64,000 bases of DNA. Source: Alphaproteobacteria bacterium. Its GTDB lineage: Bacteria; Pseudomonadota; Alphaproteobacteria; Geminicoccales; Geminicoccaceae. The notes below the pieces were generated by a model. It was not told where the DNA came from and ran no database searches. It saw nothing but the letters and a program-made list of their open reading frames with translations. The DNA lies in contig JALSGP010000027.1 of the NCBI GenBank assembly GCA_026982705.1, positions 62,001-126,000 of the forward strand, written 5' to 3'. How positions within the stretch are numbered: the first letter of the stretch is position 1; each line of letters starts with the position of its first letter. Positions 1 through 64,000 of the stretch are shown here, piece after piece. The position numbers were made by a program, and so were the translations under genes.

Positions 1-1726
1 CCACGGCGAAGTGGCTTTCCTGGCGGGCCAGCGCCAGCAGCAGCGCGGGGTCGATGGCGGCGGTGCGGGCGGCCGCCGGGACCGCGTCGCCGGCGAGGTG
101 CGGATAGGCGAGCAGCCGCGGGACCAGCCCCCGTCGGGCCAGCTCCTTGGCGGCGGTGACATAGAGACGGGCGTCGCCCCAGCCGGCGACGGCGGCGAGC
201 CGCGCCCGCGCCTCGGCCGGGTCGCTCACCTCCCGCAACACCGCGCGCAGATAGGGCACGGCCTGTCCCGCGGCCCCGGCGGCGGCGAGGCGGCGGGCGA
301 GCCGCAGCCGGTCGTCCCGGCGCAGCGCCACCGGCAGCAGCCGCGGTCGATCCCGCCCATCGAGCACCTCGGCGATGGCCTCCTCCATCGGCCGTCCGAG
401 CGCCGCCAGCGCCATCTGGCCGTAGAAGGCGGTGGGATGGCGGGCGGCCCGGCGGTACCAGCGCCGCGCCACCTCGGCACGGCCCAGCCGCTCCGCCGCC
501 CGCCCCGCCCAGTAGGCCATGCGGGCGCGGCTCACCGGACTGCGTACCGCTTCGTGGAGGTGCCGGAACCGTTCGTAGGCCTCGCCCGGTCGTCCCAGCG
601 CGAGGGCGAGCCAGCCGGCGCGCCAGCCCGCCTCCGCCCGCGCCGCCGGCGTCGGCGCCTCGTGGCGGCGCAGCAGGCCCCACGCCTCCCGCAGGGATCC
701 GCGCTCCAAGAGCGCCCACACCAGCCGGCGCCGCAGCCGCCACCAGGCGAGGGCGTGGGAGGGATCCGCCGGCGCCCCGCGCAGGAGTTCCGCCGCGGCC
801 GCCACGCGCCCGCGGGCGAGACGGAAGCGGATGCGGTCGAAGCGGAGGCCGGGATCGTCGCGCAGACGGACCGGCACCGCACGGATCGCGGCATCGACGC
901 CGGGGAGCCGCCGCTGCAGGCGGATGCGGGCCTCCACCAGCCGCCGCATGTCCGGTTCGAGATGCGGCCGCAATCGTCGGGCCTCGCGCCAGCGGCCGCG
1001 CCACAGCAGGCGATCGGCGCGGGCGGCGTCCAGCGCCGGGTCGATCCACGCGCCGAAGCGGCGGCGCCAGTCCCGTTCCTCCGCCGCCCCGAGCTCCGCC
1101 TCCGGCCACGCGGCCCGCACCAGTGCCCGCGCCCGCGCCGTCTCGCCGCGCGCCGCGAGCCGTTCGGCGAGGGCGAGGCGGCCGCGGCCGGTGAGCGGCG
1201 GGAAGCGGGCGAGGAAGGCATCCCGCGCCGCCGGCGGCAGCTCGTCCAGCCGCCGCTCGACGATGCGCCGCAGCGTCGCCGCCCCCGGCCAGTGGGGCCG
1301 CCGCGCCAGGAGTGCCGTCACCTCCGTCAGCGGGACGGTGCGGGGGCGCGCCAGCGCCCACGTCCGCCGTACGTGATCGAGGAGCAGGGGATCCGCGAGC
1401 CGGTCGGCGACGGCGCGGGCGCGGACGAAGTCGCCATGGGCGAGGGCCCGCAGCAGCGGGGCCGGATCGTCGTCCGGCGGAGCCCCGTGCGGCCTCGTCT
1501 CCACCGCTCCGGGCGCGGGCATGGCCGGCAGCAGGAGCACCGGCAGGAGGATGCGGGCGATCCACGCCGCCCACCGCCGGCCCGCCGCACCGCCACGGTG
1601 GCGCTTCCGTCCGGCGGCCGTTCCCGCGACGCGACGGGATCCCGCGCGCGATCCGCGACCTGTCGCGATCCCCGCCCCCGCACCGGTCGTGCTTCGCCAT
1701 GCGGGCCGTCGTCCCGGAATCCCCAC
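1..1726 (-). CDS. slt: Soluble lytic murein transglycosylase, C-terminus cut by window edge
   Basis: Periplasmic enzyme that cleaves the MurNAc-GlcNAc bond of peptidoglycan with 1,6-anhydro product formation. The reverse strand reads continuously to the left edge and ends there in the start of the transglycosylase domain, with the motif LALARQESHF carrying the catalytic Glu. The preceding ~450 residues are an Arg/Ala-rich alpha-helical superhelical region typical of Slt70. The rest of the catalytic domain lies outside the window. The start is unresolved. A hydrophobic signal-like stretch (ILLPVLLLPAMPAPG) sits at about 1575-1510. The only in-frame ATG (1522) and a GTG (1540) fall inside it, and the next in-frame start upstream is GTG 1726, which would give an unusually long Arg-rich N-terminus. 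The outermost start is given here. Confidence 0.82.
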   Translation of the reverse strand, partial: MGIPGRRPAWRSTTGAGAGIATGRGSRAGSRRVAGTAAGRKRHRGGAAGRRWAAWIARILLPVLLLPAMPAPGAVETRPHGAPPDDDPAPLLRALAHGDFVRARAVADRLADPLLLDHVRRTWALARPRTVPLTEVTALLARRPHWPGAATLRRIVERRLDELPPAARDAFLARFPPLTGRGRLALAERLAARGETARARALVRAAWPEAELGAAEERDWRRRFGAWIDPALDAARADRLLWRGRWREARRLRPHLEPDMRRLVEARIRLQRRLPGVDAAIRAVPVRLRDDPGLRFDRIRFRLARGRVAAAAELLRGAPADPSHALAWWRLRRRLVWALLERGSLREAWGLLRRHEAPTPAARAEAGWRAGWLALALGRPGEAYERFRHLHEAVRSPVSRARMAYWAGRAAERLGRAEVARRWYRRAARHPTAFYGQMALAALGRPMEEAIAEVLDGRDRPRLLPVALRRDDRLRLARRLAAAGAAGQAVPYLRAVLREVSDPAEARARLAAVAGWGDARLYVTAAKELARRGLVPRLLAYPHLAGDAVPAAARTAAIDPALLLALARQESHFAV

Positions 1727-2341
1727 GGGTCCGTCTCCGCCCCTTCGGACTCCGCTCATACCTCCGTTCGTCGCCGCACCCAAGCGCCATCGCGGGCCCG
1801 CGCCCGCGGCGGCGCCGGGTTCCCGGGAGCCCGCCCGCTCCGACGACGGGGCGCTCCCCCCGACCACCCCTGTCCCCGCCGACCGGACCACCGGCGGACG
1901 GAGCCGCCACCGCCCGCCGGCACCCGTCGCCGACGGCCGCTGCGGCGCCGCGCCATCCCACCGGATCCCCGGGAGCACGGCCCGCACCGCGCCGGGGCCG
2001 CGATGGCGCCGCGCGGTGGAGAGCTGCACCGCCATCCCCGTCCGCGGCCGCGCCCCCTCTCCCCGGCATCCAGCCTGCCGCTGGAGCCGGGCCGCGGGAC
2101 GGGGCCTCCCGCCCCGGCTGCGACCCGCGCTCCGCCCTCAGGCGGCCGGCGAGGCCGCGGACCGCGACGGGCCCGCGCGCGGCACCGCCACCCGCCCCGC
2201 TGCGGCATCACGGGCGCGCCCCCGGACGCTCCCCGTCTCGGCGGCCGCCCCGTGGAAACCAGGCGGGCGGGGCCCCGTGGTGGAGATCGTCGCCGCGATG
2301 CCGGTTCCCGCGGTGACATGCGGGGGGCGGGGGAACGCGCC

Positions 2342-2359
2342 CCATGGCGACGGCCGCGG
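2342..2359 (+). repeat. 18-bp direct repeat, copy 1
   Basis: CCATGGCGACGGCCGCGG is identical at 2342-2359 and 2740-2757, on either side of the CRISPR-like cluster. The bases following each copy (a GTCC- and GCGG-containing stretch) are partly similar, so the duplicated unit may be about 45 bp and degenerate. Confidence 0.6.
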
Positions 2360-2453
2360 GGTGTCCCGTCCGGAACGGTGGCGGACCATCACCCCGCCGG
2401 ATCGCCGGTCGCGACTCCGATCGAGCACCCCCGGCGGACACCGTGGCACCGGC

Positions 2454-2604
2454 CCGTCTTCCGCGCACGTGCGGTCCGCGCCGTAGTGCGCTGGTCCGAG
2501 CGGACCGAGACCGATCGTCTTCCGCGCGCGTGCGGTCCGCCCCATTCGAGATCGCTGCTGAATACGCGATTTGTCTCGTCTTCCGCGCGCGTGCGGACCG
2601 CCCC
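2454..2604. CRISPR. Miniature CRISPR-like array: 3 repeats, 2 spacers, 61-bp period
   Basis: A 28-bp unit starting CGTCTTCCGCGC and containing GTGCGG occurs at 2455-2482, 2516-2543 and 2577-2604. Copies 2 and 3 differ at one base; copy 1 differs from copy 2 at two bases. The starts are exactly 61 bp apart. A preceding T in copies 2 and 3 (C in copy 1) allows a 29/32 reading. The centre is palindromic (CCGC...GCGG), as in type I repeats. The two spacers are unrelated to each other, and the second (2544-2576) is about 45% GC against about 75% around it. Because 61 is not a multiple of three, this is not a coding repeat. No cas genes lie in the window and no further intact repeat is visible on either side. 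A 29+32 unit would fit type I-E geometry. It may be a relic or orphan array, or a regulatory repeat. Confidence 0.5.
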
Positions 2605-2739
2605 TGTCCGCCGCATCGTTTCCGACCCGACGGATCCTGCTCGTCACCGGCCGCCGCTCGCCCGGATCCACTACGGGCGGCCCGATGCGGCGACGCCCGG
2701 TCCATCCCCGATCGACCCGGGCGGGCGAGGGCGCGTGCT

Positions 2740-2757
2740 CCATGGCGACGGCCGCGG
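2740..2757 (+). repeat. 18-bp direct repeat, copy 2
   Basis: Second identical copy of CCATGGCGACGGCCGCGG; the partner is at 2342-2359. Confidence 0.6.
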
Positions 2758-2862
2758 CGCGTCCGACGGAGAGCGGCGGTGCCCGAACCGCCCGACCACC
2801 GGCGGCCCCCGGTCCCCGCCGCGGGACGGTCGGCCGGACCGCGCCATTCTCCGGCCCCCGTC

Positions 2863-4200
2863 CTAGGCGCGGACGGCGGCGCGCGCCGGGGCCGTCCGCG
2901 ACGGCGGCGGGCCGGCGAGCCGGCGCCGGGCCAGCGGGGCCGGAAGCGGCGGACCGAAGGCCTCCGAGGCCACATAGTCGACGCCGCATTCGCGCACGAG
3001 CTCAAGACCGGCGCAATCGCCCACGTCGAACACCGCCACCCGCAGCCGCTGGCGGCGGGCGGCACGCACCAGCCGCGCCAACAGGGTGGCGGTGGCCTCG
3101 CGGTCCCGGACCAAAAGCGGCGCCACCACCGGCACCACGAGGCGCAGCCGCGTGCCCTCGAACCGCTCCGGCTCGGGCCGGTCGAGGGCCACCGCCCCGG
3201 CGAGGGCACGGGCGAAGGGCGCCAGCAGTCCGGTCAGTCGCACCACGCCGGCCTGCGGCAGTCCCGGCGGCAGATCCGGCAGATGGAGGATCAGGCGTCG
3301 GCGGGCGGTGGCCGGCAGTCGTCGGAGCGCCGCCATCACCGTCTCGCGGGTGGCGCCGGCCACCACGGACTCGTAGTGGATCGGCACCAGCAGCAGGCCG
3401 CGCCGTGCCTGCGGCGAACTCTCCAACAGCCGGCCGACCGCCTCCACCCGGAAGCGGTCCACCATGGCGTCGAAGGTGCCGACGGCGCGATCCGGACACA
3501 GGCTCTCGGCGGGGCGGAAGATCCCGTCCTCGCGGACGCCGGCCACCGCCAGATGCCCCACCACGAGGCGGGTGCGCAGGCGCAGGATGGGCCGGTAGCG
3601 GAGTTCCAGCCGTGCGCGGAGGGCGTCGAAGGCGCGGCGCTCCCGCTCCTCCAGCGCGCGGCCGAACTCGGCGATGCGCTCCTCCAGCTGGCGGAGATCG
3701 CGCAGCCCCACGAGCCCCACCAGCAGGTCGAAGGGAAGCGTGCGGACCGTCACCGTGGCCCCGCCGGCCACCAGCCCGCAGAGACGCTCGGTGATGCGGG
3801 CGGCGGCCAGCTTCATGGCCCGCTCCGCGTCGCGCCAGCGCGGACCGCTGGTGAAGGCGAGGATGCGGCCCGGGTTCGCCACCACGTACAGATCCTCGCC
3901 GTCGAGGGCCCGCGCCACGCCGTGTTCGAGGATCTGCCACACCTTCTCCCGCACCTGCGGCCATTCGTCGCCGAAGCGCACGGGCACCCGCGAGACGTCG
4001 AAGATGTGGACGGCCCCGCACAGCCGTGGCTCCGGACGCAGGGCGTGCAGCTTGCGCAACCGTTCGAGGCGCAGGGCGAATTCGCCGGGCCGGGTGGGAT
4101 CGAGCCCCCGGCGGGTGCGCGGGGGATAGAGCTGGAACGCCTCCCCGCCCTCGTCTCCCGTGACCGGCGGAGAACTGGTCCGGTGGCGCGGCAGCACCAT
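2863..4200 (-). CDS. Degenerate GGDEF/EAL-like protein of unknown function
   Basis: A 445-residue soluble protein with no signal peptide or membrane segment. The C-terminal half follows the layout of an EAL domain without its catalytic residues: YRPILRLRTRLVVGHLAVAG stands where active enzymes have a YQPI...GxEALxRW motif, LLLVPIHYES where they have the SVN segment, and CGVDYVASEAFGPPLPAP where they have the GxxxGxxxxxPxP end. The segment around residues 60-150 (AVHIFDVSRV) could be a worn GGDEF-like fold. It is likely a c-di-GMP-insensitive scaffold or an effector without enzymatic activity; this is inference from pattern only. The start is ATG 4200 with GGAG-like bases upstream, divergent from cysQ. 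Confidence 0.6.
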   Translation of the reverse strand: MVLPRHRTSSPPVTGDEGGEAFQLYPPRTRRGLDPTRPGEFALRLERLRKLHALRPEPRLCGAVHIFDVSRVPVRFGDEWPQVREKVWQILEHGVARALDGEDLYVVANPGRILAFTSGPRWRDAERAMKLAAARITERLCGLVAGGATVTVRTLPFDLLVGLVGLRDLRQLEERIAEFGRALEERERRAFDALRARLELRYRPILRLRTRLVVGHLAVAGVREDGIFRPAESLCPDRAVGTFDAMVDRFRVEAVGRLLESSPQARRGLLLVPIHYESVVAGATRETVMAALRRLPATARRRLILHLPDLPPGLPQAGVVRLTGLLAPFARALAGAVALDRPEPERFEGTRLRLVVPVVAPLLVRDREATATLLARLVRAARRQRLRVAVFDVGDCAGLELVRECGVDYVASEAFGPPLPAPLARRRLAGPPPSRTAPARAAVRA

Positions 4201-4282
4201 CTACGCTCCGGGTCGGTTGGCCGTCGCCGCCGATCCTGCCATCCGAACCTTAACGGAACGTGAACGGCCCGCCCTCCGTCCC

Positions 4283-5089
4283 ATGACCACCACCGCCCCG
4301 GACTCCGCCACCGCCCGCCGGCTGCTGGACGGGCTGCTGCCGTTGGTGGCCTGCGCCGCCGCCCGTGTCCTCGAGGTCTACGCCGGCGACTTCACCGCCC
4401 GCACCAAGGCCGACCGGTCACCCGTCACCGAGGCCGACGAGCGGGCCGAGGCGGTGATCCTCGAGGGCCTCGCGAGGCTGACACCGGACTGGCCGGTGGT
4501 GGCGGAGGAGGCGGTGGCCCGCGGCGCCGTGCCGCGGGTCGGCGACGGCCCCTTCTGGCTGGTGGATCCGCTGGACGGCACCCGCGAGTTCGTGGCGCGG
4601 CGCGGCGAGTTCACCGTCAACGTGGGGCTGGTGGTGGACGGTCGCAGTGTCCTCGGGGTGGTGACGGCCCCCGCCCTCGCCACCACCTGGTACGGGGCCG
4701 CCGCCCTCGGCGCCTTCCGGCAGGACCGCGAGGGATGCCGCCCGATCCGGGTGCGGCGGGCGGACCCGGCGCGTCTGGTGGCGGTGGCGAGCCGTTCGCA
4801 CCGCGATCCCGAGACCGACGCCTGGCTCGCGCGCCACGGCATCCGCGAGACGGTGGCGGCCGGCAGTTCCCTCAAGTTCTGCGTGATCGCGGAGGGAGGC
4901 GCCGACGTCTATCCCCGCTTCGGGCGCACCATGGAGTGGGACACGGCGGCGGGTCAGGCGGTGCTGGAGGCGGCGGGCGGCCGCGTGCTCACCGTGGACG
5001 GCACGCCGCTCCGCTACGCCAAGCCCGGCTTCGTCAACCCCGGCTTCGTCGCCTGGGGCGGGCTCGAACCGGGGTCCGATCCCGCATGA
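4283..5089 (+). CDS. cysQ: 3'(2'),5'-bisphosphate nucleotidase CysQ
   Basis: Inositol monophosphatase-family phosphatase that hydrolyses 3'-phosphoadenosine 5'-phosphate to AMP, clearing a by-product of sulfate assimilation. The family metal-binding motifs are present: VVAEEA, the LVDPLDGTREFV motif and, near the C-terminus, MEWDTAAGQAVLEAAGG. The protein has 268 residues, normal for CysQ. ATG 4283 was chosen because the protein then begins shortly before the conserved N-terminal helix; further upstream the frame would run through the intergenic region. Its stop overlaps the pyrD start (ATGA), so the two are probably co-transcribed and translationally coupled. Confidence 0.9.
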   Translation: MTTTAPDSATARRLLDGLLPLVACAAARVLEVYAGDFTARTKADRSPVTEADERAEAVILEGLARLTPDWPVVAEEAVARGAVPRVGDGPFWLVDPLDGTREFVARRGEFTVNVGLVVDGRSVLGVVTAPALATTWYGAAALGAFRQDREGCRPIRVRRADPARLVAVASRSHRDPETDAWLARHGIRETVAAGSSLKFCVIAEGGADVYPRFGRTMEWDTAAGQAVLEAAGGRVLTVDGTPLRYAKPGFVNPGFVAWGGLEPGSDPA

Positions 5090-6128
5090 GCCGCCCGCCT
5101 CGCTGGCTCGCCCTAGCCCACCGGCTGCCGCCGGAGCCGGCCCATGCGCTGGCGCTGCGGCTGGTGCGGCTGCTGCCGGCCCGCCCGCTCCGTCCGCCCG
5201 CCGAGCTGCGGACCCGCATGGGTCCCCTCCTCCTCGCCCATCCCGTGGGCCTCGCCGCCGGCTTCGACAAGAACGCGGTGGCGGTGGGCCCGCTCTTCCG
5301 CCTCGGCTTCTCCCACCTCGAGATCGGCACCGTCACCCCGCGCCCGCAGCCGGGCAACCCGCGCCCGCGCCTGTTCCGCCTCCCGGAGGACGAGGCGCTC
5401 GTCAACCGTCTCGGTTTCCCCGGCGACGGCATGGTCGCGGTGGCGCGACGGCTGGAACGCTGGCGTGCCCGGGGGCTGCCGGGACCGGTGGGCGCCAATG
5501 TGGGCCCCGACCGCGACAGCGCCGATCCCGTCGCCGACTACCGCGCCCTCTACCGCACGCTGGCGCCGCTCGTCGACTGGGTGACGGTCAACGTCTCCTC
5601 GCCCAACACGCCGGGGCTGCGCGATCTCCAGACGGCGGCGCGGCTGCGTCCGATCCTGGAGGGGATCGGCGAGGAAGCGGTGCGGAGCGGCGTGGAGCGG
5701 CCCCTCTTCGTCAAGCTCGCCCCCGACCTCGAGGCCGCCACGGTGGCGGAGATCGTGGCGCTCGGCGAGGCGCTCGGCGTGAGCGGGCTGATCCTCGGCA
5801 ACACCACCGTGGCGCGGCCGCCGGGCCTGCGCTCGCCCCTCGCCCGGGAGGCGGGTGGGCTCAGCGGCCGTCCCCTCGCCCCCCTCGCCCGCCGGCTGCT
5901 GGAGACGGCGGCGCGTTCGGCTCGCGGCCGCCTCGCCCTGGTGGCCTGCGGCGGCATCCTGGACGCCGGGGAGGCGTGGGCACGGCTGCGGGCAGGCGCG
6001 GCGGCGGTGCAGATCTACACCGCCCTAGTCTATCGTGGCCCCGGCGTGGTACGGGCCATGGTCCGCGGCCTCGCCGAACGCCTGCGGGCGGAGGGCGGGT
6101 CGGAGCCGGCGCCGGAAGCCCCCGTCCC

Positions 6129-6153
<25 letters not shown>
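5086..6153 (+). CDS. pyrD: Dihydroorotate dehydrogenase (quinone), class 2
   Basis: FMN enzyme of pyrimidine synthesis that oxidises dihydroorotate to orotate with membrane quinone. Visible family features are the N-terminal amphipathic helix region, GLAAGFDKNA, the EIGTVTPRPQPGNPRPRLFR loop, VNVSSPNTPGLR with the catalytic Ser, VKLAPD and the phosphate-binding GGI. Length is about 355 residues. It is coupled to cysQ by a 4-bp overlap. The C-terminus ends in an odd Ser run (QPSSSSS) that is encoded antisense to the last codons of convergent pccA; the reading frames overlap by 25 bp. The original stop was probably lost and replaced by one inside the neighbour. Confidence 0.95.
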
Positions 6154-8114
<1,961 letters not shown>

Positions 8115-8190
8115 CGATGCCCGTCCCCGTCCGGCTCGAGGTCCCGCAGACGCGCGGCTCCGTTAGCAGATGCGAAAGGGGGCGGCGAGA

Positions 8191-9150
8191 TCACCGCGAC
8201 TCCCGTTCGTCGCGCACCACCGGCGGTGGCGGTCGTTCCGGCAGCAGACCCTGGGGCCGCCACAGCAGCACCGCCTGCAGCAGCACACCCACCAGCAGCA
8301 CCCGCAGTGCCCCGGCGCGCGCCGCCCACTCCAGCGGCAGCCAGGCGGTGACGAACTGGGCGAGGGACCAGATGGCCCAGACGGCGAAGGCGCCGAGGAT
8401 GGCCCCGAGATTGTTGCCGCTGCCCCCCACCACCAGCATCACCCACACCAGGAAGGTGGTGTAGAGGGGATCGAAGGCCTCGGGGCTGATGAAGCCCACG
8501 AAATGGGCGTGGACCGCGCCGGCGAACCCCATGACGGCGGCCCCCAGCACGAAGCTCTCGAGGCGGAAGCGGCGGACGTCGCGCCCCACCGCCAGCACCG
8601 CCGTCTCGTCGTCCCGGATCGCCCGCTGCACCCGCCCCCAGGGCGCGCGCCGGGCCCGCTCCAAGAGGGCGTGGACCGTGGCGATGGCGGCGAGGACGAG
8701 GGCGAGGAAGGCCAGCGCCTGACCCGTGCGCCCGAGATCCGCGAAGGGGCGCGGGATGCCGGCGATGCCGCGCACGCCGTTGGTGAGCCATTCCTCGTTC
8801 TTGAGAACGAGACGGAGGATCTCGCCGATGCCGATGGTGGCGATGGCGAGATAGTCGGTGCGCAGATCGACGCAGATCCGGCCCACCGCCAGGGCCACCA
8901 GGGCGGCCAGCAGGGTGGCGGCGGCCGCCCCCACCGTGAAGGGCATGCCGAACCCGCCCAGGTGGAAGGGGCTCGGCGGCGTGGTCAGGATGGCCGTGGT
9001 GTAGGCACCGACGGCCCAGAAGCCGGCGATGCCGATGTCGAACTGACCGGCGAAGCCCCACTGCACGTTGAGCCCCAGCGTCACCAGCGCGTAGATGCCG
9101 GCGAGGGTGAGGAAGAAGACGAGGAAGCTCGCGAGCCCGACCAGTTCCAT
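8191..9150 (-). CDS. livM: Branched-chain amino acid ABC transporter permease LivM
   Basis: Inner-membrane permease of a high-affinity amino-acid importer, 319 residues with multiple hydrophobic segments. Family motifs include GLNVQWGFAGQFDIG near residue 30 and the EAA-like loop around IGIGEILRLVLKNEEWLTNG. Its ATG overlaps the last base of the livH stop (TGATG), so translation is coupled. It is the last gene of livG-livF-livH-livM, with pccA 76 bp downstream. The substrate could also be another amide or a urea-type compound; no binding protein is present to decide. Confidence 0.88.
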   Translation of the reverse strand: MELVGLASFLVFFLTLAGIYALVTLGLNVQWGFAGQFDIGIAGFWAVGAYTTAILTTPPSPFHLGGFGMPFTVGAAAATLLAALVALAVGRICVDLRTDYLAIATIGIGEILRLVLKNEEWLTNGVRGIAGIPRPFADLGRTGQALAFLALVLAAIATVHALLERARRAPWGRVQRAIRDDETAVLAVGRDVRRFRLESFVLGAAVMGFAGAVHAHFVGFISPEAFDPLYTTFLVWVMLVVGGSGNNLGAILGAFAVWAIWSLAQFVTAWLPLEWAARAGALRVLLVGVLLQAVLLWRPQGLLPERPPPPVVRDERESR

Positions 9151-10007
9151 CAGCGCCCTCCGAGAAGCCCCCGCGGCCGCCACACCAGCACCGCCACGAT
9201 GGCGGCGAAGGCCACCGCCGGCTTGTAGACCGCCGGCAGCACCGCGGTGGACAGTTCGCTCGCCACCCCCAGCACGAGTCCGCCCACCACGGCGCCGTGG
9301 ACGTTGCCGATCCCGCCCACGAGGGCGGCCGCGAAGACCGGCAGCAGCACGTTCCACCCCAGCAGCGGATTGAGGCGGGTGTCGAGGGCGAGGAACATGC
9401 CGGCCGTGGCGGCGAGACCGCCGGCCAGGAGCCAGGTCCACACCACCACCCGTTCGGTGGGGATGCCCGCGATCCGGGCGAGATCGGGATCGTCGGCCAT
9501 GGCCCGCATGGCCTTGCCGATGCGGCTGCGGGTGAGGAAGAGGTGGAGGGCGGTCACCAGCACCACGCCGGTGACGAGGATGGCGAGGTGGACGGGCCGG
9601 ATGCGCAGTTCGCCGAGACGCCAGGGCGGCACGATGGCGGTGCCGTAGACCAGATTCTCCGGCCCCCAGACGAGCTGGACCAGGCTGCGGAGGATCAGGG
9701 CGACGCCGAAGGAGGAGACGAGCAGGACCACCGCCCCGTTGCGCCGCAGACGGCGGTAGAGCAGGCGGTCGACGGCGACGGTGAGGAGCGCCGTGAGCAG
9801 GGCGCCGAGGGCGAAGGCCGGCATCAGCGGGAGTCCCAGCGTGGTGATGCCGAAGAGGGCGAGATAGGCCCCCACCGTCATGAGATCGCCGTGGGCGAAG
9901 TGTGCGAAGCGAAGGATGGCGAAGACGAGGGACACGCCGATGGCGCCGAGGGCGTAGATGCCGCCGGTGACCAGGCCGTAGACCAGGAGCTGGAGGATCT
10001 CGCCCAT
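9150..10007 (-). CDS. livH: Branched-chain amino acid ABC transporter permease LivH
   Basis: Second permease of the Liv importer, 285 residues and 8 or so hydrophobic helices. Diagnostic stretches are VTGGIYALGAIGVSLVFAIL and FAHGDLMTVGAYLA near the N-terminus, and the coupling loop GKAMRAMADDPDLARIAGIP. A conserved VVGGLVLGVASEL-type segment precedes the last helix. The ATG at 10007 lies 5 bp after the livF stop. Confidence 0.9.
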   Translation of the reverse strand: MGEILQLLVYGLVTGGIYALGAIGVSLVFAILRFAHFAHGDLMTVGAYLALFGITTLGLPLMPAFALGALLTALLTVAVDRLLYRRLRRNGAVVLLVSSFGVALILRSLVQLVWGPENLVYGTAIVPPWRLGELRIRPVHLAILVTGVVLVTALHLFLTRSRIGKAMRAMADDPDLARIAGIPTERVVVWTWLLAGGLAATAGMFLALDTRLNPLLGWNVLLPVFAAALVGGIGNVHGAVVGGLVLGVASELSTAVLPAVYKPAVAFAAIVAVLVWRPRGLLGGR

Positions 10008-10012
10008 GCCCC

Positions 10013-10717
10013 TCACCCGCCCAGGAACATCTCGGCGATGCCGGGGTGGGCAAGCAGCGCCGGGCCGGTGTCCTCGAAGCGGTTGGCTCCGCCCACCAGC
10101 AAATAGCCGCGATGCGCCATGGCCAGCGCCTTGCGCGCGTTCTGCTCCACCATGAGGATCGCCACCCCCTCGCGATGGACGGCGGCGATGCGCGCGAAGA
10201 GGACGTCGACGGAGCGGAGCGAGAGCCCGGCGGTGGGCTCGTCCAGCAGCAAAAGACGGGGGCGGGTCATGAGCGCGCGGGCGATGGCCACCATCTGCCG
10301 CTCGCCGCCGGAGAGGGTTCCCGCCCGCTGGCGGCGCCGCTCGGCGAGGACCGGGAAGAGCTCGAAGAGGCGCTCGAGATCGGAACGGATGTCGTCGCGC
10401 CGCACGAAAGCGCCCATCTGCAGGTTCTCCTCGACGGTGAGGGAGGGGAAGACGTTGCGCTCCTGCGGCACGTAGGCGAGGCCCAGGCGCACCCGCGACT
10501 CCGGCGGCCGGTGGGTGATGTCGTGACCGTCGAAGCGGACCGCGCCCGCCCGCAGCCGCACCAGTCCGAAGAGGGCGCGGAGGGCGGTGGACTTGCCGGC
10601 GCCGTTGGGGCCGATCACCACCACGATCTCGCCGGGGCCCACCACCAGATCGACGCCGCGGAGGATGTCGGTGTCGCCGTAGCCGCCGCGCAGTCCCCGT
10701 GCCTCCAGCAGGCTCAC
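10013..10717 (-). CDS. livF: Branched-chain amino acid ABC transporter ATPase LivF
   Basis: Cytoplasmic ATPase of the importer, 234 residues. Walker A GPNGAGKST, signature LSGGERQMVAIARAL, Walker B LLLLDEPTAGLS and the H-loop region MVEQN are intact. It starts at GTG 10717, whose bases overlap the livG stop (GTGA); the longer upstream frame lies inside livG and was rejected. Confidence 0.92.
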   Translation of the reverse strand: MSLLEARGLRGGYGDTDILRGVDLVVGPGEIVVVIGPNGAGKSTALRALFGLVRLRAGAVRFDGHDITHRPPESRVRLGLAYVPQERNVFPSLTVEENLQMGAFVRRDDIRSDLERLFELFPVLAERRRQRAGTLSGGERQMVAIARALMTRPRLLLLDEPTAGLSLRSVDVLFARIAAVHREGVAILMVEQNARKALAMAHRGYLLVGGANRFEDTGPALLAHPGIAEMFLGG

Positions 10718-11502
10718 GGCTCCGCCTCCGCACCGAGGGTCCCGCCGAGATAGGCCTCCAGCACCCGGCGGTCGCGGCGGACTTCGTCGAAGCTTCCCCG
10801 GGCGAGCACCGTCCCCTCGGCCATGACGATCACCGGATCGCACAACCGCGCCACCAGGTCCATGTCGTGTTCGACGACGCAGAAGGTGTAGCCCTCCTCG
10901 CGGGCGAGCCGCTCGATCAGGGCCGCGAGACGTCCGAGCAGGGTCCGGTTGACCCCGGCGCCGGGCTCGTCCAGCAGCACGGTGCGGCAGGGAGACATGA
11001 GCACGCGGCCGAACTCCAGGAGCTTCTTCTGACCACCCGACAGGTGCCCCGCGAGCTCGTCGCGCAGGTGGAGGAGCCCCAGGAGCTCCAGCACCTCCGC
11101 CGCCCGCGCCGCGATCTCCCGCTCGCGCCGCACGACCCGGGGCCATGCGAGCCAGCTCACGAACAGCTTCTCGCCGGGCTGGCGCGGTGGCACCAGGCGC
11201 AGGTTCTCCTCCACCGTCATGCGGGCGAAGACCCGGGGGATCTGGAAGGTGCGCACCAGCCCCAGGTGGAAGCGCCGATGGGGCGGCAGATCGGTGACGT
11301 CACGTCCGTCCAGGAGCACCCGGCCGGCGTCGGGGCGCGTGAAGCCGGCCACGATGTCGAAGAGGGTGGACTTGCCGGCCCCGTTGGGACCGATGAGGCC
11401 GGTGACGGTACCGGGTTCGACGGTGAGCGTGCAGTGGCGGACGGCCTGCACGCCGCCGAAGGCCTTGGAGACGTCCCGGACCTCGATGCGCACGCGCCGC
11501 AT
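10714..11502 (-). CDS. livG: Branched-chain amino acid ABC transporter ATPase LivG
   Basis: First ATPase of the importer, 262 residues. Walker A GPNGAGKST, signature LSGGQKKLLEFGR, Walker B TVLLDEPGAGVN and VEHDMD are all present. ATG 11502 (MRRVRIEV) was chosen because the conserved fold begins at once; a start 17 codons upstream is possible. It leads the livGFHM operon. No periplasmic binding protein gene (livJ/K) is found in the operon or next to it. Confidence 0.9.
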   Translation of the reverse strand: MRRVRIEVRDVSKAFGGVQAVRHCTLTVEPGTVTGLIGPNGAGKSTLFDIVAGFTRPDAGRVLLDGRDVTDLPPHRRFHLGLVRTFQIPRVFARMTVEENLRLVPPRQPGEKLFVSWLAWPRVVRREREIAARAAEVLELLGLLHLRDELAGHLSGGQKKLLEFGRVLMSPCRTVLLDEPGAGVNRTLLGRLAALIERLAREEGYTFCVVEHDMDLVARLCDPVIVMAEGTVLARGSFDEVRRDRRVLEAYLGGTLGAEAEP

Positions 11503-11656
11503 CCCACCGCGGAAGCCGACGGCAGGTGGACCACGGCCCACCCGGGTCGTCAATCGGGCGGCGCCCCCGGTGCGGTCCCGCCGCTCGCCGTCTCCCGGAA
11601 GGTGCCACCGTCTCCGGGAGCCACCGGCGGTCCCGCGTCTCCGTCGGAGGCTCGGT

Positions 11657-12748
11657 TCAGAGGGTCTCCTCGCCGAAACTCTCCCGCGAGCCCTCGTCGT
11701 CCCGTTCGCGCGCGTAGGGCACCGGGATCATCCGTCGGGGATCCCCGGCTCCGCGGGGCAGACGATAGTCTTGCGGGACGTCCGGACCGGTGAGATAGGC
11801 CTCGAGGCGCCGGTAGCGACGCGCCTCCTCGGCGGTGAGGCCGACTCGGGCCTTCTTGCCCCGCAGTTCCAGGAAGGCCTCCAGCGCCCGTCGCGCCCGC
11901 TCCCGCGCCGCCTTCTCACGAGCGGCCTCGCGCTTGCGCCGTTCGGCCTGAAAGCGGGCGTGTTCCTCCAGAAAGCGCAGGCGCAGCGCCTCCTCGCCGG
12001 TGATGTGCCCGCGCCGGGCCTTCTCGCGCAGATACGCCCATTCCAGGCTCCGGTCGATGGTCCAGGGTTCGAAGAACTCCGGCGGGGTCGGCAGGAGCCG
12101 GTAGGCGACGGGACCGGTGACCGGCAATCCCAGCAGGAACAGCTGTCTCCGCAGGCGGAAATCCTCGCGGTACTTGCGCCAGAGGCGGTCGTATTCCCGT
12201 TTCTCCGACGGCGTGAGGACGTCCCGATCCTTCTTCGCGTCCAGCTCCCAGAAGCGGGCCTCGTCCGCCGGTGTCCAGATCTCGTGTCGATAGATCAGGC
12301 GGTAGCCGTTGGCCATCCTGCGGAGGACGACCATCCAGAAATCCGCCAGCGAGATTTCACCGTTCCGGAAGACCAGCCGGCGCGCCCGCGCCTCGGCCTT
12401 CATGGCGGCCTGCCATGGCGGCTCCGGATCGGACGAGACCACCGACAGCAGGCGATCGATTTCCGCCCGCATCACCGTGTCGGCGACGACCATGATCTTC
12501 TTCCGGGGGTCGAGGCGGATGTTCGAACTGTAGACCTTCGTGAGCCGGTCGTGGGCGACGAGTCCCCTGAGCACCCGCAGGACGTGGCGCGCCTGTTCGA
12601 TCGGTGTCAGTCGCTCGTTCCCGGGGAGGGCGAGGATCGGCTGGGCCGCGACGGGCGGCGCCAGCAGCATCCACGAGATCAGGGCGCCCCGAATCCATGC
12701 GCTCATCCCGAAGGCGCCCCACCTGCCGCACGCTCTCGTCGCCGTCAT
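11657..12748 (-). CDS. Secreted or periplasmic protein of unknown function, highly charged
   Basis: Not recognised. The 363-residue product has a hydrophobic N-terminal signal (ALISWMLLAPPVAAQ, residues about 22-36), suggesting export. The mature part is rich in Arg, Glu, Trp and Tyr and is predicted mostly helical. A middle segment (LFLLGLPVTGPVAYRLL) is the only other hydrophobic run. Residues about 260-320 form a Lys/Arg/Glu/Ala-rich region of coiled-coil character. ATG 12748 is preferred over ATG 12706 because GGGAGGGG stands a few bases upstream. The gene is monocistronic, downstream of and unrelated to the liv operon. Confidence 0.7.
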   Translation of the reverse strand: MTATRACGRWGAFGMSAWIRGALISWMLLAPPVAAQPILALPGNERLTPIEQARHVLRVLRGLVAHDRLTKVYSSNIRLDPRKKIMVVADTVMRAEIDRLLSVVSSDPEPPWQAAMKAEARARRLVFRNGEISLADFWMVVLRRMANGYRLIYRHEIWTPADEARFWELDAKKDRDVLTPSEKREYDRLWRKYREDFRLRRQLFLLGLPVTGPVAYRLLPTPPEFFEPWTIDRSLEWAYLREKARRGHITGEEALRLRFLEEHARFQAERRKREAAREKAARERARRALEAFLELRGKKARVGLTAEEARRYRRLEAYLTGPDVPQDYRLPRGAGDPRRMIPVPYARERDDEGSRESFGEETL

Positions 12749-13169
12749 GTCACCCCTCCCGCACCGCCCGCGCGGGCTCCGACCCAGCGGAACGAGGATA
12801 TCGTCGCACATTCCCGATCGAATCCGACATGTCAATTCGCGCGCGAGATCGACGATCCCCGGGTATGCCGAGCGGACGGATCCCGGCGCCCGCCGACGGC
12901 GGTCGCGGCGTGCGCGAGCGGACGAGGGCCCGGAGCCAGCCACGGCGGATGCGGGGCCCCGGCACCGACGGCACCGGCCCGCCACGCACGTCCCCACGGG
13001 AGGGACCGTGCCGGGCGACGGCCGTGGGGAGAGATGGTGGTGGAGCACCGTTCCGGCCGGGAGACCCGCCCGCCGGCACCCCCGGCACGCGCGCCTCCTC
13101 CAGGGAGGGCGGCCTTCCCGCGGGGGCGGCGATCGGTGACGTGGGAGCGACGCAGGTGCGGAAATCGTC
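12749..13169. other. Non-coding region between the secreted unknown gene and tRNA-Arg
   Basis: About 420 bp without a credible gene. On the minus strand a perfect TTGACA (12835-12830) is followed after 17 bp by a poor -10 (AATGTG), possibly the promoter of the gene starting at 12748. Around 13020-13060 lies a stretch (GATGGT...CACCGTTCCGG) resembling the reverse complement of 2360-2390. Confidence 0.45.
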
Positions 13170-13246
13170 TGGCGCGCCCGGGAGGACTCGAACCCCCAAC
13201 CTTCTGATCCGTAGTCAGATGCTCTATCCGATTGAGCTACGGGCGC
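13170..13246 (-). tRNA. tRNA-Arg (anticodon ACG)
   Basis: The reverse strand folds as a full cloverleaf: acceptor GCGCCCG/CGGGCGC, D-arm TAGCTCAATCGGATAGAGC, anticodon loop CTACGGA inside a TCTGA/TCAGA stem, and T-arm with GGTTCGAGTCC. The CCA end is encoded (13172-13170). Anticodon ACG is expected to be edited to ICG by TadA to read CGU/CGC/CGA. Confidence 0.97.
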
Positions 13247-13258
13247 GCTCGCGCCGCA

Positions 13259-13287
13259 CATGTAGGCGGACCGCGCCGTTCCGGCAA
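13259..13287 (-). promoter_or_regulatory. Sigma70-type promoter for tRNA-Arg
   Basis: On the minus strand TTGCCG (13287-13282), a 17-bp spacer and TACATG (13264-13259) lie just upstream of the tRNA 5' end at 13246, leaving a short leader. Confidence 0.55.
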
Positions 13288-13378
13288 GGGGGCGATGGCC
13301 GCGGGCGGGCGGGGCTGGGGCCGGGGCCGGTTCCGTGTTATGCTCTCGCACGTGGGCCATCGGGGAGGAGAGCGAGCC

Positions 13379-13798
13379 ATGCGGGGACGGCCGGTGGCGG
13401 TGGCGCTGCTGCTGGGCGGATGGCTCGCGGTGGCGCCGGCGGAGGCGGTGGAAGGCGACGCCGATCGCGGGCGGGTGCTGGCCGAGCGCCTGTGTGGGCG
13501 CTGCCATGCCTGGGATCCGGCCGATCCCTACAACAGCATCGGCTCCACGCCCTCCTTCATGTGGATGGCGAAGAAGCTCGATTTCTACGAGGAACGCATC
13601 CTCAGCGTCACCGACCGCCTGCCCCACATCGCCCAGCGCCTCGAGGTCACCGCCGCCGATCTCGAGGACATCGCCGCCTATGTCGCCACCCTGGCGCCAC
13701 GGCCCGCGGCCACCGAGACCGCCGCCGAGGAGGAGGAGGACGAGACCACCCGCGCGCTCCGCCGCTATCTCGAGAAGCTCCGCGGGGGCGGCGGCTGA
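13379..13798 (+). CDS. Small periplasmic c-type cytochrome, monohaem
   Basis: 139-residue exported electron carrier. A signal peptide (VAVALLLGGWLAVAPAEA) is followed by the haem site LCGRCH at about residues 38-43. The C-terminal helix DLEDIAAYVATL matches class I cytochromes. The usual Met-ligand segment (HPPMP-like) before that helix reads RLPHIAQRLEVT here, so the Met is absent; His of PHI or a Met in PSFMWMAKKL are alternative sixth ligands. The acidic tail (EEEEDETT) is notable. GGGGAGGAGAG lies 7 bases before ATG 13379. It is upstream of phaC by 81 bp, with no known functional link. Confidence 0.85.
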   Translation: MRGRPVAVALLLGGWLAVAPAEAVEGDADRGRVLAERLCGRCHAWDPADPYNSIGSTPSFMWMAKKLDFYEERILSVTDRLPHIAQRLEVTAADLEDIAAYVATLAPRPAATETAAEEEEDETTRALRRYLEKLRGGGG

Positions 13799-13879
13799 GG
13801 GCGGTGTCGTGTCGCAGGCCGTCTGCCCGGCGCCCGCCCGCGGACCATCTCGGGGCAGGGTCCCGACGGGAGCGGGACG

Positions 13880-15655
13880 GTGAGCGCGACGGCGACGATC
13901 CCGGCGGAGGAGCTGGCGGCACTGGCGGCGCGGGCCACCCGCCTGCTGGCCCGGACCCGGCACATGCCGCCCGCCGGGGATCCGCTGCGCATCCCCGATC
14001 CCCTCGACATCGCCCGCGTCTTCGCCCTCGCCCATACCGAGCTGCTGCGCCGGCCCGACCGGCTCCTCGCCGTCCAGCGGGCCTGGATCGCCGATCTCGC
14101 GGCGATCCTCGAGACCGTCGCCGCCCGTGCCGCCGGCCGGGCGGCGGCGCCGGTGGCGCTGCCGGATCCCGGCGACCGCCGCTTCCTGGATCCGGCCTGG
14201 GCGGAGGATCCGCGCTTCGACGCCCTGCGCCAGGCCTACGGCGCCACCCTGCGCCGGCTGCGCGAGCTCTACGGCGGCATCCGCGACGCTCTCCCTGTCC
14301 GCGACCGTCGCAAGCTGGACTTCTATCTGCGGCTCCATCTCCACGCCATCGCGCCGGCCAACTTCCCCGCCACCAATCCCCGGGTGCTGCGTCGTGCCGC
14401 CGAGACCGGCGGCCGCTCGCTGCTGCGGGGACTGGTCCACCTGCTGGAGGATCTGGAGCGAGGCCGCGGACGCCTGCGCATCCGCACCACCCGCCCCGAC
14501 GCCTTCCGCCTCGGCGAGAACCTCGCCACCACGCCGGGCCGGGTGGTCTTCCGCAACCGGCTGATGGAGCTGATCCAGTACGCCCCCACGACGGCCGAGG
14601 TGCACCGGCGGCCGCTCCTGATCGTGCCGCCGTGGATCAACAAGTACTACGTCCTCGACCTGCGGCCGCACAACAGTTTCGTGCGCTGGGCGGTGGATCG
14701 CGGGCTCACCGTCTTCCTGATCTCCTGGGCCAATCCCGACGCCTCCTTCCGCGACGTCACCTTCGAGGACTATCTCCGGGAGGGCCCTCTCGCCGCCCTC
14801 GACGCCGTTCGCACCCAGACGGGCGAGGCGGAGAGCCTCGTGCTCGGCTACTGCATCGGTGGCACCCTCACCGCCTGCCTCCTCGCCTGGCTCGCCGCCC
14901 GCGGCGAGCGGCGGGTCCGTGCCGCCACCCTCCTCACGGCGCTGACCGACTTCTCGGAGCCGGGCGATCTCGGCGTGTTCATCGACGAGGACCAGCTCGC
15001 CCGGCTGGAACGCCACATGGCCGACACCGGCTATCTCGATGCCGTCTACATGCAGACGGTATTCGCCCTGCTGAGGGACGTGGACCTGATCTGGAACTTC
15101 GTGATCGAGAACTACCTCATCGGCAACGATCCGCCGGCATTCGACATCCTGTACTGGAACGACGATTCGACCCACATGCCCTTCATGATGCAGAGTTTCT
15201 ATCTGCGCAGATTCTACCTCGAGAACCGTCTCGTCGAACCGGGCGGCCTCGTCCTCCTGGGCGAGTCCCTCGATCTCGGCCGCGTCCGGATCCCCTGCTA
15301 CGTCCTCGCCACCCGGGACGACCACATCGCCCCCTGGCGCGGCGTCTACCGCGGCGCCCGCCGCTTCGGCGGTCCCGTCCGCTTCGTGGTGGGCGAATCC
15401 GGCCACATCGCCGGCGTCGTCAACCCGCCGTCCGCCGGCAAATACGGCTACCGGGTGGGACGGCGGCGTCTCGCCGATCCGGATCGCTATCTGGCCGGTG
15501 CCGTGCACCGTCCCGGCTCCTGGTGGCCGGACTGGTACCGCTGGCTCGCCCGCCATGCCGGACCGCGGGTCCCCGCCCGCGATCCCGACCGGGGACCGCT
15601 GCCCCCGCTGGATCCGGCACCCGGCCGCTACGTGCGGGTGCGGCGGGTGGATTGA
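13880..15655 (+). CDS. phaC: Class I polyhydroxyalkanoate synthase PhaC
   Basis: Polymerises (R)-3-hydroxyacyl-CoA into PHA at the granule surface. 591 residues, normal for class I. An N-terminal helical region precedes the alpha/beta-hydrolase core with IVPPWINKYYVLDL near residue 248. The lipase-like box GYCIGG carries catalytic Cys325; Asp480 (LATRDDHIAPW) and His509 (GESGHIAGVVN) complete the triad. The start is GTG 13880 with GGGAGCGGGAC upstream. No phaR, phaE or phaZ follows; instead a convergent small RNA gene ends 8 bp beyond the stop. The aminotransferase next to it is a frequent alphaproteobacterial neighbour. Confidence 0.95.
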   Translation: MSATATIPAEELAALAARATRLLARTRHMPPAGDPLRIPDPLDIARVFALAHTELLRRPDRLLAVQRAWIADLAAILETVAARAAGRAAAPVALPDPGDRRFLDPAWAEDPRFDALRQAYGATLRRLRELYGGIRDALPVRDRRKLDFYLRLHLHAIAPANFPATNPRVLRRAAETGGRSLLRGLVHLLEDLERGRGRLRIRTTRPDAFRLGENLATTPGRVVFRNRLMELIQYAPTTAEVHRRPLLIVPPWINKYYVLDLRPHNSFVRWAVDRGLTVFLISWANPDASFRDVTFEDYLREGPLAALDAVRTQTGEAESLVLGYCIGGTLTACLLAWLAARGERRVRAATLLTALTDFSEPGDLGVFIDEDQLARLERHMADTGYLDAVYMQTVFALLRDVDLIWNFVIENYLIGNDPPAFDILYWNDDSTHMPFMMQSFYLRRFYLENRLVEPGGLVLLGESLDLGRVRIPCYVLATRDDHIAPWRGVYRGARRFGGPVRFVVGESGHIAGVVNPPSAGKYGYRVGRRRLADPDRYLAGAVHRPGSWWPDWYRWLARHAGPRVPARDPDRGPLPPLDPAPGRYVRVRRVD

Positions 15656-15663
15656 TGGCCGGC

Positions 15664-15690
15664 AAAAAAAGACCGGGTCGCGCGACCCGG
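15664..15690 (-). terminator. Rho-independent terminator of the convergent small RNA
   Basis: An 18-bp perfect palindrome CCGGGTCGCGCGACCCGG (15673-15690) is followed on the minus strand by TC and seven T (15670-15664). On the plus strand the A-run precedes the hairpin, so it works only for leftward transcription and cannot belong to phaC. Confidence 0.85.
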
Positions 15691-15816
15691 CCAAGTGGAT
15701 CAGGGAGGCTGAACGTCTGGGAAGACGAAGCGCGAAGGCTCCATTCCGCAGGCACGCGGCCCGCGCACTCGGCACTGCCGACCGGCCCCCGGTCCCAGAC
15801 CGCCGGGAACCGCGCG
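15664..15816 (-). ncRNA. Probable small RNA gene beside phaC
   Basis: A textbook promoter (15851-15823) and a strong U-tailed terminator (15690-15664) bound a ~153-nt segment on the minus strand with no credible protein. Internal pairing supports a structured RNA: GUCUGGGA (15800-15793) is fully complementary to UCCCAGAC (15722-15715), closing a ~70-nt domain. Between this stem and the terminator is an apparently single-stranded GCCUCCCUGAUCCACUUGG, whose CCUCCCU is complementary to ribosome-binding sites, as in several alphaproteobacterial trans-acting sRNAs. It lacks the SRP RNA loop, tmRNA and RNase P signatures. Families worth testing are suhB/mmgR-like (linked to PHB control in rhizobia) and 6S; neither is established here. 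Confidence 0.7.
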
Positions 15817-15822
15817 GCCCCA

Positions 15823-15851
15823 TAAATACAGGCCTCGATCCGCCGTGCCAA
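15823..15851 (-). promoter_or_regulatory. Sigma70-type promoter of the small RNA
   Basis: TTGGCA (15851-15846), exactly 17 bp, then TATTTA (15828-15823) on the minus strand. It is one of the strongest -35/-10 pairs in the window and points away from the aminotransferase, toward phaC. Confidence 0.75.
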
Positions 15852-15973
15852 GGGGGCCGCGCGCGGCCGGGCGAAGCGTCGCACCCGCCGGGACTTCCCC
15901 GCCCCCGTCCCCGGTGCCATCCCCGCGACGACCGCACCGCCCCGGGCAGGGCACCTTCACGTTTGCGACGATG

Positions 15974-16002
15974 TTGAAAGCACTTGGAACGGGATGTTAA
16001 GA
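15974..16002 (+). promoter_or_regulatory. Sigma70-type promoter of the aminotransferase gene
   Basis: TTGAAA (15974-15979), 17 bp and TTAAGA (15997-16002) stand 25 bp before ATG 16028. The region is locally AT-rich compared with its surroundings. Confidence 0.65.
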
Positions 16003-16027
16003 TCCCGAGCGATGAGAGCGGACGCCC

Positions 16028-17221
16028 ATGATCGCCCACGCCTCCTTCCTCGACCGCCTCGCCGCCTTCCCCTTCCGGCGCCTCGCCGCCCTCCTGGACG
16101 GCATCGCCCCGCCGGCCGACCTCACGCCCATCGACCTCGCCCTCGGCGAGCCGCGCCATCCGCCGCCGCCGTTGCTGGCCCGGACCGTCGCCGAGCACGC
16201 CCATCTCTGGAATCGCTATCCGCCACCGGCGGGCTCGCCCGACTATCGCCGCGCCTGCGCCGAGTGGCTGGTGCGGCGCTATCGCCTGCCGGCGGACGCG
16301 GTGGATCCGGATCGCCACGTGCTGGCGCTGGCGGGGACCAAGGAGGGGCTGTTCACCGTGGCCGGCCTCGTGGCGCCGGCCCCGGATTCGCCGCGCAGGC
16401 TGGCGCTGATGCCGGATCCGCTCTACGGTGTGTACTACGGTGCCGCGGTGGCCTGGGGGCTCGAACCCCGCCCCCTCGCGGCCACCCGGGAACACGGATT
16501 CCTGCCGGATCTCGATGCCCTCGACGAGGACACCCTGGCCCGCACGGCCATCTTCTACCTCTGTTCTCCCTCCAATCCGCAGGGGGCGGTGGCCGACGCC
16601 GGCTATCTGGCGCGGGCGCTGGAGCTCGCCCGCCGCTTCGACTTCCTGCTGGTGCTGGACGAGTGTTACGCCGAGATCCACGACGGCGTGCCGCCGCCGG
16701 GCGGTCTCGAGGTGGCCTTCGCCCGCTTCGGCGACTTCGCCCACCTGCTGGTGTTCCACTCCCTCTCCAAGCGTTCCAGCGCCCCGGGTCTGCGCGCCGG
16801 CTTCGTCGCCGGCGATCCCGCCCTCGTCGCCCGTTTCCTCCACCTCCGCGCCTACGGGGCGCCGGTGGTGCCGCTGCCGCTGGCGGCGGCGGCGGCGCGG
16901 CTGTGGCGGGACGAGGCGCATGTGGCGGAGAACCGGGCGCGCTATCTGCGCAAGTTCGACCTGGCCGGGGAGATCCTCGCCGGCCGCTACGGCTTCCGGC
17001 GGCCGGCGGGCGGCTTCTTCCTGTGGCTCGAGGTGGACGACGGTGAACGGGCGGCGGTGGAGCTATGGCGAAGGGCGGGCGTGCGCGTTCTCCCCGGAGG
17101 CTATCTGAGCGTCGGGCCGACGGCGGCGGCGCCCGGCCGTCGCTACGTAAGGGTGGCGCTGGTCCACGACGAGGCGACGACCGCCGAGGCGCTCCGCCGT
17201 CTCGTCGCGGTGCTGGGGTGA
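16028..17221 (+). CDS. dapC: Class I/II aminotransferase, probably succinyl-diaminopimelate aminotransferase
   Basis: PLP enzyme, 397 residues. The PLP Lys is in HSLSKRSSAPGLRAGF; LDECYAEI and LCSPSNPQG are the cofactor Asp/Tyr and Asn motifs; the substrate Arg region is near the C-terminal RYVRVALV. The GLFTVAGL and LYGVYYGAAV segments resemble the DapC group that aminates N-succinyl-2-amino-6-ketopimelate in lysine and peptidoglycan synthesis. An aspartate or other amino-acid aminotransferase cannot be excluded. It is transcribed from its own promoter (15974-16002) and followed by ftsK after 65 bp. Confidence 0.8.
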   Translation: MIAHASFLDRLAAFPFRRLAALLDGIAPPADLTPIDLALGEPRHPPPPLLARTVAEHAHLWNRYPPPAGSPDYRRACAEWLVRRYRLPADAVDPDRHVLALAGTKEGLFTVAGLVAPAPDSPRRLALMPDPLYGVYYGAAVAWGLEPRPLAATREHGFLPDLDALDEDTLARTAIFYLCSPSNPQGAVADAGYLARALELARRFDFLLVLDECYAEIHDGVPPPGGLEVAFARFGDFAHLLVFHSLSKRSSAPGLRAGFVAGDPALVARFLHLRAYGAPVVPLPLAAAAARLWRDEAHVAENRARYLRKFDLAGEILAGRYGFRRPAGGFFLWLEVDDGERAAVELWRRAGVRVLPGGYLSVGPTAAAPGRRYVRVALVHDEATTAEALRRLVAVLG

Positions 17222-17286
17222 AGGGAGGGACCGGGCCCGCACGGTCCCGGACACCGTCGCCAGATGGCAGGAGACGGAAGCGGACC

Positions 17287-19815
17287 ATGGCGAGCTCCCT
17301 CATCTCCCCCGAGATCCGCCCGCTGCTGGCACGGGCGCTGACGACGCTGGCCCGCCGTGCCCTGGGGGCGGTGCTGCTGGCCGTGGGGGGCTTCATGCTG
17401 GTGGCCCTCGTCGGCTTCGAGGCCGGCGATCCCTCCTGGAACGCCACCGGCCGCGGCCCCGTGGCCAATCCCGCCGGTTATGCCGGCGCCGTCTTCGCCG
17501 ATCTCGCCCTCCAGCTCACCGGCCTCGCCGGCGCGCTGCTGCCGGCGGCGCTTTTGGCCTGGGGGGCGCGGCTGCTCTTCGGGACGCCCTGGCGCCATCC
17601 CGCCATCCCCCTGGCCGCCCTGCCCACCGGCCTCGTCGTCCTCGCCGCCGCCCTCGCCGCCCTCCCCACCGGCGCCGGCTGGCCCTATCGGGTGGGCCTC
17701 GGCGGCCTCGTGGGCGACCTGCTCTACACCCGCCTCGTCCCCGCCCTCGGCCAGGATCTCTATCTCTCCCTCGCCTTTCCCGCGGCGCTGGTGCTGGCGG
17801 TGCTGGCCCTCGGACCGCGGCTGGGCGAGGCGTTGTGGGCACTGGGGCGCCTCGCCGCCGCCTCGCGGCGGGCGGGACGCGGGGCCGGACGGGTGGCCCT
17901 CGCCACCGTGCGCGCCGGCCGTGCCGGCCTCCACCGCCTGCGCCCACCGGGCCGCCGTCCCGCCGCCACCGGGACGCCGCCCGGGGCCGAACCCCGCTCG
18001 CGGCGGCTGCTGGCGTGCCTCGCCCGGCTGATCCATCCGCGGGATGTGGACGTGGCCACACCCGGCGTGGGCCGTCGGCCGCGGCGGTCACCGCCACCGC
18101 CGGCGCCGGCGACGGCGGATCCGGCTCCGGAGGCGACGGAGGCCGCGACGGCGGCGCTCGGAGCCCGGGACGGGCCGGCGGACGCGCCCCCGCGTCGGCG
18201 CCGTCACCGCAGCCCCAAGTGCGCCCCCGCCCCGGCGGCGGAGCCGGCGTCCGTACCCGATCCCCGCGCCGGCGACGGAGACGGTACGGCCTTCCGCCTG
18301 CCGGCCACCGGGCTCCTGAGGCCGCCGCCGCGGACCGTCGCCGAGGTGGATCCCCGCACCCTCGACGAGACGGCGGCGCGCCTCGAACAGGTGCTGGGCG
18401 ATTTCGGCGTGCGCGGGGCCATCGTCGACGCCCGGCCGGGACCGGTGGTGACCCGCTTCGAGCTGGAACCGGCGCCGGGTACCCGCGCCCAGCGGGTGAT
18501 CTCCCTCGCCGACGACATCGCCCGCTCCCTCTCCGCCACCTCGGTGCGCATCGCCACCGTCCCCGGCCGCACGGTGATCGGCATCGAGGTCCCCAACCCC
18601 CGCCGTCAGGTGGTGGCGCTGCGCGAGCTGCTGGAGAGCGCCGCCTGGCGCGAGAGCCGGGCGCCGCTGCCGCTGGCGCTGGGCAAGGACATCGCCGGCG
18701 AGCCGGTGGTGGCGGATCTCTCGCGCATGCCCCATCTGCTCATCGCCGGCACCACCGGCTCCGGCAAGTCGGTGGCCATCAACGCCATGATCCTCTCGCT
18801 GCTCTATCGCCACACGCCCACGAGCTGCCGGATGATCCTGATCGATCCCAAGGTGATCGAACTGTCGGTCTACGAGGACATCCCCCATCTGCTGGCGCCG
18901 GTGGTGACGGAGCCGGCGAAGGCGGTGGTGGCCCTCAAATGGCTGGTGCGGCAGATGGACGAGCGCTACCGGCTCATGTCGCACCTGGGCGTGCGCGACA
19001 TCTTCGCCTTCAACCGCCGCATCGAGCAGGCCCGCGCCCGCGGCGAGCGCCTCACCCGTCGGGTGCGCACCGGTTTCGATCCGGCCACCGGCGCGCCGGT
19101 GGTGGAGGAGCAGCCCATCCCCATGGAGCCGCTGCCGCTGATCGTGGTGGTGGTGGACGAGATGGCCGATCTCATGCTCACCGCCGGCAAGGAGGTGGAG
19201 GCGGCCATCCAGCGTCTGTCCCAGAAGGCGCGGGCCGCCGGCATCCATCTGGTGGTGGCCACCCAGCGGCCCTCGGTGGACGTGATCACCGGCGTCATCA
19301 AGGCCAATCTGCCGAGCCGCATCAGCTTCCGGGTGAGCTCCAAGATCGACAGCCGCACCATCCTCGGTGAACCCGGCGCCGAACAGCTGCTGGGCCAGGG
19401 CGACATGCTCTTCTTCGCCACCGGCGCCCAGCGGCCGGTGCGCATCCACGGCCCGCTGGTCACCGACGAGGAGGTGGAGCGGGTGGTGGACCATCTGAAG
19501 GCGCAGGGCGAGCCGGACTATCTGGAGGAGGTCACCGCCGGCGATGCCGGCGAGGAGGAGCGTCTTCCCGGAGTCGACGCAGCGGGCGGCGACGGCCGCG
19601 ACGACCTCTACGCCCGCGCCGTCCGCATCGTGCTGCAGGACCGCAAGGCCTCCACCAGCTATCTCCAGCGCAAACTGTCCATCGGCTACAACAACGCCGC
19701 CCGCCTCATCGAGCGCATGGAGGCGGAGGGCATCGTGAGCGCACCCGACCACGTGGGCCGACGGCGGATCCTGCTCGGCGGCGATGACGCGGCGGCGGCG
19801 GGCGACCATATGTGA
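17287..19815 (+). CDS. ftsK: DNA translocase FtsK
   Basis: Septal DNA pump that clears the terminus and activates XerCD at dif. 842 residues: four hydrophobic helices in the first ~180 residues, a Pro/Arg/Ala-rich linker to about 340, then the motor with Walker A GTTGSGKSVAIN and Walker B LIVVVVDEMADLML. The C-terminal winged-helix gamma domain (RKLSIGYNNAARLIERMEAEGIV) reads KOPS. The ATG 17287 was chosen because the first transmembrane helix follows and GGAG lies upstream; the frame is open further left inside the aminotransferase gene. lolA follows after 6 bp, the usual alphaproteobacterial pair. Confidence 0.96.
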   Translation: MASSLISPEIRPLLARALTTLARRALGAVLLAVGGFMLVALVGFEAGDPSWNATGRGPVANPAGYAGAVFADLALQLTGLAGALLPAALLAWGARLLFGTPWRHPAIPLAALPTGLVVLAAALAALPTGAGWPYRVGLGGLVGDLLYTRLVPALGQDLYLSLAFPAALVLAVLALGPRLGEALWALGRLAAASRRAGRGAGRVALATVRAGRAGLHRLRPPGRRPAATGTPPGAEPRSRRLLACLARLIHPRDVDVATPGVGRRPRRSPPPPAPATADPAPEATEAATAALGARDGPADAPPRRRRHRSPKCAPAPAAEPASVPDPRAGDGDGTAFRLPATGLLRPPPRTVAEVDPRTLDETAARLEQVLGDFGVRGAIVDARPGPVVTRFELEPAPGTRAQRVISLADDIARSLSATSVRIATVPGRTVIGIEVPNPRRQVVALRELLESAAWRESRAPLPLALGKDIAGEPVVADLSRMPHLLIAGTTGSGKSVAINAMILSLLYRHTPTSCRMILIDPKVIELSVYEDIPHLLAPVVTEPAKAVVALKWLVRQMDERYRLMSHLGVRDIFAFNRRIEQARARGERLTRRVRTGFDPATGAPVVEEQPIPMEPLPLIVVVVDEMADLMLTAGKEVEAAIQRLSQKARAAGIHLVVATQRPSVDVITGVIKANLPSRISFRVSSKIDSRTILGEPGAEQLLGQGDMLFFATGAQRPVRIHGPLVTDEEVERVVDHLKAQGEPDYLEEVTAGDAGEEERLPGVDAAGGDGRDDLYARAVRIVLQDRKASTSYLQRKLSIGYNNAARLIERMEAEGIVSAPDHVGRRRILLGGDDAAAAGDHM

Positions 19816-19821
19816 GGCGCC

Positions 19822-20490
19822 ATGTGGAGACGCGCGCTGCTCTCGCTCCTCCCGGCCGCGGCCGGCCTCCTCGCGGCCGTCGGATCCGCCCCGGCCGCGC
19901 CCGCGCCCCCGCGCCCGGAACCGGCGCCCGTCGCCGCCGCCTGGCTGCCGCGGGTGGAGGCGTGGCTGGACGGGGCCAGGCGGCTGCGCGCTCGCTTCAC
20001 CCAGATCGCCCCCGACGGAAGCGTGAGCACCGGCACCCTGTGGCTGGCACGGCCGGGGCGGATGCGCATCGAATACGATCCCCCCTCGCGGGTGCTGATC
20101 GTCGCCACCGACTGGCGGCTGGTGATCTACGACGGCGCCACCCGCCAAGTGAACACCCTGCCCCTCGCCGAGACCCCCCTCGCCTTCCTGCTGGAGGAGC
20201 GGGTGCGGCTGGCCGGACGGGTGCGGGTGGCGGCGGTCCGCGAACGGGGCGGCGAGGTCGCGGTGACGCTGGAGGATGCCGAGACGCCGGGGCGCGGGGC
20301 CATCACCCTCTGGTTCCGGCGCGAGCCCTTCCGGCTGGTGCGCTGGGAGGTGGTGGACGCCCAGGGCCTCACCACCGTGGTGCTGCTGGACGCGGTGGAA
20401 CGCGACCCGCCCATGTCCGACTCCCTCTTCGTCTGGCGCGATCCCCGCATCTTCGGCTATCCCGGCGAAGAGGACCGGCTGCCCGAATGA
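19822..20490 (+). CDS. lolA: Outer-membrane lipoprotein carrier protein LolA
   Basis: Periplasmic shuttle that takes lipoproteins from LolCDE to the outer membrane. A signal peptide with Ala-rich hydrophobic core (first ~25 residues) is followed by the LolA fold: RLRARFTQIAPDGSVSTGTL, GRMRIEYDPP and LVIYDGATRQVNTLPLAETP are characteristic. 222 residues. It begins 6 bp after ftsK and is probably co-transcribed. Confidence 0.92.
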   Translation: MWRRALLSLLPAAAGLLAAVGSAPAAPAPPRPEPAPVAAAWLPRVEAWLDGARRLRARFTQIAPDGSVSTGTLWLARPGRMRIEYDPPSRVLIVATDWRLVIYDGATRQVNTLPLAETPLAFLLEERVRLAGRVRVAAVRERGGEVAVTLEDAETPGRGAITLWFRREPFRLVRWEVVDAQGLTTVVLLDAVERDPPMSDSLFVWRDPRIFGYPGEEDRLPE

Positions 20491-20519
20491 GAACGCCGCG
20501 CGCGGCCGGTGGCACCGGC

Positions 20520-20548
20520 TTGACGCCGTCGCCGGCCGCGGATAGCGT
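20520..20548 (+). promoter_or_regulatory. Promoter-like element for the glyoxalase gene
   Basis: TTGACG (20520-20525), 17 bp and TAGCGT (20543-20548), 38 bp before GTG 20587. Confidence 0.5.
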
Positions 20549-20586
20549 CCCGCCATCGGTATCGAGGATCGACGGGGGAGGCGGAG

Positions 20587-20982
20587 GTGGCGAAGCCCAT
20601 CCACATGATGATCCGGGTGCTGGATCTCGATCGCTCGATCGATTTCTACCGGCGCGCGTTCGGGCTGGAGGTGGCCGACCGGTTCGACTTCGACGACTTC
20701 GTGCTGGTCTATCTCCGCGGGCCCGAGTCCGACTTCGAGATCGAGCTCACCCTCAACAAGGAACGCCGCGAACCCTACACCCACGGTGACGGATACGGCC
20801 ATGTGGCCTTCGTGGTGGACGATCTCGACGCCGAACACCGCAGGCTCGCCGAGCTCGGCTTCGCGCCCGCACCCATCAAGGAATTCCACCGCGAGGGCGC
20901 GCTGATGGCGCGGTTCTTCTTCGTGCAGGATCCGGACGGCTACAAGATCGAGGTCCTCCAGCGCCACGGCCGCTATCGCTGA
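20587..20982 (+). CDS. gloA: Lactoylglutathione lyase (glyoxalase I)
   Basis: Converts the methylglyoxal-glutathione hemithioacetal to S-lactoylglutathione. 131 residues with the paired beta-alpha-beta modules. Metal ligands are recognisable as His in PIHMMIRVLD, Glu in IELTLN, His in GYGHVAFVVDD and Glu in GYKIEVLQR. The start is GTG with GGGGGAGG five bases upstream. Confidence 0.92.
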   Translation: MAKPIHMMIRVLDLDRSIDFYRRAFGLEVADRFDFDDFVLVYLRGPESDFEIELTLNKERREPYTHGDGYGHVAFVVDDLDAEHRRLAELGFAPAPIKEFHREGALMARFFFVQDPDGYKIEVLQRHGRYR

Positions 20983-21028
20983 CGACCGTCCCGTCCGGGG
21001 TCCGCGAGATCCCGGGGGAGGCTCGGCC

Positions 21029-22588
21029 ACGGCGCGCTTCGCGCTCGACGACGACAGCGTGGTGGTGATCGTCGGCAGCGGTGCCGGCGGTGGCACCCTG
21101 GCCAACGAACTCTGCCGGAAGGGCGTCGAGGTGGTCCTGCTGGAGGCGGGCAAGCGCCATACGCCGGACGACTTCGTCAACGACGAGTGGGAGATGTTCT
21201 TCAAGCTGTCGTGACCGGACAAGCGCATCGCCACCGGCAGCTGGCGCATCGCCCGTGACTTTCCCAACCTGCCGGCATGGATCCGCAAGACGGTGGGCGG
21301 GACCACCGTGCACTGGGCCGGTGCCAGTCCGCGCATCCAGCCGCACGCGTTCCGCTCCCGCGGCGTCTACGGCGAGATCGAGGGCGCCTGTCTCCTCGAC
21401 TGGCCCCTCACCTACGAGGAGCCGGAGCCCTACCACGCCCGGGCCGAGCGCGAGATGGGGAGCAGCCGTGCCGAGGACCGGCCCGGCCTGCCCGGCAACA
21501 ACGACTTCAAGGTCCTCTATCTTCTATTATCACGGCGCCGGGCGTCCCGGCCACCGCGTCGTCCATACCGGGCGCATGAGCATCAACAGCCGCCCGCACG
21601 GCGGCCGGCCGGCCTGCCAGCAGATCGGCTTCTGCTTCCAGGGCTGCAAGATCGGCGCCAAATGCTCGACCCTCCACACCGAGATCCCGGCGGCCGAGGC
21701 CACCGGCCGGCTGGACCTGCGCACCGAAGGTACAAGCGCTCCGCATCGGACACGACCACCGCGGTCGGGTCACCGGCGTCGTCCACGCCGACGACGAGGG
21801 ACGCCAGCACTTCCAGCGCGTGCGGGCGGTGTGTGTGGCCTGCAATGCCATCGAGACGCCGCGCCTGCTCCTCCACTCCGCATCCGGTCTGTTCCCGGAC
21901 GGGCTCGCCAACGGTTCCGGCCAGGTGGGACGCGACCACATGCGCCACACCACGGGGTCCGTCCACGCCGTCTTCCCCCGGCCGGTGCGCATGTGTCGCG
22001 GCACCACCATGGCCGGCATCGTCACCGACGAGTCCCGCCACGATCCCCGGCGCGGGTTCGTCGGCGGCTGCGAGCTGGAGACCATCTTGCTGGGCATCCC
22101 CTTCCTCGCCGCCTTCCTGGATCCCGGGGCGTGGGGGCGGGCGTACGCCCGCGAGCTCGAGATGCCCCCCTACATGGCGGGGCCGTGGATCGTGGGCGAG
22201 GACATGCCCCAGGAGCAACCGCGTCACCCTCCACGAGGAGGACAAAGACCGGTTCGGCGTGCCCATCCCGGTGGTCCACTACGACGACCATCCCAATGAC
22301 ATCGCCATGCGCGAGCACGCCTACCGGCAGGCACGCGCCCTCTACGAGGCGGCGGGCGCGGTGGAGGTCCATGAGGTGCCGCCCGATCCCTCCATCCACA
22401 AGCTCGGCACCTGCCGCATGAGCGCGCGCCCCGAGGACGGGGTGGTGGACCGCTTCGGTCGTGCCCACGAGGTGCCCAATCCGTTCGTCTCGGACGGCAG
22501 CCAGTTCACCACCGGCGCCGCCGAGAACCCGACCTTCACCATCGTCGCCTCGCCATCCGGCAGGCCGAACACATCGTCCGCCCGATGA
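21029..22588 (+). pseudogene. GMC-family FAD-dependent oxidoreductase, inactivated
   Basis: Remains of a ~520-residue flavoprotein of the glucose/gluconate dehydrogenase type. Recognisable parts are the FAD dinucleotide site VIVGSGAGGGTLANEL, TVGGTTVHWAGASPR, CQQIGFCFQGCKIGAKCS and the C-terminal [18 protein letters not shown] with [15 protein letters not shown]. Lesions: the likely ATG is ACG (21029) behind a good GGGGGAGG; TGA at 21212-21214 replaces an expected Trp codon; frame changes occur near 21520, 21733, 22215 and 22547. Such accumulated damage rules out one sequencing slip. The flanking genes are intact. Confidence 0.9.
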
Positions 22589-22689
22589 GCCGCGGCGCGC
22601 TCCGACGGCCCGGGGCGCGGCCGCGCCCGTGCCTTTCCCGCCGCCCTCCGCTAGACTCGCGGGCCGCGGACGACCCCGGAGGGCGGTGG

Positions 22690-23136
22690 ATGAAGGTGCT
22701 CGTACAACGCGTCGCCGAGGCGGCGGTGGAGGTGGACGGTCGTCGCGTCGACGCCATCGGGACGGGCCTGCTGGTCCTCGTCTGCGCGGAGCTGGTGGAC
22801 GGGCCGGCGGACGTGGCCAAGACCGCGCGCAAGGTGGTGAACCTCCGCATCTTCGAGGACGCGAGCGGCAGGATGAACCGGGCGGTGCGGGATGTGGGCG
22901 GCGGGCTCCTGGTGGTGAGCCAGTTCACCCTCGCCGCCGACGTCCGCCGCGGCAACCGTCCCAGTTTCACCGCGGCGGCGCCCCCCGAGCTCGCCCGCGA
23001 GCTGTTCGACGCCTTCGTGGAGGCGGTGCGGGCCTACGAGGTCCCGGTGGCCACCGGCATCTTCGGCGCCCGCATGAGGGTGCATCTCGTCAACGACGGC
23101 CCGGTCACCATCTGGATCGATTCGGCGCGCCTGTAG
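22690..23136 (+). CDS. dtd: D-aminoacyl-tRNA deacylase
   Basis: Hydrolyses D-aminoacyl-tRNAs (and Gly-tRNA-Ala), recycling tRNA and preventing D-amino-acid incorporation. 148 residues, full family length. Signature segments are KVLVQRV at the N-terminus, [21 protein letters not shown] with the catalytic-pocket residues, and [20 protein letters not shown] near the end. The Gly-cisPro motif NDGPVT is present. A TAGACT -10-like hexamer lies near 22650. Convergent with the following kinase gene, 3 bp between stops. Confidence 0.95.
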
Positions 23137-23139
23137 CCT

Positions 23140-25695
23140 CTAGGGGCCGGTGCCGCGGGCGGCGCGCGGCCGGCCGCGGGGATCGCGTTCCGCGAGATGG
23201 ACGAGCAGCGCCTCGCGGGCGCGGGCGAAGGCCTCGGCCACGCCCTCCACCTCGTGACGCATGCGCAGGGCGAGGGCATGGTCGTCGAGGCCGCGCCATT
23301 CGAGACAGCGGCGGAAGAGGGCCTCGGCGCCGATGTGGGCGGCGCTGGAGCGGAGGGCGTGGGCGCGGTCGCGATAGGCCCGCACGTCGCCCGCCTCGGC
23401 CGCCGCCCGCATGGCCTCCACCAGCAGTTCCCCGTCCTCGAGGAAGGCCTCCACCGTCTCCCGCAGGAAGCCGTCGCCCCGGTCCAAGGCGGCGAGGGCT
23501 CGGAGCCTGGTCTCGTCCAGCACCCGCGGCTCGTCGCGGCTGCGGGGATGGGGGATCACCACCGCGGCCGGGTTCTCCGGCTCCGCCGCTCCGCGTCCGT
23601 CGCTGCCGGCGACGGGGGGTGGTCGCCCGCGGCGGCGTTCCGGCGGCACCAGCTCGTCCACCGTCTGCAGCAGCCACTCCACGTCGACGGGCTTGGTGAG
23701 ATAGCGGGCGAAGCCCAGGGCGAGGCAGCGCTCGCGGGTCTCGGCGGTGGCATCGGCACTGAGGGCCACGAGCGGCGGCAGATCGGCCGGATCGTACATG
23801 AAGCGCAGCATCTTGACGGTCTCCGGCCCGGACAGCTCCGGCATGTTGATGTCCATGAGCACCAGATCGAAGCGCTCGCGTTCCAGCGCCTCGAGCACGC
23901 CGTGGCCGTCGCCCACCGTCACCACCTCGTGACCGGCGTGCTCCAGCAGCCTTCCCACCACCTTCTGGTTCACCGGATTGTCCTCGGCGAGGAGGATGCG
24001 GCAGCCCGCGGCGTCGGCGCGGACCGGCCGCGGCTCGCCGGTCTCCACCGCCACCAGCGCCGCCCGCAACAGACGCCGCAGCGCCGCTTCGTCCGCCTCC
24101 GCCGCCACGCCCAGCACCGGCTCATCCCCCTCCACCGCCGGCGCCAGGGCGACGATGTCGAGGGGCTCGGGCAGGGCCAGCCGGTCCAGCGCCTCCCGCA
24201 GCGCCGCCACGTCCACCGGTGGCTCGGCCGGCACCACCAGCACCGCCACCCGCCCCCGCGCCCGGCGCACCGTCTCCAGCACGCCGCCCACGTCCACGCT
24301 CACCCGCCCCTCGAGGCCGAAGCCGGCGAGGCGCTCCACCCAGGCGAGACCACGGACGGGATCCCCGAGGATCGCCACCGTGCCGGAGAGGGACTCGGCC
24401 ATCTCACCGGCCGCCGCCTCCAGGGGCAGTTCGAACCAGAAGGTGCTCCCCTCGCCGGGCCGGCTGTGGACGCCGATACGACCGCCCATCAGCCCCACCA
24501 GCTCGCGGCAGATGGCGAGGCCGAGGCCGGAGCCGCCGAACCGCTCGCGGGTACGCTCGTCGGCCTGGGCGAAGCGTTCGAAGATGCGGCCCTGCGCCTC
24601 CTCCGGGATGCCGATGCCGGTGTCCGCCACCTCGAACCGCAGCCTGCCGCCGCGTCGCATCACCCGCACCGTCACCCCGCCCCGTTCGGTGAACTTGATG
24701 CCGTTGGCGACGAGGTTGACCAGCACCTGATGGAGGGCACGGCGACTGCCCACCAGTCGCGGCGGCAGGGTGGGATCGAGGGTGAGGCGCAGCCACAGGC
24801 CCTTGCCGGCGGCGGTGGGGGAGAGCATGGTGCGCAGGGCCACCAGCTCGCGGTCGAGATCGAAGGGCGCACGCTCGAGGTCCATCCGGCCCGATTCGAT
24901 GCGGGTCAGATCCAGGACCGAATTGACCAGCGACAGCAGACTGTCGGCGGCGGTGCGGACCGTCGCCACGAGATCGCGCTGGTCGCGGTCGAGGCGGGTG
25001 CGGTCGAGGAGCTCGGCCGAGCCGACGATGGCGTTGAGGGGCGTGCGGAACTCGTGGCTCATGGTGGCGAGGAAGCGGCTCTTGGCCCGGCTCGCCGCCT
25101 TCGCCCGCTCCAGCGCGTCCTCCAGCTTGGCCAGCAGGACCGACACATAGGCGGGCAGCACCACCAGCGCCAGCACCAGCGAGGCCGAGAGCACCGGATA
25201 GTGGCGCCAGTCCTCGCTCTCGGCCACCACCAGCAGGAAGCCCGCCAGCGAGAGCAGGGACGCCAGATAGAGATAGTGGCGGCCGTAACGGAAGCCGTGA
25301 CCGAAGATGATCCACAGCAGCAGCGGGTAGAAGGGCGTGGTGAGGGTCCCGCCCAGATACATGGCGGTGTTGAGTCCCACCACGTCCAGCACGATGCCCG
25401 CCACCCGCCGCGGCGGATTGGGCCTCGGGTCGTGGAGGATGTGGAGGAAGAGTCCCGCCGACAGGAGGAAGGCGATGCCGAAGACGGTGGCGCTCGCCCA
25501 GACGATGCGGGCCCGCTGCGCCTCCGGCCAGGGCGCCCACAGCATGAAGGCGAACATGCCGCAGATGACGACGATGCGGATCAGCGCCTGTTCGTGCTCG
25601 CTGTCCTCCCGCCCGGCCAGCCGCTCGAGGACGCCGTGCAATCGGGCCACCAGGCGCCGGTGGCGCGGATCGCGCGGGACTCCGACCTCCGGCAC
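23140..25695 (-). CDS. RpfC-like hybrid sensor histidine kinase
   Basis: 851-residue membrane kinase. The N-terminal domain has REDSEHEQALIRIVV before five or so hydrophobic helices (about 38-190), as in the diffusible-signal-factor sensor RpfC. Then: dimerisation/His domain with SHEFRTP (His214), ATPase domain (DTGIGIP, GGSGLGLAI), a ~100-residue linker, a receiver (ILLAEDNPVNQ, phospho-Asp615, TKP) and a C-terminal Hpt domain (RAHALRSSAAHIG, His779). All phosphorelay residues are intact. Start is GTG 25695 with GGGAGGAGAGG upstream; it lies 15 bp after its partner response regulator. Ligand is not shown by the sequence; a fatty-acid signal is inferred from the RpfC-like N-terminus. No rpfF or rpfB is in the window. 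Confidence 0.85.
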   Translation of the reverse strand: MPEVGVPRDPRHRRLVARLHGVLERLAGREDSEHEQALIRIVVICGMFAFMLWAPWPEAQRARIVWASATVFGIAFLLSAGLFLHILHDPRPNPPRRVAGIVLDVVGLNTAMYLGGTLTTPFYPLLLWIIFGHGFRYGRHYLYLASLLSLAGFLLVVAESEDWRHYPVLSASLVLALVVLPAYVSVLLAKLEDALERAKAASRAKSRFLATMSHEFRTPLNAIVGSAELLDRTRLDRDQRDLVATVRTAADSLLSLVNSVLDLTRIESGRMDLERAPFDLDRELVALRTMLSPTAAGKGLWLRLTLDPTLPPRLVGSRRALHQVLVNLVANGIKFTERGGVTVRVMRRGGRLRFEVADTGIGIPEEAQGRIFERFAQADERTRERFGGSGLGLAICRELVGLMGGRIGVHSRPGEGSTFWFELPLEAAAGEMAESLSGTVAILGDPVRGLAWVERLAGFGLEGRVSVDVGGVLETVRRARGRVAVLVVPAEPPVDVAALREALDRLALPEPLDIVALAPAVEGDEPVLGVAAEADEAALRRLLRAALVAVETGEPRPVRADAAGCRILLAEDNPVNQKVVGRLLEHAGHEVVTVGDGHGVLEALERERFDLVLMDINMPELSGPETVKMLRFMYDPADLPPLVALSADATAETRERCLALGFARYLTKPVDVEWLLQTVDELVPPERRRGRPPPVAGSDGRGAAEPENPAAVVIPHPRSRDEPRVLDETRLRALAALDRGDGFLRETVEAFLEDGELLVEAMRAAAEAGDVRAYRDRAHALRSSAAHIGAEALFRRCLEWRGLDDHALALRMRHEVEGVAEAFARAREALLVHLAERDPRGRPRAARGTGP

Positions 25696-25710
25696 GGCCC
25701 CTCTCCTCCC

Positions 25711-27849
25711 TCAGTCGCAGGCGAGGGCACGGACCGGGCGGCGGACGAAGCGCGCCTCGAACTCCTCCGCCGGCAACGGCGGGGCCACGAGATGGCCCTG
25801 GATGCAGCGGCATCCCATCTCGGCGAGGATGTCACGCTGGGCCTCCGTCTCCACGCCCTCGGCCACCAGTTCGAGACCGAGGCTGCGGGCGAGGCCGACG
25901 ATGGCTTCGACGATCTTGCGGTCTCCCCGCGCCTCGGCGAGATCGCAGACGAAGCTCCGGTCGATCTTGAGACGGTGCACCGGCAGACGTCGCAGATAGG
26001 CGAGGGAGGAATAGCCGGTGCCGAAATCGTCGAGGGCGATGCGGACGCCGAGCCGGGCCAGCGCCTCCAGCGCCTGCAGGGCCGAGCGGCTGTGCTCGAT
26101 GACCGCGTGCTCGACGATCTCGATCTCCAGCGCCTGCGGCGGCAGGCCGGTGCGGGCGAGGGTCTGGTGGACCAGCCGTTCGATACCGCGATCGCGGAAC
26201 TGGACGGCCGAGAAGTTGACCGAGAGGCGGCCGCCGAATCCCATTTCCAGCCAGCGCACCTGCTGGCGACAGGCGGTCTCCAGCACCCAGGCGGTGAGGG
26301 GGGCGATGAGGCCGATGTCCTCGGCCATGGCGATGAACTCGCCGGGGCCGACGATGCCGCGCTGGGGGTGGTTCCAGCGCACCAGCGCCTCCACCCCCAC
26401 CACCTCCCCGGTGTCGAGGTCGGCCTGGGGCTGATAGTGGACGAGGAACTGATCGGCCGCCAGCGCCTGCCGCAGTTCGCGCTCCAACGCCACCGCGCGC
26501 CGCGCCTCCAGGTTCATCTCCTGGGAGAAGAAGCGGTAGGTGTCGCGACCCGCGTGCTTGGCCCGATACATGGCCACTTCGGCGTTCTTGAGGAGGGCGT
26601 CGACGGTGCGGCCGTCGCCGGGATAGAGGGTGACGCCGATGCTGGCGCTGGTGTGGATCTCGCGACCGGAGAGGCGGAAGGGTTCGGCGAAAGCCGCCTC
26701 CAGCCGGTGGCACAGCTCGGCCGCCTCGTCCGGACGCGAGATGCGGGTCTGCACCACCACGAACTCGTCGCTGCGGAGGCGGGCGAGGAATTCGTGCTCG
26801 CCGAGACGGGCGGCGAGACGCTCGGCCACCGCCTGCAGCAAGGCGTCGCCGAAGGCGTCCTCGAAGGCCTCGTTGATTCCCTTGAAACGGTCGAGGTCCA
26901 GCAGATGGACCGCCACCAGATAGCCGCGGCGGCGGGCGCGGGCGAGTTCGTGGGCCAGATGTTCGCGCAGCAGTTCGGGTCCGGGGATGCCGGTGAGCCG
27001 ATCGTGGGCGCGGACGGCCCCGCGGCCGTGTTCGAGGGCGGTGACGTCGACGCCGAGGGTCACCACCTGCCGCGCACCGCCCGCCGCATCCAGCGGCGCC
27101 CGCACCGTCAGCAGCGTCCGCGCGCCCTCCGCCGTCTCCAGCGTCTCGCGCCGCAGAGACGAGGAGGCCCGCCCCCCTTCCAGCACCTTCTCGTCCAGCA
27201 CCGCCTCGCGGACGGCGTAGGCCTCGCCGTGGACCTGCGCCACCGTCTGGCCGACGATGCGTTCCGGCCGCGAGCCGCACATCTCGGCGTAGGCCCGATT
27301 GACGTAGACGAAACGACCCTGGGCATCCACCACCCTGAGCGGAACCGGCAGCGCCTCGAGACAGGCCTGCCAGTCCAGGGTGGCCAGTGCCCGATCCGAA
27401 CGCGCGCCCAGCGCCTCCTCCAGCTCGCGCATGCGCGCGAGCAGCCGCTTCTCGCGCCGGCGCAGCAGCAGCAGATTGCGGGCCCGCACCCGGAACTCCA
27501 CATGGTCCACCGGGCTCAGCAGAAAGTCCGTCGCCCCCGCCTCCAGCGCCCGATAGCGGTATTCCCGGTCCTCGTAGACGGTGACGACGATGATGGGCAC
27601 CTCCTCGAACCCCGGCCGCGCCCGCAGCAGGGTGATGAAGGTGGCCCCGTCCATCTCCGGCATGTTGTAGTCGGTGATCACGAGATCCGGCGGCGGATGC
27701 CCGTCGAAGAAGGTCAGCGCGTCGCGGGCACGGGCGAAGGCGTGGACCCTCACCCCCTCGGCCACCGACTGCGCCAGTCGGGTGAGGATGTTTCGGTTCG
27801 TGACCCGGTCGTCGACCACGACGACCGTCGCGGTTTCCTCCTGGATCAC
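25711..27849 (-). CDS. Response regulator with REC-PAS-GGDEF(degenerate)-EAL, c-di-GMP phosphodiesterase
   Basis: 712 residues. The receiver (about 8-125) is of the RpfG type, with acidic pair Asp13/Asp14 and phospho-Asp60 in VITDYNMP, but the usual Lys of the KP motif is Ser112 (LLSPVD). A PAS domain follows (about 155-270), then a GGDEF domain whose active site is RSDEF (359-363), so cyclase activity is unlikely. The EAL domain is complete: EAL at 487-489, NFS segment, DDFGTGYSS (607 on) and AEGVE. Expected output is c-di-GMP hydrolysis. GTG 27849 has GGAGGG four bases upstream; longer open frames to the left of it have no domain content. First gene of the two-gene unit with the RpfC-like kinase. 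Confidence 0.88.
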   Translation of the reverse strand: MIQEETATVVVVDDRVTNRNILTRLAQSVAEGVRVHAFARARDALTFFDGHPPPDLVITDYNMPEMDGATFITLLRARPGFEEVPIIVVTVYEDREYRYRALEAGATDFLLSPVDHVEFRVRARNLLLLRRREKRLLARMRELEEALGARSDRALATLDWQACLEALPVPLRVVDAQGRFVYVNRAYAEMCGSRPERIVGQTVAQVHGEAYAVREAVLDEKVLEGGRASSSLRRETLETAEGARTLLTVRAPLDAAGGARQVVTLGVDVTALEHGRGAVRAHDRLTGIPGPELLREHLAHELARARRRGYLVAVHLLDLDRFKGINEAFEDAFGDALLQAVAERLAARLGEHEFLARLRSDEFVVVQTRISRPDEAAELCHRLEAAFAEPFRLSGREIHTSASIGVTLYPGDGRTVDALLKNAEVAMYRAKHAGRDTYRFFSQEMNLEARRAVALERELRQALAADQFLVHYQPQADLDTGEVVGVEALVRWNHPQRGIVGPGEFIAMAEDIGLIAPLTAWVLETACRQQVRWLEMGFGGRLSVNFSAVQFRDRGIERLVHQTLARTGLPPQALEIEIVEHAVIEHSRSALQALEALARLGVRIALDDFGTGYSSLAYLRRLPVHRLKIDRSFVCDLAEARGDRKIVEAIVGLARSLGLELVAEGVETEAQRDILAEMGCRCIQGHLVAPPLPAEEFEARFVRRPVRALACD

Positions 27850-28283
27850 GGGACCCTCCGGCCGGTGACGCCGCCGCGCCACCGTTCGTAGCCCAGATAA
27901 TGCGCGGCCGTCGGCGACGCAAGCATAACGCGATACGCATTTTCCGGCGCGCAACTCGCGCGCAATCCTGACACCGGCCGTCCACCCCGTCCCGCCGCGC
28001 CGCGTCCCGACCGTCGCCGGGGAGACCTGCCGCCTTCCGATCGCATAGCATGAGCGACGTCGTCGGAAAAGCCGCAGCCCATCGTCACGCCCTCGGCTCG
28101 CACCCGCCCGGTCCGCCATCGGATCGGTTCGTACCGGTTAGCGAGGACGAGTGAAGATCCGGTTAACGTGGGCGCCGTGCGTCCTCCCCGCGTCCGTCGT
28201 GTGCTTTACGCTTCTCCGGCCCGGCTCTATATCGCGGCGCGGCGCCCCGGCCGCGGCCGGCCCTGCCCTCCCGGAACGGATCC
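27850..28283. other. Divergent regulatory region between the signalling pair and hisB
   Basis: 434 bp with no credible gene. It is AT-richer than its surroundings near 27920-27960 and 28140-28240. The plus-strand hisB promoter is at 28205-28233. On the minus strand a TTGCGT with TTATCT about 16 bp away (near 27925-27898) could serve the regulator gene, but it is weak. Confidence 0.5.
28205..28233 (+). promoter_or_regulatory. Sigma70-type promoter of the his operon
   Basis: TTTACG (28205-28210), 17 bp and TATATC (28228-28233), 50 bp before the hisB start. No leader peptide rich in His codons or attenuator hairpin is visible in the short leader. Confidence 0.65.
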
Positions 28284-28865
28284 ATGCGCGAGGCCTCCCT
28301 CCACCGCGTCACCGGCGAGACGGACATCCGCGTCGAACTGCGGCTCGACGGCCGTGGCGAGGGGCGGATCGAGACCGGCCTGCCCTTTCTCGACCACATG
28401 CTGGCCCAGCTCGTCCGCCACGGTCGCCTCGATCTCACCCTGACCTGCCGCGGCGATCTCGCCGTCGACGATCATCACACCGTCGAGGACTGCGCACTGG
28501 CCCTCGGCGCCGCCCTCGACCGGGCGCTCGGCGAGCGGCGGGGCATCGCCCGCTTCGGGACCGCCTATGCGCCGCTGGACGAGGCCCTGGCGCGGGTGGT
28601 GGTGGACCTCTCGGGACGGCCGTGGGCGGAGGTGACGCTGGGGCTCGCCCGCGAGAGTCTGGGGGGCGTGGCGGCGGAGAACTTCGCCCACTTCTTCCAC
28701 TCCCTCGCCACCGCCGCGCGCATGGCCCTGCACGTGGACGTTCTGCGCGGGCGCAACGACCATCACCGCATCGAAGCCGCCTTCAAGGCGCTGGCGCTGG
28801 CGCTGCGGGAGGCGGTGCGCGCCACCGGCGAGGAGACGGTCCCCAGCACCAAGGGCGTGCTGTGA
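28284..28865 (+). CDS. hisB: Imidazoleglycerol-phosphate dehydratase
   Basis: Step 6 of histidine synthesis: dehydrates imidazole-glycerol phosphate to imidazole-acetol phosphate using Mn2+. 193 residues, monofunctional (no phosphatase domain). The two pseudo-repeats carry LPFLDHML and [12 protein letters not shown] in the first half and [12 protein letters not shown] and [19 protein letters not shown] in the second, the metal-binding His/Glu clusters. First gene of the operon; its stop overlaps the hisH start by one base (TGATG). Confidence 0.97.
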
Positions 28866-29458
28866 TGCGGGAGGTGGTGATCGTCCCCACCGGCACTGCC
28901 AATCTCGCCTCGGTGCGGGCCGCTTTCCGTCGCCTCGGTGCCCGGCCCGTGGTCTCCGACGATCCGCCCCGCATCGAGCGGGCCTCGCACGTGATGCTGC
29001 CCGGGGTCGGGACCTTCGCCGCCGCCCGCGCGCGTCTCGGGGAGAGCGGCGCCGACCGGGCGCTGCTGCGGCGCATCGAGGCCGACCGCCCCACCCTCTG
29101 CATCTGCGTGGGCCATCAGCTCCTCTTCCGCGAGAGCGCCGAGAGCCCCGGTGTCCCCGGCCTCGGCGTGCTGGCGGCGGCGGTGAAGGCCTTTCCGCCG
29201 GGCGTGCGCACGCCCCAGTTCGGCTGGAACCGGGTGGTGGCGGCCACGGACGCCCGCGTGCTGGCCTCCGGCTGGTTCTACTTCGCCAATTCCTACCGTG
29301 CCGTCGAGGCGCCGGGTTGCGCCGTCGCCACCGCCGATCACGGCGGTCCCTTCGTCGCCGCCCTCGAACGGGGCCGTCTCGTGGGCTGCCAGTTCCATCC
29401 GGAACTCTCCGGCGCCGATGGCGCCGCCCTGCTCGCCCGCTTCCTGGAGCTGGACTGA
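28865..29458 (+). CDS. hisH: Imidazole glycerol phosphate synthase, glutaminase subunit
   Basis: Supplies ammonia from glutamine to HisF. 197 residues of class I glutaminase fold. The oxyanion and nucleophile segments are LPGVGTF and [11 protein letters not shown], with the nucleophile Cys in ICVGHQ; most HisH proteins have GM at the GH position. CQFHPELSG holds the catalytic His and Glu. It overlaps hisB by one base and hisF by one base, so all three are translationally coupled. Confidence 0.94.
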
Positions 29459-30213
29459 TGCTGGCGCGGCGCGTCATCCCCTGTCTCGACGTCTCCCACG
29501 GCCGGGTGGTCAAGGGCGTGCGCTTCCAGGGGCTGCGCGATGCCGGGGATCCCGCCGAGCGGGCCGCCCTCTACGAGGCGCAGGGGGCCGACGAGATCGT
29601 GGTGCTGGACGTCTCCGCCACGCCCGAGGGCCGCGGCCACCAGCGCGAGACGGTGCGGCGGGTGCGCGAGGTGCTGGCCATCCCCCTCACCGTGGGCGGC
29701 GGCATCCGCACGCCGGAGGACGCCCTCCGGCTGCTGGAGGCCGGGGCCGACAAGGTGTCCGTCAACACCGCCGCCGTGCGCCGCCCCGAACTGCTGACGG
29801 AGATCGCGGAGCGTTTCGGCCGCCAGTGCTGCGTCCTCGCCATCGACGCCCGTCGTCGTCCGGGGGGCGGTTTCGAGGTGCTGGTGGGCGGCGGCCGCGA
29901 GGGAACCGGACGCGATGCCGTCGCCTGGGCGCGGGAGGGGGCGGCGCGGGGCGCCGGCGAGATCCTCCTCACCTCCTGGGACCGCGACGGCACCCGCCGC
30001 GGCTACGATCTCGAACTCACCCGGGCGGTGGCGGAAGCCGCCGGCGTGCCGGTGATCGCCTCGGGCGGGGCCGCCGGCCCCGAGCACCTCCGCGCCGCGC
30101 TCGCCGCCGGCGCCGATGCGGTGCTGGCGGCCAGCATCTTCCACGACGGCGAGTACACCGTCGCCGACGTCAAACGGTACCTGTGCGAACACGGGATCCA
30201 CGTGCGCCCATGA
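29458..30213 (+). CDS. hisF: Imidazole glycerol phosphate synthase, cyclase subunit
   Basis: Step 5: with HisH makes imidazole-glycerol phosphate and AICAR from PRFAR. 251-residue TIM barrel. [20 protein letters not shown] carries the first catalytic Asp, and [18 protein letters not shown] the second. Phosphate-binding loops GGGIRT and [11 protein letters not shown] are intact. It precedes the fused hisA; in many bacteria the order is hisH-hisA-hisF. Confidence 0.96.
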
Positions 30214-31454
30214 TCGTCCCCTCCGTCGACATCCAGGACGGCCGCACCGTCCAACTGGTGGAGGGCCGGGAGAAGGCCCTCGAGGCCGGCGATCCCGAGG
30301 CGGTGGCCGAGCGCCTCGCCGTGGCCGGCGAACTCGCCGTCGTCGATCTCGACGCCGCCCTCGGCCGCGGCGACAACCGGGCGGTGATCGAGCGGCTGGT
30401 GCGCCGTTTCGACTGCCGCGTGGGCGGCGGCATCCGCGACTACGGGACGGCGGTGCGCTGGCTGGATGCCGGCGCCCGCTGGATCGTCCTCGGGACCGCC
30501 GCGCGGCCGGAGCTGCTGCGCCGTCTCCCCCGCGAGCGGGTGATGGCGGCGGTGGACGCGCGGGCCGGCGAGGTGGTGGTGGAGGGCTGGCGCCGCGGCA
30601 CCGGTGCCCGCCTTCTGGACCGCATCCGCGAGCTGCGCCCCTATGTGGGCGGCTTCCTCGTCACCTTCGTCGAGCGCGAGGGACACATGGGCGGCACCGA
30701 CCTGGAGCTGGCGCGGGCGGTGGTGGCGGCGGCGGACGGGGCGCGGGTGACCATCGCCGGCGGCATCACCACCGCCGAGGAGATCCGCGTCCTCGACGGA
30801 CTCGGGGCCGACGCCCAGGTGGGCATGGCCCTCTACACCGGGAGGCTCCATCTGGCCGACGCCATCGCCGCGCCGCTGCGCTCCGACCGCCCCGACGGGC
30901 TGTGGCCGACGGTGGTGGTGGACGAACACGGCGTGGCGCTGGGACTCGTCTACAGCAACCGCGAGTCCCTGCGGGCGGCGGTGGAGGAGCGCCGTGGCGT
31001 CTACTGGTCCCGCGCGCGCGGGACCCTCTGGCGCAAGGGCGAGAGCTCCGGCGCGGTGCAGCGGCTGCTCAGGATCGACGTGGACTGCGACCGCGACACC
31101 CTCCGCTTCACCGTGCGTCAGGAGGCCCCGGGCTTCTGTCATCTCGGCCGCTGGAGCTGTTTCGGCGAGGAGGGCGGCCTGCCGCGGCTGGAGCGGGTGC
31201 TCCGGCGGCGGCGCACGGAGGCGCCGGAGGGGTCCTACACGGCCCGGCTGTTCGCGGACCCGGCCCTGCTCGCGGCCAAGCTGCGGGAGGAGGCGGACGA
31301 GCTGGCGCGGGCGGAGGATCGCGAGGACGTGGTCTGGGAGGCGGCGGACGTGCTCTACTTCACCCTGGCGCGGCTCGCCGCCGCCGGCGTCCCGCTGGCG
31401 GAGGTGGTCCGCCACCTGGATCTCCGCGCCCGCCGCGTGACGCGGAGGGGCTGA
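30210..31454 (+). CDS. hisA-hisI-hisE: Trifunctional HisA-HisI-HisE fusion
   Basis: 414 residues with three enzymes in one chain. Residues 1-225 are a HisA isomerase barrel with Asp7 (VDIQDG), Asp116 (AVDARAG) and Thr152 in place of the known catalytic Asp/Asp/Thr; the loop after Thr152 ([10 protein letters not shown]) is divergent. Residues 227-320 are HisI (PRA-CH): [22 protein letters not shown] (292-296), C310-H311 and SCFG (Cys317) provide the Mg and Zn ligands. Residues 326-414 are HisE (PRA-PH): [17 protein letters not shown] and EAADVLYF. There is no internal stop or frameshift, and no separate hisI, hisE or hisIE is nearby. Steps 2, 3 and 4 are thus joined. The HisI/HisE sequence style resembles the eukaryotic HIS4 type more than proteobacterial HisI and HisE. 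Overlaps hisF by 4 bp. Confidence 0.92.
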
Positions 31455-31460
31455 GCACCT

Positions 31461-32258
31461 TCACAGCCCCAGCACCTCCCTCATGCCGTAGAGACCCGGG
31501 GGACGGCCGACCAGCCAGCGGGCGGCGCGGATCGCCCCCCGCGCGAAGATGCGCCGGTCGGTGGCGCGATGGCCCAGCTCCAGCCGTTCGCCCTCGCCCG
31601 CGAACACCACCGTGTGCTCGCCCACCACGTCGCCGCCGCGCAGCACCGCGAAGCCGATGGCCCCCGTCGGCCGCGGCCCGGTGTGGCCCACCCGCGCGTC
31701 CACCCGCACCGTCTCCAGATCGACGCCGCGCCCGGCCGCCGCCGCCCGTCCCAGCGCCAGCGCCGTGCCCGAGGGGGCGTCCACCTTGTGGCGGTGGTGC
31801 ATCTCCACGATCTCGACGTCGAAGTCGGCGCCGAGGGTGCGGGCCACCGTCTCCACCAGCGCCAGCAGCAGATTGACCCCCTGGCTCATGTTGGGCGCCC
31901 ACACCACCGGCACCCGCGCCGCCAGCGCCTCCAGCTCGCGCATCTGGCCGGAATCGAAGCCGGTGGTGCCGACGACCACCGGAGTGCCCACCTCCGCCAC
32001 CGCCCGCAGATGGGCGAGGGTGGGCTCCGGCAGGGTGAACTCGATCAGGACGTCGGCGGCCCGGGCCAGCGCCGCCACGTCGTCGCCGACGGGGATCCCG
32101 AGCGGCTCGCCGCCGGCCAGCTCCCCGAGATCGCGCCCGACGGCCGGGTGGCCCGGCGCCTCGATGCCGCCGGCGACGGTCACCCCCTCCGTCGCCCGCA
32201 GCTCGCCCAGCACGGTGCGCCCCATGCGCCCGGCACAGCCCACCACGCCGATCCTCAT
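31461..32258 (-). CDS. dapB: 4-hydroxy-tetrahydrodipicolinate reductase
   Basis: NAD(P)H reductase of the lysine/diaminopimelate pathway. 265 residues. The Rossmann motif GVVGCAGRMGRTV, GTTGFDSGQM, APNMSQGVNLLL and the DapB signature EMHHRHKVDAPSGTAL (catalytic His-His and Lys) are all present. GGAGG lies five bases before ATG 32258. Convergent with the his operon, 6 bp between stops; no shared terminator is visible. Confidence 0.97.
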   Translation of the reverse strand: MRIGVVGCAGRMGRTVLGELRATEGVTVAGGIEAPGHPAVGRDLGELAGGEPLGIPVGDDVAALARAADVLIEFTLPEPTLAHLRAVAEVGTPVVVGTTGFDSGQMRELEALAARVPVVWAPNMSQGVNLLLALVETVARTLGADFDVEIVEMHHRHKVDAPSGTALALGRAAAAGRGVDLETVRVDARVGHTGPRPTGAIGFAVLRGGDVVGEHTVVFAGEGERLELGHRATDRRIFARGAIRAARWLVGRPPGLYGMREVLGL

Positions 32259-32309
32259 GGCACCCTCCGCCCTGCCACCGCGGCGAGGATGCGCGGCCCC
32301 CGGGCCCTG

Positions 32310-33017
32310 TCAATCGCTGGCGGCCGTCCCGTCCTCCTCCTCCCGCCACAGCGCGTCGGGGATCTCCGCCACGAAGCGGGCGTGGGCCGCCAGTTCCTCG
32401 GGCGTGGGCGCGTGGGGCCGGGGCGGGCGGACCGGCCGGCGGGCGGCGGCGGTGCCCGCCGCGGCGGCCGCCAGCGGTCGGACGGGCTCCAGCGCCAGCA
32501 TGGTCTGCGGCCCGCCCAGCAGGTGGAGATAGACCTCGGCCAGGAGCTGGCTGTCCAGGAGCGCGCCGTGGAGGGTGCGGGCCGAGGCGTCGATGCCGAA
32601 GCGGCGGCAGAGGGCGTCCAGGTTCGCCGGCTGGCCCGGGAACTTCTCGCGGGCGAGCGCCACCGTGTCGACGGCGCGGGAGGCGGGGATGGGGTCGCGG
32701 CCGCAGCGGGCGAGCTCGGCGTTGAGGAAAGCGAGATCGAAGGCGGCGTTGTGGATCACCAGCGGATCGTCGGCGATGAAGGCGAGGAAGTCGTCGACGA
32801 TCTCGGCAAAGGTGGGATGGCGGGCCAGGAACGCGGCGGTGAGCCCGTGCACCCGCTCGGCGTCCGCCGGCACGTCCCGCTCGGGATTGACGTAGGTGTG
32901 GAAGGTGCGGCCGGTGGGCAGGTGATGGATCAGCTCCACCGCGCCGATCTCGACGATGCGGTGTCCCTGTTCGGGATCGAGACCGGTGGTCTCGGTATCC
33001 AGCACCACCTCACGCAC
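32310..33017 (-). CDS. dnaQ: DNA polymerase III epsilon subunit (3'-5' proofreading exonuclease)
   Basis: 235 residues. Exo I motif LDTETTGLDP at residue ~6, Exo II with IHNAAFDLAFL and Exo III with HGALLDSQLLAEVYL supply the DEDDh residues. The C-terminal 50 residues are Pro/Ala-rich and should contain the alpha-subunit binding part. Start GTG 33017 overlaps the end of coaE by 8 bp. Confidence 0.95.
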   Translation of the reverse strand: MREVVLDTETTGLDPEQGHRIVEIGAVELIHHLPTGRTFHTYVNPERDVPADAERVHGLTAAFLARHPTFAEIVDDFLAFIADDPLVIHNAAFDLAFLNAELARCGRDPIPASRAVDTVALAREKFPGQPANLDALCRRFGIDASARTLHGALLDSQLLAEVYLHLLGGPQTMLALEPVRPLAAAAAGTAAARRPVRPPRPHAPTPEELAAHARFVAEIPDALWREEEDGTAASD

Positions 33018-33678
33018 GTCCGGCCCTCCTCCCCTCGTCGAGGCGCACGGCCCGCTGCCAGCGGACGGGCCATGCTCGCGGCGGCACCCGTCGCATGTCG
33101 CGCACGATCTCGCGGATGCGGGCGAGGGTGGCGCCGCGGCCGTCGCCGGTGATCACCACATAGTCGGCGCGGCGCCGCTTGTCCGCCTCGGGGAGCTGGG
33201 CGGCGCGGATGCGGGCGAGATAGGTCGGATCGGTCCCCGGCCGCCGCAGTACCCGGATCTCCTGCAGGAAGGGATGACAGCTGGTCACCGCCACCCGGTC
33301 GCAGCGGCGCTCCGCACCCGTCTCGAACAGCAGCGGGATGTCCAGCACCACGAGCCAGCAGCCGGCGCGGGCGCAGCGCTGGAGGAAGGCGTGTTCGGCC
33401 GCCCGCACCAGGGGATGGACGATGGCCTCCAGCCGGCGGCGGGCCGCCGCATCCCCCAGCACCCGCGCCGCCAGCCGCCGCCGGTCGATGCCGCCCGCCG
33501 CATCGCGCACCTCCCGCCCGAAGGCGGCCACCACCGGTGCCACCGCCGCACCGCCCGGCGCATAGAGGGCGTGGACCGCCGCATCGGCGTCGAAGACGGG
33601 GATGCCGAAGGCGTCGAAGACGTCGGCGGCATGGCTCTTGCCGGTGCCGATGGAGCCGGTGAGGCCGAGGATGCGCAC
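33010..33678 (-). CDS. coaE: Dephospho-CoA kinase
   Basis: Last step of coenzyme A synthesis, phosphorylating the 3'-hydroxyl of dephospho-CoA. 222 residues. P-loop GLTGSIGTGKS at the N-terminus, DADAAVH, and LDIPLLFETGAE (substrate lid) are typical. GTG 33678 was taken as the start, close to the conserved beta-strand and 5 bp after the maf stop; the frame is open further upstream inside maf. Confidence 0.94.
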   Translation of the reverse strand: MRILGLTGSIGTGKSHAADVFDAFGIPVFDADAAVHALYAPGGAAVAPVVAAFGREVRDAAGGIDRRRLAARVLGDAAARRRLEAIVHPLVRAAEHAFLQRCARAGCWLVVLDIPLLFETGAERRCDRVAVTSCHPFLQEIRVLRRPGTDPTYLARIRAAQLPEADKRRRADYVVITGDGRGATLARIREIVRDMRRVPPRAWPVRWQRAVRLDEGRRAGRA

Positions 33679-33683
33679 CGTCC

Positions 33684-34304
33684 TCACTCCACGAGCACGC
33701 CCTCGCGGCGAAGGGCCGCCAGCAGCGGCAGCAGCGGCAGTCCCTGGATGGCGAAGGGATCGCCCTCCACCGTCTCGAACAGCTGGATCCCGGGCCCTTC
33801 CAGCCGGTAGCCGCCGACGCAGCCCAGCACCCGCGGCCCCTCCACGGCGAGATAGCGCTCGAGGAAGGCGTCGGAGAAGGGGCGCATCACCAGCCGTGCC
33901 CCCGCCACCGTCTCCCACACCGGCGCCCCGTTGCGCAGCAGCACGGCGGCGGTGACCAGCCGATGGGCGCGACCGCGCAGGCGCAGGAGCTGGGTGCGCA
34001 GGGCGGCGGGATCGCCCGGTTTCTCAAGCCATTCCCCCTCGCAGTCGAGGATCTGGTCGCCCCCCACCACCAGGGTTTCACCGGCGAGGCCGGCGGCCAC
34101 CGCCCGAGCCTTGCTCTCGGCCAGGAGGCGGGCGGTGGCGGCGGCGTCCGCCCCCTGGGCGCGCATGGCGGTCCGGATGGCCTCCTCGTCCACCGGCCGC
34201 ACCACCACCTCGAAGACCAGCCCCGCCGCCGCCAGCAGCCGCCGGCGGGCGGCGCTGCCGGAGGCCAGCACCAGCCGCGGCGCGCCGGGCCGGACGAGGT
34301 TCAT
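33684..34304 (-). CDS. maf: Maf-family nucleoside triphosphate pyrophosphatase
   Basis: House-cleaning NTP pyrophosphatase acting on dTTP/UTP or modified nucleotides. 206 residues. LVLASGSAARRRLL at the N-terminus, ESKARAVA, VVGGDQILDCEG with the catalytic Asp, and GCVGGYRLEGPGIQLFETVEGDPFAIQGLPL-type C-terminal features (given here in part: GCVGGYRLEGPG) match the family. ATG 34304 overlaps the preceding gene's stop by 4 bp. Confidence 0.93.
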   Translation of the reverse strand: MNLVRPGAPRLVLASGSAARRRLLAAAGLVFEVVVRPVDEEAIRTAMRAQGADAAATARLLAESKARAVAAGLAGETLVVGGDQILDCEGEWLEKPGDPAALRTQLLRLRGRAHRLVTAAVLLRNGAPVWETVAGARLVMRPFSDAFLERYLAVEGPRVLGCVGGYRLEGPGIQLFETVEGDPFAIQGLPLLPLLAALRREGVLVE

Positions 34305-34837
34305 CCCTTCGCCTCCCCCTTCTCCCGGCGTTCGAGGGCCGCCCGCTCGGCCCGGTATTCCTCGAGCCAGGCGTCGATCTCGGCCAGCAGCCGCGCCTTG
34401 TGGGTCCGCGCCCACGCCCGCGGATCCCAGGGCACGTCGTCGGGATCCAGCACCTCCTCGCGGTGGACGAAGACCCAGGCCGGCCGCCGCCGTCCGCCCG
34501 CCTCCACCTCCCGCAGCTCGGCGCGATACTCGTCGCACTCGTAGAAATCGATGCGGCGGATGTCCTCCGCCGCCGCATCGGTGAGGAGCACCCCCTGGGC
34601 GGCGGCGGCGGGATCCGTCACCAGCACCGGATAGGGGGTGCCGCGCGCCCGCACCACCCGGAAACCGGGCAGCCGCGCCGGCCGCAGTCGCGCCGCCGGC
34701 ACCGGATGGCCCAGCAGCCGCTCCAGCACCTCGCGGTCGGCCAGGGTCCCGAAGAAGAAGACGTCCCGCACGGGATGGTCCGGCGGGATCGCTTCGGCCC
34801 GGGCCAGCGGGGGCGACGGACGGTGCGCTTCGGACAC
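34301..34837 (-). CDS. Gamma-glutamylcyclotransferase-like (AIG2/GGCT) protein
   Basis: 178 residues. VRDVFFFGTLADREVLERLLG is the YGTL-type substrate loop of the GGCT fold (quoted here as FFFGTLADREVLERLLG), and IDFYECDEYRAELREVE holds the acidic catalytic region. Family members act on gamma-glutamyl dipeptides or as NUDIX-partner-like hydrolases; the real substrate is unknown. Start GTG 34837. Coupled to maf by a 4-bp overlap. Confidence 0.8.
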   Translation of the reverse strand: MSEAHRPSPPLARAEAIPPDHPVRDVFFFGTLADREVLERLLGHPVPAARLRPARLPGFRVVRARGTPYPVLVTDPAAAAQGVLLTDAAAEDIRRIDFYECDEYRAELREVEAGGRRRPAWVFVHREEVLDPDDVPWDPRAWARTHKARLLAEIDAWLEEYRAERAALERREKGEAKG

Positions 34838-34867
34838 CGGGCGGCCCTCCGCGACGGGGAGGGGAGG

Positions 34868-35077
34868 TCAGCTCTCCTCGTCCTCCTCCTCGTCCTCCTC
34901 GCGGCGCACCGTCAGCACCTGGCGGCCCCGATACATGCCGGTCTTGAGGTCGATGTGATGGGGGCGCCGGTACTCGCCGGTATCGCGATCCTCCACCACG
35001 GTGGGCGGCACCAGCCCATGGTGGGTGCGGCGCTTGTCGCGGCGCGCCTTGGAGACCTTCTTCTTGGGAACGGCCAT
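34868..35077 (-). CDS. rpmF: 50S ribosomal protein L32
   Basis: Small zinc-ribbon-like ribosomal protein, 69 residues. [19 protein letters not shown] and [19 protein letters not shown] are the alphaproteobacterial L32 hallmarks. The C-terminus ends in an unusual acidic tail, [10 protein letters not shown], beyond the normal end of about 60 residues. ATG 35077 has GGAGG nine bases upstream; a longer frame to the right lacks L32 character. Confidence 0.97.
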
Positions 35078-35278
35078 GACCCCTGTCCTCCGATCGCCGC
35101 CGTCTCCGGCACGAAAGGCGCGGCCGGAGCCGCGCATCGCCCGGGCACATAGTCGCCCGCGCACCGGGGGTCAATCGCGCCGGCGACGGCGGGTCGCATC
35201 GTCCTCCGCGGCGTCCTCTTCCACCTCCCGCTTGCGCCGCGCCCCGTTCCGTGCTCGGGAGGGGCGGGAGGAAGCGCC

Positions 35279-35779
35279 ATGTCCGGGTGGAAGGGTCGCA
35301 CCGTCCTCGCCCTGCTGCTGGCCGTGGCCGTCGCGGCGACGGCCCCGGCGGCGCCGCGCCGGGCGCCGGTGGTGGTGGCCGGCGTGGTGGCCCACGTGCG
35401 CGACGGCGACACCATCGTGGTGGGCCGCACTCCCGTGCGGCTGTTCGGCATCTCCGCGCCGGAACGCGACCATCCGCTGGGACGCGCCGCCACCCGCTTC
35501 ATGCGGCGGCTGGCCCTGGGCAAAGCGGCCGTGTGCCGGGGCGACGGCAGCCGCTCCCACGACCGGGTGGTGGCCATCTGCCGCATCGACGGCCGCGACC
35601 TCGGCGAGGCGGTGGTGGCGGCCGGCCTCGCCCGCGACTGCCCCCGCTATTCCGGCGGGCGCTATCGCGCCGTCGAGGCCCGCACCGGCCCCATCGTCGA
35701 GGACTACGAACTGCCCGGCTACTGCCGTCCGCGGGGGCGCCGCACCGCTCAGCTCGAGGGATCGTCGAGACTGCCGTAG
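35279..35779 (+). CDS. Secreted or periplasmic thermonuclease-family (SNase-like) nuclease
   Basis: 166 residues. A signal peptide (VLALLLAVAVAATAPAAP) is followed by an OB-fold nuclease: VRDGDTIVVG, RLFGISAPERD with the Arg/Glu pair, and DRVVAICRIDGRDLGEAVVAAG. This resembles the staphylococcal nuclease domain, cutting DNA or RNA with Ca2+. ATG 35279 has GGGAGGAAG a few bases upstream. The last 31 bp overlap the end of the convergent TadE-like gene. Confidence 0.85.
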   Translation: MSGWKGRTVLALLLAVAVAATAPAAPRRAPVVVAGVVAHVRDGDTIVVGRTPVRLFGISAPERDHPLGRAATRFMRRLALGKAAVCRGDGSRSHDRVVAICRIDGRDLGEAVVAAGLARDCPRYSGGRYRAVEARTGPIVEDYELPGYCRPRGRRTAQLEGSSRLP

Positions 35780-36321
35780 CGCGGGGCGGCGATCCAGCGG
35801 ACGTAGAGCAGGCGCTCGCCGCCCGGCAGGAATCCCACCAGCGGTCGGAAACGCAGGAACACCTCGGCCACGATCACCGCCTCGCCCGGATCCAGCGCCG
35901 TGTCGCCGAGGTCCGCGCGCTGTCCCGGCCGTCCCACGCGACTCGGGAGATCGAGGCCGAAGTCCGCCTCCCGCTGCCATGCCACCACCGGGACCCCGGC
36001 CCCGTCGGCGCGCACGCCCGAGACCAGGGCCCCACCGTCGCGGACGAGATCGAAGGGGGACGCGAGGCCGCGCAGGGCGTCGAAGGCGTTGTCCACGTCG
36101 GACTCCCCCAGAGTCCGCACACGCGCCACCAGATCGGCGAGGGTCGCCGCCGCCCGCTGGACCCGGTACTCGGCCAAGAGCCGCCAGCCCACGTCCAGCG
36201 TGCCCAGCAGCAGCACCAGCAGCACCGGTGCCGTCACCGCCATCTCCACCGCCACCGCGCCCCGGCGCGCCCGCCGCAGGGCCCGCAGCCGCGCACACCA
36301 GCGCCGCCACCGGCCCTTCAC
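35749..36321 (-). CDS. TadE-like pseudopilin-related protein
   Basis: 190 residues. A basic N-terminus is followed by RRGAVAVEMAVTAPVLLVLL, the TadE hydrophobic helix with the Glu after a prepilin-like Ala (RGAVAVE). The remainder is presumed periplasmic. Such proteins are minor components of Tad/Flp adhesive pili. GTG start overlaps the previous gene's stop (GTGA). Third and last gene of tadG-tadE-tadE. Confidence 0.75.
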   Translation of the reverse strand: MKGRWRRWCARLRALRRARRGAVAVEMAVTAPVLLVLLLGTLDVGWRLLAEYRVQRAAATLADLVARVRTLGESDVDNAFDALRGLASPFDLVRDGGALVSGVRADGAGVPVVAWQREADFGLDLPSRVGRPGQRADLGDTALDPGEAVIVAEVFLRFRPLVGFLPGGERLLYVRWIAAPRYGSLDDPSS

Positions 36322-36926
36322 GTCCCGTCTCCCGGGAAGGGTTCGTTGCGGACCGCGACGGCGGATTCCAGCACCAGCCGGCCATCGGGCGGCGCCAGCA
36401 CCGGCGCCAGCGGCGTGACCAGCCGCCAGACGGTGCGCACCCGGTAGAGCACCACGGCATCCGGCCCGCCCGCCCCGGGCGCGCCCATGTCGTCGTCCCA
36501 GCGGCCGTTGCCGTTGACGTCGGTGTAGGGTTCGCCCGGATCGCGGGTGCCGTTGCCGTTGCGGTCGACGAAGGGCTCGGGCCGCCCGATGGAGTCGAAA
36601 TCCGGATAGACGAGCGTGTCGATCCTCAGCGAATCCGCGTCCACCAGCGCCGGCAGACGTTCCTCCAGCACCGCCCGGACGGCCTCCTCCCGGCTCCGCC
36701 CCGGCAGGGTACGGCCGGTGATGCCGAAACGCGCCGCTTCTCCCAGGGCGTGATCGAGGGACACCCGCAGGAACAGCACCAGCCCGTATTCGAGGACGCC
36801 CAGGACCAGCAGCACCAGCGCCGGCAGCACCAGCGCGAACTCGAGGGCGCTCGCGCCCCGCTCGTCCCGATCCAGGGCCCCCGGGTCCGGACGGGGATCG
36901 GCGGCCGGTACCCGCACGGCCCTCAC
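36318..36926 (-). CDS. TadE-like protein with Ca2+-loop repeats
   Basis: 202 residues. DERGASALEFALVLPALVLL is the TadE processing/helix motif. In the periplasmic part two Asp/Asn/Gly-rich loops follow one another, DRNGNGTRDPGE and DVNGNGRWDDD, with the spacing of dockerin or thrombospondin-type Ca2+ loops, which is not usual for TadE. GTG 36926 overlaps the tadG stop. Confidence 0.78.
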   Translation of the reverse strand: MRAVRVPAADPRPDPGALDRDERGASALEFALVLPALVLLVLGVLEYGLVLFLRVSLDHALGEAARFGITGRTLPGRSREEAVRAVLEERLPALVDADSLRIDTLVYPDFDSIGRPEPFVDRNGNGTRDPGEPYTDVNGNGRWDDDMGAPGAGGPDAVVLYRVRTVWRLVTPLAPVLAPPDGRLVLESAVAVRNEPFPGDGT

Positions 36927-38197
36927 TCCGCGATCCGGAGCGCGCTGAGTTCGCCGGCGATGGTGCGGAAGGCGCGCTTCAGGTCGGCGCCGGTGGGCGA
37001 GGCGAAATAGTGGGCGGGGCTGGTGGCGCACTCGCGCATCAGGCGCTCGGAACCCGTACTGGCGCCGAAGGTGATGGTGTAGAGAACGATGCCGTCCTCC
37101 TTGATGCGCCGGCACAGGGTCAGGAGATTGCGATCGGCCTCCGCCTTGGAGCGCACCTCGTCGTAGCGCCGGCTCACCACGTTCTGACCATCGGTCATCA
37201 GCACCATCGCCCGGATGACGTCCTCGCGCGGGGTCGGCCGCGCGTCCTCCCGCCACAGTCCGCGCCAGCGTTCGGACAGGAGCCGCCAGCCCCAGCGCGC
37301 ACCCATGTCGATGCGGGTGGTGCCGGTGGCGGGCAGTCCCCGGATCGCCGCGAGGATGCGGGCGCGCGTGCCCGAGAGGGGCAGCACCCGTGAGCGGGGA
37401 CAGGGGGCCACGCTCCCCCGCCGCGGTCGCCACCATCCCCGCCCGGGTCGGCCACCGCCGCGGCGTACCCGGCTCTTGCGGAAGCGCTCCACCGAAGGCG
37501 GCGCGTCGGTGAGGGCGGTGGCGGCCGAGCGGGCCTCGGTGCAGCCGTTCCAGGGACCGCGACGGTCGGCGGCGACCAGCCAGTCGCGGTAAGACTCGCC
37601 GATGTTGACCCGGGCGTTGAAGGGCACGAGACCGATGCGGAGACGATCGGAGCTGGCCTCGCCGGCGAAGAGGATGTCCACCAGGGTGGAGGCGCTGTCC
37701 TTGAGGGCCCGGATCTTGCCGCAGCAGGCCATGGAGCCGGTGACGTCCAGCACCAGCGCCACCTCCATGGGATGGGCCGCCCGCACCACCACCGTGCGGG
37801 TGGTCACCGGGATCCAGTCCACCCGGGCCAGCCGCAGCAGGGTGGTGGACACCCGCGCCCGGGTGGTAACCACGATCCGGCCGCCGTCCGCCTCGGCCTC
37901 CACCCGCACCTCCTCCACCACCACGTCGTCGCGGCCGCGGAAGTTGGCGGCGAGATAGCGCCGCACCAGCCGGTCCAGATCCTGCGCATCGGGCCGGCTG
38001 CCGGCCGCCAGCGCGGCGGTGTCGGCGGCCCGCCCCAGTTCCGCCCGCACCATCATGCTCCGTCCCACGTCGACGGCGAGCCCCGAGGCCAGGGCCAGCG
38101 GCACCAGGGCCAGGGCCACCAGCAGGGCCACCGCCCCGCGCCGGTCGCGGACGAGTCCCCGCAGACGGATCCACGGACGAAGCCGGGAGCGTGCCAT
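36923..38197 (-). CDS. tadG: TadG-like protein with von Willebrand factor A domain
   Basis: 424 residues. DRRGAVALLVALALVPLALA is the TadG N-terminal helix. A vWA domain follows with MIDAS motif DVTGSM (about residue 145), and MVLMTDGQNV as a later metal-site strand. TadG anchors or assembles Tad pili. Between these a Cys-poor, Arg/Gly/Trp-rich insert (RRGGGRPGRGWWRPRRG) is odd. ATG 38197 has AGAAGGAAGG immediately upstream. The pilin (flp), secretin and TadA ATPase are not in the window. Confidence 0.82.
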   Translation of the reverse strand: MARSRLRPWIRLRGLVRDRRGAVALLVALALVPLALASGLAVDVGRSMMVRAELGRAADTAALAAGSRPDAQDLDRLVRRYLAANFRGRDDVVVEEVRVEAEADGGRIVVTTRARVSTTLLRLARVDWIPVTTRTVVVRAAHPMEVALVLDVTGSMACCGKIRALKDSASTLVDILFAGEASSDRLRIGLVPFNARVNIGESYRDWLVAADRRGPWNGCTEARSAATALTDAPPSVERFRKSRVRRGGGRPGRGWWRPRRGSVAPCPRSRVLPLSGTRARILAAIRGLPATGTTRIDMGARWGWRLLSERWRGLWREDARPTPREDVIRAMVLMTDGQNVVSRRYDEVRSKAEADRNLLTLCRRIKEDGIVLYTITFGASTGSERLMRECATSPAHYFASPTGADLKRAFRTIAGELSALRIAE

Positions 38198-38309
38198 CCT
38201 TCCTTCTCCACACGCGCCCCCAGTCTGCCCGCGAAGTGTTAAGAAAGGGTTGACGGCGCCCGCACCGATGCGCCCGGAGAGGCGGGGCGGGTCGTGGCGG
38301 GAGCGGGCC

Positions 38310-39272
38310 ATGGAGGAACCGACCCTCGGCATCGATCTCGGCGGGACCAAGATCGAGGCGGTGGTGCTGGACGGGGCGGGCCGCACGCGGTGGCGCCGGC
38401 GGCGGTCCACGCCCCGGGACGACTACGCGGCGACCCTCGAGGCCCTCGTCGCGCTGGTGGCGGAGGCGGAGGCGGAGACCGGCCGGCGGCTCGCCGTCGG
38501 CATCGGCCATCCCGGCGCCGTCGATCCCGTCACGGGCCGGATCAAGAACGCCAATTCCACCTGGCTCAACGACCGTCCCTTCGGCCGCGATCTCGCCCGC
38601 CGGCTGGCCCGGCCGGTGGCGCTCGCCAACGACGCCGACTGCCTCGCCCTCTCCGAGGCCACCGACGGCGCCGGGGCCGGGGCGGCGGTGGTCTTCGCCG
38701 TCATCCTCGGCACCGGCGTCGGCGGCGGCATCGCCGTGGAGGGGCGGGTGCTGGCCGGGCCCGACGCCATCGCCGGCGAGTGGGGTCACAATCCCCTGCC
38801 CTGGCCGGAGGCGGACGAGTGGCCGGGGCCGCCCTGCTGGTGCGGACTCCACGGCTGCATCGAGACCTGGCTGTCGGGGCCGGGACTCGCCGCCGACTTC
38901 GCCCGCGCCACCGGCGAACGGCTGGACGCCCGCACCATCGCCGCCCGTGCCGCCGCCGGCGACGGGGCCGCCCGCACCGTCCTCGACCGCCACGCCCATC
39001 GCCTCGCCCGGGCACTGGCGACGGTCGTCAATCTGCTGGATCCCGACGTGGTGGTGCTCGGCGGCGGCCTCTCCCGCCTCGACCACCTCTACGAGGCGGT
39101 CCCGCGCCTGTGGACGCGCTGGGTGTTCTCGCCGACGGTGCGCACCGCCCTCCGGCGCGCCCGCCACGGCGACAGCTCCGGCGTCCGCGGGGCGGCCCGT
39201 CTCGCCCGCCTGACCCGCGGGGCGGCGCACGGCGAGGGCGCGCGGCTGCGGGTGACGGTGGCGGAACCGTGA
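38310..39272 (+). CDS. ROK-family sugar kinase (fructokinase or N-acetylhexosamine kinase type)
   Basis: 320 residues. LGIDLGGTKIEAVVLD is the ATP-binding start, GHPGAVDP and ANDADCLALSEA are sugar/catalytic elements with the catalytic Asp, ILGTGVGGGIAV the phosphate 2 motif. The ROK zinc motif is CWCGLHGCIETW. No DNA-binding domain is present, so it is an enzyme, not a repressor. The exact sugar is not deducible. The start is ATG 38310. Divergent from the tad genes. Confidence 0.9.
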   Translation: MEEPTLGIDLGGTKIEAVVLDGAGRTRWRRRRSTPRDDYAATLEALVALVAEAEAETGRRLAVGIGHPGAVDPVTGRIKNANSTWLNDRPFGRDLARRLARPVALANDADCLALSEATDGAGAGAAVVFAVILGTGVGGGIAVEGRVLAGPDAIAGEWGHNPLPWPEADEWPGPPCWCGLHGCIETWLSGPGLAADFARATGERLDARTIAARAAAGDGAARTVLDRHAHRLARALATVVNLLDPDVVVLGGGLSRLDHLYEAVPRLWTRWVFSPTVRTALRRARHGDSSGVRGAARLARLTRGAAHGEGARLRVTVAEP

Positions 39273-39282
39273 CGTCCTCCGC

Positions 39283-39311
39283 TTGACGGTGGCCGGCGGC
39301 GGGCGCATGGT
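39283..39311 (+). promoter_or_regulatory. Promoter-like element for the CBS gene
   Basis: TTGACG (39283-39288), 17 bp, CATGGT (39306-39311), 45 bp before ATG 39356. The -10 is weak. Confidence 0.35.
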
Positions 39312-39355
39312 CGGAACTCGCCCCGGACGACCGGTCGGAGGGAGAGACACGGACC

Positions 39356-39796
39356 ATGAAGGTCGCCGACATCCTCGCCCACAAGGGCAACCGGGTCGTC
39401 ACCATCAAGAGCGACGCGAGCGTGCGCACCGCCGTCAAGCGACTGGCCCTGGAGCGGATCGGGGCGCTGGTGGTGAGCGACGACGGCGAACACGTGGACG
39501 GCATCGTTTCCGAACGCGACATCGTCCTGGCGCTGGCGGAGGAGGGAGCGGAGATCCTCGACCCCTCGCGGCGGGTGGAGGAGCTGATGACCCGCTCGGT
39601 GCGCGTGTGCACGCCCGAGGACAGTGTCGCCCATCTCATGAAGGTCATGACCCTGCACCGCATCCGCCATCTGCCGGTGGTGGCGGATGGCCGGCTCGTG
39701 GGCATCGTCAGCATCGGCGACGTGGTCAAGAACCGTCTCGAGGAGCTGGAGATGGAGACCAGCGTCCTGCGTGACGCCTGGCTGAGCTCCCACTGA
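39356..39796 (+). CDS. Two-CBS-domain protein
   Basis: 146 residues consisting of a tandem pair of CBS domains: VTIKSDASVRTAVKRLALER...IVSERDIVLALAEEG and VRVCTPEDSVAHLMKVM...HLPVVADGRLVGIVSIGDVV (each quoted in pieces). Such stand-alone pairs bind adenosyl nucleotides or NADH and modulate partners. Ends 7 bp before the DUF72 gene, so probably co-transcribed. Confidence 0.92.
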   Translation: MKVADILAHKGNRVVTIKSDASVRTAVKRLALERIGALVVSDDGEHVDGIVSERDIVLALAEEGAEILDPSRRVEELMTRSVRVCTPEDSVAHLMKVMTLHRIRHLPVVADGRLVGIVSIGDVVKNRLEELEMETSVLRDAWLSSH

Positions 39797-39803
39797 GACG
39801 GCC

Positions 39804-40567
39804 ATGGCGCGGGCGCGGGTGGGGACCTCGGGCTGGGCCTACGCCCACTGGCGGGCGCTCTTCTACCCGCGGGGGCTGCGCCAGGGCGAGTGGATCCGCC
39901 ACTATGCGCGTTTCCTCGACACCGTCGAGGTCAACGCCAGCTTCTACCGGCTGCCGCGGGAGCCGTCGATCGAGGGATGGGTGGCCCGCACGCCCGACGG
40001 TTTCCTCTTCGCCGTCAAGGCGTGGCGGGCCATCACTCACCACCGCCGGCTTCTGGACTGCGAGTCGCTGCTGGCGGAGATGTTCGCCCGTCTCCGCCGT
40101 TTCGGAGCCAAGCTGGGGCCGGTCCTCTTCCAGCTCCCGCCGCGCTTTCCGGCGGAGACGGCACGGCTCGCCGCCTTCCTGGAGATGCTGCCGGTCGGCC
40201 ATCGCTACGCCTTCGAGTTCCGCGATCCCTCCTGGCACACCGAGGAGGTCTACGCCCTCCTGCGCGCCCACGGCGCCGCCTTCGTCCCCTTCGATCTCGC
40301 CGGGCTCACGGGTCCGCGGGTGGTGACGGCCGACTTCGCCTACGTCCGCCTGCACGGCCACGAACGGCGTTATCGCGGCGCTTATGGCGAGGAGCGGCTG
40401 CGGGACTGGGCCCGCTGGTGCGGGGAGGTGCTGACCGCCGGGGGTGACGTGTTCGTCTATTTCGACAACACCGACGAGGCGGCCCACGCCGTCACCGACG
40501 CCCGCACGCTGCGGCGGCTGCTGGGCCGCTGGACGGTGCCGGTGGCGGCGGAGCGGGAGGCGAGGGA

Positions 40568-40571
<4 letters not shown>
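39804..40571 (+). CDS. DUF72 (YecE-like) protein
   Basis: 255 residues. RVGTSGWAYAHWRALFYP at the N-terminus and FAYVRLHGHERRYRGAYG near residue 190 are the family signatures; a TIM-barrel-like fold is known for it. FYRLP, PVLFQLPPRF and YFDNTDEAAHAV are other conserved blocks. Function is unknown. Its stop overlaps the convergent membrane-protein gene by 4 bp. Confidence 0.92.
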
Positions 40572-42639
<2,068 letters not shown>

Positions 42640-42643
<4 letters not shown>

Positions 42644-45351
42644 TGGCCGAGCCTCTCCAGGATGGCGGGCACGTGCACCTGGTCCGTCTTGTAGTTGCCG
42701 GTGAGCGCGTACATGGCGAGATTGACGCCGAAGCGGCGGGCCATCTCGCGCTGGTGCTCGCCACCCGGCACCACCGGAAAGAGGGGCTCGCCCAGTTCGT
42801 CGATGGCCCAGGCGCCGGCCCAGTCGTGGCCGCCGATCAGCACCGAGGAGACGCCGTCGTTGACGCCCGGCCGCGGCCGGTCCACCCACAGCGGCAGGCC
42901 GATGAAGCGGCCCGGAAAGTCCCGCAGCAGATAGAAGGCGCGGGTCAGCGCGTGATCCGAGGGCACCGGCTCCAGGGGCGGCAGATCGAGCTCCCCGAAC
43001 AGCTCGCGGAAGCGCCGCTCGCCCGGCCCGCCGCCGCTCTCGCCCGGAAGCAGCAGGCCGGCGTCACCCGTGTCGAACAGGATCATGCCGCCCCGGTCCA
43101 GATAGCGCTGCACCCGCTCGAGGGTGCCCGGCGCCAGATCCGGGTGCTCCGGCGGGACCGGCCAGTACAGCAGCGGGAACAGGGCGAGCTCGTCGCGAGC
43201 GGGATCGACGCCGACGGGGTCGGCCGGCTCCACCGCCGTGCGCAGGGCGAGGATCAGCGAGAGGCCCCGGAGCCCCGCCTCGCTCTTGCGGTCCACCTCG
43301 GGAATGCCGGTGCGCACCCACGCGAAGCGGGTCTCGGCCGCCAGCACCGCGGGATCCGGCAGGGGCTGGGCACCGGCGGCGGACGGTCCCGACAGCACCA
43401 GCACCAGGACCACCGTCGCCGTGCCGGCGGGAAGCAATCCCCGCAGGCGCAGGCTCGCCGCGAGATCCACCAGCGCCAGCAGCAGGGCGGCGGCGAAGAG
43501 CCAGGGGGCGAGCGGCCGCTCCACCTCCGCCACCAGTCCGCGCACCCGGTCGGCGTTCCGCGGCAGGGCCGGGAGGAGCGTCCGCACCGTGTCCTGGAGG
43601 TTGACGGCCACCGCCGCCGCACCCTCGCGGCCCGCCGGCCGCCACAGTCCCGGCGGGAAGTCGGGCCCCACCGGCCGGCGTCCGCGCGCCGCCGCCTCCA
43701 CCGGGGCGAGGCCGGCCGGTGCCGGACGGAGGCGTCCGAAGCCGTCGAGGATCCGGTCCGCCACCAGCGGTCCCCGGACCGGTCCGCCGCTGCCGGCGGC
43801 AAGGTCCAGCACCCGCCGCAGCATGTCCAGGAACATGCGCGAGAGGGCGAGATCCGACCAGGTGGGATTGGCGGTGGTGTGGACCAGCAGGAGCCAGCCG
43901 CGACCGAGGCGACGGCCGGTGACGACGGGCGTGCCGTCCTCGAGGGCGGCCAGGGTGTGGGCGGCCAACTCCGGCGAGGGCTCCGCCAGCACCTGCCGCC
44001 GCACCCGCACCTGCGGATCGACGGCGAGACCGGCGAAGGGACCGTCCTCGGGGAAGGGGGCGAAGGCCAGCGGCCGCGACCAGGTCAGCGCGGCGCCGAG
44101 GGTGCGCTCGCCCCGGCGCAGCCGCACCGGGAGCAGTGCGTCGCCGCCGGCGGCGAGGCGGGGGCCGGCGAAGCGCAGCACCACTCCGCCCCGCTCGATC
44201 CAGGTCCGCAGCCGCGCCACCTCGGCCTCGGGCAGACGGCCCACGTCGGCCAGCACCATCACCGAGACCGGACCGGCCAGCAGCCGGTCGAGATCGCCGC
44301 GGCGGATCTCCGCCCAGGGGGCGAGGGCGCGCGCCACATAGTGGAGATCGGAGAGGAGCGGCTGGTCCTCTCCGCCGGCGCGGGCCCCGAACAGCCCCAC
44401 CACCCGCCGTCGCCAGCGCTCGTCGAACAGCACCACCGAAGCGGCGCCGGGAATCCCCGCGAGCTCGAGGCGGGCGATGCGGTTGCGCATCTCGAGGGGA
44501 AGATCCAGTGCGGCCTCGGCGACCCGCTCCCCCTCGGCGAAGGCCAGCGTCACCCGCGCGAGGCCCTCGCCCTCCGGCCCGAAGGCCACCGCCGTCACCG
44601 TCGCGGCCGGACCGGCGACGGCACGCTCGGCCCGCACCCGCGGCACGCCCGGTTCCGCCGGCGGCACCAGCCACACGGGCGGCGGGCCGCCGGGCCGGTA
44701 GACGGTGAGTGGCCCCAGCCGCCGCAGACGCGCCGCCAGCTCCGCCACCGCCTCCGCCCCCTCCCCGGGAACCGTCCAGGGGCTCAGCAGCCAGTGCACC
44801 TCCGCATCGCCGATCTCCAGCCCCGCCAGCGCCCGTGCCGTCGCCCGCCGGTCGGCCGGCCACGGTCGCGGCGCGAGTTCACGCGCCAGCGCCCGCAGGC
44901 GGGCGGGACGGCCGCGGACTATCCGGATACCGGCGCGCGCCGGCGCCGTGGTGACCAGCACCGCCTCGCGTCCCTCGCGGTCGGCCCGGGCCAGCAGCGC
45001 CTCGAGGGTGCGCAGCCGGGCCGACCAGTCCGCCGCCGTCTCGAAGCCGTCGTCCACCACCAGCACCACCGTCTCCGCCCCGGCCAGCAACGGCTGGGGG
45101 TTCCAGACCGGCCCGCTCGCCGCCAGCACCAGCAGGGCGAGGATCGCCATGCGCAGCAGCAGCAGCCAGAGGGGCGTGTGGGCGGGCGTGTCCTCGCGGC
45201 TGGCGAGACGGGCGAGGATGGCGGCCGGCGGGAACGGGCGGCGCATCGGCGCCGGTGGCGTGATCCTGAGCAGCCACCACACCGCCGGCAGGGCCAGAAG
45301 GCCCAACAGCAGCCATGGCTGGGCGAAGCCGAGGGGAAGCCAGGCGCTCAC
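42640..45351 (-). CDS. BatA-like membrane protein with DUF4159 domain
   Basis: 903 residues. The N-terminus (FAQPWLLLGLLALPAVWWLL, then WLLLLRMAILALLVLAASGP) is the aerotolerance-regulator (BatA-type) membrane module. A vWA-like section (VVLVVDDGF) follows. After a second membrane region near residue 625 (LFAAALLLALVDLAASL) comes the C-terminal DUF4159 domain: FPLLYWPVPPEHP, GGMILFDTGD and a HALTRAFYLLRDFPGR stretch. GTG 45351 overlaps the DUF58 stop. It lies downstream of MoxR and DUF58, consistent with a chaperone/assembly unit in the envelope. Confidence 0.85.
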
Positions 45352-46242
45352 GGTCCCCCTCCCCGCCCGCCGGCGCGCGGGTCGAGCATGCGGGTGAGGG
45401 CGAGGAGTCCGGAGGCCGCCGGCTGGTCGGTGCGGTGGAGGGCGAGGGTGCAACGGCAGCGGGCGAGCCGCTCGCGCAGTTCCTCGCGATGGGCGGCCAA
45501 GAGCGCGCGATAGCGCCCGCGCACCTCCTCCACCCGACCCACCAGCGCCCGCGCACGGCCCTCGGGATCCTCGAACAGGACGCGGCCGGAGAAGGGCAGC
45601 TCCACCTCGCTGGGATCCCACAGCGCCAGCGCCGAACCCGCGATCCCGCGGGCGGCGTGGACGGCGACGCGGCGTTCCAGGGCCCGCGGCTCCACCAGGA
45701 AATCGGAGATCAGCACCAGCCGCGCGAAGCGGGGCAGCGGCACCTCGGGCGGCAGGGAGTCCGTCGGTCCCCCGCCCTCCAGCAGATCGGCGGTGAAGCG
45801 TTCGAGGCCGAAACGGCCGCCCGCCGGCCGGCGCCCGCTTCCCAGCAGCGCCACCCGCTCGCCACCGCGGATCAAGAGCACCGCCAGCGCCAGCGCCAGC
45901 AACTCCGCCCGCGCCCGCTTGTCCTCGCGCACGCCCGGGCCGCGATAGGCCATGGAGGGCGAGGCGTCGCACCAGATCCACACCGACTGCGCCGCCTCCC
46001 ACTCGTTCTCGCGCACGAAGCGGTGACGGTCGGAACGGGCGGACGCACGCCAGTCGATGCTCCGCACGTCGTCGCCGGGCTGGTAGGGGCGATACTGCCA
46101 GAAGGTCTCGCCGAGACCGGTGCGGCGGCGGCCGTGGAGACCCGGGGCCACCGAGGCGGCCACCCGTTCGGCCTCCACCAGCAGCGGCGGCAGCCGCTCG
46201 CCCAGGCGTTCCGCCGCCACCCGACGGGCGGCGCGGTGGGGC

Positions 46243-46262
<20 letters not shown>
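45348..46262 (-). CDS. DUF58 domain-containing protein
   Basis: 304 residues. The signature YRPYQPGDDVRSIDWRASAR occurs near residue 57, and RFVRENEWEAAQSVWIWCDAS leads into a vWA-like fold with DASPSM. LVLISDFL is the second metal-site strand. No membrane segment. DUF58 proteins act with MoxR ATPases. Its start lies 20 bp inside the MoxR gene. Confidence 0.93.
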
Positions 46263-47232
<970 letters not shown>

Positions 47233-47349
47233 GGTCCGCTCGCCGTCCACCGCCACCTCGTCGGCTGGAACCCCCGCCCGGCCGGCCGTATATAGCGGAA
47301 GATGGCGCGGCCGTGCAGCGGGGAAAGCGCCGGCCGGGAGGTGGCGACG

Positions 47350-47877
47350 GTGGTCGGTTTCGACGTGGAGGAGGTGCTGCGCCGGCTGGCGACGGGCGAG
47401 CTCGGCCCGTGCGGTGGCGGGCGTTTCCACATCGACCGGCACGGCACCTGGTCCTTCGAGGGCTCGCCCATCCGCCGCCCCGAACTGGTCCGCCTCTTCG
47501 CCCGCGCCCTCCACCGCGCGCCCGACGGCCGCCACTGGCTGATCACCCCCCACGAGCGGCTGCCGGTGGAGGTGGAGGACACGCCCTTCCGCGCCGTCGC
47601 CGTGCACCGCGCGTGCGTCGGAGACGGCGATCCCGTGATCCGCTTCCGCACCGACGTGGAGGAGGAGGTGGTGCTGTCGCCGGCCCATCCCCTCCGGCTG
47701 GAGCCGGACGGTCGCGGCGGCGTGCGACCGGCGCTGGTGGTGCGGCGGGGCCTCCTCGCCCGCCTCCTGCGGCCCGTCTACTATCAGCTGGCGGAATGGG
47801 CCGAGCCGGACGAAAAGGGGCGCTACGGCGTCCACAGTGCCGGCGCCTTCTTCCCGCTGGAGCCGGAGACGGCATGA
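47350..47877 (+). CDS. DUF1285 domain-containing protein
   Basis: 175 residues. FHIDRHGTWSFEGSPIRRPEL, WLITPHERLPVEVEDTPF and FRTDVEEEVVLSPAHPLR identify the family, whose role is unknown. GTG 47350 is preferred because GGGAGG stands eight bases upstream; ATG 47302 would extend the protein by 16 residues but coincides with the start site implied by TATATA at 47289-47294. Followed by the Nudix gene with a 4-bp overlap. Confidence 0.88.
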   Translation: MVGFDVEEVLRRLATGELGPCGGGRFHIDRHGTWSFEGSPIRRPELVRLFARALHRAPDGRHWLITPHERLPVEVEDTPFRAVAVHRACVGDGDPVIRFRTDVEEEVVLSPAHPLRLEPDGRGGVRPALVVRRGLLARLLRPVYYQLAEWAEPDEKGRYGVHSAGAFFPLEPETA

Positions 47878-48500
47878 GCGGCGGTGCCGCGTCCCTCCCC
47901 TCTCCCGACGAGATCGCCCGCCGCCTGCGGCGGGCGGCGGACGATCCCGCCATGCTGTTGCGTCTCCTGCGGCGCGACGAGGGGGCGGAGACGGCTCGCA
48001 CGCCGGCGGCGGTGCTGGTTCCCATCCTCGCCCGCCGGCCGGCGCCCACGGTGCTCCTCACGCGCCGCACCGATCATCTGCGCGACCATGCCGGTCAGGT
48101 GAGCCTGCCCGGCGGCCGGCTGGAGGCGGCGGACACCGGACCGGAGGCGGCGGCGCTCAGGGAGGCGGGTGAGGAGGTGGGGCTCGATCCCGCCCGCGTG
48201 CGTGTCCTCGGCCGGCTTCCGTGGTACGACACCGTCACCGGCTTCCGGGTGACGCCGGTGGTGGGCTGGGTGGCGGAGCCGCCGGCCGCCTTCCGGCCGG
48301 ATCCCCGAGAGGTGGCCGAGGTCTTCGAGATCCCCCTCGCCCGCGTCCTCGATCCCGAGAGCTACCGGCGCGAGTCCGGCCGGCGCGGGGGAACCGTGCG
48401 CCACTGGTACGTGCTGGCCGATCCGCGTCACCGCATCTGGGGAGCCACCGCCGGCATCCTCCTCGGCCTCTGCCGGATCCTCGACGGAGACGGGCGTTGA
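47874..48500 (+). CDS. Nudix hydrolase, CoA pyrophosphatase type
   Basis: 208 residues. The Nudix box is GGRLEAADTGPEAAALREAG continuing EEVGL, the metal-binding helix being intact. VSLPGGR and RVTPVVGWV and the NudL-type LLTRRTDHLRDHAGQ suggest hydrolysis of CoA to phosphopantetheine plus 3',5'-ADP. It overlaps DUF1285 and the following CCA transferase start. Confidence 0.9.
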   Translation: MSGGAASLPSPDEIARRLRRAADDPAMLLRLLRRDEGAETARTPAAVLVPILARRPAPTVLLTRRTDHLRDHAGQVSLPGGRLEAADTGPEAAALREAGEEVGLDPARVRVLGRLPWYDTVTGFRVTPVVGWVAEPPAAFRPDPREVAEVFEIPLARVLDPESYRRESGRRGGTVRHWYVLADPRHRIWGATAGILLGLCRILDGDGR

Positions 48501-49771
48501 GCGGAGACGAGGTGCGGGAGGACGCATCCGCGCGTCGCGACGGGGAAGCGCGGCCGCTCGCCGGTGCGCCCTGGCTCGTGGCCCCGGAGAGCCGCCGGGT
48601 GCTGGCGGCCCTCACCGCCGCCGGCCGCCCCGCCCGCTTCGTCGGCGGCTGCGTGCGGGATTCGCTGCGGGATCCGGAGGCCGATCCGCACGACCTCGAC
48701 CTCGCCACCGCCGAGCCGCCCGAGCGGGTGATGGCGCTCCTGGAAGCGGCCGGCATCCGCACCGTCCCCACCGGACTCGCCCACGGGACGGTGACGGCGC
48801 TGGCGGGGCCGCGCAGCTTCGAGATCACCACCCTCCGGCGCGACGTGGAGACCTTCGGCCGCCACGCCCGGGTCGCGTACACCGACGACTTCGCCGAGGA
48901 CGCGGCCCGCCGCGACTTCACCATCAACGCCATGAGCGCCGATCCGGAGGGGCGGCTGTTCGACTATTTCGGGGGCCGCGAGGATCTGCACGCCGGGCGG
49001 GTGCGCTTCGTCGGCCGCGCCCGCGACCGCATCCGCGAGGACTATCTGCGCATCCTCCGCTTCTTCCGCTTCTTCGCCCGCTTCGGCCGTCCGCCCCCCG
49101 ACGCCGAGGCGCTGGAGGCCTGTGCGGCGGAAGCGGCGGGTCTCGACCGGCTCTCGGGCGAGCGCATCCGCGAGGAGCTGCTGCGGCTGCTGACGGCGCC
49201 GGGGGCGGTGGCGAGCCTGCGCCTCATGGCCGAGACCGGCGTGCTCGCGCGGATCCTGCCCTGGCCGGTGGACACGGAGACGTTGGCGCGTCTGATGGTC
49301 CTCGTGCCGGACGCCGATCCGATCCTGCGGCTGGCGGCGCTGCTGCGCCGGGCCGAACCGGGCGAGGCGGGGGCGGTGCGGCTCGCCGAACGCCTGCGCC
49401 TCTCCAACCGCCAGCGCGAGCGGCTGCGGCTGCTGCTGACCGCGCCCCTCCCCGACTTCCGCGAGACGGAGACGACGCACCGGGCGCGGGCGTGGCGGCT
49501 CGGCCGCGAGGCCTATCTCGACCTGCTGGCGCTGGCCGCCGCCCTCCGCGATGTCCCCCGCGAGACCTTCGCCGCCGTGCGGGGGGCGGTCGCCGCCTTC
49601 GTGCCGCCCCCCTTCCCGCTGCGCGGGCGCGATCTGCTGGCCCTGGGACTGTCGCCGGGGCCGGCGGTGGGCCGGCTGCTGCGGGATCTGGAGCGGCGCT
49701 GGGTGGAGTCCGACTTCCGCCTCTCGCGGGAGGCGCTGCTGGCCCTCGCCCGCCGCCGCATCGGCGGCTAG
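48497..49771 (+). CDS. cca: CCA-adding tRNA nucleotidyltransferase / poly(A) polymerase family
   Basis: 424 residues. RFVGGCVRDSLR is the nucleotidyltransferase turn, HDLDLATA the DxD metal motif; FEITTLRRDVETFGRHARV and RRDFTINAMSADPEG follow as in class II CCA enzymes. FVGRARDRIREDYLRILRFF is the typical central block. TTG 48497 (overlapping the Nudix stop) or GTG 48512 are the possible starts; TTG is given here because it couples to the previous stop. Adds or repairs the 3' CCA. Confidence 0.92.
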   Translation: MSGDEVREDASARRDGEARPLAGAPWLVAPESRRVLAALTAAGRPARFVGGCVRDSLRDPEADPHDLDLATAEPPERVMALLEAAGIRTVPTGLAHGTVTALAGPRSFEITTLRRDVETFGRHARVAYTDDFAEDAARRDFTINAMSADPEGRLFDYFGGREDLHAGRVRFVGRARDRIREDYLRILRFFRFFARFGRPPPDAEALEACAAEAAGLDRLSGERIREELLRLLTAPGAVASLRLMAETGVLARILPWPVDTETLARLMVLVPDADPILRLAALLRRAEPGEAGAVRLAERLRLSNRQRERLRLLLTAPLPDFRETETTHRARAWRLGREAYLDLLALAAALRDVPRETFAAVRGAVAAFVPPPFPLRGRDLLALGLSPGPAVGRLLRDLERRWVESDFRLSREALLALARRRIGG

Positions 49772-50808
49772 CCGCGCGCCCGCACCCGCCGCCACAGGGC
49801 GAAGAGGATCGGCGCGCTTCCCACCAGCAGCAGGATGCGCAGGAGGTGATGGGTGGCCACGAAGGCGGGATCGAGCCCCAGCGCCAGGGCGACGACGCCC
49901 ATCTCCACCACCCCGCCCGGCACGTAGGCCACCAGCAGCGCCGGAAGGGCGATCCCCGTCACGAGATGGGCCAGCAGGGCGAAGAGGGCGGCGAGGGCGA
50001 ACATGAGCAGGGTGAGCCCCGCCGCCGTCGCCACCAGCCGCGGCAGGTCGCGGCCGTCGAGGCCGCGGAGGCGGGTTCCCACCATCGCCCCGATCACCAC
50101 CTGGGCGCCGGCCACCAGCAGGCGGGGCGGGCGCGCCGTCACCACCCCGGAGAGATGGAGCAGGGCCCCGGCGGCGAGGGGCCCGGTGAGGGCCCAGGCC
50201 GGCAGCCGCAGGCGGCGGGCGAGGCCGGCGCCGAGGAGCGCCGCGGCGGCGAGGCGGAGCAGATCGCCGGCGGCGATGCCGTTCCAGAGGGGCGGCGGGG
50301 CCGTGTGACCGCCGAGGGCGGTGACGGCGAAGGGGGCGGTGGTGACGATGATCCACACCCGCACGGCGTGGATCAGCGCCACCCGCCCCACGTCGGCCCC
50401 CACCCGGTCGGCCAGCAGCACCATCTCGCCGAAACCGCCGGGCATGGCGGCGAAGAAGGCATCGCGCCCGCAAAGCCCGCCCACCCGCCGCAGATAGAGC
50501 CAGCCCGCCGCGGCGGTGGCGGCCACCGCCACCACCAGCCCGGCGAGGCTCGCACCGAAGCGGGCGAGGCCGTGGAGACGCCCGGGATCGAAGGCGGTGC
50601 CGATGACGGTGCCGAGGATCGCCATCACCAGCGTGCGGAGCGCCGACGGCAGCGTGACGGGAAGGCCGGCGAGACCGGCGAGGGTGGTGGCGCACACCGC
50701 CCCCAGCAGGAAGGGCAGCGGCAGCCCCAGGACGCGGAAGAGGAGGGCGCCCGCCGCGGCGACGGCGAGGGTGGCGAGGACGTGCGCGGGGCGGTGGGGC
50801 TCAGACAC
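49768..50808 (-). CDS. AbrB-family membrane protein (putative transporter)
   Basis: 346 residues of mostly hydrophobic helices arranged in two similar halves. FLLGAVCATTLAGLAG, AAMPGGFGEMVLLADRVGAD and later YVPGGVVEMGVVALALGLD are the repeated PGGxxEM motifs of the family. It was formerly called ammonia monooxygenase-like; substrate unknown. Not the DNA-binding AbrB. GTG start overlaps the EVE gene end by 8 bp. Confidence 0.88.
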   Translation of the reverse strand: MSEPHRPAHVLATLAVAAAGALLFRVLGLPLPFLLGAVCATTLAGLAGLPVTLPSALRTLVMAILGTVIGTAFDPGRLHGLARFGASLAGLVVAVAATAAAGWLYLRRVGGLCGRDAFFAAMPGGFGEMVLLADRVGADVGRVALIHAVRVWIIVTTAPFAVTALGGHTAPPPLWNGIAAGDLLRLAAAALLGAGLARRLRLPAWALTGPLAAGALLHLSGVVTARPPRLLVAGAQVVIGAMVGTRLRGLDGRDLPRLVATAAGLTLLMFALAALFALLAHLVTGIALPALLVAYVPGGVVEMGVVALALGLDPAFVATHHLLRILLLVGSAPILFALWRRVRARG

Positions 50809-51223
50809 CGACGGCGGCGGGATCGAGACCGGCCTTCGCCAGCAGCCGCCGGAAGGCCTCCTCGTCCACCGGCATCACCGACAGCCGCGGCTGGCGCACC
50901 AGCGCCAGATGGGCGAGGGCCGGATCGGCGCGGATCTCCGCGAGCGGCACCTCGCGCGGCAGCCGGCGCACCGGCGCCACCGCCACCCGCACGAAGCGGG
51001 GATCGTCGGGGTCCGGCCAGGCCTCGCGCACCACCCGCATCAGCCCCACCAGGGCCGGCTTCTTCACCGAACGATAGAAGAAGGCCGGATCGCCCGCGCG
51101 CATGGCCCGCATGTTGCGGGCCGCCTGATGGTTGCGGACGCCGTCCCACTCCGCCTCCCCCTCCCGCTCCAACTCGTCGTAGGTGTAGTCGTCCGGTTCC
51201 GCCTTGAAGAGCCACAGGCCCAT
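50801..51223 (-). CDS. EVE (YTH-like) domain protein
   Basis: 140 residues. WLFKAEPDDYTYDELEREG, VRNHQAARNMRAMRAGD and FFYRSV are the EVE signature, a PUA-like pocket that is thought to read modified bases. Stand-alone and housekeeping-like here. Upstream ~80 bp lead to the divergent hydrolase. Confidence 0.92.
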   Translation of the reverse strand: MGLWLFKAEPDDYTYDELEREGEAEWDGVRNHQAARNMRAMRAGDPAFFYRSVKKPALVGLMRVVREAWPDPDDPRFVRVAVAPVRRLPREVPLAEIRADPALAHLALVRQPRLSVMPVDEEAFRRLLAKAGLDPAAVGV

Positions 51224-51309
51224 GACGTCGCTCCCCCGGGGCGGGCGAGACTTGCCAAAGCATCCCCCCTGCCGTCAACATGTCCGCGTGATCCAGGGGG
51301 AGGATGTCC

Positions 51310-52131
51310 ATGGCCTGGCTGGCCCGTCCGGACGGGGCGGTGATCTGGCACCGCCACGAGGGTCCGCGCGAGGGCGGCGTGACCTTCGTCTTCTTCAACG
51401 CGCTCACCGGCGATGCCGATCTGTGGCTGGAGGGGATCGCGCCGGCGCTGGAGGCGCGTGGCCACGGTACGCTGGTCTTCGACCACCGCGGTCAGCGGCG
51501 CAGTCCGGTGGAGGCGGACGTGGCGATCTCGCTGCGGGCGCTGGTGGAGGATGCGGCGGCGCTGGTCCGCAGCGAGGAGCCGGTGCGACCCGTCTACGTG
51601 GGACTCTCCATCGGCGGCCTGTTCGCCGCCATGGTCCACCGGGAGGGTGCGAAGGCGGAGGGGCTGCTCCTGCTCAACACCCTGCGGGAGGACGGGCCGC
51701 GGCTGCGCTGGATCAACGAGGCCCTGCTGCGGGCGGCCCGCACCGGCGGTCTGCGTCTCGTGCGCGACCTCTACATGCCGCTGCTCATGGGTGAGAACTG
51801 GCTGGAGCGCCACCGGCACGACTTCCTGCTGGAGGATCCCTACGCCCCCCTCGCCGCGGACGCCCCGGAACTGCGCCTGCTGGCGGTGGGCTGCGAGGCG
51901 CGCTGGGACTTCCCGTGGGAGGAGATCGCCGTACCGGTGGTGGTGCTCACCGGTCGCGAGGATCGCCTGTTCCACGACGAGGCGGCGGTGGCCCGCCTGT
52001 CCCGGCGCATGCCGCGGGCGTTCCGCATCGACGTGCCCGATGCCGGCCACCTGATCCCGGCGGAGAAACCGGAGGCGGTGGTGGAGGCCTGCCTGGTGCT
52101 GGCGGACCGGCTGGAGGAGGCGCGGTCGTGA
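51310..52131 (+). CDS. Alpha/beta hydrolase
   Basis: 273 residues. The nucleophile elbow is GLSIGG, the acid is in TGREDRLF and the base in AGHLIP. LVFDHRGQRRSP is the oxyanion/Gly-Gln loop of 3-oxoadipate enol-lactone-like hydrolases; substrate unknown. ATG 51310 is preferred over ATG 51304 because GGGGGAGG ends six bases before it but directly abuts the earlier one. It overlaps the next gene by 4 bp. Confidence 0.88.
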   Translation: MAWLARPDGAVIWHRHEGPREGGVTFVFFNALTGDADLWLEGIAPALEARGHGTLVFDHRGQRRSPVEADVAISLRALVEDAAALVRSEEPVRPVYVGLSIGGLFAAMVHREGAKAEGLLLLNTLREDGPRLRWINEALLRAARTGGLRLVRDLYMPLLMGENWLERHRHDFLLEDPYAPLAADAPELRLLAVGCEARWDFPWEEIAVPVVVLTGREDRLFHDEAAVARLSRRMPRAFRIDVPDAGHLIPAEKPEAVVEACLVLADRLEEARS

Positions 52132-53090
52132 GCGGCGGCGGTCTCTGGCACCGATACGCGGCGGCCGCCTACGGCGCCGTCTTCCTCGGCGTGATCGGCC
52201 ATGCCACCAGCGAGTTCGTGTCGGTCCTCACCGGCCTCTCCGGACCCGAGGTCTCGGTGTGGCGCTTCACGCTGGGGGCGCTGGGGCTGGTGGTGCTGTG
52301 TCTGCTGATCCCCGGCCAGCGCGACCTGATCACGCCGCTCAGGCGGGACTTCTGGCCCATCGTCGGTCTGTCGGTGGGCGGGTTCGCCGTGGCCTATCTG
52401 TTCTTCCACTGGTCGCTGGACTTCGCCACCGTGCCGCAGGTGGCCACCACCGTCACCACCATCCCCATCTTCCTCGCCCTCGTGAACCAGTGGCGCACCG
52501 GCCAGCGCGTCACGCCGGTCAAGTGGGTGACGGGCATCGCGGCGGTGGTGGCCATCGCCGTGCTCGTCACCGACGGCGCCCTGGAACAGCTCGCCGGCAC
52601 CGGCGACGATCTGATCGGCATCCTCATGGCGCTGGGCTGTGCCCTCTTCGGCGGCGGCTTCATGGTCTTCGCCAAGCCCTACTTTGCGAAATACGGGGCC
52701 ATGCGCATGACCACCCTCTCCATCGCCATCGCCGCCGCGGCGCTGTGGCTGGGAGTGGGGCTGCTGTTCGGCGTGTGGGTGGACTTCACCACCCTCCTCG
52801 AGCGCCCGGCGGGACAGACGGCGGCGCTCCTCACCATCGGCCTCTACAACACGACCCTCACCCAGTGGCTGTGGCTGGGCGGGCTCGCCGCCGCGCCCGA
52901 CATCACCCGCGCCGGCTATCTCTTCTTCCTGAAGCCGGTGATCGCGGCGCTGCTGGCGCTCGGGATCCTGGGCCAACCCGTCACCTGGGTGGACGGGATC
53001 GCCATCGCCGTCATCTGCGGCGCGGTGGCGGTGGAGGCGAGCTGGGAGCGGCTGCGGCGCCGCCTCGCCCGCACGCCCGCCGAGGCCTGA
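52128..53090 (+). CDS. EamA/DMT-superfamily transporter
   Basis: 320 residues with ten hydrophobic segments in two EamA halves. GHATSEFVSVLTGLSGPEVS, FFHWSLDFATVPQVATTVT and YLFFLKPVIAALLALGIL are typical of the family. Translationally coupled to the hydrolase through GTGA. Exported metabolite unknown. Confidence 0.9.
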   Translation: MSGGGLWHRYAAAAYGAVFLGVIGHATSEFVSVLTGLSGPEVSVWRFTLGALGLVVLCLLIPGQRDLITPLRRDFWPIVGLSVGGFAVAYLFFHWSLDFATVPQVATTVTTIPIFLALVNQWRTGQRVTPVKWVTGIAAVVAIAVLVTDGALEQLAGTGDDLIGILMALGCALFGGGFMVFAKPYFAKYGAMRMTTLSIAIAAAALWLGVGLLFGVWVDFTTLLERPAGQTAALLTIGLYNTTLTQWLWLGGLAAAPDITRAGYLFFLKPVIAALLALGILGQPVTWVDGIAIAVICGAVAVEASWERLRRRLARTPAEA

Positions 53091-53097
53091 GACGGCG

Positions 53098-53117
53098 GGG
53101 GCCGCCGCCGCGGCCCC
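53098..53117. terminator. Stem-loop between convergent genes
   Basis: GGGGCCGC, loop CGCC, GCGGCCCC: an 8-bp perfect hairpin between the EamA stop and the CitE-like stop. There is no T-run on either side, so it is at best a weak bidirectional terminator. Confidence 0.45.
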
Positions 53118-53148
53118 GTGCCGGATCCCCGGATGGCGGTGGACGGCC

Positions 53149-54030
53149 TCAGCCCGCCTCCATCTCGCGGATGGCCTCGTGAAGGGCGAGGGTGCGCTCG
53201 GCCATCACCACGTGGAGGTTCTCTACCAGCCGGCCGTCCACCACCGCCACCCCGGCCCCGCGCGCCCGCGCCTCGCGCCAGGCCTCGAGGATGCGGCGCG
53301 CCCGCGCCACCTCCTCCTCGCCCGGTGCGAAGATGCGGTTGGCCGCCTCGATCTGCCTCGGGTGGATCAGGGTCTTGCCGTCGAAGCCCAGCTCGCGCCC
53401 CTGGCGACAGGCCGCCTCGAACCCCTCCGTGTCCTGGAGGTCGAGATGGACGCCGTCGAGGATGGCGAGGCCGGCGGCGCGGGCGGCGAGCAGGCACAGG
53501 CCGAGGGCGGTGAGCATGGGCAGCCGCATGGGGGTGTGCTCGGCGTGCAGTTCGCGGGCGAGGTCGGAGGTGCCCATGACGAGACAGGCGACCCGCGGAT
53601 GGGAATCGGCGATCTCCTCGGCCCGCAGCACGCCGCGGGCGGTCTCCATCATGCACCAGATCGCGAGATCGTCGGGCGCGCCGTGGGCCTCCAGGATCGC
53701 CACCGCCCGCCTGACGGCGTCGGCGCTGTCCACCTTGGGCAGGAGCACGGCGTCGGCGCCGGCGGTGGCCATGGCCACCAGGTCCTCGTAGCCCCAGGGG
53801 GTGTCCAGCCCGTTGACCCGCACGATCAGCTCGCGGCGTCCGTAGGCCTCGCGGTTCTCGAGGGTGCGGCGGACGAGGGCGCGGGCCTCCGGTTTGGCGT
53901 CGGGGGCGGTGGCGTCCTCGAGATCGAGAATGATGCCGTCCACCGGCAGGGTCTTGGCCTTCTCCTGGGCCCGGGTGTTGGATCCGGGCATGTAGAGGAC
54001 GCTGCGGCGCGGTCGGATGCGGCCCTTCAT
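53149..54030 (-). CDS. HpcH/HpaI/CitE-family CoA lyase
   Basis: 293 residues. RRSVLYMPGSNTRAQEKAKT, GIILDLEDATAPDAK and RELIVRVNG match CitE-like malyl/citramalyl-CoA lyases, as does the metal-site MGTSDLARELHAE and GKTLIHPRQIEAANRIF. Malyl-CoA, methylmalyl-CoA or citramalyl-CoA cleavage are possible; no context fixes which. ATG 54030 has GGGGAGAG just upstream. Confidence 0.85.
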   Translation of the reverse strand: MKGRIRPRRSVLYMPGSNTRAQEKAKTLPVDGIILDLEDATAPDAKPEARALVRRTLENREAYGRRELIVRVNGLDTPWGYEDLVAMATAGADAVLLPKVDSADAVRRAVAILEAHGAPDDLAIWCMMETARGVLRAEEIADSHPRVACLVMGTSDLARELHAEHTPMRLPMLTALGLCLLAARAAGLAILDGVHLDLQDTEGFEAACRQGRELGFDGKTLIHPRQIEAANRIFAPGEEEVARARRILEAWREARARGAGVAVVDGRLVENLHVVMAERTLALHEAIREMEAG

Positions 54031-54112
54031 GGCTCTCCCCTTGTGCTTCCGCGCCCTGCCTAGCAGGCCCGCCGGCGGGCGCAATCCCCGCCCCGCCGGC
54101 CCGCGGGCGACC

Positions 54113-54141
54113 TTGACATCGCCCGGGGGCGACCCCATTAG
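54113..54141 (+). promoter_or_regulatory. Sigma70-type promoter for tRNA-Ala
   Basis: TTGACA (54113-54118), 17 bp, CATTAG (54136-54141), 14 bp before the tRNA. Confidence 0.65.
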
Positions 54142-54155
54142 AAGGCGCGCCCGGT

Positions 54156-54231
54156 GGGGCCGTAGCTCAGTTGGGAGAGCGCCTGAATGGCATTCAGGAG
54201 GTCGGCGGTTCGAATCCGCTCGGCTCCACCA
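54156..54231 (+). tRNA. tRNA-Ala (anticodon GGC)
   Basis: Acceptor GGGGCCG/CGGCTCC, D-arm TAGCTCAGTTGGGAGAGC, anticodon loop ATGGCAT within CCTGA/TCAGG, T-arm GGTTCGAATCC and encoded ACCA end. Confidence 0.97.
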
Positions 54232-55251
54232 ACGAAATCGAGAAGTTGGCCGAATCCTTCCTTCCTCGATCCGCCGTTTCGTCATCGCCGTGTCGTCACG
54301 GGGCGGAGGCGGCTGTACCCCCGGATCGCGACGCCGGGGATGCCGCGGAGGCATGCCCGCATGGCGCGAGACGTGCCGGCGGGAGCGCCGGGCGCTTCGA
54401 CCGGCTCCGAGGGCGCGGGAAGGTCCGTGGACATGGGGTCGTGAGTGCTCGAGCCGACCGGTGATGCGGCCGGTGGCGATGGGCGGCGGGTGCCCGATCC
54501 GGCGCGGGCGTCGCTCGGCTCAAGCCGTCCCGGCCCGCTCCTGGCCTGAGCGACTCGACGAAATCTCGACTTGGGCGTGTCCCGTCGGGCGGCGGGGCTA
54601 CGGAGGCAGTGCGACGCAGGTGGGGCGGGATCGCCGGCGGATCGTCGGGATCGCGTCCGCACCGTCCGCATCGTCCGCAGGGCCGGGGATCGCACGGATC
54701 CCGAGGGATCGGCCGCGGACGCGGGCGGCATCCGCACCGTCCGCACGGCGTCCGCATCCCCCATCGAACGTCCGCGGGCGGCGCGGGTGCGGACGCAGAC
54801 GCGGCTTCGCGGACGCAAGGCGGACGCAACCGCCCGTCCCGACCGTCCGCACACAACTCCCTGAAAGATCGTCATTTTTTCCGGAACCGACGGGGATGCG
54901 GACGGTGCGGCTGCCGCGCCTCCTCTCCTCAGAGATCCCCTTGCCCGCGCCGAGGCCGCCCTGCAGTCACCCATGGACGGCCGCGAGATCTGAGACGGCG
55001 ATGCGGGCTGCGGCATGCCGGTGGAGGACGTGGACGTGGGCGCCTGAGGCCGGTCCTCGCCGGGCGCTCTGGAAGCGCGCCGAGGGGCGCCCCTGGCGGC
55101 AGGTGGCGGCGGCGTGGGTCGTGTGTCCGCGCTTTGGAGCCCCCATCCGTGGACCGGCGGCAGGCGTGACGAGCAGCCCCTCCCTCGCCGCCCTTGACGC
55201 ATCGAGGAGGTGGGGTCACTCTGTCTTACGAGTTCTTACCCCGAGGTCGCG
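54232..55251. other. 1 kb non-coding region downstream of tRNA-Ala
   Basis: No frame on either strand encodes a recognisable protein. The middle (54655-54903) is packed with GTCCGCA heptamers in both orientations; 54870-54890 (GATCGTCATTTTTTCC) is a rare AT-rich spot. A TTGACG (55194-55199) with CACTCT after 17 bp could be the promoter of the toxin-antitoxin pair. No integrase is present, although tRNA 3' ends are common attachment sites. Confidence 0.5.
54655..54903. repeat. Cluster of GTCCGCA / TGCGGAC heptamers
   Basis: Plus-orientation GTCCGCA starts at 54655, 54664 and 54673 (three in perfect 9-bp steps), 54739, 54750 and 54845; one-base variants start at 54730 and 54770. Reverse TGCGGAC starts at 54788 and 54897, with variants at 54808 and 54819. 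Spacing is often 9 to 11 bp, about one helical turn. Confidence 0.6.
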
Positions 55252-55515
55252 ATGCGCGTGCGTCTTTCCAGCAAGGGCCAGCTCGTCATCCCGAGCGTCG
55301 TGCGGCGCCGGCACGGGTTCGGCCCGGGGACCGAGTTCGAACTCGTCGAGCAGGACGACGTGCTCATGCTGCGACCGGTGCGGCAGAGGCCGCACGTGCG
55401 GCGCGTCGAGGAGGTGTTCGGTTGCCTCAAGGCATTCGCGCAAAAGCGCGTGCGCCCCGAGGCGATGGACCGCGCGCTGCGCGCGCACATCCGGCGGGCG
55501 TGGCGCGAGACGTGA
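55252..55515 (+). CDS. AbrB/SpoVT-type antitoxin (VapB-like)
   Basis: 87 residues. RVRLSSKGQLVIPSVVRRRH is the swapped-hairpin AbrB DNA-binding fold, followed by GTEFELVEQDDVLMLRPV and a basic C-terminal arm that should bind the toxin. ATG 55252 has a GAGG eight bases upstream. Overlaps the toxin start (GTGA). Probably represses its own operon. Confidence 0.88.
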   Translation: MRVRLSSKGQLVIPSVVRRRHGFGPGTEFELVEQDDVLMLRPVRQRPHVRRVEEVFGCLKAFAQKRVRPEAMDRALRAHIRRAWRET

Positions 55516-55916
55516 ACGTCGCCGTCGACACCAACGTCCTCGTGCGGCTCCTCGTCGCGGACGACGTCGAGCAGGCCGAACGCGCGCGATCCCTCTTCGA
55601 AACCACGGGCATCTTCGTGCCGATCACGGTGGTCCTCGAATGCTGGTGGGTCCTGGAGGCCGTCTATCGCGTGCCCGCCCGCGAGGCGGCGGAGGCGTTT
55701 CGCCGTCTCCTCGGCCTGCCGCGGGTGACCTTCGAGCACGAAGAGCGCCTCCTCTTCGCGCTCGACGCTGTCACCTCCGGGCTCGACTTCGCCGACGCCC
55801 TCCATCTCGCGGCCACGCCCGAGGGAAAAGGCTTCGCCACCTTCGATCGAAGGCTCGCACGCCGGGCCGGCAGGATCCCGGACGCGCCCCGCGTCTTCGA
55901 ACCGACGAAGGGGTGA
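55512..55916 (+). CDS. PIN-domain toxin ribonuclease (VapC-like)
   Basis: 134 residues. The four acidic PIN residues are in VDTNVLVRLL, LECWWVLE, LDFADALHLA and FATFDRRLAR. It is expected to cleave RNA when freed from its antitoxin. The pair stands alone between the repeat-rich region and carA. Confidence 0.9.
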   Translation: MNVAVDTNVLVRLLVADDVEQAERARSLFETTGIFVPITVVLECWWVLEAVYRVPAREAAEAFRRLLGLPRVTFEHEERLLFALDAVTSGLDFADALHLAATPEGKGFATFDRRLARRAGRIPDAPRVFEPTKG

Positions 55917-55968
55917 GCGGGCGCGAACGTCGGCGTTCCCTGCGACGGACGGCCGGGACCTCCTCCGG

Positions 55969-55996
55969 TTGACGCGGCGGGGGCGCAACCTAGAAT
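55969..55996 (+). promoter_or_regulatory. Sigma70-type promoter of carAB
   Basis: TTGACG (55969-55974), 16 bp, TAGAAT (55991-55996), 67 bp before the carA start. No clear arginine or pyrimidine leader peptide is visible. Confidence 0.7.
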
Positions 55997-56062
55997 GCCC
56001 TCCGGCCGCGGCCGCGGGGCCGGGGCCGTCGTCGTACCCCGCTCCGAACGGAACATCCCGAG

Positions 56063-57220
56063 ATGTCCGCACCCTTCCGGCGCCGTCCCGACGCAGCGCT
56101 CGTGCTGGAGGACGGCAGGGTCTTTCTCGGCCACGGCTGCGGCCGGCCGGGCACGGCGGTGGGCGAGCTGGTCTTCAACACCGCCATGACCGGCTATCAG
56201 GAGATCCTCACCGACCCCTCCTACGCCGCCCAGATCGTCACCTTCACCTTCCCCCACATCGGCATCGTCGGCACCAACCGCGAGGATCCGGAGGCCGCCA
56301 CGCCGCACGTGCGCGGCATGGTCTGCCGCGCCAGCCCGGGCGATCCCTCCAACTGGCGCGCCACCCACACCCTCGCCACATGGCTCGACGCCCACGGCCT
56401 CTTCGCCGTCACCGGCATCGACACCCGCCGCCTCACCCGCATCCTCCGCGAGGAGGGCTTCAAGAACGCCGCCATCGCCTACGATCCCTCGGGCGACCTC
56501 GACCTCGACGGTCTCGCCCGCCGCGCCCGCGAGTGGCCCGGCATCGTCGGCATGGATCTGGTGGACGAGGTGAGCTGCACCCAGCGCTACGACTGGCACG
56601 AGGGTCTCTGGCGCTGGCCCGACGGCCACGGCACCGGCCCCGGCGACGGCCCGCGGGTGGTGGTGGTGGACTACGGCGTCAAGCGCAACATCCTGCGCGG
56701 GCTGGTGGATGCCGGCTTCCGGGTGACGGTGGTGCCGGGACGCACGCCGGCGTCGGAGATCCTGGCGCTGGCCCCGGACGGGGTGCTGCTCTCCAACGGC
56801 CCCGGCGATCCCGCCGCCACCGGCCGCTGGGCGGTGCCGCAGATCCGGGCGCTCCTCGACGCGGGCGTGCCCCTCTTCGGCATCTGCCTCGGCCACCAGA
56901 TGCTGGGGCTGGCGCTGGGGGCGCGCACCGTCAAGATGCCCTTCGGCCACCACGGCGCCAACCATCCCGTGCGGGAGCTGGCCACCGGGCGGGTGCTGGT
57001 CACCAGCCAGAACCACGGCTTCGCCATCGCCGACGAGGGGCTGCCGGATGCGGTGGAGGTGACCCACCGCTCCCTCTTCGACGGCACCATCCAGGGCATC
57101 CGGGTGCGGGGCCGTCCGGCCTTCTCGGTCCAGTTCCACCCCGAGGCCTCGCCCGGTCCCCACGACGCCCGGGGACTGTTCCGGCACTTCCGCACCCTGA
57201 TCGAAGCCTCCGGAAGCTGA
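56063..57220 (+). CDS. carA: Carbamoyl-phosphate synthase small (glutaminase) subunit
   Basis: 385 residues. The N-terminal module (LVLEDGRVFLG, FNTAMTGYQEILTDPSYA) precedes the class I glutaminase with nucleophile Cys in FGICLGHQM and catalytic His/Glu in QFHPEASPGPHD. Delivers ammonia through CarB. Three bp before carB. Confidence 0.97.
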   Translation: MSAPFRRRPDAALVLEDGRVFLGHGCGRPGTAVGELVFNTAMTGYQEILTDPSYAAQIVTFTFPHIGIVGTNREDPEAATPHVRGMVCRASPGDPSNWRATHTLATWLDAHGLFAVTGIDTRRLTRILREEGFKNAAIAYDPSGDLDLDGLARRAREWPGIVGMDLVDEVSCTQRYDWHEGLWRWPDGHGTGPGDGPRVVVVDYGVKRNILRGLVDAGFRVTVVPGRTPASEILALAPDGVLLSNGPGDPAATGRWAVPQIRALLDAGVPLFGICLGHQMLGLALGARTVKMPFGHHGANHPVRELATGRVLVTSQNHGFAIADEGLPDAVEVTHRSLFDGTIQGIRVRGRPAFSVQFHPEASPGPHDARGLFRHFRTLIEASGS

Positions 57221-57223
57221 TCC

Positions 57224-62008
<4,785 letters not shown>

Positions 62009-62052
62009 GGCGCCGCGGGCGGGCCGACGGTTCGGGGGAAGGAAGGGATACG

Positions 62053-62961
62053 GTGGTCAACTGGGATCGGATCCGCGTGTTCCTCGCGGTGGCCGAGGCC
62101 GGCAGCTTCACGCGCGCCGCCGAACGCCTGGGCCTCAGCCAGTCCGCCGTCTCTCGCCAGATCGGCGCCCTCGAGGAGGACCTGGGCGTCACCCTCTTCC
62201 ATCGTCACGCCCGCGGGCTCGTCCTCACCGAACAGGGCGAGCTGCTGCTGGAGGTGGCGCGGGAGATGGCCGAGCGCATGCACCGCGCCCAGGCGCTGCT
62301 GTCCGAGAGCCGCGACCGGCCGGCCGGTCACCTCCGGGTCAACACCACCGTCGGTCTCGGCACCGTCTGGCTCACCTCCCATCTGGCCGAGTTCTACGAG
62401 CGCTATCCCGAGATCACCGTCTCCCTCATCGTCACCGACGTGGACCTGGACCTCACCCTGCGCGAGGCGGACGTGGCCATCCGCATGCACCGGCCGCGCC
62501 ATCCCGACCTGGTCCAGCGGCGGCTCATGACCGGCCACACCCACATCTACGCCTCGCGCGACTATCTGGAAAAATACGGCCGTCCCGAGAGCCCGGACGA
62601 CCTCGACCGCCACCGTCTCGTGGCCTACGGCGAGGAGCCGGCCGGCGTGCCGGTGCCGGCCCTCAACTGGGTGCTGGTGGCCGGCCGCGAGCCCGGCGAT
62701 CCGCGTCCGCCGCGCAAGGCCACCCTCACCATCAACAACGTCTACGGCATGCTGCGGGCGGCGGAACGCGGCGTCGGCCTCGCCTCCCTGCCGGACTATC
62801 TCGCCCACCGCAGCTACCGGCTGGAACGGGTCCTGCCCGATCTCGAGGGCCCCACCTTCACCGCCTATTTCATCTATCCCAGCGAGCTGCGGCACAGCAA
62901 GCGGGTCACCGTCTTCCGCGACTTCCTGCTGGAGAAGGTGGCGGAACAGCCGGTGTGGTGA
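62053..62961 (+). CDS. LysR-family transcriptional regulator
   Basis: 302 residues. WDRIRVFLAVAEAGSFTRAA and SQSAVSRQIGALEEDLGVTLF form the winged helix-turn-helix; the effector domain follows. GTG 62053 has AAGGAAGG five bases upstream. The trxB-lysR pair is common in the Rhodospirillales, and a role in redox control is only inference. Confidence 0.93.
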   Translation: MVNWDRIRVFLAVAEAGSFTRAAERLGLSQSAVSRQIGALEEDLGVTLFHRHARGLVLTEQGELLLEVAREMAERMHRAQALLSESRDRPAGHLRVNTTVGLGTVWLTSHLAEFYERYPEITVSLIVTDVDLDLTLREADVAIRMHRPRHPDLVQRRLMTGHTHIYASRDYLEKYGRPESPDDLDRHRLVAYGEEPAGVPVPALNWVLVAGREPGDPRPPRKATLTINNVYGMLRAAERGVGLASLPDYLAHRSYRLERVLPDLEGPTFTAYFIYPSELRHSKRVTVFRDFLLEKVAEQPVW

Positions 62962-62978
62962 GGCGCCGTCGCCGCGGC

Positions 62979-63002
62979 GGACGGCCGGGAACGCGGCCGT
63001 CC
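62979..63002 (+). terminator. GC-rich hairpin after lysR
   Basis: GGACGGCC, loop GGGAACGC, GGCCGTCC: a perfect 8-bp stem 18 bp after the lysR stop, with no T-run. Confidence 0.4.
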
Positions 63003-63077
63003 CCGCACCGCCCTTGAACCGGCTCCCGCCCCTCCCCTTCTCTCGCCCGGGAGCGCCCGCCGTCCCGGAGCCCGTCC

Positions 63078-64000
63078 GTGCCCACCAGCCGTACCGCCGT
63101 CTTCCGCCGCATCGTCCGCGATCACATGGCGCCGCCGCCGGTGGTGGTGCGGCCCGAGACCACCGCCGAGGAGACGGTGGCCCGCATCGCCGAGGCCGGG
63201 GCCTCCGCCGCCGTGGTGGTGGACCCGCGGGAGCGCATCGTCGGCATCCTCACCGAACGCGACATCGTCCGCCGCATCGCCTGCCGGCGCATCGGCGACC
63301 GCCCCGTCGGCGGCTTCGCGACCTCGCCCGTCCTCACCATCGCCGCCGAGGATCAGCTCTACAAGGCCATCGGCTTCATGCGACGCCGGCGTCTGCGCCA
63401 CATGCCGGTGGTGGACGCCGCCGGCCGGCTCGTGGGCATGCTCTACCTGCACGAGGCGCTGGCGGTGGCGGCGGGGCCGCTGATGGACGACATCGACCGC
63501 CTCACCCACGAGGACACGCTCGCGGGGCTCCGCCAGGTCAAGGAGGCGCAGGTGGACGTGGCCGAGCGCCTGCTGGCCGACGGGGTGCCGGCGCCGGAGA
63601 TCCAGGAGCTGGTCTCCGACATCAACATGGACCTCTACCGGCGGGTGCTGCGGCTGCTGCTCCTGGAAATGCGGGAGGAGGGCTGGGGCGATCCGCCCGT
63701 ACCCTTCTGCTGCATCGTCATGGGCTCGGGCGGGCGCGGCGAGAGTCTCCTGTTCCCGGATCAGGACAACGGCTTCGTGCTGGCCGACTATCCCGACGAA
63801 CGCCACACCGCGGTGGACGCCTGGTTCGTGGAGCTGGCCGAGCGCATGACCCGGCGTCTCGACGGGCTGGGTTTCGCCTTCTGCCGGGGCGGGGTGATGG
63901 CCACCAATCCGGTCTGGCGCAAAAGCCTCTCCCAGTGGAAGACGCAGGTGTCGCTGTGGATGCGCCGGCTGCACGAGACGATGCTGCAGATGTGCGACAT
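63078..64000 (+). CDS. CBS-domain / DUF294 nucleotidyltransferase-like protein, C-terminus cut
   Basis: The first 307 residues are in the window. Two CBS domains (IVGILTERDIVRRIACR, HMPVVDAAGRLVGMLY) are followed by a linker and a DUF294 nucleotidyltransferase-like domain with the GSGGRGESLLFPDQDNG loop, where the last Asp/Asn/Gly replaces the D-N-D of active members. Likely a nucleotide-sensing signalling protein. Start GTG 63078 has GGAG seven bases upstream; an ATG 16 codons further on is a fallback. Confidence 0.88.
   Translation, partial: MPTSRTAVFRRIVRDHMAPPPVVVRPETTAEETVARIAEAGASAAVVVDPRERIVGILTERDIVRRIACRRIGDRPVGGFATSPVLTIAAEDQLYKAIGFMRRRRLRHMPVVDAAGRLVGMLYLHEALAVAAGPLMDDIDRLTHEDTLAGLRQVKEAQVDVAERLLADGVPAPEIQELVSDINMDLYRRVLRLLLLEMREEGWGDPPVPFCCIVMGSGGRGESLLFPDQDNGFVLADYPDERHTAVDAWFVELAERMTRRLDGLGFAFCRGGVMATNPVWRKSLSQWKTQVSLWMRRLHETMLQMCD

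Follow-up and report, generated by a model that had tools for sequence, protein, structure and literature searches.

A small RNA gene on the minus strand of the 64,000-nt stretch of alphaproteobacterial DNA analyzed here (the window, from a genome designated G000) raises the question of what such a gene does just past the PHA synthase gene phaC, and whether its place there says anything about its role. All coordinates are those of the window. The reading we prefer, at a probability of roughly 0.68 and drawn from comparison of sequences, is that the gene encodes a trans-acting sRNA of an alphaproteobacterial family related to SorX and SorY, which appears to be linked to PhaR in its relatives and whose seed would block ribosome-binding sites.

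The sRNA gene and the predicted folds of its RNA

The sequence-only reading had described a TTGGCA-17-TATTTA promoter and a U7-tailed palindromic terminator around some 153 nt, and each of these elements is in place on the minus strand. The -35 hexamer TTGGCA (15846–15851) and the -10 hexamer TATTTA (15823–15828), the latter also placed by the alignment of relatives and the operator scan, are separated by a 17-nt spacer, and promoter hexamers with equal spacing recur among relatives, e.g., TTGGCA-17-TACTTA in locus L137. Transcription would be expected to start near 15816, and with the start placed from the -10 hexamer and the end from the U-run, the predicted sRNA spans 15664–15816 (~153 nt). 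The intrinsic terminator (15664–15692) consists of the hairpin GGCCGGGTCGCGCGACCCGGTC at 15692–15671 and U7 at 15670–15664; in the alignment of relatives, three of its 12 predicted pairs have both sides changed. Shuffles of the window are expected to give 0 matches to the seed-plus-terminator pattern, so the two elements together are more than chance. For an RNA of this composition the fold as a whole is of ordinary stability (z -0.52 against shuffles), and global thermodynamic stability was dropped as evidence for an sRNA because this value is not significant. At the level of sequence, this confirms a compact stand-alone sRNA gene that has a promoter and a terminator of its own and a predicted transcript.

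The 5' hairpin 1 (15783–15812, minus strand) has a 10-bp stem, CGGUUCCCGG(CGGUCUGGGA)CCGGGGGCCG, and its loop displays UCUGGGA. The stem letters vary freely in the window's family, and a counterpart is nevertheless found in relatives: a stem score of at least 5 is reached by 92% of them versus 21% of shuffles, with a mean of 7.3 versus 3.9. The long-range 8-bp complementary pair proposed earlier is present, formed by the loop segment GUCUGGGA (15800–15793) and UCCCAGAC (15722–15715). In the window's family, the hairpin 1 loop UCUGGG is complementary to CCCAGA immediately 5' of the seed, and loop and 3' partner covary among relatives, as in GUCUGGGU/ACCCAGAC, UCCGGGC/GCCCGGA, GCCUGGGA/UCCCAGGC and UCUGGA/UCCAGA, to which UCUGAG/CUCAGA, read from the sequences of L145 and L168, can be added. 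Exchanging loop partners between species lowered complementarity in 298 of 300 trials. The AGAC segment has an alternative partner in a local hairpin, CGUCU-UCCC-AGACG (15714–15727, minus strand), seen directly in the sequence and, in the class-wide form ACGUCU-CCC-AGACGU, by comparison across the class. Forced folding gives -71.4 kcal/mol when the local hairpin and hairpin 1 are both formed and -74.2 kcal/mol for the nested long-range alternative, a difference of 2.8, and the modeled RNA could possibly adopt either two alternative folds or a pseudoknot.

Between the local hairpin and the terminator lies the anti-Shine-Dalgarno seed GCCUCCCUGAUC (15698–15709, minus strand), which is conserved in the aligned relatives and includes the free CCUCCCU stretch (15708–15702) that had been recognized as anti-Shine-Dalgarno in type. 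Within it, CCUCCCUGAU is without variation in 27 aligned sequences of the family. In other alphaproteobacterial families CCUCCCUG occurs in 20 core-located loci and is absent from two of 22, although the cores of those 20 were located by the string CCUCCCUG itself. Comparison thus shows conservation of the promoter, the 5' hairpin, the seed and the terminator, with putative PhaR operators in most of the relatives.

Spread of the family and the place of the gene

The genomes of the window's taxonomic family contain two kinds of RNA resembling RF00519 (suhB/MmgR, alpha-r8). Type 1 carries the alpha-r8 signature GGCGUUUCCUCCCU, as in the copy on contig C18 of G000, and type 2, which includes the window copy, reads CCCAGACGUUYAGCCUCCCUGAUCYACUUGGCCGGG. 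Of the 32 genomes of the family, 25 contain the type 2 core pattern, and its reverse gives 0 matches; the gene had been called an orphan, and it is instead a member of a conserved family, with the conservation and covariation among relatives on which that same reading had staked its proposal. An exact-pattern scan of 289 genomes of the class, in which matches outside the window's family were almost all by chance, had suggested that the core is restricted to one family. That idea was overturned by R1, a covariance model of the type 2 3' core built from family sequences, which detects the core in additional genomes of the family and scores 45–70 bits in many other alphaproteobacterial families, most of those tried giving core matches. 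Outside the window's family the core typically reads ACGUCUCCCAGACGUGAAGCCUCCCUGUU. At locus L143 (G015:C126:58963–59705) three type 2 sRNA genes stand in tandem at a spacing of ~330 nt, and a PhaR-like operator accompanies every one of them.

On the plus strand, phaC (13880–15655) encodes a class I PHA synthase (TIGR01838, 675.7 bits, cut-off 622.65) and converges on the sRNA gene, and a divergent gene (16028–17221) encodes a DapC-like PLP aminotransferase (PF00155; TIGR03538 at 375.8 bits, below the cut-off of 474.6). Upstream of phaC, a small ORF (13380–13798) has a signal-like N-terminus and a cytochrome c-like CGRCHAW heme motif and found no match in Pfam or NCBIfam. A sigma-70-like site with TG before the -10 (TTGAAA-18-TAAGAT, 15974–16003) is possibly the promoter of an aminotransferase-ftsK-lolA run.

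This arrangement invites the explanation that the sRNA acts locally on phaC, through antisense readthrough or convergent interference, or that the phaC 3' UTR sponges the seed. The two genes lie tail to tail, the phaC stop and the sRNA 3' end being 8 nt apart without overlap, and the congener G002 has the identical layout. The U-run works for the sRNA strand only, and since the phaC strand has none, phaC transcripts would run antisense to the sRNA, and could carry its exact complement, unless they stop elsewhere. Against this, locus L003, which is the same record as G002, is the only one among 80 phaC loci with the core downstream, besides the window itself. Pairing between the sRNA and the phaC start is unremarkable. 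A conserved function cannot depend on phaC, because core and seed are kept where there is no phaC nearby, and we regard local action as very improbable.

The sequence-only reading was thus right about the convergent placement just past phaC, and its use of that placement as an argument for a PHA role does not survive the count of one in 80, on which phaC synteny was rejected as functional evidence. A check of synteny shows the sRNA gene beside phaC in G000 and G002 only, and elsewhere in a trxB-lysR/msrP context. In a further congener, G003, the sRNA gene is flanked by the aminotransferase gene and, on its other side, by msrP, which represents an intermediate arrangement. Comparison of gene orders indicates that the adjacency to phaC is recent and confined to two genomes of one genus, and that the ancestral place of the gene is trxB-lysR-[sRNA]-msrP; the relatives' neighbors, named by reading their proteins, are what we take to be a thioredoxin-reductase (trxB)/LysR pair and msrP-parC. 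The phaC neighborhood is thus a poor guide to function. One genus has the sRNA gene beside a PQQ-type beta-propeller gene, a homologue of one of the candidate targets, the type being that identified for homologues.

Relation to SorX and MmgR and the PhaR operator

The covariance-model comparison that had been proposed earlier, an Rfam search of the region, gave no match over threshold to suhB/mmgR, 6S, tRNA, SRP or any other family, and Rfam places the type 2 loci below threshold as well (SorX 27–43, suhB 30–34 and SorY 30–35 bits). For the window RNA the best Rfam E-value is that of SorX (RF02784; 8.1e-5, with 28.8 bits against a threshold of 46.6), distant relatives reach up to 42.6 bits with the same model, and SorY (RF02651) gives 16.2 bits against a gathering score of 111. 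Filing the RNA as SorX was rejected on score. The order of elements in SorX and SorY of Rhodobacter sphaeroides, a hairpin, a CUCCCUG anti-Shine-Dalgarno stretch and then an ACYUGGCCGGG terminator, is nonetheless present in the window RNA; the SorX model aligns over positions 1–73 of 73, with four non-standard positions in the hairpin.

The window RNA differs from SorX in an additional 5' domain of ~75 nt. SorX is cut from the 3' UTR of ompR mRNA, unlike the window gene with its own promoter, and SorY is, like the window sRNA, transcribed from a promoter of its own. The promoter-like site of the window gene and the absence of a co-directional gene immediately upstream argue against RNase E processing from a 3' UTR. 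SorX targets a spermidine-transporter mRNA and SorY the transporter mRNA takP, and the literature examined reports no PhaR operator for SorX.

MmgR is the other obvious candidate. In the sequence-only reading the sRNA was compared with MmgR, and an alternative to our reading is that it is MmgR/alpha-r8 itself, which in Sinorhizobium limits PHB granules through phasins. MmgR limits PHB, and its direct mRNA target is not known in the literature examined. Both RNAs have CCUCCCU, ACUU and the same terminator layout, the RF00519 model gives a sub-threshold match of 30.0 bits (E 3.8e-4), and PhaR (AniA) of Sinorhizobium meliloti binds the mmgR promoter (PMC12542648). However, the match falls short of the gathering cut-off of 41 and is inferior to that of SorX by E-value. 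The single-stranded alpha-r8 10-mer UUUCCUCCCU (PMC12559287) is replaced in the window RNA by CAGCCUCCCU, whereas the paralog on C18 has UUUCCUCCCU and carries GGCGTTTCCTCCCT. Nor does the location agree, as alpha-r8 genes usually have an FGase neighbor and the window RNA is flanked by phaC and the aminotransferase gene.

The C18 copy (G000:C18:4872–4948, L001/L118) has the canonical alpha-r8 core GTTCATGGG..CCGACTTGAGGCGTTTCCTCCCT and scores 32.7 bits with RF00519. A third, weak R1 match (G000:C12:194784–194835) adjoins an FGase (N-formylglutamate amidohydrolase) gene at 193859–194545, so that a weak relative of the window RNA occupies the usual alpha-r8 place. MmgR orthology was rejected on score, 10-mer, location and the presence of this separate alpha-r8 paralog, and we consider identity with MmgR quite unlikely. 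What the window RNA has in common with the alpha-r8 group (MmgR RF00519 and Caulobacter SisA-D) is an anti-Shine-Dalgarno seed followed by a terminator and a probable action in trans; its 5' domain differs, and the same genome has a distinct alpha-r8 copy.

The AbcR1/AbcR2 (alpha-r15) RNAs, which target periplasmic transporter proteins (PMC5461406, PMC8844928), provide a further comparison. Their layout, CUCCCA in a hairpin and then a second anti-Shine-Dalgarno stretch between hairpins, is similar, but the window RNA has UUCCCA in the local hairpin and GCCUCCC as the second motif, reading GCCUCCCUG where AbcR has GUUCCC(CUC). The Rfam scans listed no alpha-r15 family, and the Rfam copy used may not include such a model. 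NfeR1 (alpha-r14), for which anti-Shine-Dalgarno control of solute-binding-protein mRNAs is published, is set apart by its description, since it has three identical anti-Shine-Dalgarno motifs, and it gave no Rfam match in the scan of the window RNA. From the sequences compared, the window sRNA is closest to SorX/SorY and more distantly related to alpha-r8 (MmgR/SisA).

The link to PHA comes from the promoters. The PhaR consensus of Bradyrhizobium diazoefficiens is TGCRNYGCASMA (PMC6201568). Within the window's family this operator is exact in 19 of 37 type 2 upstream regions and has at most one mismatch in 29 of the 37, a set that includes one chance pattern match (L228), versus 0.3% and 6%, respectively, in Markov controls. 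Nearly all of the matches lie at the -10/+1 border, and none of 28 promoters of the type 1, alpha-r8-type paralog has an exact operator. Outside the window's family the operator is exact in five of 20 and within one mismatch in 11 of 20, against 0.3% and 8% in controls. In relatives TATTTAT or TACTTAT is directly followed by the operator TGCRNYGCAGCA, an example from one relative being TTATTGCAGTGCAGCA; in the window copy it is degenerate (GGGGCCGCG), and the scan of type 2 promoters found no operator in the window copy, G002, G003 or G017. Loss of the operator through loss of PhaR was rejected, because 31 of the 32 genomes of the family, G000 among them, have phaR. An exact consensus site, TTGCGACGCACAA, also lies ~115 nt before a petA-like (Rieske protein) gene of G000 (L271, C42:88618–88630).

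Most of the relatives' sRNA genes thus appear to be controlled by PhaR through an operator at the start site, and mmgR is likewise under PhaR control in S. meliloti. Because the relatives carry the operator and the window copy does not, the PHA link is, as far as promoter sequences can tell, well supported for the type 2 family and not for the window copy. The notion of a PHA-related regulator is in this sense borne out by the relatives and does not extend to the window's own promoter. Of the sequence-only interpretation as a whole, the sRNA gene and its anti-Shine-Dalgarno stretch stand, and the orphan status, the argument from phaC adjacency and membership in MmgR do not. The group is best described as a family of SorX-related anti-Shine-Dalgarno sRNAs, most of them with a PhaR-type promoter, and the window sRNA may work like both MmgR and SorX.

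Candidate targets and the proposed role of the sRNA

The sequence TCAGGGAGG at start-codon spacing is matched nine times in the genome of the window; seven of these matches belong to plausible starts, and there complementarity to the sRNA extends over 10–13 contiguous nt. The seven candidate targets, each with the seed match just upstream of the start, are fae (Fae), pqqA (PqqA), a PQQ-catabolism beta-propeller gene (TIGR03866), a cytochrome gene whose best model is related to methanol metabolism (TIGR03874-like, below cut-off), an SsuA-like solute-binding-protein gene, an ArsR-type regulator gene and a secreted-protein gene beside an mtdB-like gene. Three congeners have kept the beta-propeller and solute-binding-protein sites unchanged, with different bases around them. 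Predicted seed-complementary sites in G001 (C398 and C103; L343, L339 and L338) precede methylamine-dehydrogenase large-subunit-like, PQQ sugar-dehydrogenase-like and AroB-like genes. The duplexes with the targets, calculated at -31 to -41 kcal/mol, are stronger than random window segments give on average (-25.5, sd 5.3), though they do not stand out.

Across the window's family there are ~91 plausible start sites with ATCAGGGAGG, and solute-binding proteins make up at least 33 of 83 proteins of the other genomes in Pfam tallies that allow for overlapping models. The seed-breaking control ATCAAGGAGG has 51 matches, with a plausible start in 10 of 30 examined, four of the 10 preceding solute-binding proteins. 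Another control, TACAGGGAGG, has 15 sites, 10 of which precede solute-binding proteins by reading of the proteins; it was rejected as a clean control because the 8-nt seed is still matched and the genes are again mostly solute-binding proteins. Since the control sites are rich in such genes too, their enrichment is only partly seed-specific and, taken by itself, constitutes weak evidence of targeting. Because AGGGAGG makes a good Shine-Dalgarno sequence in its own right, part of the site excess may reflect translation strength.

It is conceivable, then, that the gene is real, that the candidate sites are merely strong Shine-Dalgarno sequences, and that the regulon is a different one, e.g., oxidative stress as for SorX. 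The ancestral neighbors resemble trxB and msrP, genes of thiol and methionine-sulfoxide repair, and SorX and SorY act in singlet-oxygen resistance. A family genome with no strong sRNA match, G024, still has five candidate sites. Against such a regulon, the sites in the window's own genome are coherent for C1/PQQ metabolism, they are kept while their flanks diverge, and the GATC extension is in excess: a complementary G precedes ATC in 47 of 91 sites (p = 1.6e-4), with no enrichment of C on the opposite side of ATC in the 91. We hold this alternative to be doubtful, and the site excess and the C1/PQQ coherence favor true targeting by the sRNA.

The model that follows from the preferred SorX/SorY-related reading is that the single-stranded CCUCCCUGAUC seed would pair, with the assistance of Hfq, on which the sRNA is probably dependent, with GAUCAGGGAGG at ribosome-binding sites, blocking translation and promoting mRNA decay. 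SisA, AbcR and NfeR1 are published examples of anti-Shine-Dalgarno pairing on mRNAs for transporters or metabolic functions. The repressed mRNAs in the window's genome would be those of fae, pqqA, the PQQ-associated beta-propeller, the methanol-type cytochrome c and the solute-binding protein, and in relatives they would include many periplasmic solute-binding proteins. In the ancestral logic PhaR free of PHB would repress the sRNA gene, and PHB granules would titrate PhaR off the DNA and release the sRNA; if the sRNA is induced in this way, stored carbon would throttle substrate uptake and oxidation. In the window's species the operator has been lost, so this control would refer to the ancestral state.

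A wider reading, which we put forward tentatively, would give PhaR, the PHB sensor, an RNA arm in the form of a class-wide sRNA family that Rfam does not delimit as one; stored carbon would act through its single conserved CCUCCCUG seed to repress substrate uptake and PQQ/C1 oxidation, and in the window's lineage the sRNA would have been rewired away from PhaR. The sub-threshold matches to both SorX and MmgR suggest one broader family that the present Rfam models either divide or overlook. Few cases of riboregulation linked to PHB are known, and in the open-access literature we found no PhaR-controlled sRNA besides MmgR. With putative PhaR operators at sRNA promoters across several alphaproteobacterial families, and with fae, pqqA, the PQQ beta-propeller and solute-binding proteins as concrete predicted targets, the link between carbon storage and uptake becomes directly testable.
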